DNA of 35,075 nt. Origin: Anaerolineales bacterium. GTDB taxonomy: Bacteria > Chloroflexota > Anaerolineae > Anaerolineales > E44-bin32. Under the pieces are notes generated by a model. That model made no database searches. It had not been told where the DNA came from and saw only the letters and a program-made list of their open reading frames with translations. Within the stretch, counting starts at the first letter, position 1, and each line of letters opens with the position of its first letter. The translations under genes were made by a program, and so were the position numbers. Location of the stretch: positions 1-35,075 of the forward strand of contig JARRPX010000014.1 in the NCBI GenBank assembly GCA_037382465.1, read 5' to 3'. This document shows, in pieces, positions 1 through 35,075 of the stretch.

Positions 1-1831
1 CAATGGCGCGCGCCGTATCGGGATAATCCCCGGTGATCATCACGGTGCGGATTCCGGCCTGGCGTGCTTTTTGAATTGCGGGGCGCACTTCCATACGCGG
101 CGGATCGATCATGCCCATCAACCCCACGAAGATAAAATCGCGCTCCACTTCTTCCGGCGTAACATCGACCGCCACGTCCTGTTCCACCCGGTAGGCCACT
201 GCCAAAACCCGCAGCGCTTGCTGTGCCATGGTTTCATTCGCCTGCAGGATGCGCGCCCGCACCTCGTCGGTCAAGGGCATGGATTGATCGTCGATGTTTT
301 GATATTGCGTACATAGATCGAGCACCACATCGGGGGCGCCTTTGATCGCCGCGACTTCCCATTCCTGCAGTCTGTCATCGTAAAACGGGCTTGCGTCATC
401 CGGGCGGGGTTCCTGGATTCGATGTACCGTGGTCATGCGCTTGCGCGTCGAGTCGAAGGGGATTTCTTCGATGCGCGGGTACGCTCTTTCGAGTTTGTCG
501 CGATCCGCACCGGCTTTTGCGGCTGCAACGACCAGCGCCGCTTCCGTGGGATCACCCACGATGCGAGGTGCGGTCACCCCGTTTTCGTCTTCGGCGATTT
601 CTACCTGCGCGTCGTTCGCCAGCGCTCCGACCCAAAGCGCGGTCGTGGAGGCCGGGTAATCCTTGAGAGCAACCGTCTTGCCATCGACGATGAAATCTCC
701 AACAGGTTCGTACCCACCGCCCGTGATCCCGAAGTTCACGCCGTCGACCCACAGGCGTGTGACCGTCATTTGATTCTGTGTCAGTGTGCCCGTCTTGTCG
801 GAGCAGATGACCGTCGTGGATCCCAGCGTTTCGACGGAGGAGAGTTTGCGAATCAAGGCATGCTTCGCGATCATCTCGCGCATGCCCAAGGCCAGCGTGA
901 TGGTAACCACGGCCGGAAGTCCCTCGGGAACGGCCGCGACCGCCAAACTGACCGCTACGAGGAACATTTCCAGCGGATCTACACCTCGCATCCACCCGAC
1001 GGCAAACACGATGCCGCAAATGACCAGGGCAGCCCAACCCAGCACTTTGCCGAGTTGATCCAGCCGGCGCTGCAGGGGCGTGGGTTCCTCTTTAACCGCT
1101 TGCAGCATGGCGGCGATCATGCCAAGCTGGGTACGCATGCCGGTGTTGACCACGATGCCGCGGCCGCGGCCGTAGGAGACCAGGGTTCCGCTGAACGCCG
1201 TGTTGCGGCGATCTCCCAGGGAAACATCCATGGTCAATACTACGCGCGCGTCCTTCTGAACCGGGACGGATTCGCCGGTAAGTGCAGCTTCTTCGATCTT
1301 CAGATTGACGGTCTCGACCAGACGCAGGTCTGCGGGCACATAGTTCCCACTGTCCAACAGGACGACGTCGCCCGGCACCAGCTCGCGAGCGGATACGGTC
1401 TGGTGATGACCGTCCCGGATCACGTGCGCTTCCGGTGCCGCCAAACGCCGCAGCGCAGCAAGCGCTTCCTCCGCGCGCCGCTCCTGAACGATACCGAGCA
1501 AGGCATTGAGAATAACAATGATCAGGATGGCCGCCGCTTCGATGTAATCGCCAAGCAGCGCAGATATGACCACTGCGACGAGCAGTATGATGACGATGAA
1601 ATTATTGAATTGCTCCAGGGCCATCTGCCACAAGGTCGTCCCGGGTTGTTCGCTGAGTTCGTTGGGACCGTACTCTTCGAGCCGCTGCTTCGCTTCTTCC
1701 GAAGTCAACCCGCTTTTCGGGGAAGTTTCCAGCGCGTGGACGACCTCGTCGGCTTCCAGGGCGTGCCAGACTTTCTCTCTATCGGCATGCTGGCCGGGAC
1801 TGACGGGTAGTTCGGGTGATTCCTCGCTCAC
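1..1831 (-). CDS. Cation-transporting P-type ATPase (P2A, Ca2+-type), partial
   Basis: An ATP-driven cation pump of the inner membrane, most likely Ca2+-exporting. The gene runs off the left edge, so only the first 610 residues are visible. Seen in order: an N-terminal cation-ATPase domain (about 20-75), a first membrane hairpin (about 76-115), the actuator motif TGES near 185-188, the ion-binding helix motif PEGLP near 302-306, the phosphorylation motif DKTGT with its aspartate near residue 345, the nucleotide-binding KGAP, and the hinge motifs MIDPPR and TGDYPDTA at the window edge. The PEGLP and MIDPPR motifs and the N-terminal domain match the SERCA/PMR1-like P2A group; a Na+ or Mn2+ substrate cannot be excluded. 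The chosen start is GTG at 1831, the only usual start codon between the upstream stop and the conserved region. An AAGGAG lies 12 bases upstream, rather far. The C-terminal transmembrane bundle is outside the window. Confidence 0.93.
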   Translation of the reverse strand, partial: MSEESPELPVSPGQHADREKVWHALEADEVVHALETSPKSGLTSEEAKQRLEEYGPNELSEQPGTTLWQMALEQFNNFIVIILLVAVVISALLGDYIEAAAILIIVILNALLGIVQERRAEEALAALRRLAAPEAHVIRDGHHQTVSARELVPGDVVLLDSGNYVPADLRLVETVNLKIEEAALTGESVPVQKDARVVLTMDVSLGDRRNTAFSGTLVSYGRGRGIVVNTGMRTQLGMIAAMLQAVKEEPTPLQRRLDQLGKVLGWAALVICGIVFAVGWMRGVDPLEMFLVAVSLAVAAVPEGLPAVVTITLALGMREMIAKHALIRKLSSVETLGSTTVICSDKTGTLTQNQMTVTRLWVDGVNFGITGGGYEPVGDFIVDGKTVALKDYPASTTALWVGALANDAQVEIAEDENGVTAPRIVGDPTEAALVVAAAKAGADRDKLERAYPRIEEIPFDSTRKRMTTVHRIQEPRPDDASPFYDDRLQEWEVAAIKGAPDVVLDLCTQYQNIDDQSMPLTDEVRARILQANETMAQQALRVLAVAYRVEQDVAVDVTPEEVERDFIFVGLMGMIDPPRMEVRPAIQKARQAGIRTVMITGDYPDTARAI

Positions 1832-1884
1832 GGATTCGAGCAGCTCCTTACGTGAAAGTCTGGGGCGCTTGCCCCAGCAAGTGG

Positions 1885-1911
1885 ATTATAGCATGCGGCC
1901 TTTCCTGCCAA
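1885..1911 (-). promoter_or_regulatory. Candidate promoter of the P-type ATPase gene
   Basis: On the minus strand a perfect TATAAT (1885-1890) lies about 55 bases before the GTG start. A TTGGCA sits 15 bases further upstream, slightly short of the ideal spacing. The rest of the gap to phoU (1912-2106) shows nothing I can name. Confidence 0.4.
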
Positions 1912-2106
1912 TCTGACAATTCCTTCCCAAAAGACGGACGCAGATTCAGTATCGGATCAAACTTCGTCATCTGAACCGTGGGGTTATCCTGCCGCCTTCG
2001 ACCCGATAATCGTGTAGGGATAAATATCAGGAGACCAGCTCCGCTTGCAGTACTGATCTCCAATTATGCTTCGACTCAGTTCAATGCTCGTCCGGCATTG
2101 CGTTGA

Positions 2107-2811
2107 TTAATTTGCCTCTGAGAGGCCGTCCTCCGGATTCAATTCCTGGATTTTTCCGCTGGTCATGAAGATGACGTGCTCGGCCAAATTCGTGGCGCGA
2201 TCGGCAAAGCGTTCGAGGTTGTGTCCGATGAACATCAGATAGAGGCAGTCGGTCGTTTTCTCGGGATGATGGGTTATGCGTTCGACCAGATCGGAATAAA
2301 GCGCGTGGTAAAGTTCATCGATTTGCGTGTCGATCGAAGCAACTTTGTACGCCAGTTCATCGTCCGCTTCCTGGTAGGCTTTGATGGCCCGTTTGAGCAT
2401 GCTGAACACGAGTTCTGCCATTTCGTCCAGACTGGGCGGCAAGTCACCTGCGCATTTCTCTTCCATACGAAGAAACACTTTGGCGATCCCGGCGGCGTAA
2501 TCTCCCATGCGTTCCATGTCGCCTGCGAGATTCATCCCCGCAACGATGGCGCGCAGATCGCCGGCGGCGGGTTGCTGGGTGGCGATCATGTGAAGACAGG
2601 CATTCTCGATTCTGTAACGCATCTCATTTATGGTCAAATCCCCCTTGATGATTTCCTCGCCGAGTTCTACGTTTCCCTCACGCAATGCCCTCAGGGACCC
2701 CCCAATGGCCGAGTTCAGTAATTCGGCCATCTGGGATACGTTCTCGCGCAAATCCTCTAAATCACGATCGAAAATCGCTCTCGCGGATGGGCTTGTGTCT
2801 TTCGATGTCAT
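2107..2811 (-). CDS. phoU: PhoU phosphate-signalling accessory protein
   Basis: PhoU links the Pst phosphate transporter to the PhoR/PhoB-type two-component system and damps the phosphate-starvation response from the cytoplasmic face of the membrane. The protein has the family's two similar three-helix halves. Each carries the metal-binding pattern: GDMERMGDYA in the first half and LERFADRATNLAEHV in the second. The N-terminus (FDRDLEDLRENVSQMAELL) matches PhoU well. The start chosen is the ATG at 2811, which gives 234 residues and a family-like beginning; a GGGAG lies 11 bases upstream. An in-frame ATG at 2841 would add 10 unconserved residues with little ribosome-binding signal. No pst or pho regulatory gene is adjacent, so this is an orphan copy in the window, followed by the ATPase on the same strand. 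Confidence 0.95.
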   Translation of the reverse strand: MTSKDTSPSARAIFDRDLEDLRENVSQMAELLNSAIGGSLRALREGNVELGEEIIKGDLTINEMRYRIENACLHMIATQQPAAGDLRAIVAGMNLAGDMERMGDYAAGIAKVFLRMEEKCAGDLPPSLDEMAELVFSMLKRAIKAYQEADDELAYKVASIDTQIDELYHALYSDLVERITHHPEKTTDCLYLMFIGHNLERFADRATNLAEHVIFMTSGKIQELNPEDGLSEAN

Positions 2812-3040
2812 GTGCCGCATTTCTCCCGATTCAAGACGCATTCTCGGTAAAAGTCGTGACCCATCGAATGCCAGTCCGGCGGCGTGAAACTCTGCCTGCG
2901 CCGATCATAAAATGGGTTAAATTTACATACCATTATACAGGTGATGCAACGGATCGCCTAAGCCGGATGGTGTTGTTCGACGGGGAATGCATCCTCGTGG
3001 GAAAAATATCGCCAACGATGAGGGGATCTTTCCCAAATTC

Positions 3041-4057
3041 CTAGTTTTCAGCAGTCTGCGGACGGTGGTCCACCCCGATGGAGTGCAGCGCCCGTAATCC
3101 CGCTTGATGAAGACGTCCGTTGGAGACCAACACGCCGATGTTCTTTTTCAATCGCCGCCCCTGGCCGAAGTCGAGCGGTTCGCCGCGTAGATCGCTGACT
3201 TTCCCGCCCGCCTCCTCCACGATCAGTGAGCCCGCGGCCTGGTCCCAAATGTATTCCGTGTACTGCGGCATTTTGGGTGAAAGCAGACGAAAGAGCAGCT
3301 CCCCTCCGCCGGCTGCGAGGACGGCGTATTTTGCCTGGCTATCCAGGCGCAGCGGAGCTTTCTGCACACCCAAGACATCTACCAATTCGTTCATCTTATC
3401 CTGATCGGTGTGACTCGATTCATAGGAACGCAAAATCCGCGCCTGGGCCGGGTCGTCGATCTGGGACACCTGCAAACGTTTGAACGATTCGCCTTCAATG
3501 CCGCGTGCGTATGCGCCCTTGCCGCGCACGGCAACCGCCACACTCCCCAATCCGCCGATATCCGGGGCAAGATCGGCGTCCAGGTTGGGACAACCCAGGG
3601 CGCCAACCATTACTCGACCGTCGACGATCAACGCCAGCGCCACGACGTACTGGTCGCCGCGCAGGAAACCTTTTGTGCCGTCGATCGGGTCGAGGGTCCA
3701 GAAGCGCTGCGCAGGTTCCCTTGCGCCGAAATCGATCCAGGAACAGACGAGGTCGTCCGTCGCTTCAGGTCGCACTGATGACACAAAAGCGGTCACCGCA
3801 GATAGCGTCTTCTCAGCATCGGGTTCACGCAGGACGGCGCTGTTTTCCTCGCCCACGAGCGTTTCCTGCTCGAATGTTTCCTGAAACATGTGGGCGACGA
3901 CGGCCTGCGAGGCGAAGTCGGCCACCGTGACCGGTGAGTGATCCGCTTTGGAAAGGGCGGCCGTCACCATTTCTGCCTGTATCCGGCGGCAGAGGCGTGC
4001 GGCGGTCTCTACGGCGCTGACGGCAAATTCGGCTTCCGCTTTATATGCGTTGAACAT
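3041..4057 (-). CDS. Inositol monophosphatase-family phosphatase, CysQ/HAL2-like
   Basis: A Mg2+-dependent phosphatase of the IMPase superfamily, probably a 3'(2'),5'-bisphosphate nucleotidase that removes pAp from sulfur assimilation; an inositol-phosphate substrate is the alternative. Metal-binding motifs are visible: GEEN (about 69-72), DPIDGTKGF (about 123-131) and WDQAAGSLIVEEAGG (about 271-285). The DPIDGTKGF form and the 338-residue length resemble the HAL2/SAL1 branch more than short bacterial SuhB. The start is ATG 4057, preceded by AAGGAG at a good distance; an in-frame ATG at 4117 lacks such a site. The gene is divergent from the lipoprotein gene at 4202, about 144 bases apart. No sulfate-assimilation genes lie near, so the substrate stays open. 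Confidence 0.88.
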   Translation of the reverse strand: MFNAYKAEAEFAVSAVETAARLCRRIQAEMVTAALSKADHSPVTVADFASQAVVAHMFQETFEQETLVGEENSAVLREPDAEKTLSAVTAFVSSVRPEATDDLVCSWIDFGAREPAQRFWTLDPIDGTKGFLRGDQYVVALALIVDGRVMVGALGCPNLDADLAPDIGGLGSVAVAVRGKGAYARGIEGESFKRLQVSQIDDPAQARILRSYESSHTDQDKMNELVDVLGVQKAPLRLDSQAKYAVLAAGGGELLFRLLSPKMPQYTEYIWDQAAGSLIVEEAGGKVSDLRGEPLDFGQGRRLKKNIGVLVSNGRLHQAGLRALHSIGVDHRPQTAEN

Positions 4058-4201
4058 ACATTCTCCTTGATCTGGATTACCGTAGACATCCTCCATCACG
4101 GTGATCCGGACCGGCATCGCTTCATTGTACTCGATCTTCCACCGGCCGGACTGCGAAGCATGTCCGCGCGGTACAATTTTTCCATCGAGGGAGGAGTGGA
4201 C

Positions 4202-5440
4202 ATGCGCAGATTCTGGATCGTGCCGGTATTCTTGTTGTTGGTAGGATGTTCCGCCTCAACCGCATCCCCATCCGCGACCGAGTCGATCCCTAATCAGGTT
4301 CCCCCGACGCCGGAATCCGTTCCAACGGAAACGATGCCCGCCACTGTAACAGAATCAATGCAATCCGTGCAAACCTTGCCGGACGCGTCGGGCTATCGTT
4401 GGACGAAAGTCGTCGCTGGATTAATTCGACCGCTTGACCTGCAGAATGCGGGAGACGGGCGGATTTTCATCGTCGAGCAGCGTGGTGTGATTTGGATCAT
4501 GGAAGACGGAGCCCTTCTCGACAAGCCCTTTCTCGATATCCAGGACCGCGTTGGCAGGGACGCCAACGAACGGGGTCTATTGGGGTTAGCATTCGCGCCC
4601 GACTTCCGGGAGACTGGAGAGTTTTACGTCGACTATACCGGCAACAGCGGAAACACCGTAATTGCCGGATTTTCCGTCTCCGGCGATCCGAACCTCGCTG
4701 ACCCAAGCAGCGAACGTTTGATCCTCGGCATCCAGCAGCCTTACAATAACCACAACGGCGGCGGCATCGTCTTCGGGCCGGACGGCTGTTTGTATATCGG
4801 GACGGGTGACGGCGGCTCGGGGGGCGATCCGCAAAGGAACGCTCAAAATCTCGACTCCCTGCTCGGCAAGATGCTGCGCATCGACGTGCTCGGAGGTGAT
4901 CCCTACGCCATCCCGCCGGACAATCCTTTCCAGACCGGCGGGAGAGCCGAGATCTGGGCTTATGGTCTGCGCAACCCCTGGCGCTTCGCCTTCGATCGGG
5001 TGAGCGGGGATCTATACATCGCCGACGTTGGCCAGGGAACCTATGAGGAAGTGGACTTCTGGCCGGCGGGTAGTCCGAGCGGCGTCAACTATGGATGGAA
5101 CATTCGCGAGGGAATGCATCCCTTCGAGGGACAGACGGGAGAGGGCCTCACGGATCCCGTCGCGGAATACGATCACACATTGGGTTGTTCGATTACCGGC
5201 GGCGTCGTCGTGCACGACCCCGCGCTCCCGGAGTGGAACGGCGTCTACCTGTATGGCGACTACTGCACGGGACTGATCTGGGGTCTGCTGCATACCGCAG
5301 ACGGGAATTGGATGGACGACATCCTTTTCCGGGGCACGGGGTTTGTGATCAGCGCCTTCGGAGAAGATGCGAGCGGCGGCGTCTACCTCGTCGATCTCAA
5401 CGGCGTCGTCTATCGTCTGGAACGCGCACCCGGAAATTAA
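4202..5440 (+). CDS. PQQ-dependent sugar dehydrogenase-like lipoprotein (GSDH family)
   Basis: A secreted, membrane-anchored six-bladed beta-propeller of the soluble glucose/sorbosone dehydrogenase (GSDH, HHIP-like) family, 412 residues. The N-terminus is a lipoprotein signal with the lipobox LLVGC (Cys16), followed by a Ser/Thr/Pro-rich linker to about residue 60. The propeller carries the family hallmarks NHNGGGIVFGPDGCLYIGTG, GKMLRID, WAYGLRNPWRFAFD, DVGQGTYEEVD and NYGWNIREG. Known members oxidise aldoses with PQQ outside the cytoplasm, but many relatives have no known substrate and PQQ binding cannot be read from sequence alone. The start is ATG 4202 behind GGAGGAG. It ends nine bases before the convergent membrane-protein gene. 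Family assignment is firm; the reaction is inferred. Confidence 0.9.
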   Translation: MRRFWIVPVFLLLVGCSASTASPSATESIPNQVPPTPESVPTETMPATVTESMQSVQTLPDASGYRWTKVVAGLIRPLDLQNAGDGRIFIVEQRGVIWIMEDGALLDKPFLDIQDRVGRDANERGLLGLAFAPDFRETGEFYVDYTGNSGNTVIAGFSVSGDPNLADPSSERLILGIQQPYNNHNGGGIVFGPDGCLYIGTGDGGSGGDPQRNAQNLDSLLGKMLRIDVLGGDPYAIPPDNPFQTGGRAEIWAYGLRNPWRFAFDRVSGDLYIADVGQGTYEEVDFWPAGSPSGVNYGWNIREGMHPFEGQTGEGLTDPVAEYDHTLGCSITGGVVVHDPALPEWNGVYLYGDYCTGLIWGLLHTADGNWMDDILFRGTGFVISAFGEDASGGVYLVDLNGVVYRLERAPGN

Positions 5441-5449
5441 TGGGGGAAC

Positions 5450-6457
5450 TTATTTGAGCAGCAAATAGACCCCAGCGCCCAGTAAGCCCAAACCCAGGGT
5501 CGTCGTCAGCGTCAGCCCGGCTACCAGAATCCACGGCGCAATGCGGGCGCGCAGGGATTGGATTTCCGGTGCAGCGAGCTGCCGTTTGGCCGTCTCTTTC
5601 AACCCTTCAACCAATTCCCGCTGCGAGCGCCGCAGGAAAAGCACCGCAAGTATCACCGTAGCCAACAGAACGGCCGGAGCAAACGCCAGCGCGAGCCGCA
5701 GGAATTCTTCATACGGCAGCCGCTCGATGACTCGAGCGACGTTCGTGGGCGAGAAAATCAGCAGCATCAAAGCGCCCAAAGTGAGTAAGAAGGCGGGCAC
5801 GGCCAGGACGAGGACGGCGCGCACGATGATGCGCACGATACGCTCCTGTGCATTTTCCAGCCACTTGCGTTCATCGCGACCGAAGGCGAACAGCAGGGCA
5901 GCCAAAGTAAGTACGAACAACACGATTGGCGCCACGCCGACGAGCGGCCGCAAGAAGCGATCTCCCGGCAGGGGTTCGATCAAGCGATCGAACCGCCCCG
6001 GCGACACGAAGGAAAGCGCCCAAAGACCCACCGAAAACAACAGTGCGGGCACGAGCAGCGCCACGGCGCTGCGGGCGATCCGCTGCCCGCCGAGCGCGAG
6101 GCTGGCCCGGCTCGTCGCGGCGCGCGGGCGAGCCGGAACGGTTTCACCCCGCGCGGCTTCCTGCGCGCCGCCGGGTTTCTCGACGGCGTAGAGCGCGGCC
6201 AGGACGACGATGGCGAACAACGTGGCCGGTGCGAAGACCAGCGCCGTGCGGATGAACGTTTCTCCGGGCAGGCGGTCGATCAGATTGCCGAAACGCGTTG
6301 GCGCCAGGTAGAAGAGCGCCAGTGCGGCGATGGAGACGATCAACATCGGCACGCTGGGAACGAGCACCAGGGTGGCGACCAGCCGCGGGGTGCGGCCGGC
6401 GTCATTTGCGCCGCCGGGCGATCTGTGCGAATCGGTTTGATCTTGTCTGCCGGACAT
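5450..6457 (-). CDS. Membrane protein with threefold transmembrane-hairpin repeat
   Basis: I do not recognise the family. The 335-residue protein has a polar N-terminus (1-26) and seven likely membrane helices. Six of these form three copies of a roughly 60-residue unit, at about 33-93, 136-193 and 219-277. Each unit is helix, then (A/S)P, then a short amphipathic stretch ending (L/V)I-x-x-LP, then a second helix starting with FAP or VAP. Prolines fall at 53/64/77, 153/164/177 and 237/248/261, so the spacings 11 and 13 are identical in all copies. A seventh helix ends the protein (about 307-334). The linker at 95-130 is basic and Ala/Arg-rich. ATG 6457 is preceded by GAGGGAG. It may be a channel or scaffold; nothing in the sequence points to a substrate. 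Confidence 0.8.
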   Translation of the reverse strand: MSGRQDQTDSHRSPGGANDAGRTPRLVATLVLVPSVPMLIVSIAALALFYLAPTRFGNLIDRLPGETFIRTALVFAPATLFAIVVLAALYAVEKPGGAQEAARGETVPARPRAATSRASLALGGQRIARSAVALLVPALLFSVGLWALSFVSPGRFDRLIEPLPGDRFLRPLVGVAPIVLFVLTLAALLFAFGRDERKWLENAQERIVRIIVRAVLVLAVPAFLLTLGALMLLIFSPTNVARVIERLPYEEFLRLALAFAPAVLLATVILAVLFLRRSQRELVEGLKETAKRQLAAPEIQSLRARIAPWILVAGLTLTTTLGLGLLGAGVYLLLK

Positions 6458-6650
6458 GCTCTCCCTCGATCGGCTCCCTGAAGCGGTTCAAGGCGCGAAG
6501 CGGATTTCGACGTTCCGTGCAGGCCAGTGTAACAGGGATTGCCGCCTCGGTCTACTTGACGTAGGTGAATCGCACGCCAAGCGTCAAGCCGGCGCATGAA
6601 TGCGAGCCCGATTATCGCATGCGCCCTTCGCTTTCCCCCAAAGGAACCAT

Positions 6651-6679
6651 TTGACGGTAGAACATTTGTTCTATATAAT
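6651..6679 (+). promoter_or_regulatory. Promoter with embedded LexA-like operator
   Basis: TTGACG (6651-6656) and TATAAT (6674-6679) are separated by exactly 17 bases. The spacer is filled by the palindrome TAGAACATTTGTTCTA (6658-6673), whose 7-base arms are perfect. The core GAAC-N4-GTTC is the operator pattern of Gram-positive-type LexA. Binding here would block RNA polymerase directly. That LexA is the repressor is inferred; a near-identical box stands at 11093. Confidence 0.8.
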
Positions 6680-6741
6680 CAGAATACCAGTGCGCTTTGC
6701 GGAACTTCACGACCCATCGGCCTGGTAGCGGGAGGTATTTC

Positions 6742-7293
6742 GTGTGGTTTCATCGTTGGTTGCGGCCGGAACGAATTCGCAGTTTCCTCGAGCCTGCCTC
6801 GGCGCGGCGCGAGCGATACCGGGTCGCCGAGCGGTCGGCGGTTTGGGGCGGAGAAGACAAGCATGCGGCGGCATCCGACCTTCAAAAAGACGCCGGGAAA
6901 AGCAACCGGCCGATATCGCGGCAGGCTTCGAGTAACGGGCACCTGATTTTCGAGACGGACAGCGAACTCTCTACCCAATTGTGGTTGGCGGCGCGCCTGC
7001 AGGACGTCACCCCGGAGACGTTGGTGGGCGACCTGCTCGTGCGCGGCCTCGAGCAGGAAGCGTTCCGCACCCGGGCGGAAGCCGCGCTGGGCACACTCAC
7101 GCCGCGCGAGCAGGAAATCGCCTGGCTCACGGCGCAAGGCCACACCAATCGCCAAATCGCCGAGGATCTGGTGATCTCGCCCGAAACCGTCAAGACGCAC
7201 ATGCGTCACGTGCTGGATAAGTTCAGCGTGAACAGCAAGGCCGATCTGCGCCTGCTCTTCGTCGATCTGGGCGTGCGCTGGTGGGAGCGCTGA
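6742..7293 (+). CDS. LuxR-type HTH transcriptional regulator, putatively SOS-controlled
   Basis: A 183-residue DNA-binding protein. The C-terminal part (about 118-176) is a GerE/LuxR helix-turn-helix: LTPREQEIAWL, then GHTNRQIAEDL and ISPETVKTHMRHVL, with the usual Glu, Ala, Val and Thr positions. Before it, residues 67-106 form a strand-helix-helix pattern that could be a ribbon-helix-helix-like or small oligomerisation unit. The first 60 residues are basic and probably disordered. No receiver domain is present, so it is not a classic response regulator. The start chosen is GTG 6742, because GGAGGT stands five bases before it; the frame is open to 6697 but that ATG has no ribosome-binding site. 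Its promoter carries a LexA-like box, so it may relay the DNA-damage signal to other genes. Its targets are unknown. Confidence 0.85.
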   Translation: MWFHRWLRPERIRSFLEPASARRERYRVAERSAVWGGEDKHAAASDLQKDAGKSNRPISRQASSNGHLIFETDSELSTQLWLAARLQDVTPETLVGDLLVRGLEQEAFRTRAEAALGTLTPREQEIAWLTAQGHTNRQIAEDLVISPETVKTHMRHVLDKFSVNSKADLRLLFVDLGVRWWER

Positions 7294-7394
7294 GCGCGAT
7301 CCGCCGACCTTCGTCCGCCCGGAACGGACAAGAAGAAATCGAGGGGGAAAGCGCAGACCGCGCTGTTGAAGCAGATGCGCACTCGCCTCACGGT

Positions 7395-7400
7395 TATAAT
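7395..7400 (+). promoter_or_regulatory. Candidate -10 box of the AAC(3)-family gene
   Basis: A perfect TATAAT about 30 bases before the start codon at 7430. I see no convincing -35 at 16-18 bases; a TTGAAG at 7366 is 23 bases away. Confidence 0.35.
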
Positions 7401-7429
7401 ACAGGACTGCAACACGAAGGAGTGTACAT

Positions 7430-8233
7430 ATGCGTGAAGGTAAGCTGATCGAGGCGACTCCCGGGCCGCGCACGCGAGCGTCCCTGGCGGACGACCTGCG
7501 CCGCCTGGGTCTTCGGGCGGGCACGACCGTTCTGGTGCACAGTTCGCTGCATGCGTTGGGTTGGGTCTGCGGCGGTCCGGTCGCTGTGGTCCAGGCGTTG
7601 ATGGACGCGATCACGCCCGACGGCACGCTGGTGATGCCCACACATTCCGGCGACCTCAGCGATCCTGCCCTGTGGAAGAACCCGCCCGTCCCCGAAAGCT
7701 GGTGGCCGACGATTCGCCAGACCATGCCCGCATACGATCCGCGCACGACGCCCACGCGGGGGATGGGGCGCATCGTCGAGGTTTTTCGCACGTGGCCCGG
7801 CGTACGGCGCAGCGCCCATCCGGCGACATCGTTTGCCGCCTGGGGCTCGCAGGCCGCCTTCGTGACGGAAAACCATCTCCTGGATTACGAGATGGGGGAG
7901 ACATCACCGCTTGCGCGTGTTTACGATCTCGACGGCCGGGTGCTGCTCCTGGGCGTAGGCTACGACAGCAATACCTCGTTTCACCTCGCTGAGTATCGCT
8001 TGCCCAACCCCAAGCCCTCACGGCAGGGTGCGCCGATCATCGAGAACGGCCGGCGCGTCTGGAAGGAATTCGACGACATCGAAATCGACGATGATCCGTT
8101 CGGGCAGATCGGTGCGGATTTCGAGGCGGCCGGCAGCGTGCTCGAGGGCAAGGTGGGCTCGGCAGTTTCCCTGCTATTTTCACAGCGCAAGGCCGTTGAC
8201 TTTGCCCTGCAGTGGCTGCGGGGTCGCGCCTGA
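7430..8233 (+). CDS. AAC(3)-family (YokD-like) N-acetyltransferase
   Basis: A cytoplasmic acetyl-CoA-dependent N-acetyltransferase of the antibiotic-NAT (aminoglycoside 3-N-acetyltransferase) fold, 267 residues, normal family length. Visible motifs: VHSSLHALGWVCGG (about 36-49, acetyl-CoA binding), MPTHSGD (about 69-75), RRSAHPATSFAAWG with His130, and LLLGVGYDSNTSFHLAEY containing His185 and Glu188. Known family members include true aminoglycoside-resistance enzymes but also housekeeping proteins (YokD) and FrbF, which acetylates a biosynthetic intermediate. The substrate, and any resistance, cannot be stated from sequence. The ATG at 7430 follows GAAGGAGT. A rho-independent terminator lies downstream, so it is a single-gene transcription unit. 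Confidence 0.92.
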   Translation: MREGKLIEATPGPRTRASLADDLRRLGLRAGTTVLVHSSLHALGWVCGGPVAVVQALMDAITPDGTLVMPTHSGDLSDPALWKNPPVPESWWPTIRQTMPAYDPRTTPTRGMGRIVEVFRTWPGVRRSAHPATSFAAWGSQAAFVTENHLLDYEMGETSPLARVYDLDGRVLLLGVGYDSNTSFHLAEYRLPNPKPSRQGAPIIENGRRVWKEFDDIEIDDDPFGQIGADFEAAGSVLEGKVGSAVSLLFSQRKAVDFALQWLRGRA

Positions 8234-8286
8234 ATCGACCGCACGCACATCGGTTGCGGTCGGATGGGATCGGCGTAGAATACAGG

Positions 8287-8313
8287 AAACCAAAGCTCCG
8301 CTTTGGGGTTTTT
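8287..8313 (+). terminator. Rho-independent terminator after the AAC(3)-family gene
   Basis: A 7-bp stem CCAAAGC/GCTTTGG with a TCC loop (8290-8306) is followed by GG and a run of T. Flanking AAA and TTT could extend pairing. It lies about 55 bases after the stop codon. Confidence 0.75.
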
Positions 8314-8369
8314 ACTACCGAGACAAGAAAACCGGATTCATTTCAGCGTAAAATCACACGGAGGAAAAC

Positions 8370-8930
8370 ATGCTTACGGATCGGATTATCGGCGCGTTCA
8401 CATTTCGCAAAGGCGTTTACGCCGAAGTCGAGAGTGATACGACCTTCACCACAACGGCCTGGACGATCGTTGCGGTCGTTTCTTTCCTCGTCAACATCGC
8501 ATCCCACGCACAGAGCAACATATTCAAGTGGTTGGTTGCTGCAGTGGTTGGTACGATCATCTCTGTCGTTGGCTTCGCCATCGCTGCCTGGGTGATCGAT
8601 TGGGTAGGCCGCACGGTTTTCTACGCCGAGGTAACGTTCGACGAATTGGTGCGCACGCTCGGTCTGGCTTATGTGTGGCAAATCGTAGGTGTACTTGGAA
8701 TTTTCCACGCCCTGGGAATTCTTACCTGTGTTACAGGACTGGTTCAGTTAGCGACTGCGATCCTCGGACTGGCTGCCTGGCTCGTGGCGGCAAAGGAAGC
8801 CCTGGATCTGGAATGGGTCCAAACCGCGGTCACCGTGGTGATCGGTTGGATCATCATCTTCGTGTTCACCTTCATCACTGGCGCCATCCTTGGCCTTCTG
8901 GGTGTTGCTGCTCGCGCTGTGGTGAGTTAA
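8370..8930 (+). CDS. Yip1-like multi-pass membrane protein
   Basis: A 186-residue integral membrane protein. The N-terminus (residues 1-24: a short polar segment around AFTFRKGVYAEVESD) followed by about five hydrophobic helices (about 28-48, 53-78, 95-118, 120-143 and 152-183) matches the bacterial Yip1-domain pattern, in which such a header precedes the helix bundle. Function of bacterial Yip1 proteins is unknown. The start ATG 8370 has a strong GGAGGA six bases upstream. The gene stands alone between the terminator of the AAC(3)-like gene and a convergent hairpin. Confidence 0.7.
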   Translation: MLTDRIIGAFTFRKGVYAEVESDTTFTTTAWTIVAVVSFLVNIASHAQSNIFKWLVAAVVGTIISVVGFAIAAWVIDWVGRTVFYAEVTFDELVRTLGLAYVWQIVGVLGIFHALGILTCVTGLVQLATAILGLAAWLVAAKEALDLEWVQTAVTVVIGWIIIFVFTFITGAILGLLGVAARAVVS

Positions 8931-9005
8931 CCGAGCCCATTCCATTTATCGAGGAGTTGATCGGCAAACTCCATTTGGTTTCCAAGAAGACCCTATGGGG
9001 AATCA

Positions 9006-9035
9006 ACTGCGTGCTGCTGGAATGCAGCACGCAGT
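9006..9035. terminator. Perfect 12-bp hairpin between convergent genes
   Basis: ACTGCGTGCTGC and GCAGCACGCAGT pair perfectly around a 6-base loop (TGGAAT). It sits between the stops of the Yip1-like gene (8930) and the GNAT-like gene (9061), so it could end transcripts from both sides. Neither side has a T-run, so it is not a textbook intrinsic terminator. Confidence 0.5.
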
Positions 9036-9060
9036 CATATAAAGAGGCATAACGTCAATT

Positions 9061-10188
9061 TTAAAGATCGCGGATATAAACCCGGTGATTCTTGTAAGGA
9101 ATACCGCCCACGTTTTCCAGGTCCTTACGCATCTGCACCGCGGACTCGGCCACCTGGGTCAGGTCTGCATGCTGGAAGCCGAACTCACGAATGGTCTTCT
9201 CGATTTCGGAGTAGAGCAAGGCATTCCCGCCGCGTCCGTGATACTCCGGTAAGACGCCGGCGCCGTTCAAGGCGATCCACTTGGTACGTTTCATTTCGAT
9301 GAGGATGTCGAAGATCCCGAAGGGCAGCAAACGTCCTTTACTGCGCTGGATGGCCGCCGAGACGTCCGCGAAGCCAAAGAGGAATCCGACGACGAGTTCC
9401 CCGTGCACGATGATCTTGATCAGGCGCGGGTCGGCGACGGTCAGGATCTCGTTCAACACGTAGTCGATCTCGTTGTCACTCAGTGGATAGTATTCCCAAT
9501 TGTTGACAAACGTGTCGTTATACGTTTTTCCGATCCGCGGCGCCCACTGGCGCAGTTCGCGCTTGCTGCGGAAGCGCTTGACGGCCAACCCGCTGCGCTT
9601 GGCGGCCCGTTCGGCGATGCGGTGCACGCGCGCCGGCAAACCAAATTTGCCGGCTCCCAGGTAACAGGATACAAAATCGACTTCCTTGCGGAAGCCCAAT
9701 TCGTCCATGAATTTCGGGTAATAGGGCGGGTTGTAGTTCATCATCGTCATCGCCGGACGGTGTTCGAATCCTTCGACCAGCATGCCGTAGCCGTCGAGCG
9801 GACCGAAACCCTTCGGTCCCACGAGTTGATCAAGCCCTCGTTCACGCGCCCAGGTGGCGGCGCGTTCGAACAGCGCCCGGGCAATCTCCAGGTCGCCCTG
9901 GGATTCGAAGTAGTAGAACTGCGCTTGTTTTTTATCGTGGTAGCGGTTGTAGGGTTTGTTTTCCAACAGCGTAATCCGCCCCACGATTTCACCGCCCGTT
10001 TTGGCGACAAAAAACTCAGCGTCCGAGTGTTCGTAGAATGGGTGCTTGCTGCTGTTCATGCGCGTGGCGACGTCGATGCGGATCGGCGGCACCCACAGTG
10101 GATGCCCGGCATACAGCCGGAAAGGAAAGTCGATGAAATCCCGCACCTGCCGCTTGTCGCGGGTATCCACTTGCTCGATGCCAATCAT
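9061..10188 (-). CDS. GNAT-like two-domain protein of unknown substrate
   Basis: A 375-residue soluble protein. Residues about 1-130 contain a GNAT-like stretch (FFVAKTGGEIVGRITLLENK, then FYYFESQGDLEIARALFERAATWARERG). The C-terminal half contains a second acetyltransferase-like block, with LVVGFLFGFADVSAAI and GVLPEYHGRGGNALLYSEIEKTI. The stretch YHGRGGNALL resembles the acetyl-CoA-binding Q/R-x-x-G-x-G/A motif. This architecture is common in Chloroflexota and Actinobacteria as an uncharacterised protein. Start: ATG 10188 with GGGAGGT close upstream; the in-frame ATG at 10242 lies inside the promoter region and is rejected. It shares a symmetric promoter with the divergent PlsC gene. No partner gives away the substrate. 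Confidence 0.75.
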   Translation of the reverse strand: MIGIEQVDTRDKRQVRDFIDFPFRLYAGHPLWVPPIRIDVATRMNSSKHPFYEHSDAEFFVAKTGGEIVGRITLLENKPYNRYHDKKQAQFYYFESQGDLEIARALFERAATWARERGLDQLVGPKGFGPLDGYGMLVEGFEHRPAMTMMNYNPPYYPKFMDELGFRKEVDFVSCYLGAGKFGLPARVHRIAERAAKRSGLAVKRFRSKRELRQWAPRIGKTYNDTFVNNWEYYPLSDNEIDYVLNEILTVADPRLIKIIVHGELVVGFLFGFADVSAAIQRSKGRLLPFGIFDILIEMKRTKWIALNGAGVLPEYHGRGGNALLYSEIEKTIREFGFQHADLTQVAESAVQMRKDLENVGGIPYKNHRVYIRDL

Positions 10189-10219
10189 GGCGACCTCCCG
10201 AATCAGATCTCCCCAATGG

Positions 10220-10249
10220 ATTGTAGCATCGCCGAAAAGCAACTACAAT
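10220..10249. promoter_or_regulatory. Symmetric bidirectional promoter (GNAT-like / plsC)
   Basis: The block is ATTGTAG (10220-10226), 16 bases, CTACAAT (10243-10249). On the plus strand it reads TTGTAG, 17 bases, TACAAT; on the minus strand it reads exactly the same. Each end is therefore the -35 of one promoter and the -10 of the other. Predicted starts fall near 10256 (plus) and 10213 (minus), which fit the two divergent genes. Confidence 0.65.
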
Positions 10250-10255
10250 CAGGCA

Positions 10256-10966
10256 GTGTCCAGAATTTCGAGGCCTCACCTGCAATTTCCTTTTACCCGC
10301 TGGGTTTTCAACACCCTCTTTCGGCTGCTCACGCGGCGCACGTTCGACGGAATCGACAATCTGCCCGGCTCCCCGCCGTACATCGTCGTGGCCAATCATC
10401 TCAGCTACTTCGACGCCCCATTGCTCTTCACGGCCCTCAAAGTGCCGCGAATTACCGGCTGGGCCGCGGAGAAATACGAGCATCACCCGCTCTTCGGACC
10501 CTTCGTGAGCCTGCACGGCGGCGTTTTCATCCAACGCGGCAAGGTGGATCGTCAGGCGCTCTCCGCCGCCGTGGACCGGCTGCGGAATGGCTACGTGTTC
10601 GGAATCGCCCCGGAAGGGACGCGCAGCAAAACGGGCGCTTTGGCGCGCGGCAAGACCGGCACTGCCTACCTGGCGCACGAAGCGAACGTCCCCATCGTCC
10701 CTACGGCCGTCGTGGGCACCGACAAAGCCCTGCGCACCTTGCTGCGCCTGCGTCGTCCCCGTGTCGGTGTGCGCATCGGCAAACCTTTCCGTTTGCCCCC
10801 GCTGAACGAAGCGACTCGCGCCGCCGACCTGCGTCGCAACACCGATGAGATCATGTGCCGCATCGCCGCCCTGCTGCCCCCTTCCTATCGCGGCGTGTAC
10901 GCCAATTATCCCCGTCTCAAAGAACTGCTCGGCGAAGCTGCTCCGCAAGCGCAGGAAGCCGAATAA
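10256..10966 (+). CDS. 1-acyl-sn-glycerol-3-phosphate acyltransferase (PlsC family)
   Basis: A membrane-associated acyltransferase that probably converts lysophosphatidate to phosphatidate in phospholipid synthesis. Over 236 residues the LPLAT motifs are in order: NHLSYFD (HX4D catalytic box, His48/Asp53), GGVFIQRG (about 88-95), APEGTRS (about 118-124) and VPIVPTAVVG. A glycolipid acyltransferase role is possible for this family. The start is placed at GTG 10256. The plus-strand promoter predicts transcription beginning at or within a base or two of this codon, so the mRNA may be leaderless, which also explains why there is no ribosome-binding site. The open frame continues upstream to 10046, but that part is antisense to the GNAT-like gene. 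Confidence 0.88.
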   Translation: MSRISRPHLQFPFTRWVFNTLFRLLTRRTFDGIDNLPGSPPYIVVANHLSYFDAPLLFTALKVPRITGWAAEKYEHHPLFGPFVSLHGGVFIQRGKVDRQALSAAVDRLRNGYVFGIAPEGTRSKTGALARGKTGTAYLAHEANVPIVPTAVVGTDKALRTLLRLRRPRVGVRIGKPFRLPPLNEATRAADLRRNTDEIMCRIAALLPPSYRGVYANYPRLKELLGEAAPQAQEAE

Positions 10967-11092
10967 GCGCTTCTGCGCCTTGAGGCGCGCAATCCCCCTG
11001 AAATTCACCCCTCCCCCCTGGGCGTGATTCAATATCCCCCTCTTGGTTACACCCCAGGCGGGATGGCATTTTCCCGCACTGTGTTTAAAATA

Positions 11093-11108
11093 TAGAACAA
11101 ACGTTCTA
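11093..11108 (+). promoter_or_regulatory. LexA-like operator of the polB cassette
   Basis: TAGAACAAACGTTCTA has 6-base perfect arms (TAGAAC/GTTCTA) and the GAAC-N4-GTTC core. It matches the box at 6658 in all outer positions. It directly follows a TAAAAT (11086-11091) that can serve as -10; a -35 is weak. A further half-site GGAAC follows at 11114. It lies 36 bases before the first gene of the cassette. Confidence 0.75.
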
Positions 11109-11144
11109 TTCATGGAACAATCACACACCATCAGGAGGATCTGC

Positions 11145-11744
11145 ATGCATCACGGGAGTGACCCTTTTGCGTCCGCACAACTACCGTTACCGGCCGGCGA
11201 CCCGGCGCTGCTCGAGGCGCTGATGCAGCCGCGCGTCGCCCTGTTCTGGGGCGCGCACACGCCCACGCGGGCGCTCCTGACCATGCTCACCGCCCTGGCC
11301 GTCCGGGGCCAGACTCTGCGCGTTTTCGACGGGGGCAACCGTTTCGACGGTTACTTCGTCGCCAGGCTGGCGCGGCGCATGTGCAAACACCCCTACGCCG
11401 CGCTGGAGCGCATCCGTCTCTCGCGCGCCTTCACCTGCTTTCAACTGGCCGAGCGCATCGAAAAAACGCCGACCGGACCGGAGCCGATCTTCGTCCTCGA
11501 TCTGCTTACCACCTTCTACGACCAGAACGTGCCGCTGCGGGACAGCGAACGCCTGCTGGAGATCACTATTTCCCATCTGAAGCGTCTGGCGACGGTCAGC
11601 CCGGTGATCGTTGGGGCGCGCGAGCCGCGCGAGCTGGTGAAAGAACGTTGGGCTTTTTTGGATCAGTTGCAAACCGCCGCCGACATCGCCTGGCTGCTGC
11701 GTGCGCCGGAAGCGGGGCTCGAACGGCAGCCGAGGTTACTCTGA
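11145..11744 (+). CDS. RecA-like protein with degenerate P-loop (ImuA-like role proposed)
   Basis: A 199-residue protein, first gene of the LexA-boxed cassette. Its pattern is that of a RecA/RadA core: strand and loop VALFWGAHTPTRALLTML (about 31-48) where Walker A should be, a strand LRVFDGGNRFDGY, then IFVLDLLTTFYDQ (about 115-127) at the Walker B position with Asp119, and a helix and strand HLKRLATVSPVIVGAREP. The P-loop lacks the Gly-Lys-Ser/Thr, so ATP hydrolysis is doubtful. This recalls ImuA, a RecA-like protein lacking a normal Walker A that works with mutagenic polymerases, but similarity by eye is structural only. Start: ATG 11145 with AGGAGG six bases upstream; the frame is open to 11043 but that start would lie before the operator. 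No membrane segment is seen. Confidence 0.75.
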   Translation: MHHGSDPFASAQLPLPAGDPALLEALMQPRVALFWGAHTPTRALLTMLTALAVRGQTLRVFDGGNRFDGYFVARLARRMCKHPYAALERIRLSRAFTCFQLAERIEKTPTGPEPIFVLDLLTTFYDQNVPLRDSERLLEITISHLKRLATVSPVIVGAREPRELVKERWAFLDQLQTAADIAWLLRAPEAGLERQPRLL

Positions 11745-11806
11745 TGGGAATCGGGCTGCGTCTGCTTTGCCCGGTTCCGCGTTCCCGATTCATTGTGAGG
11801 TAGATC

Positions 11807-12121
11807 ATGGGCCGAACTCTTCCATCCATTACACAGGCGTTCCTCCACGAACAGCAATCGTTGTCCCGTTTTCGCCGCGCGCTGCGCATCGAGGATCAGC
11901 ACGCGCTCGACGACCTGCTCGCTGCTTCGCGCCATCACCTGGCCGCCGCGGCCTACGCTTCCCACCTGCTGCCCTTCGAGGTGATGCTTCTGGCCATGCT
12001 GGTCGAGGAGCACAAACAGGTGCTGCAGCTCGAAGGGCGCCTCGAGCACCTCGAGAATCTCGTCGAGGCGCTGCAGGCCGGTGCGGGGCGGCGGCTGGGC
12101 GCGCCCGACCGGGAGGGTTGA
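11807..12121 (+). CDS. Small helical protein of the polB cassette
   Basis: A 104-residue protein of no family I recognise. It is almost wholly predicted alpha-helical, with a hydrophobic middle (about 44-66, rich in Ala and Leu) and a Leu/Glu-rich coiled-coil-like stretch (about 66-92). The last dozen residues are basic and Gly-rich. ATG 11807 follows GAGGT. Its stop codon overlaps the polymerase start by one base (TGATG), so the two are very likely translated together. It is probably a bridging or regulatory subunit for the polymerase; that is inference from position alone. Confidence 0.75.
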   Translation: MGRTLPSITQAFLHEQQSLSRFRRALRIEDQHALDDLLAASRHHLAAAAYASHLLPFEVMLLAMLVEEHKQVLQLEGRLEHLENLVEALQAGAGRRLGAPDREG

Positions 12122-14529
12122 TGGTACCCGCTTTCGGCTGGATCTTCGACATCTATCCCGCCGCGGAGGGCATGGCCGTGTGGCTGCTCGACGAGGACGG
12201 CCGCGCTCACTTGCTGCGCGACACGTTCACGCCCTGCTTCTACGTGCGCGGGCCGCGGCAGGAACTGCGCGCCGTCTGCCGCATGCTGCGCGGGCAGCGC
12301 GCGCCGGTGACCCTGCGGCGCACGGAGCGCCTGGATCTGTTCCTCGATCGCGCCGTGGAGGTGCTCGAGGTCGGCGTGCGCATCCCCGGGTTGTTGCGGC
12401 GCCTGTTTCTTCAAACGGCTGAGTTTCGTCCCGACCTGACCTATTACGACGCCGACATCTCGCTGCCGCAGCGTTACGCTTTGGCGCGCGACGTTTTCCC
12501 GCTGGCGTACTGCGCCGTCGAACAGGAGGGGGAACGAATCCGGCACATCGAGGCGTTGGACAGCCCCTGGGAGATCGATTACCGTCTGCCGCCGCTGCGG
12601 GTGATGACGCTGCAGCTCGTCGACCAGAGCCGCGACCCGGGGCGCGGCCACCGCGGCGATTTGCTGGTGGAGATCGCCGGGGAGACGTTCCGCTTCCCGC
12701 GCAGCAAGGGCCGCGAGCTGCTGCTGGGCGTGCGCCATCTGCTCGAGCGCTTCGATCCCGACGCACTGGTCAGCACCTACGGCGACAACTACATCCTGCC
12801 GCGCTTGCTCGATCTCTCCCGGCATTACGGCATTCCCCTGCCGCTCAACCGCGACCGCACGAAAACGGTGCAGCGCAAATCGGCCTCTTCCTATTTCTCC
12901 TACGGCCGGGTGGTCTTCCGCAACGAGCAGCACACGCTTTTCGGCCGCTGGCACCTCGATCGCCAGAATGCTTTCCTCTCCAATGACTACGGCATGGACG
13001 GTATCCTCGAAATCTCGCGCCTGACCAACCTGCCCGTGCAAACCACGGCGCGCGTCTCCACCGGCACCGGCATCAGCGCCATGCAGGTCAACACCGCCCT
13101 GCGGCGCGGCGTGATGGTGCCCTGGCAGAAACGCCAGCCCGAAACGTTCAAGAGCGGCAACGACCTGCGCCTGGCGGACAAGGGCGGCCTGGTCTACACG
13201 CCCATCCTCGGCCTGCACGAACACGTCGCCGAACTCGATTTCACCGCCATGTATCCCAGCATCATGGTGCACTTCAACATCTCGCCCGAGACCGTCGGGG
13301 CAACGTGCTGCCCCGGAGAAGAGATCCCCGAGCTGGGAACCCGCGTGTGCCGCCACCGCCAGGGCCTGGTGCCGGAGACGCTGGCGCCGCTGCTCGAGAA
13401 ACGCAAGCGCTACAAGGCGCTCATCCGCCAGCTGCCCGGAGACGACCCGCGGGTCGAGGCCTACCGCCGGCGCTATTCGGCCCACAAATGGCTCCTGGTG
13501 ACCTGTTTCGGTTATCTGGGCTACAAGAACGCCCGCTTCGGGCGCATCGAGGCGCACGAGGCGGTCAACGCCTACGGCCGCGAGGTGCTGCTGCGCACCA
13601 AGGAGCTGGTCGAGGCGCGCGGCTTTCGCGTGCTGCACCTGTACGTCGATGGTCTCTGGATCCACAAACCCGGCGCGCAGCAGCGCCCGGATTACGAAGC
13701 GCTGCTCGAAGATATACACGCCGAGACCGGTCTGCAGATCGGCCTGGAGGGCGTCTACCGCTGGTTGGCGTTTCTGCCCTCGCGCACCGAGCCGCGCGTG
13801 ACGGTGGCCAACCGCTACTTTGGCGCCTACGAGGACGGCTCGTTGAAAATTCGCGGCATCGAGGCCCGCCGCCGCGACACGCCGCCCTACATCAAGCAGA
13901 CCCAGCTCGAGATGCTTGACATCCTGGCGCAGGGGGAAGACGCCAGCGGTTTCCGCGCCGCCATGCCCGCCGCGGTGGCCTGCGCCGCCCGGCGCCTGCG
14001 CCGGCTGCGCGCCGGCGGCGTGCCGGTGAACGAGTTGGTCGTCACCCACCGTCTCTCGCGCCGGCCGGAGGAATACGTCGTGCGCACGGTTGCCGCCCGC
14101 GTCGCCGTAGAGTTGGCCAACCGGGGCGTGGAACTCAGCCCCGGCGAGCGGCTGCGCTTCTTGCTCGTCCCCGGGCCGGAAAAAGCGCGCGCCTGGGAAC
14201 ACATCGAGGGCGAGATTGCCTACGATCGGGAAGCCTACAGCGAGCTCATGCTGCGCGCCGTCGAGAGCGTCTTTGCCGCCGTCGGTGTCGACCGGGCCAC
14301 GTTGGAAACCTGGCTGTTGGCCAACGCCGGCTACTGGGGCCCACCGGGGGTATTGCCGCCGCCTGGCGCGGACATCCGCATGCCGTTGTTGGCGCAAAGC
14401 AATTTCATCTGGGTTGGGAAACGAAGTACAGGGGTTCGGGAGCAGGACACGCAGGTCCGATCCCGTCTTCCGGTGTTAAGCGCAAGTCGCGAGCGGTTGC
14501 TGCTGCGGCCAGTGGGGACATCGCCATGA
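12121..14529 (+). CDS. B-family DNA polymerase, exonuclease motifs degenerate (PolB2-like)
   Basis: An 802-residue family-B polymerase, placed as a damage-inducible polymerase by its operon and operator. Polymerase motifs: A is ELDFTAMYPSI with Asp373; B is HKWLLVTCFGYLGYKNARFG (about 455-474), lacking the usual Asn-Ser; C is LHLYVDGLWI with Asp510, where the usual YGDTDS has become LYVDG. The KIRGIEARRRDTPP block (about 576-589) matches the template-primer-binding region. In the exonuclease domain, Exo I should read DIE but reads QLV (165-167), and the Exo II Asn and Asp are Tyr220 and Ile225. Proofreading is therefore probably lost, while the two main metal-binding aspartates remain. Motif B resembles the archaeal PolB2/Dpo2 group rather than E. 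coli Pol II, which keeps DIE. The start ATG 12121 overlaps the previous stop. The coding sequence is very GC-rich. The last 40 residues are unconserved. Confidence 0.92.
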   Translation: MVPAFGWIFDIYPAAEGMAVWLLDEDGRAHLLRDTFTPCFYVRGPRQELRAVCRMLRGQRAPVTLRRTERLDLFLDRAVEVLEVGVRIPGLLRRLFLQTAEFRPDLTYYDADISLPQRYALARDVFPLAYCAVEQEGERIRHIEALDSPWEIDYRLPPLRVMTLQLVDQSRDPGRGHRGDLLVEIAGETFRFPRSKGRELLLGVRHLLERFDPDALVSTYGDNYILPRLLDLSRHYGIPLPLNRDRTKTVQRKSASSYFSYGRVVFRNEQHTLFGRWHLDRQNAFLSNDYGMDGILEISRLTNLPVQTTARVSTGTGISAMQVNTALRRGVMVPWQKRQPETFKSGNDLRLADKGGLVYTPILGLHEHVAELDFTAMYPSIMVHFNISPETVGATCCPGEEIPELGTRVCRHRQGLVPETLAPLLEKRKRYKALIRQLPGDDPRVEAYRRRYSAHKWLLVTCFGYLGYKNARFGRIEAHEAVNAYGREVLLRTKELVEARGFRVLHLYVDGLWIHKPGAQQRPDYEALLEDIHAETGLQIGLEGVYRWLAFLPSRTEPRVTVANRYFGAYEDGSLKIRGIEARRRDTPPYIKQTQLEMLDILAQGEDASGFRAAMPAAVACAARRLRRLRAGGVPVNELVVTHRLSRRPEEYVVRTVAARVAVELANRGVELSPGERLRFLLVPGPEKARAWEHIEGEIAYDREAYSELMLRAVESVFAAVGVDRATLETWLLANAGYWGPPGVLPPPGADIRMPLLAQSNFIWVGKRSTGVREQDTQVRSRLPVLSASRERLLLRPVGTSP

Positions 14530-14978
14530 AACGTTCAAGCGTGTTCGTCGTCATCAGCGGTTTGATCAGCCTGACGGTCAACGTGTTGGCCATCGTCAGC
14601 TATTTCAGCGAGGGAGGCGCCTTTGCCGATTGGCATATCGACCCCGGTCTGTGGGTGGCGATCACCTTCGTGCTCATGTCCTACAGCCTGACGGCCTGGT
14701 CGGTGTTGATCTGGCGCTGGACGCGCAAGCGTGCGCGCAGCAGTAGACAAAAGATGCGCCGCTCGGCGGCCTTCCTGCTCACCGCGCTGGCGGCATTTCC
14801 GCTGCTGACCGTGTGGTTGTCCGTTTTGTTTTCGCTGGTCATCTTTACGGAGGCCACAGCGCCGCAGCGCTGGCTGCTGGCCATGGGCTGCGCCTGGGGA
14901 GCGACGCCGTTCATCAGCCTGGGATTGATCAGCGTGGGAGAAGTATTGGGGCCGTTGCTCAGCCGCAGCAAGGAATGA
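14526..14978 (+). CDS. Four-helix membrane protein at the end of the polB cassette
   Basis: A 150-residue membrane protein of unknown family with four likely helices, at about 7-28, 44-65, 81-107 and 116-142. Positively charged residues cluster between helices 2 and 3 (WRWTRKRARSSRQKMRRS), which predicts that loop to be cytoplasmic. The ATG overlaps the polymerase stop (ATGA), so it belongs to the same transcript. Small membrane proteins in SOS regulons often arrest division, but nothing here shows that function. It ends 45 bases before the convergent cytochrome gene. Confidence 0.75.
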   Translation: MKRSSVFVVISGLISLTVNVLAIVSYFSEGGAFADWHIDPGLWVAITFVLMSYSLTAWSVLIWRWTRKRARSSRQKMRRSAAFLLTALAAFPLLTVWLSVLFSLVIFTEATAPQRWLLAMGCAWGATPFISLGLISVGEVLGPLLSRSKE

Positions 14979-15023
14979 GGAGCCCGATTTGTGGAATAAA
15001 GATTGGTTGAAAGGGTTGCCCGG

Positions 15024-16511
15024 TCACTCGCAGTGGACGCGGCCAGTACACTGCCGGCCTGTTGGATGGCAGCGGTGACAAGCGTCGAAGTTCTGGATTT
15101 GACCACCCTCCGGCTTTAGGAACTTCGTCAATCTTTTATGTTCCAGGAATAGTCTGTCGGGATTGTGTCTGTGGCATCCGTAGCAGGTGTAGGTGGCGAG
15201 TGTGCTTGGATGGCAAGTCTTGCAGGAAGGACTGCCGCCGCCATGATTGAGGGGAAAGTCATCATGGGGGCGCCAGTGGGTCGCCGGTACCCAGGCGTCT
15301 GCGTTGTGGCAATTGCCGCATTCGGTCCCGAAATATCCGGCATGGAATTCCGGATCGACGTGGCATTCCGCACATGCGGGTGAAATGCCGGCAAATTCCA
15401 CTTCTACATGACAGCTCTCGCAGGTAATGCCCGCGTGGCCGCCAGCGAGGGGCAGGTCGGTGTCGGCGTGGTCGAAAATCGTCTCGCTCCAGGCCGCCTC
15501 CTGATGGCAAATTTCGCACTGAACTCCATTTTGTCCTTCGTGTGCGTCTTTCGTAACGTGGCAGGTATAACACGCCGTGTCCAAACCGATCCACTGTTTA
15601 TCGATGTGGCAGGAGGAACACTGCACGCTTATGTGTGCGCCGGCGAGGGGATAATCCGTCAGGTCGTGGTCGACGGATACAGTTTGCCAATTTAGCGGAG
15701 AATGACATTGCCCGCAGTTTTCTCCCATTTGGCCTGCATGTTCGTCCATCTCGGCATGACATTCGATGCATTCATGTGGGGTCGATTGCAGATCGTCCAT
15801 GTTGGAGGCGATCTTATGACACGCCTCGCAGGGCACATTGAGGTGAGCGCCTTGGAGGGGAAAAAGGGCTTGCTGATGATCGAAGCCGGCGCCGACGCGG
15901 AAGGAACCGTCGTGACAACCTAAACAATCCCAGTGGAAGATATCGATGTGTTTCTGTGTGCCGCTGGCATCATTTTGTTCGTGGCATTCTCGACAGGAAT
16001 TAACGTCGAACTCATGCACGCTTTGTGGATGGCACGATTGACACTCAGGTTGGCTTGCGGGCGGCAGCTCCCGATGCGCGGTGAGGAAGAACCCCACATT
16101 CTGGTGCGGAAAAACAACGCGTTTAAAATCTGTGAGCGGTGCTGTGGCGCCATGGTGTTCAATGTGGCATTCCTGACAGGTATACAACGTATCGAAAAAA
16201 CCGTGCATGCTTGACTCAATCTCGCGTTCTTCTGCAACCTCGGTGTGACATGCGATGCATCGGTCTTGCATGTGTTCCTCACTCCAGAACGGAACGTGGC
16301 AAGCAGCACATTCTCGTTCAAGATCGGCGTGGCTGCGGACTCCGCCTTTCGGCAGATTGCTTTCCGAATCGTTTAGATCACCTGGACTGAACATTGCGCC
16401 GCCAGATATTATGGAGGCGCCTAAAATGGCAGCGCTGGGAAGGAGCGCTGCCAGAGCTTCCTTCCGGGTTAGAATGCCGAGAATTCTTTTCATAACGTTC
16501 GTAATTTTCAT
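15024..16511 (-). CDS. Multiheme c-type cytochrome, 18 CxxCH motifs
   Basis: An exported electron-transfer protein of 495 residues with a single N-terminal hydrophobic segment (about 18-38), serving as signal or membrane anchor. I count 18 CxxCH haem-binding motifs, from CAACH near residue 69 to CHRCH near the C-terminus. Modules repeat: (F/Y/L)PLxGAH, then C-x-x-CH, then a second C-x-x-CH followed by H(A/E)GQxG and another haem site. This suggests tandem duplication of a unit of two or three haems. Many His lie between motifs and can be distal ligands. Start ATG 16511 follows the stop of the cytochrome-b-like gene by six bases, so both form one unit. Likely role: passing electrons between the membrane quinone pool and an extracytoplasmic acceptor. 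The acceptor is unknown. Confidence 0.9.
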   Translation of the reverse strand: MKITNVMKRILGILTRKEALAALLPSAAILGASIISGGAMFSPGDLNDSESNLPKGGVRSHADLERECAACHVPFWSEEHMQDRCIACHTEVAEEREIESSMHGFFDTLYTCQECHIEHHGATAPLTDFKRVVFPHQNVGFFLTAHRELPPASQPECQSCHPQSVHEFDVNSCRECHEQNDASGTQKHIDIFHWDCLGCHDGSFRVGAGFDHQQALFPLQGAHLNVPCEACHKIASNMDDLQSTPHECIECHAEMDEHAGQMGENCGQCHSPLNWQTVSVDHDLTDYPLAGAHISVQCSSCHIDKQWIGLDTACYTCHVTKDAHEGQNGVQCEICHQEAAWSETIFDHADTDLPLAGGHAGITCESCHVEVEFAGISPACAECHVDPEFHAGYFGTECGNCHNADAWVPATHWRPHDDFPLNHGGGSPSCKTCHPSTLATYTCYGCHRHNPDRLFLEHKRLTKFLKPEGGQIQNFDACHRCHPTGRQCTGRVHCE

Positions 16512-16517
16512 CGACCG

Positions 16518-17309
16518 TCACCGCGCCAAAACAACGTAATACAGAGCTGCTCCGATGTGCACGAATGATGCGACGAAAAGTGAAATCCCGAGTGGGATGT
16601 GAACGCTGCGCCAAAGAGAAAGCAATCGCGGTGCGATTTCATAAGTACGTATCTGAATAAATAGATCGTTTCTATGCTGGCGTAAGGAATCAACTTGGCG
16701 TAACTGCTCGCGTGTTTTATCGTCGGCTTTTCGCAATCCACTGCGCCATGCCGAATTAGCACGCCAGTGTAAATACGTCCGACCTAAAACCGTACCAATC
16801 CCACCTGAAATCTTTTCAAGATTCTGAGGCAAGGCCGATACTGCTTCATGGTCTTGTTTCTGCAATTCTTTTTCAGCATCATCGAGTGCTTGCTTCAGCT
16901 CTTCAAGTGTCACCACATTTCCTTGTGGCGTCCGAGGTACCGCAGTGTAGATATATCTCCCAATAAATCCACTGAAGACCAAGATGCCCGTCATCAAGGC
17001 CACAATGCCGGCCAAGCCATGAAAATGAAATGCGCTATGGAGCAAGATCAAGTACGGTCCAACGATGCCAGTGAAAATATGGATTCGAAGCCAAGTTTGC
17101 ATTTGACCCCACTGCACACGACGCGAGCGCTTGCGAATCGAGTACAACGTCTCTGTCGCCAGTAGGAGGAGAAATCCTGTGATGCCCATGCTGTGCCCCG
17201 TCGGGTCACTTGAAGCGGGGAGATAAGGGTGCGAGGCAAATCCCAGGTAAATACCTGTAATGAGTAGGATGGCAATGAATGCCAGGATGATTTCTCGATG
17301 CAATCGCAT
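16518..17309 (-). CDS. Diheme b-type membrane cytochrome, partner of the multiheme cytochrome
   Basis: A 263-residue membrane protein with about five helices (8-24, 42-57, 79-97, 100-120 and 236-261) and a charged coiled segment (about 131-225) between helices 4 and 5. His77 and His91 at helix 3, and His237 and His251 at helix 5, are each 14 residues apart. That is the classic spacing for two b-haems held between two helices, as in cytochrome b and b561-like families. His95 and His97 add possible ligands. With the 18-haem protein immediately downstream it most likely forms a quinol-oxidising, membrane-bound electron-transfer pair. Base composition is lower in GC than in the polB cassette. The start ATG 17309 has only a modest ribosome-binding site. 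The family name is uncertain; the haem role is inferred. Confidence 0.78.
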   Translation of the reverse strand: MRLHREIILAFIAILLITGIYLGFASHPYLPASSDPTGHSMGITGFLLLLATETLYSIRKRSRRVQWGQMQTWLRIHIFTGIVGPYLILLHSAFHFHGLAGIVALMTGILVFSGFIGRYIYTAVPRTPQGNVVTLEELKQALDDAEKELQKQDHEAVSALPQNLEKISGGIGTVLGRTYLHWRANSAWRSGLRKADDKTREQLRQVDSLRQHRNDLFIQIRTYEIAPRLLSLWRSVHIPLGISLFVASFVHIGAALYYVVLAR

Positions 17310-17806
17310 GCTGCTTCTCGTTACTGTCGTGTTGGAATCGGGGGAATAAACATCGAATGGTAAAAATGGAATCTGCCTCGAATGGTGTCGTGGACCTTGC
17401 AGGCATACACAGATCCCCCGGATACATGCATCATCGACTTTCCCAGCTCGTTATACCCAATCGCACCCTACTATTATTTACGATTCCAAGAGTACGTGCA
17501 AGCGTCTGCCAGAGTTCTTGGCTTTCTCGCACGTTCCATATTCACCGTTAAAGCTGCGGAGATCTAAAACTCGAATGTTCGACTGGCGCGTTACTGTACT
17601 TGGCCTTCAAAAAACTCTCTTCCAAACGCATCCAATCCGAGATTTAGAAAGTCCCCCGTCGCCATCACTAAGAAGGAGAGCTTGATCGACTTGCATACGA
17701 AGAAAATCTCGATAATATAAGTCAACTTTTTCGATACGTTGTCATCCAGCCTCATTTGAGCCGTCAACATCGAATCTTGAACATCGATCAACCATAGGAG
17801 TAAAAG
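17310..17806. other. Intergenic region between cytochrome operon and lipoprotein gene
   Basis: About 500 bases without a supported gene. Open frames here (for example 17382-17567 plus) have no ribosome-binding site and no recognisable product. It must hold the promoters of the divergent cytochrome operon and the lipoprotein gene. For the latter see the candidate at 17691. No inverted repeat of note was found. Confidence 0.5.
17691..17718 (+). promoter_or_regulatory. Candidate promoter of the 17807 lipoprotein gene
   Basis: TTGCAT (17691-17696), a 16-base spacer and TAATAT (17713-17718) lie about 90 bases before the start codon in an AT-rich stretch. Both boxes deviate from consensus. Confidence 0.35.
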
Positions 17807-18376
17807 ATGAGAAAGCACATATCCATCCTGGTTCTGCTTATGACTTTGCTGCTCGGGGCGTGTGGCAGAAATGAGACGCCGGAAGCGACGGCCACGACTG
17901 CGCCTGAGCCGATAGTGGAAGTGCCACCGACGCCAACGGAAGACCCCGTCTTCCAGGCTCTCCAGGCATATCTGGGAAGCTGGAGTGGTGAGTGGCACAA
18001 CATAACCTTTGGTTCATCCGGAGCCGTTAGTGCAACGGTAAGCGCCGATGAAGAGGGCACGTTGACCATCAGCCTGGATCTGGACGGTTCCGTCTTCGGC
18101 GCTTCCGATCCCGATCCGGTTATCTACAGCGGCAATTTCGACGCCGAGGGCGCCGTCTTCACCATCCCCGGCGACCCGCTGTTCGGCGATTTGACCATCA
18201 CCATCACGGAATACGGCGAGGTCGTCATCGTAGGCGAATCGGTGCCCGATGAGAGGATCGATAAAGTCTCTGCGGTAGGAACGGTTACTCCGGAGGAAAT
18301 TTCTCTCGAGTACATCGTCGCTTTTACGACGGGAGACTCTGCTGTGGGCGATCTGACCTTGACCAAGGATTCCTAG
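17807..18376 (+). CDS. Putative lipoprotein, beta-rich, unknown function
   Basis: A 189-residue exported lipoprotein. The signal peptide ends at the lipobox LLGAC (Cys19), followed by a Thr/Pro/Glu linker (about 22-46), typical of surface lipoproteins in this group. The body starts AYLGSWSGEWHNITFGSSGAV and continues as alternating beta strands with acidic turns. This is consistent with a small lipocalin-like or beta-sandwich domain, but I recognise no family. TAGGAG precedes the ATG at a good distance. A second lipoprotein follows 230 bases downstream on the same strand; there is no other functional hint. Confidence 0.8.
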   Translation: MRKHISILVLLMTLLLGACGRNETPEATATTAPEPIVEVPPTPTEDPVFQALQAYLGSWSGEWHNITFGSSGAVSATVSADEEGTLTISLDLDGSVFGASDPDPVIYSGNFDAEGAVFTIPGDPLFGDLTITITEYGEVVIVGESVPDERIDKVSAVGTVTPEEISLEYIVAFTTGDSAVGDLTLTKDS

Positions 18377-18606
18377 CCAAGATCCGATCGGATTGAAATC
18401 GAAGCTCTGCCGAAAAATTCGATCACCAGATGTTCGAGGGGCTCCGGTTTTTGCTGGGTTTTCATGTGCTGACGGATTGCCATCGCCGATGTTGTAGAAT
18501 CCGCGCGTCACAAATCCCTCGCCGGAGTCGTTCCAGGATTGGAAACGAATTTGAGATCCGACGATTGTTTCGATTTCTGACGTAGCCTGCAGGAAAGGGA
18601 TAATTA

Positions 18607-19530
18607 ATGCTTACTCGCAACCGACGATCGTTGTTCATCGCTATTGCCGTCGTGTCGCTGATTCTGGCGGCTTGTGATTTTCCCGGATTTCAGACGATTG
18701 AGGAGGAAACCGGAGATGCGCCGACGGCGACTCCGACGCGCGAAAGACAAGACGGGTCAAACCCGCGCCAGACACCGACCGAAGAAGAGCAGTTACGTTT
18801 ACCGACTTCCACCGCAACACTCGAACCGACCGACGAACCGCCGACGTTGACGGCCAAGGTCAACGCGAATTGCCGCACCGGCCCGAACGTAATATTCGAC
18901 GAGTATGGGTATTTGCTCAACGGGCAATCGGCGCCGGTCGTCGGCAGGGCGAGCGACAACAGCTGGTACGTGGCGCAACTACCAGATCGTTCCCGGCCTT
19001 GCTGGATATCCGCTTCGATCGTTTCGATCAATTTCGATCCGGCCATGATAAAGATCATTGCCTCACCTCCAACGCCCACCCCCGTGTTGGGTTCGATCGG
19101 CGGAGTCCTCTGGCATGATATCTGCAAGTTCACCGGCGGGGAAGCAGGTGAACCCGTCGTGCTGGGACAGGGCTGTGTTTCCTGGGGTGACCCAGACATT
19201 GGTGAGTTTGGTCCCAATCAGGTTTACGACGCCTTTGAGACCGGATGGTCCGGTGTCACTTTGCACATCGGCAGTGGCGCCTGCCCATCGACGGGGCTGG
19301 CCACCGCAGTTACGAATGCGAACGGGGTTTACAGCTTCAACGGTTTGCTGGCCGGCACATACTGTGTGTCCTACAGTGCATTGACGGATGGCAATGACGT
19401 TATTCTCCTCCCCGGTGGACCGACTTACCCGCAGCGTGGGGCGGATGGATTTTATCAAACCGTCACCATTACCGAAGGCGAAAACATGACCAACGTCAAC
19501 TTCGGATTTGCATGGCAGTTTTTCAATTAA
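18607..19530 (+). CDS. Lipoprotein with SH3b-like and SdrD/Cna-B-like domains
   Basis: A 307-residue exported lipoprotein. The signal peptide has the lipobox LAAC (Cys23). A Thr/Pro/Glu-rich linker runs to about residue 78. Residues about 80-142 form a bacterial SH3-like domain (TAKVNANCRTGPNVIFDEYG, SAPVVGRASDNSWYVAQL, PCWISASIVS), a fold that often binds cell-envelope glycans. After a PTPTPV linker, about 160-307 resemble the SdrD/Cna-B beta-sandwich repeat (GSIGGVLWHDIC, then GVYSFNGLLAGTYCVSY). The cysteines may form disulfides. AAAGGG precedes the ATG. A strong terminator follows. It is likely a surface adhesin or envelope-binding protein; the ligand is not known. Confidence 0.85.
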   Translation: MLTRNRRSLFIAIAVVSLILAACDFPGFQTIEEETGDAPTATPTRERQDGSNPRQTPTEEEQLRLPTSTATLEPTDEPPTLTAKVNANCRTGPNVIFDEYGYLLNGQSAPVVGRASDNSWYVAQLPDRSRPCWISASIVSINFDPAMIKIIASPPTPTPVLGSIGGVLWHDICKFTGGEAGEPVVLGQGCVSWGDPDIGEFGPNQVYDAFETGWSGVTLHIGSGACPSTGLATAVTNANGVYSFNGLLAGTYCVSYSALTDGNDVILLPGGPTYPQRGADGFYQTVTITEGENMTNVNFGFAWQFFN

Positions 19531-19559
19531 ACCCCACGATTTAGTGATCTGAAATAAAC

Positions 19560-19597
19560 GAAGGAAGCGCCGAACAGAAGGCGCTTCCTTCCTTTTC
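19560..19597 (+). terminator. Strong rho-independent terminator
   Basis: GAAGGAAGCGCC (19560-19571) pairs perfectly over 12 bp with GGCGCTTCCTTC (19580-19591) around an 8-base loop, followed by CTTTTCT. It ends the lipoprotein transcript and insulates the translation operon. Confidence 0.88.
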
Positions 19598-19662
19598 TGT
19601 AATTTATGAGCCGACTCTCAATTCGATAGACGCTGTATGAACGCAGAAAAACCAATTCGGAT

Positions 19663-19692
19663 TTGACGATTTCCCCTTTCTCGTGGTATGAT
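19663..19692 (+). promoter_or_regulatory. Promoter of the infC-rpmI-rplT operon
   Basis: TTGACG (19663-19668), an 18-base spacer and TATGAT (19687-19692). Transcription would begin near 19699. The in-frame ATG at 19688 therefore lies inside the -10 box and cannot be the infC start. Confidence 0.7.
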
Positions 19693-19705
19693 CCGAAAAT
19701 CCAGT

Positions 19706-19730
19706 GAGCCGCTCGTGCGCAGGGCGGCTC
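19706..19730 (+). promoter_or_regulatory. infC leader hairpin
   Basis: GAGCCGC (19706-19712) pairs with GCGGCTC (19724-19730) over 7 bp with an 11-base loop. It is at the very start of the predicted mRNA and ends just before ATG 19733, hiding the AGGG that would serve that ATG. It may be regulatory; it does not look like the described L20 leader. Confidence 0.5.
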
Positions 19731-19756
19731 TGATGCAGGAATCGGAGGAACACAAC

Positions 19757-20275
19757 ATCAGCGCATCAGAATTTCGAATTAACGAACACATTCGCGCGCG
19801 TGAAGTACGTCTCATCGGTCCCGATGGCAAGAACGTTGGCGTCGTTTCCATTCGTGAAGCGCTCGATATTGCCAGGGAAGCCGATCTCGACTTGGTTGAA
19901 GTTGCACCGAACGCCGAACCGCCCGTCTGTCGTGTTCTTAATTACGGGAAATTCCTTTACGAAAAATCGAAAAAGGATCGTGAAGCGCGTAAGGCACAAA
20001 CCAAGGTAGAAATCAAGGAAATTCGACTGCGCCCAAAGACATCCCCGCATCATCGCGGCTTTAAAGTGCGCAACGCAAGGCGCTGGTTGTCCGAAGGCAA
20101 GAAAGTGAGAGTCCGCATTCGATTTCGCGGCCGGGAAATCACCTACCCCGAAATCGCGATCGAAGACTTGAAGCAGATTGCCGAGGAGCTTTCCGATGTC
20201 AGCACGATCGAAATGATGCCCGACATGGAAGGCCGTACGATGCTGATGATGTTGGCGCCGCTGAAGAGCAAGTAA
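19757..20275 (+). CDS. infC: Translation initiation factor IF-3, probable AUC start
   Basis: IF-3 binds the 30S subunit, prevents 50S joining and checks start-codon and initiator-tRNA pairing. The protein shows both domains: N-terminal RINEHIRAREVRLIGPDGKN and LVEVAPNAEPPVCRVLNYGKF, the Lys/Arg-rich linker helix (about residues 70-90), and the C-terminal block KVRVRIRFRGREI with the tail GRTMLMMLAPLK. I place the start at ATC 19757, giving 172 residues. GGAGG lies eight bases before it. The resulting N-terminus, I-SASEFRINEHIRARE, aligns without extra residues to B. subtilis IF-3, which also uses a rare AUU codon. Rare start codons let IF-3 repress its own synthesis. An in-frame ATG at 19733 is the alternative, but its weak site is buried in a hairpin. 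It is first in the operon with L35 and L20. Confidence 0.93.
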   Translation: MSASEFRINEHIRAREVRLIGPDGKNVGVVSIREALDIAREADLDLVEVAPNAEPPVCRVLNYGKFLYEKSKKDREARKAQTKVEIKEIRLRPKTSPHHRGFKVRNARRWLSEGKKVRVRIRFRGREITYPEIAIEDLKQIAEELSDVSTIEMMPDMEGRTMLMMLAPLKSK

Positions 20276-20311
20276 GCGCAGTAGAATTCTCGACAACCGA
20301 TGGAAATTCTA

Positions 20312-20339
20312 CCCCGCGGACTGAACGTCGTCCGCGGGG
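20312..20339 (+). promoter_or_regulatory. GC-rich hairpin between infC and rpmI
   Basis: CCCCGCGGAC and GTCCGCGGGG pair over 10 bp with an 8-base loop. No T-run follows, so it is not a normal terminator. It lies 36 bases after infC and 21 bases before rpmI, and could be an RNA-processing or regulatory element, for example a target for L20 control. Confidence 0.55.
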
Positions 20340-20360
20340 CTGTCTCGAAGGAGAGGTACA

Positions 20361-20621
20361 GTGGGACGGAAGGGTAAATTCAAACTCAAGACGCACAAGG
20401 CGACCGCCAAGCGGTTCCGCCAGACCAGCAAAGGGAAAATCGTTCGCACGGTCAGCGGTAAAGGCCATCTGCGCCGCAATACGCCAAAGCGGACCAAGCG
20501 CATGTTTTCCAAAATGGTGCCGGTCAAAAGCAAGAAACTCTCGAAACGGGTTCGTCGTTTGGCCCCGTATCTGAGTAAATACAAGGCCAACCCGAACGCT
20601 CGAACGGGACAATCATCGTAA
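20361..20621 (+). CDS. rpmI: Ribosomal protein L35
   Basis: A 50S subunit protein. The sequence GKFKLKTHKATAKRFRQT, then GKGHLRRNT, and RVRRLAPYL near residue 70 are the L35 signature. The start is GTG 20361 behind AAGGAG. At 86 residues it is about 20 longer than the usual 65. The extra is a polar C-terminal tail (SKYKANPNARTGQSS) plus a short N-terminal offset. Order infC-rpmI-rplT is the standard bacterial operon, in which L20 often represses expression. Confidence 0.93.
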   Translation: MGRKGKFKLKTHKATAKRFRQTSKGKIVRTVSGKGHLRRNTPKRTKRMFSKMVPVKSKKLSKRVRRLAPYLSKYKANPNARTGQSS

Positions 20622-20709
20622 CCGCGGGTAACTGAGTTGCGGCCGTTGGGCGTACCAAACGGATGCAGTTCTCCGCATCGGCGCCCAGGGGTTCGCAGGA
20701 GCGAAGACC

Positions 20710-21057
20710 ATGACCAGAGTTAAGGGCGGCATCGTCACACGCCGCCGGCACAAGAAAGTACTCAATCTCACCCAGGGGATGTACGGCACACGCAACAACC
20801 TATTTCGACGCGCAAACGAGGCAATGCTCAAGAGCCTGTGGTATGCCTATCGCGACCGTCGCACAAGGAAGCGCGATTTGCGCCGCCTCTGGATCGCACG
20901 CATCAATGCCGCCGCACGACAAAACGGCACGACCTACAGCCGTTTGATCCATGACATGAAGCAGCGCGAAATTCGCCTCAATCGAAAGATGCTCGCAGAT
21001 TTGGCCGTGCGCGATCCCAATGCGTTTACATCGATCGTTGAAGCCGCGTCAAAATAA
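20710..21057 (+). CDS. rplT: Ribosomal protein L20
   Basis: A 50S assembly protein that binds 23S rRNA early and, in several bacteria, represses its own operon by binding mRNA. The 115 residues are typical: [60 protein letters not shown] and the C-terminal [19 protein letters not shown] 20710 has a GGAG eight bases upstream. The 88-base gap after rpmI contains a short GATGC/GCATC stem. A terminator follows at 21079. Confidence 0.96.
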
Positions 21058-21078
21058 ATTCAAATTCGAGAACAAATG

Positions 21079-21110
21079 CAGCAGGACGCATCGGCGTCCT
21101 GCTGTTCGTT
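21079..21110 (+). terminator. Rho-independent terminator of infC-rpmI-rplT
   Basis: CAGCAGGACGC (21079-21089) pairs with GCGTCCTGCTG (21094-21104) over 11 bp with a 4-base ATCG loop, followed by TTCGTTT. Confidence 0.85.
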
Positions 21111-21166
21111 TAAAATTTCAATCCCCCTCGATTGCTCTTGACCCGATTTAATTTTCTAAATAACGT

Positions 21167-22009
21167 TTATTCTTCAATTGGCACGAGCGGGACCAGTTCC
21201 AATTCTTCCAAATCGGGCTCGTCCAGACCTGCCGGCTGAAGTACAAAGATGTATGTGCAATTGAGAACACCCGGGATGTCCGCCAGTGCGCCACCTTCTG
21301 GGACGTTCAGAACATACGCATCGCCACTTTCGCGGTGCACGAAAACATGATCGATCTCGGGAGCGGAACTCGGACGTGGCAACGCGAAACCACTCGATAA
21401 TTGGCAATCGCCTGTCAGATTAAAATTGAACCTCTCCAATTTCACGTGCAGATATACGGCCTCATTTTGACAGCTCCCCGAAATTTCGGCTCGGATGGAA
21501 TAAATCCCTTTGTAATTTGTGATCGGGCAGGAGGAGTTGTTACTATTGAGCCGCCCCGACATTGTTAACGATATCTCTTGATCGAGCTCGGCCTCCACTT
21601 CTCCATCATCTTTGATGAGCAGGACAAATGGCTTGAAATCCGATGTTTCCTCAAGGTAGAGTTCCTCCGAGGCTGTGCTCATCTTGAGAACACAGGTATG
21701 ATCGTACCAGAGGTTGTAATACCTCGAATAGTCCGGACAAGACTCACCGGGGCCTGTGATCAAACCCGATCCAATCTCATCATCACTGCTGATATCGATC
21801 TCATCCAGACTCATATCTTCTTCCGAGTCGGCTTCTCCAAGATACAAGTCTTCTTCGAGCACATCTCCAGTGTTCTGTTCGTCCGCTTCCTGTTCGAGGG
21901 ACTCCCCCCAACCCATCAAGCCACAGGAAGCGATCAGAACACATACAATACCGATCGTAAAGCCCTTTGCCATCACTCCACAACGATCGTTTAACTGGTT
22001 GGCGCGCAT
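21167..22009 (-). CDS. Acidic putative lipoprotein, unknown function
   Basis: An exported protein I do not recognise. It has a hydrophobic signal ending in the lipobox LIASC, then a very acidic segment of about 60 residues (EQEADEQNTGDVLEEDLYLG and more Glu/Asp runs). The C-terminal 200 residues are beta-rich, with six cysteines that may form disulfides. The start is uncertain: ATG 22009 has AAAGG nine bases upstream and gives 280 residues; ATG 21973 would give a shorter, more typical signal peptide (MAKGFTIGIVCVLIASC) but its GGAG is only two bases away. The acidic stretch could bind cations or keep the protein extended from the membrane. It is a single gene, convergent with the translation operon terminator, and AT-richer than its surroundings. 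Confidence 0.75.
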   Translation of the reverse strand: MRANQLNDRCGVMAKGFTIGIVCVLIASCGLMGWGESLEQEADEQNTGDVLEEDLYLGEADSEEDMSLDEIDISSDDEIGSGLITGPGESCPDYSRYYNLWYDHTCVLKMSTASEELYLEETSDFKPFVLLIKDDGEVEAELDQEISLTMSGRLNSNNSSCPITNYKGIYSIRAEISGSCQNEAVYLHVKLERFNFNLTGDCQLSSGFALPRPSSAPEIDHVFVHRESGDAYVLNVPEGGALADIPGVLNCTYIFVLQPAGLDEPDLEELELVPLVPIEE

Positions 22010-22335
22010 TTTCCACATCCTTTCCCACCAATCGGATGATCGCCTTCGTCCCCGCAAGGTAAATTCGTATGTATGCTCATATCTGACACGTCACCGAAAA
22101 TCGATTTGTGACACGAAATACAAGACCTGCTTGGATGTTGTGAAGTGAACCGCTTCAGCTGTCTTTGTGGAGGGATGATCAGCGGCTTTTGACTTTGCAA
22201 TCCACCACCAGCATACAATAACCCAGAATGAAATTCATAACGCATCATGTTCGAAGTTGTTAATCTCAAGAGAAACTCATGTGTTGTTAATTCTGATGCT
22301 ACAATCAATGAGAATTAATGTCGAGGAAGAAGTCT
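22010..22335. promoter_or_regulatory. Divergent AT-rich intergenic region with candidate macro-operon promoters
   Basis: About 325 bases with no supported gene; the stretch at 22261-22320 is only about 30 percent GC. Toward the macro-domain gene I see TTGACT (22189-22194) and TACAAT (22214-22219) with a loose 19-base spacer, and a second TACAAT at 22300-22305 without a clear -35. The promoter of the divergent lipoprotein gene is not evident. Confidence 0.35.
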
Positions 22336-22917
22336 ATGTCCGATTTGGTCGCCGAGCACGAATTTCCCACGGGCCAGACCCTGAGTCTTTTCTACGGAGA
22401 CCTGACCGAGGAGAAGGTAGACGCCATTGTCAACGCTGCCAATGCTCACCTTCTCCACGCGGGTGGTTTGGCGGCCGCAATCGTTCGCAGAGGGGGAAGG
22501 AGTATCCAGGAAGAAAGCGATGGCTGGGTGCGAGAACATGGTCCTGTTTCCCACGCTCGGCCGGCGCTGACGGGAGCCGGATCGCTGCCCTGTCGATATG
22601 TAGTCCATGCCGTCGGACCCAGATGGGGGGAAGGCGACGAGGACGCCAAACTGCGAACCGCGGTCAGGGCTGCATTATCCCTGGCAGATCGACGGGGATT
22701 CAAGAATGTAGCATTGCCGGCCATCTCCACCGGCATATTCGGATTCCCGAAGGCGCGCGCTGCGGATGTGATCTTGGACGCCATTGCCGATTTCTGTGCC
22801 GAACATCCGGACGCGTCTTTGAAAGACATACGCATAATCCTGATCGACGCCCCCACTGTGCGCGTGTTTATCGCGGCATTCGCCTCACGTTGGCCGAACA
22901 GCGTCGTGGAGCCATGA
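22336..22917 (+). CDS. Macro-domain protein (ADP-ribose binding or hydrolysing)
   Basis: A 193-residue cytoplasmic macro-domain protein of the type that binds ADP-ribose and often removes it or O-acetyl-ADP-ribose. Motifs: GDLTEEKVDAIVNAANAHLL followed by HAGGLAAAIVRRGG (about 21-54, the ADP-ribose pocket with the Asn-Ala-Ala-Asn run) and LPAISTGIFGFPKARAADV (the phosphate-binding loop). The length is that of a single-domain protein. The start chosen is ATG 22336, with GAGGAAG six bases upstream; ATG 22318 is in frame but has no site. Its last codon overlaps the SpoU gene by ATGA, so the two are translationally coupled. The link with RNA methylation suggests removal of ADP-ribose from RNA or a protein target; that is inference. 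Confidence 0.92.
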   Translation: MSDLVAEHEFPTGQTLSLFYGDLTEEKVDAIVNAANAHLLHAGGLAAAIVRRGGRSIQEESDGWVREHGPVSHARPALTGAGSLPCRYVVHAVGPRWGEGDEDAKLRTAVRAALSLADRRGFKNVALPAISTGIFGFPKARAADVILDAIADFCAEHPDASLKDIRIILIDAPTVRVFIAAFASRWPNSVVEP

Positions 22918-23687
22918 TCACTTCCATCAACAACCCGCGCGTGAAACTGCTGCGCCGGCTTCAAAATCACCGCGGGATCCGCGAAAAGGAAGGGGTTTTT
23001 ATCATCGAAGGTACGCGTCTGATAAGCGAGGCAATTTCAGCGCAAGCGCCTATCCGGGCGGCGTTTCACACGGATCATCTCGACGAGAACGGGCGCGGTT
23101 TGATCCACAACATGCAGCGCCTGGGCGCGGAGATTTTCGCCGTCTCGGATGAAATCATGTCGGCCTGCTCGGATACCGTTGCACCGCAGGGAATCCTGGC
23201 CGTCCTGTCGATTCCGGAGCGTCCGATTCCCAGGGACGTCAACCTGGCATTGATACTCGATCGCATTACGGATCCGGGCAATCTGGGCACGATATTGCGC
23301 ACGGCACTCGCAACTGGTGTGGATGCCGTACTGCTGACTGAAGGCACGGTCGATGCCTACAATCCGAAAGTGGTGCGAAGCGCCATGGGCGCTCATTTTC
23401 ACCTGCCCATCGTGCGCTCATCCGTCGAAGAATTAGCGCAATATATGGCAGGCCTGCAGCTATACATGGCAGATGTCCGTGCGCAGCGTTCGTACCTCGA
23501 GGTGGATTGGCGGGAGCCGGCGGGATTGATCATCGGATCGGAAGCGAACGGGGTGCAGCCGGCTGTCGAAAAGATCGCCGCGCATCGAGTCCGCGTTCCC
23601 ATGCCGGGTAAGACGGAATCGTTAAATGCGGCCGTTACGACGGCCGTCATTCTCTACGAAATCATACGTCAGCGAGGAGTAAGATGA
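22914..23687 (+). CDS. SpoU/TrmH-family RNA 2'-O-ribose methyltransferase
   Basis: A 257-residue SPOUT methyltransferase that transfers a methyl group from SAM to a ribose 2'-OH, most likely in 23S rRNA or tRNA. The N-terminal part (MITSINNPRVKLLRRLQNHR, then GVFIIEGTRLISEA) is the SpoU substrate-binding domain with L30e-like fold. The catalytic knot has DRITDPGNLGTILRTA (about 116-131), GSEANGV (about 209-215) and MPGKTESLNAAVTTAV (C-terminal). It is of the RlmB/TsnR type; the exact nucleotide target cannot be told. The ATG overlaps the macro-domain stop and its own stop overlaps the next ATG, so it sits in the middle of a three-gene operon. Confidence 0.93.
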   Translation: MITSINNPRVKLLRRLQNHRGIREKEGVFIIEGTRLISEAISAQAPIRAAFHTDHLDENGRGLIHNMQRLGAEIFAVSDEIMSACSDTVAPQGILAVLSIPERPIPRDVNLALILDRITDPGNLGTILRTALATGVDAVLLTEGTVDAYNPKVVRSAMGAHFHLPIVRSSVEELAQYMAGLQLYMADVRAQRSYLEVDWREPAGLIIGSEANGVQPAVEKIAAHRVRVPMPGKTESLNAAVTTAVILYEIIRQRGVR

Positions 23688-24904
23688 AAATACGCGCCCT
23701 GACGGGCTTTTTGGATCCCGGCTATCCGGTCGAACCCAAACGGATCGAAACCATCGCAGCCTGCCTGCAGACCTGCAAAGAGATGCTGCAAGATTCTGGC
23801 TACGAGGTACAAACGCTGCGCATCGCCGCGCCTCCACCGGCAGAGATGGAACAGCCTGTTCCACCGGGTGAGCGCGCCAACTTTGCCCGCCAACTGGAAG
23901 CCGAGAGTTTTGTCAACGCCATCGATTATGCTTCGATCGGACCGGCGCTGCCGGATGAACTCGACGGCTACGCCTTCATCCCCAACGTGCTCGGTGCGAC
24001 GGAAATCGTCTTCGCATCGGGTTTGTTTGCCGATCCTGAAAACGGCGTTTCCCTCCCCGCCGCGCGAGCGTGCGCGCGTGCCATACAGGAGACATCGCTG
24101 TTGACAGACGACGGTTTCTCGAATTTACGTTTTGCCGCCTTGGCCAACGTTGCGCCCGGGACTCCGTTCTTCCCGGCCGCGTACCATCGGGGTGGAAACA
24201 TGACCGTCGCCATCGCCACCGAGGCGGCCGATCTGGCAGTGGAATCCTTAAAAGAAGCCCGTTCCTTGTCCCATGCCCGCCGGCGTCTTGTCGGCGCGAT
24301 CGAAACGCACGCCGCCTCGATACAAAGTATCGCCCAGAGAGCGGCCGTTAAACACGAAACACAATTCCTGGGAATCGATTTTTCCATGGCGCCGTACCCC
24401 GAGGAGGCCCGCTCGATCGGGAGTGCACTCGAGGCTCTGGGCATTCCCACGGTTGGCTTGAGCGGCACGGCTGCAGGCGTGGCTTTTCTGGCCGACTGTC
24501 TGGACCGGGCGCAATTCGTTCGTACAGGCTTCTGCGGCATGTTCATGCCGGTGTTGGAGGATTATGTCCTGGCGGGGTCTGCGGCGAAAAAGGCGCTCAG
24601 CGTCAATGCCTTGCTGCTTTATGCCACGCTGTGCGGCACAGGATTGGACACCATACCGCTTCCGGGCGACGTTACGGCGGAAGCCATGACGGCCGTTTTG
24701 CTCGACATCGGGGCGGTCTCGTTGCGGCACAACAAGCCGCTCACGGCCCGGCTCATGCCCATTCCCGAAAGCCAGCCGGGCGACGAAATCCACTTCGACT
24801 TTCCCTACTTCGCCGACAGCCGGGTGATGAATCTGGCGGCCAGGCCGTTGGAGGGGTTGCTCGCCGGTCCGGAGGTGCTTTATCTGGGACCTCACCTTTC
24901 GTGA
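23684..24904 (+). CDS. DUF711 (UPF0210) family protein
   Basis: A 406-residue cytoplasmic protein matching the DUF711/UPF0210 family by eye, slightly shorter than the common form of about 450. Recognisable stretches are MKIRALTGFLDPGYP (N-terminus), GTPFFPAAYHRGG, GLSGTAAGVAFLADCLDRAQ, the glycine-rich GTGLDTIPLPGD and the C-terminal FDFPYFADSRVMNL. Structures of family members show a fold related to formate acetyltransferase-like barrels, but no reaction is firmly established. It starts with an ATGA overlap on the SpoU gene and so belongs to the macro-SpoU-DUF711 operon. What ties the three together is not known. Confidence 0.85.
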   Translation: MKIRALTGFLDPGYPVEPKRIETIAACLQTCKEMLQDSGYEVQTLRIAAPPPAEMEQPVPPGERANFARQLEAESFVNAIDYASIGPALPDELDGYAFIPNVLGATEIVFASGLFADPENGVSLPAARACARAIQETSLLTDDGFSNLRFAALANVAPGTPFFPAAYHRGGNMTVAIATEAADLAVESLKEARSLSHARRRLVGAIETHAASIQSIAQRAAVKHETQFLGIDFSMAPYPEEARSIGSALEALGIPTVGLSGTAAGVAFLADCLDRAQFVRTGFCGMFMPVLEDYVLAGSAAKKALSVNALLLYATLCGTGLDTIPLPGDVTAEAMTAVLLDIGAVSLRHNKPLTARLMPIPESQPGDEIHFDFPYFADSRVMNLAARPLEGLLAGPEVLYLGPHLS

Positions 24905-24913
24905 GCCTTGCTC

Positions 24914-24942
24914 TTGTCGATCGTCCGAGGGTTCGTTAGAAT
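24914..24942 (+). promoter_or_regulatory. Candidate promoter of the pcrA gene
   Basis: TTGTCG (24914-24919), a 17-base spacer and TAGAAT (24937-24942). It predicts a leader of about 100 bases before the helicase gene. No LexA-like box is present. Confidence 0.5.
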
Positions 24943-25050
24943 GTGGTATCTTTCTTCACGAGTGTTAATTTGGATTCGAAGCCAGGGAGACACAGATCGT
25001 GATCCCTGGTTTCTTCAATCCCCCACTACGTCGTTATCCTGATCTGTTGA

Positions 25051-27240
25051 ATGATGAAACTCCTGGAAACATTAAACTCGCAACAGCGTCAAGCGGTCAC
25101 TGCAGATCAGGGCCCGGTTCTTGTCCTGGCGGGGCCTGGCTCGGGGAAGACGCGCGTATTGACGCATCGCATCGCTTATCTCGTTAGCCACGTCGGTGTA
25201 TCACCGGGCCACATCATGGCTGTGACTTTCACCAACAAGGCGGCGCGCGAAATGGCGAAGCGCGTGGCGCAGCTGCTCGATGAATCCAGCAGCAAACGCG
25301 GCGCCGTGCAAACGGGCGTCAGTCTGGGGACCTTCCATTCCCTGTGCGCTCGCATGCTGCGCCGCGAAGCGGACCGTTTGCCCTTCACGCGGGACTACGT
25401 GATTTACGATGACGCCGACCAGCAGGCTCTGATCCGCAACGCCTTCAAGGAACTAAACATCGATCCCAAGCAGATCTCCCCGCGAAAGATCCTCAGCAGC
25501 ATCTCGCGGGCGAAGAACGAACTTATCGAGCTCGAAGATTTTTCGGCCGACAGTTACAATGCGGAGGTCACGCGGCGGGTCTATGAGCGTTATCAGGAAC
25601 AGCTGCGCGTCAACAATGCACTCGATTTCGACGATTTACTGCTATTCGCCGTGCTGCTGCTGCGCGGAAACGATGACCTGCGCCTGCATTACCAGCAGCG
25701 CTACCAACACATTCTGGTCGACGAATTCCAGGATACGAACACCGCCCAGTATGTGCTCCTGCGCCTCCTCGCGGGAGACCGGCCGGACCTCTTCGTCGTC
25801 GGCGATCCCGACCAGTCCATCTACCGCTGGCGTGGTGCGGATTACCGCAACGTGAATCGTTTTCGCAAGGATTACCCCGATGCCCAAGTCATCCTGCTGG
25901 AGCAGAACTACCGCTCGACGCAGACCATACTCGACGCAGCGATGGCGGTCATCGATCGCAATCCCAATCGTCAGCCCAAGCGCCTTTTCACCGACCGGGG
26001 AGAGGGGGCGAAGATCACGCTGCATGAAGCGTATGATGAAAACGACGAGGCAAGCTACATCGTAGAAACCATCGCCGGTTTGACGTTGTTGGAAGATATC
26101 GAACCCGGGGATTGCGCTGTGATGTATCGCACGAACGCACAATCCCGGGTGCTGGAAGAGGCGTTTCTGAAGGCCGGGCTTGCCTACCGGCTCGTCGGCG
26201 CCCAGCGGTTCTACGGCCGGCGGGAAATCAAGGACGTCGTCGCCTATCTGCGTTTGATCCACAATCCGCGCGATCAGGTCGCGCTGCTGCGAGTGATCAA
26301 CGTTCCGCCCCGCGGCATCGGGGCGAGGACCATCGAAACGTTGCTCGAAACGGCCGAGACTCAGCATCTTACCCCGTGTGAGATCATCTTGGCTTTGGCA
26401 GACCAGACCATGCCTGAGGCGGAAGCGGCTTTTTCGGGGCGTACGAGGCAGGCCCTGTCTGAATTCGGAAGAATGTTAAAGGGCTGGCTCGAGCAGCGCG
26501 ATAAGCTGGGCATCGATGCCTTGATCGATCGAGTGTTGCAAGATACCGGATATCGGGACTTCATCGATGATGGCACGGAAGAGGGAGATGAGCGCTGGGC
26601 GAATGTCCTGGAGTTGCGTGCTGCAGCGCAGGAATTCGCACAAATGGGATTGACCACCTTCCTCGAACACGTTGCCCTGGTCTCGGATCAAGACACTCTG
26701 ACGGAAGGGTTGAACGCCCCTACGCTGCTCACGCTGCACGCCGCCAAGGGACTCGAATTTCCCGTCGTGTTCATCATTGGACTGGACAATGGGGTGCTGC
26801 CCCACCAGCGATCCTTCAACGATCCGGAGGCGATGGCAGAGGAGCGCCGGCTCTTTTACGTAGGCATCACGCGAGCCCAGGATCGACTTTTTCTGCTGCG
26901 CGCCTTCCGACGTCGTCAGGCCGGCGTTTCCACGCTCAGCGATGCTTCGCCGTTTCTCGACGATCTCCCCCCCGATCGACTCGATGGGATTCACCCCAAT
27001 CGACATGCCTGGGATCAAGTTTCTTTTCAACGCCAGACTCGTTGGGAAGATGCGGCACCGCCTCGGACTCAAGCGCGCTATCAGGCAGGCATGCGCGTCG
27101 TACACCCCCGATTTGGAGAAGGGATCGTTCTGTCCACGGAAATCGAATTCGATGACGAGGAGGTGACCATCGTTTTCGACGACGGTGAGACGAAGCACCT
27201 GGTCGCTTCGTTGGCCAATCTGAAAATCCTGGCGGAATGA
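25051..27240 (+). CDS. pcrA: ATP-dependent DNA helicase, UvrD/PcrA (SF1)
   Basis: A 3'-5' superfamily 1 helicase used in excision repair, in removing RecA and in dislodging stalled RNA polymerase. All 1A/2A motifs are in order: AGPGSGKTRVLTHR (Walker A, 27-40), VTFTNKAAREM (Ia), GTFHSLCARMLR, VDEFQDTN (II, near 226-233), VGDPDQSIYRWRGAD (III), LEQNYRSTQTI (IV), LTLHAAKGLEFPVVFIIGLD (V) and RRLFYVGITRAQDRL (VI). The C-terminus (RYQAGMRVVHPRFGEGIVLS to the end) is the Tudor-like fold that binds RNA polymerase in PcrA. The protein is 729 residues, as expected. The start is ATG 25051 or the ATG next to it; neither has a clear ribosome-binding site, which is unusual in this window. Confidence 0.95.
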   Translation: MMKLLETLNSQQRQAVTADQGPVLVLAGPGSGKTRVLTHRIAYLVSHVGVSPGHIMAVTFTNKAAREMAKRVAQLLDESSSKRGAVQTGVSLGTFHSLCARMLRREADRLPFTRDYVIYDDADQQALIRNAFKELNIDPKQISPRKILSSISRAKNELIELEDFSADSYNAEVTRRVYERYQEQLRVNNALDFDDLLLFAVLLLRGNDDLRLHYQQRYQHILVDEFQDTNTAQYVLLRLLAGDRPDLFVVGDPDQSIYRWRGADYRNVNRFRKDYPDAQVILLEQNYRSTQTILDAAMAVIDRNPNRQPKRLFTDRGEGAKITLHEAYDENDEASYIVETIAGLTLLEDIEPGDCAVMYRTNAQSRVLEEAFLKAGLAYRLVGAQRFYGRREIKDVVAYLRLIHNPRDQVALLRVINVPPRGIGARTIETLLETAETQHLTPCEIILALADQTMPEAEAAFSGRTRQALSEFGRMLKGWLEQRDKLGIDALIDRVLQDTGYRDFIDDGTEEGDERWANVLELRAAAQEFAQMGLTTFLEHVALVSDQDTLTEGLNAPTLLTLHAAKGLEFPVVFIIGLDNGVLPHQRSFNDPEAMAEERRLFYVGITRAQDRLFLLRAFRRRQAGVSTLSDASPFLDDLPPDRLDGIHPNRHAWDQVSFQRQTRWEDAAPPRTQARYQAGMRVVHPRFGEGIVLSTEIEFDDEEVTIVFDDGETKHLVASLANLKILAE

Positions 27241-27321
27241 TCGGATGCGGTAATTCCCTGCTGTGAGCATAGAATATCGCGAGGCAGTACGGACGCCCGC
27301 CAGCAACGGCTGAAATGCCGT

Positions 27322-27327
27322 TATAAT
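27322..27327 (+). promoter_or_regulatory. Candidate -10 box of the galE gene
   Basis: A perfect TATAAT about 37 bases before the start codon. No good -35 is visible. Confidence 0.35.
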
Positions 27328-27363
27328 ATCGCCGGTAAGATATCCAAAATCAGGTTGATGAAG

Positions 27364-28338
27364 ATGAACATATTCCTCACGGGCGGCGCCGGCTACATCG
27401 GATCGGCTGCGGCTCAGATATTGCTGGAGAACGGCCATCAGGTCACGGTGTACGACTCGCTCGTAAAGGGATACCGCGCGGCGGTCCCTGAGAGCGCGCG
27501 TTTTGTCCACGCCGACCTGGCGGATCGGGATAGGCTGGACACCGAATTGTCGGCTGAAAATTACGACGCCGTGATGCATTTCGCCGCCTTCATCGAAGCC
27601 GGGGAAAGCATGCGATTTCCGGGAAAATTTTTCTACAACAACGTTTCGCTGTCGATCGATCTCATCGACGCCTGTTTCAAGGCCGGCGTGCGGCGTTTCG
27701 TGCTTTCCTCCACGGCCGCCGTTTACGCCTCCAGCGACGAACCGCTTTTGGAAGATTCCGCCATCGGACCGGTCAACGCCTATGGTCAGACCAAGCTGAT
27801 GATCGAGCAGACACTGGAATGGTACCGCCGCATCCACGGCCTGCACTACAGTGCGCTGCGCTACTTCAACGCCGCCGGCGCGCTGCCCGAGCGAGGGGAG
27901 GCGCACCAGCCCGAATCCCATCTCATCCCGCTCGTGCTTCAAGTCGCACTCGGGCAGCGTAAAGAAGCCCAAATCTACGGCAGCGATTACCCCACACCGG
28001 ACGGAACGGCGATCCGCGATTACATCCATATCCTGGACTTGATTGGCGCCCACATACTGGCGCTCGACGCACTTCAAGACCACGATCGTTTGATCTATAA
28101 CCTGGGCAACGGCGCGGGATATTCGGTGCGGGAGGTGATCGAGACCGCTCGCCAGGTGACGAGTCATCCGATTCCAGCCGTGGAATCACCCCGCCGACCC
28201 GGTGATGCACCGCGCCTTGTGGCTTGTGCCGATAAGATCGTGCGCGAATTGGGATGGAAACCACAGTTCACCGAACTGGAGCAGATCATCGCCAGCGCCT
28301 GGGAGTGGCATCGAACGCATCCCCAGGGATACGCCTGA
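27364..28338 (+). CDS. galE: UDP-glucose 4-epimerase (extended SDR family)
   Basis: Interconverts UDP-glucose and UDP-galactose with bound NAD, feeding envelope and polysaccharide synthesis. It has the Rossmann motif GGAGYIGS (7-14), AAFIEAGES, SSTAAVYAS, the catalytic YGQTK (Tyr140, Lys144), RYFNAAGALPERGE and GTAIRDYIHILDL. This is the full GalE pattern in 324 residues. The preferred start is ATG 27364, since AGGT is nine bases before it; ATG 27358 and TTG 27355 are in frame. The conserved epimerase residues are all present, but a related UDP-sugar epimerase specificity (UDP-GalNAc) is possible. It is probably a separate transcription unit from pcrA. Confidence 0.93.
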   Translation: MNIFLTGGAGYIGSAAAQILLENGHQVTVYDSLVKGYRAAVPESARFVHADLADRDRLDTELSAENYDAVMHFAAFIEAGESMRFPGKFFYNNVSLSIDLIDACFKAGVRRFVLSSTAAVYASSDEPLLEDSAIGPVNAYGQTKLMIEQTLEWYRRIHGLHYSALRYFNAAGALPERGEAHQPESHLIPLVLQVALGQRKEAQIYGSDYPTPDGTAIRDYIHILDLIGAHILALDALQDHDRLIYNLGNGAGYSVREVIETARQVTSHPIPAVESPRRPGDAPRLVACADKIVRELGWKPQFTELEQIIASAWEWHRTHPQGYA

Positions 28339-28479
28339 GATGAGCGCGTGTGGGAGAACGGGATGGCACAAGAATTCTGAACTGCCGTACGTTCAAGCGG
28401 CGTGCGATGATTTTTACACGCTCATGCCGCACAAAGCCCGTTTCGCTGGATGATCTGCGGCCATGCCGCAACCCCGTGC

Positions 28480-28485
28480 TATAAT
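28480..28485 (+). promoter_or_regulatory. Candidate -10 box of icd
   Basis: A perfect TATAAT 45 bases before the start codon, just after a small TGCGGCCATGCCGCA inverted repeat. No clear -35. Confidence 0.4.
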
Positions 28486-28529
28486 CGCCCGAATACCCAT
28501 ATCCAAATCTTTCGAGGAGTAATTTTTCC

Positions 28530-29834
28530 ATGACCTATGAGTTATTCAAAGTTCCCAATGATGGAGCGAAGATCTCCATATCCAATGGTGTACTCGATGT
28601 GCCCAATAATCCAATTCTGCCCTTCATTGAGGGCGACGGACCCGGCCCGGATATCTGGCGCGCCTCGGTGCGTGTCCTGGACGCCGCTGTGGAAAAGGCT
28701 TACGGCGGTGAGCGCCGCATCGCCTGGATGGAAGTCTTCGCCGGCGGAAAAGCCTACGATCAATACGGCGAATGGCTTCCACAGGAGACGGTGAAAGCTT
28801 TCGACGAATTTCTCGTGGGGATCAAAGGCCCGTTGACTACGCCCGTCGGCGGCGGCATTCGCTCGCTCAACGTGGCGCTGCGCAAGGCCCTCGATCTCTA
28901 CGTATGCCTGCGTCCGGTGCGGTATTTCGAAGGAGTCCCCTCACCGGTCAAGAACCCACAGTTCGTCGACATGGTCATCTTCCGCGAGAACACGGAGGAC
29001 ATCTACACCGGAATCGAATTCGAACAGGGCAGCGCAGAAAATAAAGCGTTCAAAAAACTGCTCAAGGAAAACTTTCCCGAGGAGTACGCCAAGATGCGTT
29101 TCCCGGAAACCTCCGGCATCGGTCTGAAACCCGTTTCCAGGCAGGGCAGCGAGCGGCTGGTCCGCGCGGCCATCCGTTATGCGCTGGACAACGAACGACG
29201 TTCGGTGACCCTGGTGCACAAGGGTAATATCATGAAGTTCACGGAAGGGGCGTTCCGCAGTTGGGGATACGCACTGGCGGAGCGGGAATTCAGCGACAGC
29301 GTGTATACCTGGTCGCAGTGGGATCGCACCAAAGCGGAAAAGGGGGAAGAGGCAGCAAACGCGGAACAGAAGGCGGCCCTGGACGCGGGACGTATGCTCG
29401 TCAAGGACGCCATCGCCGACATTGCCTTTCAGCAAACCATCACCCGCGCGCGTGAATTCGACGTGATCGCAACGATGAACCTCAACGGCGACTACCTTTC
29501 AGATGCCCTTGCGGCGCAGGTCGGTGGAATCGGCATCGCCCCGGGCGGCAATATCAACTACGAAAGCGGCCACGCGATCTTCGAGGCCACCCACGGTACT
29601 GCCCCGAAATATGCAAACCTGGACCAGGTCAATCCGGGGTCGGTGATCCTCAGCGGCGAAATGATGCTGCGTTATATGGGTTGGAACGAAGCTGCGGACT
29701 GTATCGTGCGCGGCATGCAAGGCGCTATCGCGGCCAAGACCGTGACCTACGATTTCCATCGTCTCATGTCGGGTGCGACGAAGTTGAAGTGCTCCGAATT
29801 CGGCAGTGCGGTGATCGAGCACATGGGGAATTAA
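28530..29834 (+). CDS. icd: NADP-dependent isocitrate dehydrogenase
   Basis: Oxidatively decarboxylates isocitrate to 2-oxoglutarate in the TCA cycle. The 434-residue protein aligns with E. coli Icd across its length. Substrate-binding [20 protein letters not shown] includes Ser112, equivalent to the phosphorylated Ser113 of E. coli. [14 protein letters not shown] and [20 protein letters not shown] are the metal and substrate motifs. The HGTAPKYA loop, with Lys-Tyr, is the NADP-specific type. ATG 28530 has GAGGAG upstream. No aceK kinase is in the window, so phosphorylation cannot be claimed. The endonuclease III gene starts six bases after its stop and is probably cotranscribed. Confidence 0.96.
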
Positions 29835-29840
29835 ACAACC

Positions 29841-30512
29841 ATGGAGTCGATCAAAGCGCGCGCGTTGGAGGTATGCCAACGTCTCCTGGATGCGTACGGC
29901 CAGCCCGAATGGCGCAATCCATTGCCAGCTTTGGACGAATTGGTTTCCACGATCCTTTCCCAGAACACAAACGATGTCAATCGCGACCGTGCTTTCGCAT
30001 CGCTACAGGCTGCTTTTCCCACTTGGGAAGCGGTGCGGGATGCCGATCCCGATTTGGTGATTGCAGCCATTCGCACTGCAGGGCTGGCGAATCAGAAAGG
30101 CCCCCGCATTCAACGCGTGCTGCAGCAGATCACGCAGGAACGCGGCGAACTCGATCTCGAATTCCTGCGTGATTGGCCTGCCGATGAGGTTTTTAATTGG
30201 CTGACCCGCTTCAAAGGCGTGGGTCCAAAAACGGCATCGATCGTGATGCTCTTTTCGTTGGACAAACCTGCCTTTCCGGTGGACACACACGTGTATCGGG
30301 TCACCGGAAGGCTCGGCATTCGAGCAGAAGGAACGAGCGAAGCAAAAGCGCACCGGACCCTGGCGAAAATTTTCCCGGAGGACCAGTACTACGCTGTGCA
30401 CCTTAATCTGATCCGGCACGGCAGAGAGGTGTGTCACGCGAGAAATCCGGAATGCGAGCGCTGCGTCTTGAAGGACATCTGTGTGTACTATCTTCAACTC
30501 GTCGCGAAGTGA
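29841..30512 (+). CDS. nth: Endonuclease III-family DNA glycosylase
   Basis: Removes oxidised pyrimidines from DNA and cuts the abasic site. The helix-hairpin-helix FKGVGPKTASIVML (about 124-137) carries the catalytic Lys130, and VDTHV carries the catalytic Asp148. Four cysteines (198, 205, 208, 214) have the C-x6-C-x2-C-x5-C spacing of the 4Fe-4S cluster. At 223 residues it has normal length. It starts six bases after icd with a weak ribosome-binding site, suggesting cotranscription. A thymine-mismatch or 8-oxoG specificity in this superfamily is possible, but the Lys/Asp pair and cluster fit Nth best. Confidence 0.93.
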   Translation: MESIKARALEVCQRLLDAYGQPEWRNPLPALDELVSTILSQNTNDVNRDRAFASLQAAFPTWEAVRDADPDLVIAAIRTAGLANQKGPRIQRVLQQITQERGELDLEFLRDWPADEVFNWLTRFKGVGPKTASIVMLFSLDKPAFPVDTHVYRVTGRLGIRAEGTSEAKAHRTLAKIFPEDQYYAVHLNLIRHGREVCHARNPECERCVLKDICVYYLQLVAK

Positions 30513-30606
30513 ACCGGTTGAGCCTGAAACCCGGGTTGAATGAATCAATCAACGCGCAGCAGGAGGAACGAATTCAACTGCAGCGGCCCAAGGATCGCCG
30601 GGGGTC

Positions 30607-32091
30607 ATGACGAAAAATCTGCGTTGGTATGACTGCTTCACCATAAATATCTACTGGGTCGGACTGACCACGATCACGAGCACCCTTACCCCCTTGATCG
30701 GGCCACTGCTCGTGCAGCGCTTTGTCGGCGAGGCTGTCAAAGGTTCGTTTCTGGGAAGCATCCGCCTGTGGACTTTGATGGTCGCACTTCTTTCCCAGGC
30801 ATTCATGGGAATGTTGTCCGACCGCAGCACATTTCGCTGGGGACGCCGCAGGCCGTTCATCCTTTTGGGGACGATGGTGGATCTTGTATTTCTGGGACTG
30901 ATCGCCTTTTCCGCCGGCCTCGAGGGTATGACGGGCTATTGGGTTCTTTTCGCGAGCGCCACGCTGCTTTCCATCTCCTCCAACACCGCATACAGTGCGC
31001 AGCAAGCGCTCATACCCGACCTCGTGCCGCAGCATCATCGCGGGCGATTCTCGGCGGTCAAGGTCATCTTCGAATTGCCCATCCCCATCATCCTGGTTGC
31101 GTTTACCGTCGGAAGATTGATTGCAGCGGGAAGATTGGTGACGGGAATCGCCGTAACGTGTGGCATCCTCTTTCTCAGTATGCTGATAGCGATGTTCGTG
31201 CGCGAAAAGCCATCGGAAGCTGCGCCAAGCAAAGGGGATTGGGCACCATTTCTCCGCCTGGTTTTCATGACGGTGATTTTCACGGGCATTATCCTGGGCG
31301 TCGGAGAACTTGTGAAACGCATGGCGGTGGTTCTCGAGGCGATCCCTTCGGCAGCGATGCTGCTTGCGTATCTGGGCGTACTCGGGCTCGCGGCCGTGGT
31401 GATCGTCATCGGTTTGGGCGTATGGATCAGTGTACGCATCGCAGTCGGCGAGGCGATCCGGGAGCGGAAAGAATTCTTCTGGTGGATCGTAAATCGTCTC
31501 ACTTATCTGGTGCCGGCGTCGAACCTGGCGGCCTTCGCGGTTTACTTCCTGCAAGGGCGTTTTGGCTTCACCAACGAAGAGGCTGCGGTGCCGGCCAGCC
31601 AGTTGATCGTGGTCGTAGGCCTGTTTTTGCTGCTCGTGGCGCTTCCAAGCGGATGGCTTGCTGACCGCTACGGCCGCAAGCGGATATTGATCGCCAGCAG
31701 TCTGATCTCGGCCGTCGGAACCCTGGTCACCTTGCTGTCTCCCAACCTGACCGTTCTGTTCATTGGTGCGAGCCTGATCGGCGGTGGGACCGGCTTGTTT
31801 TACAGCGCCAATTGGGCGTTGGGCACGGATCTGGTTCCGAAAGACGAAGCCGGCAGGTACCTGGGAATCGCAAACCTGGCCGGCGCCGGCGCGGGTGCCG
31901 TAGGAGCGTACATCGGCGGTCCCATCGCTGATTCCATAACCCGAGCCGTTCCGCAGACCCCCGGTCTTGGATACGTCTTGTTGTTTGCCGTTTTTGCGAT
32001 CCTCTTCCTGCTTTCATCCATTGCGTTGATCAAAATTCCGGAGCCCCGGAGATGCCCGGTCGAGACCGGCTTGTCGCGCAGTACGATTTGA
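30607..32091 (+). CDS. Major facilitator superfamily transporter, 14 TM
   Basis: An inner-membrane secondary transporter of 494 residues. Between helices 2 and 3 lies SDRSTFRWGRRRPFILLG (71-88), a form of the MFS A-motif typical of the GPH/SLC45 sugar-porter-like branch. A second A-like motif, SGWLADRYGRKRILIAS, is in the C-terminal half. I count 14 helices: six, two extra (about 213-236 and 246-281), then six. The two extra helices between the halves are found in some MFS families. Substrate is unknown; a sugar or sugar-like compound is the likeliest guess. ATG 30607 has only a weak ribosome-binding site. It stands alone. Confidence 0.85.
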   Translation: MTKNLRWYDCFTINIYWVGLTTITSTLTPLIGPLLVQRFVGEAVKGSFLGSIRLWTLMVALLSQAFMGMLSDRSTFRWGRRRPFILLGTMVDLVFLGLIAFSAGLEGMTGYWVLFASATLLSISSNTAYSAQQALIPDLVPQHHRGRFSAVKVIFELPIPIILVAFTVGRLIAAGRLVTGIAVTCGILFLSMLIAMFVREKPSEAAPSKGDWAPFLRLVFMTVIFTGIILGVGELVKRMAVVLEAIPSAAMLLAYLGVLGLAAVVIVIGLGVWISVRIAVGEAIRERKEFFWWIVNRLTYLVPASNLAAFAVYFLQGRFGFTNEEAAVPASQLIVVVGLFLLLVALPSGWLADRYGRKRILIASSLISAVGTLVTLLSPNLTVLFIGASLIGGGTGLFYSANWALGTDLVPKDEAGRYLGIANLAGAGAGAVGAYIGGPIADSITRAVPQTPGLGYVLLFAVFAILFLLSSIALIKIPEPRRCPVETGLSRSTI

Positions 32092-32174
32092 CGAGAGATA
32101 AACTGGATGTACAATCGAAACAGCGATCGTTGATCGTCAATCGGAAACGATCGAGGACCTGAGGGAAGGTGAGT

Positions 32175-32438
32175 ATGTCCAACGAAGAGAAGATCGGCAA
32201 GGTGACACATTATTTTGGAAAGATCGATGTAGCCGTCTTGAAGATCGAAAAAGGAATCAAGCTCGGGGAGAAGCTGCATTTCGTCGGAACGCATACCGAC
32301 TTTTCCCAAGAAATCAAATCCTTGCAGATCGAACACGAAGACGTCTCGGAAGCTGATGCGGGATCTGATGTGGCGATGAAGGTCAAGGACCGCGTTCGCG
32401 ACGGAGATACTGTGTATCGCCTCGCGGACGAAGATTAG
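32175..32438 (+). CDS. Small EF-Tu domain-2-like protein
   Basis: An 87-residue cytoplasmic protein resembling the translation-factor-like beta-barrel (domain 2 of EF-Tu). KIGKVTHYFGKIDVAVLKIE, GIKLGEKLHFVG, SLQIEHEDVSEADAGSDVAM and DTVYRL follow the pattern of a barrel that in full factors binds aminoacyl-tRNA ends. Small stand-alone versions are known in many bacteria and near U32 peptidases, with no firm function. The start is ATG 32175 with GAAGGTGA upstream; GTG 32169 is in frame. It lies 83 bases after the transporter and is convergent with the histidine kinase. Confidence 0.75.
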   Translation: MSNEEKIGKVTHYFGKIDVAVLKIEKGIKLGEKLHFVGTHTDFSQEIKSLQIEHEDVSEADAGSDVAMKVKDRVRDGDTVYRLADED

Positions 32439-32519
32439 TTGACTGCGCTGGATTCGTTCAAAATTCAAGTCGGAGCTTCAGCGCCGCGAGGTGCGCAGAT
32501 CGAACGGCAAGCTATGGAC

Positions 32520-33776
32520 CTACGTTGTCAACGGCAGCGCCATCGTGATCGTACATCCGTGGCCGACCCCCTCGCTTTCCGCCCAGATACGACCATGATG
32601 CGCTTCGACGATCGCTTTGGCGATGGCCAGGCCCAGCCCTAAACCTTCGTAGCGCCGTTTCATGTGATCGTCCACCTGATAGAACCCGATGAAAATCCGG
32701 TCGAGTTGTTCCGCAGGGATGCCGATGCCGTTATCGTTGACCTCGATCCACGCTTCGCGCCCCTTTCTTTCCAACATGAGCTGAATATGACCATCGGCGG
32801 GCGTGAAGCGCATCGAGTTGTTCAATACGTTGACCAAAGCCAGGGTAAGCTTCCTTTCGTCGGCAAGAATTTCGATCGGCGTTTCGGGCAGTTGAAGTGT
32901 GAACGTCTGGCCTTTGGTTTCGACCAAGCCGATCACCTCGTCGTGTGCGGTTTGAACAATCTTCTGTAACGACGTTTCAGTGGTTTCCATTTCTGCCGAA
33001 CCCGCCTGCAGCATGTTCATGTTCGTCATTGCTTCGATTAATGCGCGCATGCGCAGCGCGGAGGACAGGACGGCGTCGGCGTGTTCCGAGGCTTTCGTAT
33101 CCGTGCCCTCCTTCAGCAGTGCGGCGTATCCCATGATCAATCCCAACGGCGTACGCAGTTCGTGCGAAGCGATGGCGATGAAATCGCTTTTCAAGCGGTC
33201 GAGTTCTCCCAATTCATCGTAGGCGCGCTTGAGTGCCTCGACCAGGTGTGCGTTGTTGAGCGCAACGGCGGCCTGGGAAGCGATGTTGGATAGGGTTTGC
33301 AGATCCATCTCATCGAAACGCCCGTGCCGTTTGTTGAGCGCCTCCAGTACCCCCGTCACTTTATCTCGAATGCGCAAGGGAACCGCGATGAGCGAACGGA
33401 CCTCGAGGTCGATCGTCTCACTTACGTTGCTGAAGTGCCGCGAATCACCTTCGACCTCGTTGATGATCAAGGGCTCGTCATCCCGAAAAACCGTACCGGC
33501 GATCGATCCTTCAAGCGGTACGGGAATCTTGCGCAGTTCGCTCGGATCCGAGCCGGTCGCGGCGACGAAGCAAAGTTCGTGCGTCTTCTCATCCGCAAGA
33601 AGGATCGAAGCCTCTTCGCTTTCGAGTAAGTCGGCAGCGGATTCTGTGATGAACTGCAGCAGTCGATCGAGATCCAGCGTTGAATTTAGCGTGACGCTGA
33701 TCTCGACCAGACGAGAGAGGCGGATCACCATGCGGCGTAGATCTTCGATATCGAACGATGGAACGGTTTCGTCCAT
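32520..33776 (-). CDS. GAF-domain sensor histidine kinase
   Basis: A 418-residue soluble sensor kinase with no membrane segment. Residues about 22-175 form a GAF domain (sensing small molecules, light or redox; ligand unknown). The HisKA helix has SHELRTPLG with phosphorylated His205. The ATPase part shows NVLNNSMRFT (N box, 317-326), DNGIGIP (348-354) and GLGLGLAIAKAIVEAHHG (G2 box). It autophosphorylates and hands the phosphate to a response regulator, which is not adjacent, so this is an orphan kinase in the window. It is divergent from dnaN across 110 bases. Start at ATG 33776, just before the MDETVPSFDIEDLRRMV helix; the ribosome-binding site is weak. Confidence 0.93.
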   Translation of the reverse strand: MDETVPSFDIEDLRRMVIRLSRLVEISVTLNSTLDLDRLLQFITESAADLLESEEASILLADEKTHELCFVAATGSDPSELRKIPVPLEGSIAGTVFRDDEPLIINEVEGDSRHFSNVSETIDLEVRSLIAVPLRIRDKVTGVLEALNKRHGRFDEMDLQTLSNIASQAAVALNNAHLVEALKRAYDELGELDRLKSDFIAIASHELRTPLGLIMGYAALLKEGTDTKASEHADAVLSSALRMRALIEAMTNMNMLQAGSAEMETTETSLQKIVQTAHDEVIGLVETKGQTFTLQLPETPIEILADERKLTLALVNVLNNSMRFTPADGHIQLMLERKGREAWIEVNDNGIGIPAEQLDRIFIGFYQVDDHMKRRYEGLGLGLAIAKAIVEAHHGRIWAESEGVGHGCTITMALPLTT

Positions 33777-33818
33777 GATTCAAGTTTATGCCAGATGGGT
33801 TGCCTTGTCCATGCGGCA

Positions 33819-33847
33819 TTGTCCCGTATGTGCGTTCGTTGTATACT
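33819..33847 (+). promoter_or_regulatory. Promoter of dnaN
   Basis: TTGTCC (33819-33824), a 17-base spacer and TATACT (33842-33847). The predicted start near 33854 leaves a leader of about 33 bases before ATG 33887. There is no dnaA gene directly upstream. Confidence 0.55.
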
Positions 33848-33886
33848 TCCTCACGGTTTCGATCGAATTCCAAGGATGAATTGCAG

Positions 33887-35020
33887 ATGAAAGTCTCTTG
33901 TCTACAAGAAAATTTGGCCAGCGGGTTGAGCACCGTTGCGCGTGCGGTTGCCCAACGCAGCACGCTGCCCGTTCTGGGGAACGTGCTTGTCGCCGCCGAA
34001 GACGGCCGTCTTCGGCTCTCAGCCACCAACCTCGAGATGGGAATTACCTGCTGGATTGGGGCGAAGGTCGAAGAAGATGGTTCGACAACCATTCCGGCGC
34101 GAACGTTTGTCGACCTGGTGAACACGTTTCCCACGGATAAGGTCGAAATGGAACTGGACACCCGCACGCAAACGATCAACGTGCGGTGCGGGGTTTTCAA
34201 CAATGAGATCAAGTGCATCGATGCTCAAGAGTTCCCCCCATTGCCGCCATCCGATCTGGATGACGGGCTGGAACTCAACATCGAAGACTTGCGCGAGATC
34301 ATCCGCCAGGTCATTTTTGCTGCGTCCGCCGATGATGCACGACCGGTGCTAACTGGCGTTCTCGTCGAAATAGACGGCGACAAGATGACGATGGCGGCCG
34401 CGGATGGATTCCGCCTCTCTGTACGAAAGGCGCAGCTTTCATCACCGGCGAGCGGCCCCTTGAAAGCCATCATTCCTGCTCGCGCGTTGGCAGAACTGGC
34501 CCGCGTGATCTCGGAGGACGACGAAATTGTGACCATGCATCTTCCTCCCAATCGCGGTCAGGTGATCTTTCGCAGCACGAACGCCGAACTTGTCTCGCAG
34601 CTCATCGAAGGCACGTTCCCGGATTTCCAGGGCATCATCCCCACGAGTCACACGACCCGGAGTGTACTGCCCACGGGTGCATTCCTGAAAGCCTGCAAGG
34701 CGGCCGATATATTTGCCCGTGAAGCGGCGCATTCTGCGCGTTTGCGGATCACGCCGGGAAGTGAGCTCGAACCGGGCGTCGTCGAAGTGTCGGCGACCGC
34801 CGCGGAGACCGGGTCAAACGAAAGCATCGTCGATGCTACGATTGAGGGTGAGCCGATCGAAATCGCCTTTAATGTACGTTTCCTGGCTGAGGCGCTGAAC
34901 GTCATCGAAGCGCCCAACGTCGCTCTTGAAACCACCGGAGCTTCTTCCCCGGGTGTACTTCGCCCCGTCGACCAGACCGACTTCATCCATGTGATCATGC
35001 CCATGCATCTCGGTCGCTGA
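33887..35020 (+). CDS. dnaN: DNA polymerase III subunit beta (sliding clamp)
   Basis: The ring-shaped clamp that tethers polymerases to DNA. The 377-residue protein shows the three-domain clamp pattern: MKVSCLQENLASGLSTVARA with LPVLGNVLV, the NEIKCIDAQEFPPLP junction, RPVLTGVLVEIDGDKMTMAAADGFRLS, the second-domain TNAELVSQLIEGTFPDFQGIIP, and the C-terminal HVIMPMHLGR that forms the partner-binding pocket edge. Start: ATG 33887 with AAGGA ten bases before; the open frame extends to 33788 without a site. Unusually, it is next to a histidine kinase rather than dnaA and recF on the upstream side. It is a natural partner for the PolB of the SOS cassette, but no link is shown. Confidence 0.95.
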   Translation: MKVSCLQENLASGLSTVARAVAQRSTLPVLGNVLVAAEDGRLRLSATNLEMGITCWIGAKVEEDGSTTIPARTFVDLVNTFPTDKVEMELDTRTQTINVRCGVFNNEIKCIDAQEFPPLPPSDLDDGLELNIEDLREIIRQVIFAASADDARPVLTGVLVEIDGDKMTMAAADGFRLSVRKAQLSSPASGPLKAIIPARALAELARVISEDDEIVTMHLPPNRGQVIFRSTNAELVSQLIEGTFPDFQGIIPTSHTTRSVLPTGAFLKACKAADIFAREAAHSARLRITPGSELEPGVVEVSATAAETGSNESIVDATIEGEPIEIAFNVRFLAEALNVIEAPNVALETTGASSPGVLRPVDQTDFIHVIMPMHLGR

Positions 35021-35075
35021 AAATCGTATCGAAGGGGGAAGCCGCAGATTTAGATTGACGACCCATCTCCCCTTC

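Follow-up and report, generated by a model that had tools for sequence, protein, structure and literature searches.

Three adjacent genes in the window, the whole 35,075-nt stretch of Anaerolineales DNA analysed here, are read as a bacterial PolB2 mutasome operon, iRadA-PPB2-PolB2, under LexA control. We put the probability of this reading at about 0.9, a value that covers both a PolB2 translesion mutasome and LexA repression with release in the SOS response, directly and/or by way of an HTH gene. In the proposed mechanism, PolB2 would form a complex with a PPB2 trimer and an inactive RadA (iRadA) and would extend primers past lesions without proofreading. LexA would repress the operon in undamaged cells, and SOS induction would free it. 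In the Anaerolineae, control may be direct, where the iRadA promoter itself carries the LexA box, and/or indirect, through a LexA-boxed HTH gene that stands first in the operon or, as in the window, a few kilobases upstream. The gene identities are drawn from sequence and predicted fold; the biochemical role, the damage induction in archaea and the heteropentameric architecture of the complex are taken from the literature on relatives, where the assignment of iRadA and PPB2 to the polymerase complex was itself predicted from structural models. LexA binding, SOS induction and the action of the HTH protein we infer. The features are as follows.

6658..6673, no strand: LexA box TAGAACATTTGTTCTA, which takes up the spacer in a TTGACG-N17-TATAAT promoter
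6679..7293, + strand: open reading frame for the HTH protein, its start codon uncertain; conservation in the family covers 6940-7293
10994..11066, + strand: C-block array with the CACCC-type/GGGATGG element, upstream of the iRadA promoter; function inferred
11045-11066, + strand: the CACCC-type/GGGATGG element, GGTTACACCCCAGGCGGGATGG, upstream of the iRadA promoter
11093..11108, no strand: LexA box TAGAACAAACGTTCTA, with the core of the host lexA box
11145..11744, + strand: iRadA gene, inactive RadA/Rad51 homologue, 199 aa
11807..12121, + strand: PPB2 gene, arCOG07300-type small helical protein, 104 aa
12121..14529, + strand: PolB2 gene, B-family DNA polymerase, DTD changed to YVD, dead exonuclease motifs, 802 aa
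14526..14978, + strand: membrane-protein gene, four hydrophobic stretches, ATGA overlap with the PolB2 gene; doubtful member

The iRadA gene starts at the ATG at 11145, preceded by an AGGAGG Shine-Dalgarno sequence at about 11132-11137. A gap of 62 nt separates the iRadA and PPB2 genes, the PPB2 and PolB2 genes overlap by TGATG, and the PolB2 and membrane-protein genes overlap by ATGA. The original prediction of four tightly packed plus-strand genes thus holds for coordinates and overlaps, but the membrane gene lies outside the conserved cassette. Its homologues occur in close relatives only (L119, L122 and L123), and it is present at 5 of 10 loci of the window's family, two of them matching weakly. 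Because the distribution is so narrow, we rejected it as a fourth subunit; it is translationally coupled to the PolB2 gene, yet probably not a component of the mutasome.

The polymerase has a Pfam DNA_pol_B match (1.3e-28). In a profile alignment to a solved archaeal PolB, the catalytic DTD reads YVD, with the first Asp replaced and the second kept, and the acidic residues of Exo I (DIE) and Exo II are lost, which bears out the predicted B-family polymerase with degenerate exonuclease motifs. The loop D(K/R) motif is ADKGG in the window, and its Asp is invariant in the alignment. Identity is 36-48% to 15 homologues of the same order or class and reaches 78% within the window's family.

The first gene product has no significant Pfam or NCBIfam match. 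Its single-chain AlphaFold2 model (pLDDT 90.2) matches the RadA, Rad51, Dmc1 and Rad51D folds over 158-174 residues with Z of about 17-18 (maximum 18.2), and the 199-aa model aligns to their ATPase cores only, as for a protein lacking the N-terminal helical domain. The Walker A stretch reads FWGAHTPTRALL, and GKT is absent. A RecA-like protein with a broken P-loop had been expected here, and the predicted RadA/Rad51 ATPase fold fits it. The C-terminus carries QPRLL, a variant of the beta-clamp-type motif that many relatives show as QPRLF or QLPLF; iRadA may also bind the beta clamp. In bacterial PolB2 mutasomes a clamp motif in iRadA or PolB2 is frequent but not universal. The second gene product, foreseen as a small helical protein, is PPB2: it is of the arCOG07300 type and starts with MGRT, which is invariant in 27 aligned sequences, the window's included, and which PMC11791011 gives as the PPB2 hallmark.

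The order iRadA-PPB2-PolB2 on one strand (11145-14529 in the window) is found across the Chloroflexota and at loci in several other phyla. Makarova 2014 (PMC4104785) describes a bacterial operon of these three genes that has lexA as a neighbor, and Timinskas 2025 (PMC11791011) names and models the PolB2-iRadA-PPB2 mutasome and gives iRadA-PPB2-PolB2 as the sole bacterial order.

The predicted GAAC-N4-GTTC-type palindrome is present at 11093-11108, 36 nt ahead of the iRadA ATG. A LexA box with at most one mismatch stands ahead of the polB2 operon at 68 of 77 Chloroflexota loci, against 0-4 for eight rearranged palindromes. In the window's family the box occurs at all 11 loci, six times exactly and five times as TAGCACN4GTTCTA. 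The host lexA gene (L071, G000:C15:63734) has the same operator core upstream, as do 23 of 24 lexA promoters in polB2-bearing genomes, and host LexA has, in the Ser of GDSM and the Lys of TLK, the residues that a self-cleaving repressor should have. The palindrome is accordingly a candidate LexA operator, real and conserved as a sequence element. The conservation of both order and box in the Anaerolineae upholds the idea that a B-family polymerase for damage bypass, akin to archaeal PolB2/Dpo2, is encoded here in a cassette with a LexA box. The host LexA regulon was sampled by pattern search and is only partly mapped, because the upstream sequence of recA is limited to about 200 bp; these hold no such box, and contig C6 starts there, so the result is not informative.

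A further gene belongs to this picture. At 50 of the 77 Chloroflexota loci, an HTH gene of about 140 codons adjoins iRadA on the same strand as an extra first gene, usually behind a LexA box, and the exact matches to the box are concentrated ahead of this gene. The window has its HTH gene 4.4 kb upstream of the operon, with a LexA-boxed promoter of its own, and its product is 32-42% identical to those of the HTH genes standing first in relatives' PolB2 operons. The protein has a GerE match (1.9e-17), a GerE/LuxR-type HTH that Foldseek matches cover well, and an N-terminal half with no clear Foldseek match, for which sequence pattern and helix layout suggest an RHH-like helical region. An ordinary LuxR paralogue was considered and rejected: in most genomes the full-length members reach 130-161 bits, in single copy, against at most 63 for generic proteins. 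The window's gene is the only full-length member in the host genome (138.6 bits; other LuxR-type HTHs there at most 59), and lower scores, 78-121 bits, belong to a partial match and to certain members of the window's family. Searches of the literature on PolB2 with LuxR, and on LexA in Anaerolinea or Chloroflexi, returned nothing relevant, and the main text of PMC4104785 and PMC11791011 does not describe the HTH gene, the LexA operators or the C-block promoter. The LexA-boxed HTH gene as a conserved companion of Chloroflexota PolB2 operons is new here.

In genomes with the HTH gene, a separate promoter of the leaderless type mostly serves iRadA; phased C4 blocks often precede this promoter, and it has no LexA box. 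In genomes without the HTH gene, the LexA box is mostly directly on iRadA, as in Leptolinea tardivitalis (L180), a culturable member of the Anaerolineae in which no HTH gene was found. This difference in wiring suggests a two-step relay, LexA to HTH to mutasome, in which LexA represses the HTH gene and the derepressed HTH protein switches the mutasome on after the first SOS wave. The HTH protein would bind the phased C4 blocks and a CACCC/GGGATTG element beside the -35 of the leaderless iRadA promoter, and lineages without the HTH gene would have lost it and brought the operon under LexA directly. We hold this whole proposal tentatively, at somewhat under even odds. In its favor are the frequent adjacency of the HTH gene, the exact boxes before it and, in the window, the box filling its promoter spacer. 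TAnnnT lies 6 nt (35/55) or 7 nt (7/55) before the iRadA ATG in HTH-bearing genomes, where about one of each is expected. C-runs 9-16 bp apart occur upstream of iRadA at 27 of 49 HTH-adjacent loci (2.4 expected) and G-runs at none of the 49; the window's array likewise consists of C4+ runs, phased and on the coding strand, and CCY-N3-12-GGRAT is present at 10 of 11 loci of the window's family. The loci counted here are also those from which the C-block and promoter rules were derived, which makes the counts exploratory. A LexA box lies within 200 bp of iRadA in 14 of 17 cases without a detected HTH gene versus 14 of 63 with one (Fisher p 9e-6, kinship ignored). In L067, L151, L157 and L195, the HTH gene is elsewhere in the genome, and C runs but no LexA box are found at iRadA. 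However, the loci are phylogenetically non-independent, C blocks and HTH presence are associated at p 0.05 only (Fisher, kinship ignored), 22 of the 49 HTH-adjacent loci fail the C-block rule, and both wirings occur side by side in the window's family, three of whose genomes have no detected HTH gene, an absence that is uncertain in drafts.

Rho binds phased C-rich, G-poor RNA, and hairpins followed by T-runs stand in several HTH-iRadA gaps (e.g., L047, L053, L058 and L183). The C blocks could thus be terminator parts or a Rho-utilisation site limiting read-through from the HTH gene, with the HTH protein a passenger or autoregulator. This seems unlikely to us, since C runs remain at iRadA where the HTH gene is elsewhere (L067, L151 and L157), and the strict -10-to-ATG spacing is a sign of a promoter, not of a terminator alone.

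The original prediction, in its strong form, saw a new type of SOS mutasome, invented independently on a PolB. A LexA box, a family-B polymerase and partner genes would suit such an origin, but each of the three proteins shows hallmarks by which the archaeal PolB2 set is known, and the tree in PMC11791011, from which we take the window PolB2's place in the bacterial clade, gives a single archaeal origin with one transfer inferred. The novelty falls with the descriptions of 2014 and 2025, and of the two origins offered, transfer is the one that the published tree favors and parallel invention is very improbable. A palindrome that arose by chance and has nothing to do with LexA has next to no probability: GAACN4GTTC occurs 68 times genome-wide (reversed control pattern, 30), but the extended AGAACN4GTTCT occurs only seven times in the 3.73-Mb host genome, the 6658-6673 box being one of these exact sites, and conserved position, the control palindromes and identity in type to lexA's own operator refute it.

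The LexA-controlled mutasome operon would place an archaeal-derived error-prone polymerase complex in a bacterial SOS regulon by conserved operators, beyond gene neighborhood alone, and LexA-HTH-mutasome is a testable circuit in a large phylum. In the host, the search for Y-family polymerases found only a DinB-like protein, the sole IMS-domain protein and encoded on another contig. If the relay is true, a transferred operon has come under the stress response of its host by several routes, and the relay would be a timing device for delayed, second-stage mutagenesis, unlike the UmuD-cleavage delay of Pol V.

The window operon shares with the published PolB2-iRadA-PPB2 mutasome (PMC4104785 and PMC11791011) the three genes in bacterial order, the PPB2 MGRT, the replaced first Asp of DxD, the dead exonuclease, the P-loop-less RadA and, in variant form, the type of C-terminal clamp motif of iRadA. 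According to those papers, lexA is enriched in the bacterial neighborhoods, whereas the search of the Chloroflexota loci turned up no lexA gene next to the polB2 operon, and the operator is present instead. The Sulfolobus Dpo2/PolB2 operon is likewise damage-inducible, with radA-like and arCOG07300 partners (PMC11791011 and PMC7390963). Archaeal regulation is tied to Orc1/Cdc6-type factors; here it would be LexA. E. coli DNA polymerase II (polB/dinA) is also an SOS-regulated B-family polymerase, but it is a single subunit whose exonuclease is active and whose catalytic site is intact, and the window PolB2 has altered motifs. ImuA-ImuB-DnaE2 is a mutagenesis operon of several genes, driven by LexA and opening with a RecA-like gene, and the plan of the window operon had been said to mirror it. 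The likeness holds by analogy only: a Pfam search of the four proteins found neither a Y-family-like ImuB nor a C-family DnaE2, the polymerase is of family B, and iRadA has a RadA/Rad51 fold.

The iRadA ATG has a good Shine-Dalgarno sequence ahead of it in the window, a gap of 62 nt separates genes 1 and 2, and genes 2/3 and 3/4 overlap by TGATG and ATGA, respectively. All four plus-strand frames, and the palindrome ahead of them, match the description in the original prediction.

Features of the PolB2 locus
6658–6673: LexA box, an exact match, occupying the spacer in the HTH gene's own promoter, TTGACG-N17-TATAAT
6679–7293: frame of a small helix-turn-helix protein (HTH), conserved from 6940 onward, situated 4.4 kb upstream of the mutasome operon, homologous to the first gene of relatives' PolB2 operons
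11093–11108: palindrome TAGAACAAACGTTCTA, 36 nt upstream of the iRadA ATG at 11145
11145–11744, plus: gene 1, iRadA
11807–12121, plus: gene 2, PPB2
12121–14529, plus: gene 3, PolB2
14526–14978, plus: gene 4, membrane protein

Gene 3 encodes a family-B polymerase (Pfam, 1.3e-28). In a profile of 16 relatives aligned with a solved archaeal PolB, YVD replaces DTD and the acidic residues of Exo I and Exo II are lost. The window's PolB2 also has a C-terminal tail of ~40 residues (14400–14529) absent from the aligned relatives. The N-terminus of gene 2, MGRT, is invariant across 27 homologues. Family-profile searches found no significant match for gene 1; its predicted structure (pLDDT 90.2) aligns with RadA/Rad51/Dmc1/RAD51D cores at Z about 17–18 over 158–174 residues, and its P-loop position reads FWGAHTPTRALL. 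These hallmarks of PolB2, PPB2 and iRadA are defined in Makarova 2014 (PMC4104785) and Timinskas 2025 (PMC11791011), which already report how the genes are ordered in bacteria, their origin in archaea and the lexA link. Since genes 1–3 carry them, the cassette is a member of the described system; the observation behind the original prediction stands and its interpretation is partly right, the idea of a new invention being rejected.

Many relatives have a β-clamp-type motif, QPRLF or QLPLF, at the iRadA C-terminus, which reads QPRLL in the window, and the mutasome probably binds the clamp. The clamp gene, dnaN, lies at 33788–35020 in the same window. In one relative (L249, genome G419), iRadA was matched as two pieces, perhaps through a frameshift.

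Across 400 genomes from the phylum, strong matches to PolB2 cluster in the host's own order and class. Of the 41 genomes searched as closest relatives, the own genome among them, 24 carry PolB2. The named scan found at least 538 relatives, of which 80 were kept, mostly Anaerolineae, with records from Nitrospirota, Acidobacteriota, Armatimonadota, Methylomirabilota and Pseudomonadota. The three-gene order is kept wherever the contig reaches far enough, except at L130 and L144, where neither partner gene was detected. Homologues of the fourth gene occur only in close relatives (3/104 comparison loci; 5/10 loci of the window's family, two of these weak), and it is probably a co-transcribed neighbour.

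The box recurs too: with at most one mismatch, AGAACN4GTTCT precedes the polB2 operon or iRadA at 68 of 77 Chloroflexota loci, against 0–4 for eight rearranged palindromes at the same loci. All 11 loci of the window's family have it, six exactly and five as TAGCACN4GTTCTA. The own genome has one lexA, preceded by AGAACGTATGTTCC, and an exact GAACN4GTTC core lies upstream of lexA in 23/24 polB2-bearing genomes. The host LexA (L046/L071) keeps the Ser/Lys dyad; its presumed cleavage site (GRIFASEP) has Ala-Ser for Ala-Gly, as in two other genomes.

AGAACN4GTTCT occurs seven times in the own genome (G000). Two copies, 30 bp apart (L074/L075; contig C13, 88429 and 88459), precede an FtsK/SpoIIIE-type translocase gene, a likely further SOS target. 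One-mismatch boxes lie near an ssb-like gene (L080; C1, 31259) and a phage-type integrase gene (L082; C2, 95136). Two recA genes exceed the family cut-off (L088, C6; L089, C64), one at a contig start, possibly through contamination or true duplication.

Missed by the original prediction, an HTH gene of ~140 codons lies directly 5′ of iRadA on the same strand at 50/77 Chloroflexota loci, usually with the LexA box ahead of it. The C-terminus of the family is a GerE/LuxR-type HTH; the N-terminus is helical, in a pattern that seems to resemble ribbon-helix-helix. HTH-bearing genomes have one full-length copy each, well apart from generic LuxR proteins. In four relatives of the window's family, too, HTH shares contig and strand with the operon and lies upstream of it. 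Between HTH and the operon, the window has a frame (7430–8233) like aminoglycoside 3-N-acetyltransferase, by appearance only.

The rules for promoters, C blocks and wiring were framed after inspecting the same loci, and the counts are exploratory. In HTH-bearing genomes, iRadA has a promoter signature of its own: TAnnnT precedes the ATG by exactly 6 nt in 35/55 cases and by 7 nt in 7/55, with ~1 expected each; therefore, the mRNA would be nearly leaderless. Upstream, phased C4+ blocks occur on the coding strand at 27 of 49 HTH-adjacent loci (2.4 expected), and G blocks at none of the 49; the C blocks are often followed by a GGGATTG-like element adjoining the −35. Where HTH was not found in the genome, the LexA box is instead mostly inside the iRadA promoter, as in L055, TTGACA-TTAGAACGCATGTTCTA-TATAAT-N6-ATG. 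Such direct boxes occur in 14/17 HTH-absent versus 14/63 HTH-present genomes (p 9e-6, uncorrected for relatedness). The window's family, window included, combines both: C blocks or a GGGATKG element, with the LexA box following in the region of the expected start.

The C blocks may be a termination element or Rho site. A putative relay, in which HTH would activate the iRadA promoter through these blocks, fits the wiring data, and we propose it tentatively, at somewhat less than even odds, as an additional step. Most likely, LexA represses the PolB2 operon, damage lifts repression, and PolB2-iRadA-PPB2 would then perform extender-type translesion synthesis.

Outside Chloroflexota, the wiring differs. 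A lexA gene lies upstream of iRadA on the same strand at seven loci (L162, L171, L172, L174, L181, L186 and L194), and none of nine loci in other phyla has a LexA box, with up to one mismatch, before the operon; Chloroflexota have the operator, and no lexA gene adjoins iRadA among the loci searched. The cassette belongs to a known kind; its conserved LexA operators and its HTH-linked wiring appear new relative to the main text of PMC11791011.
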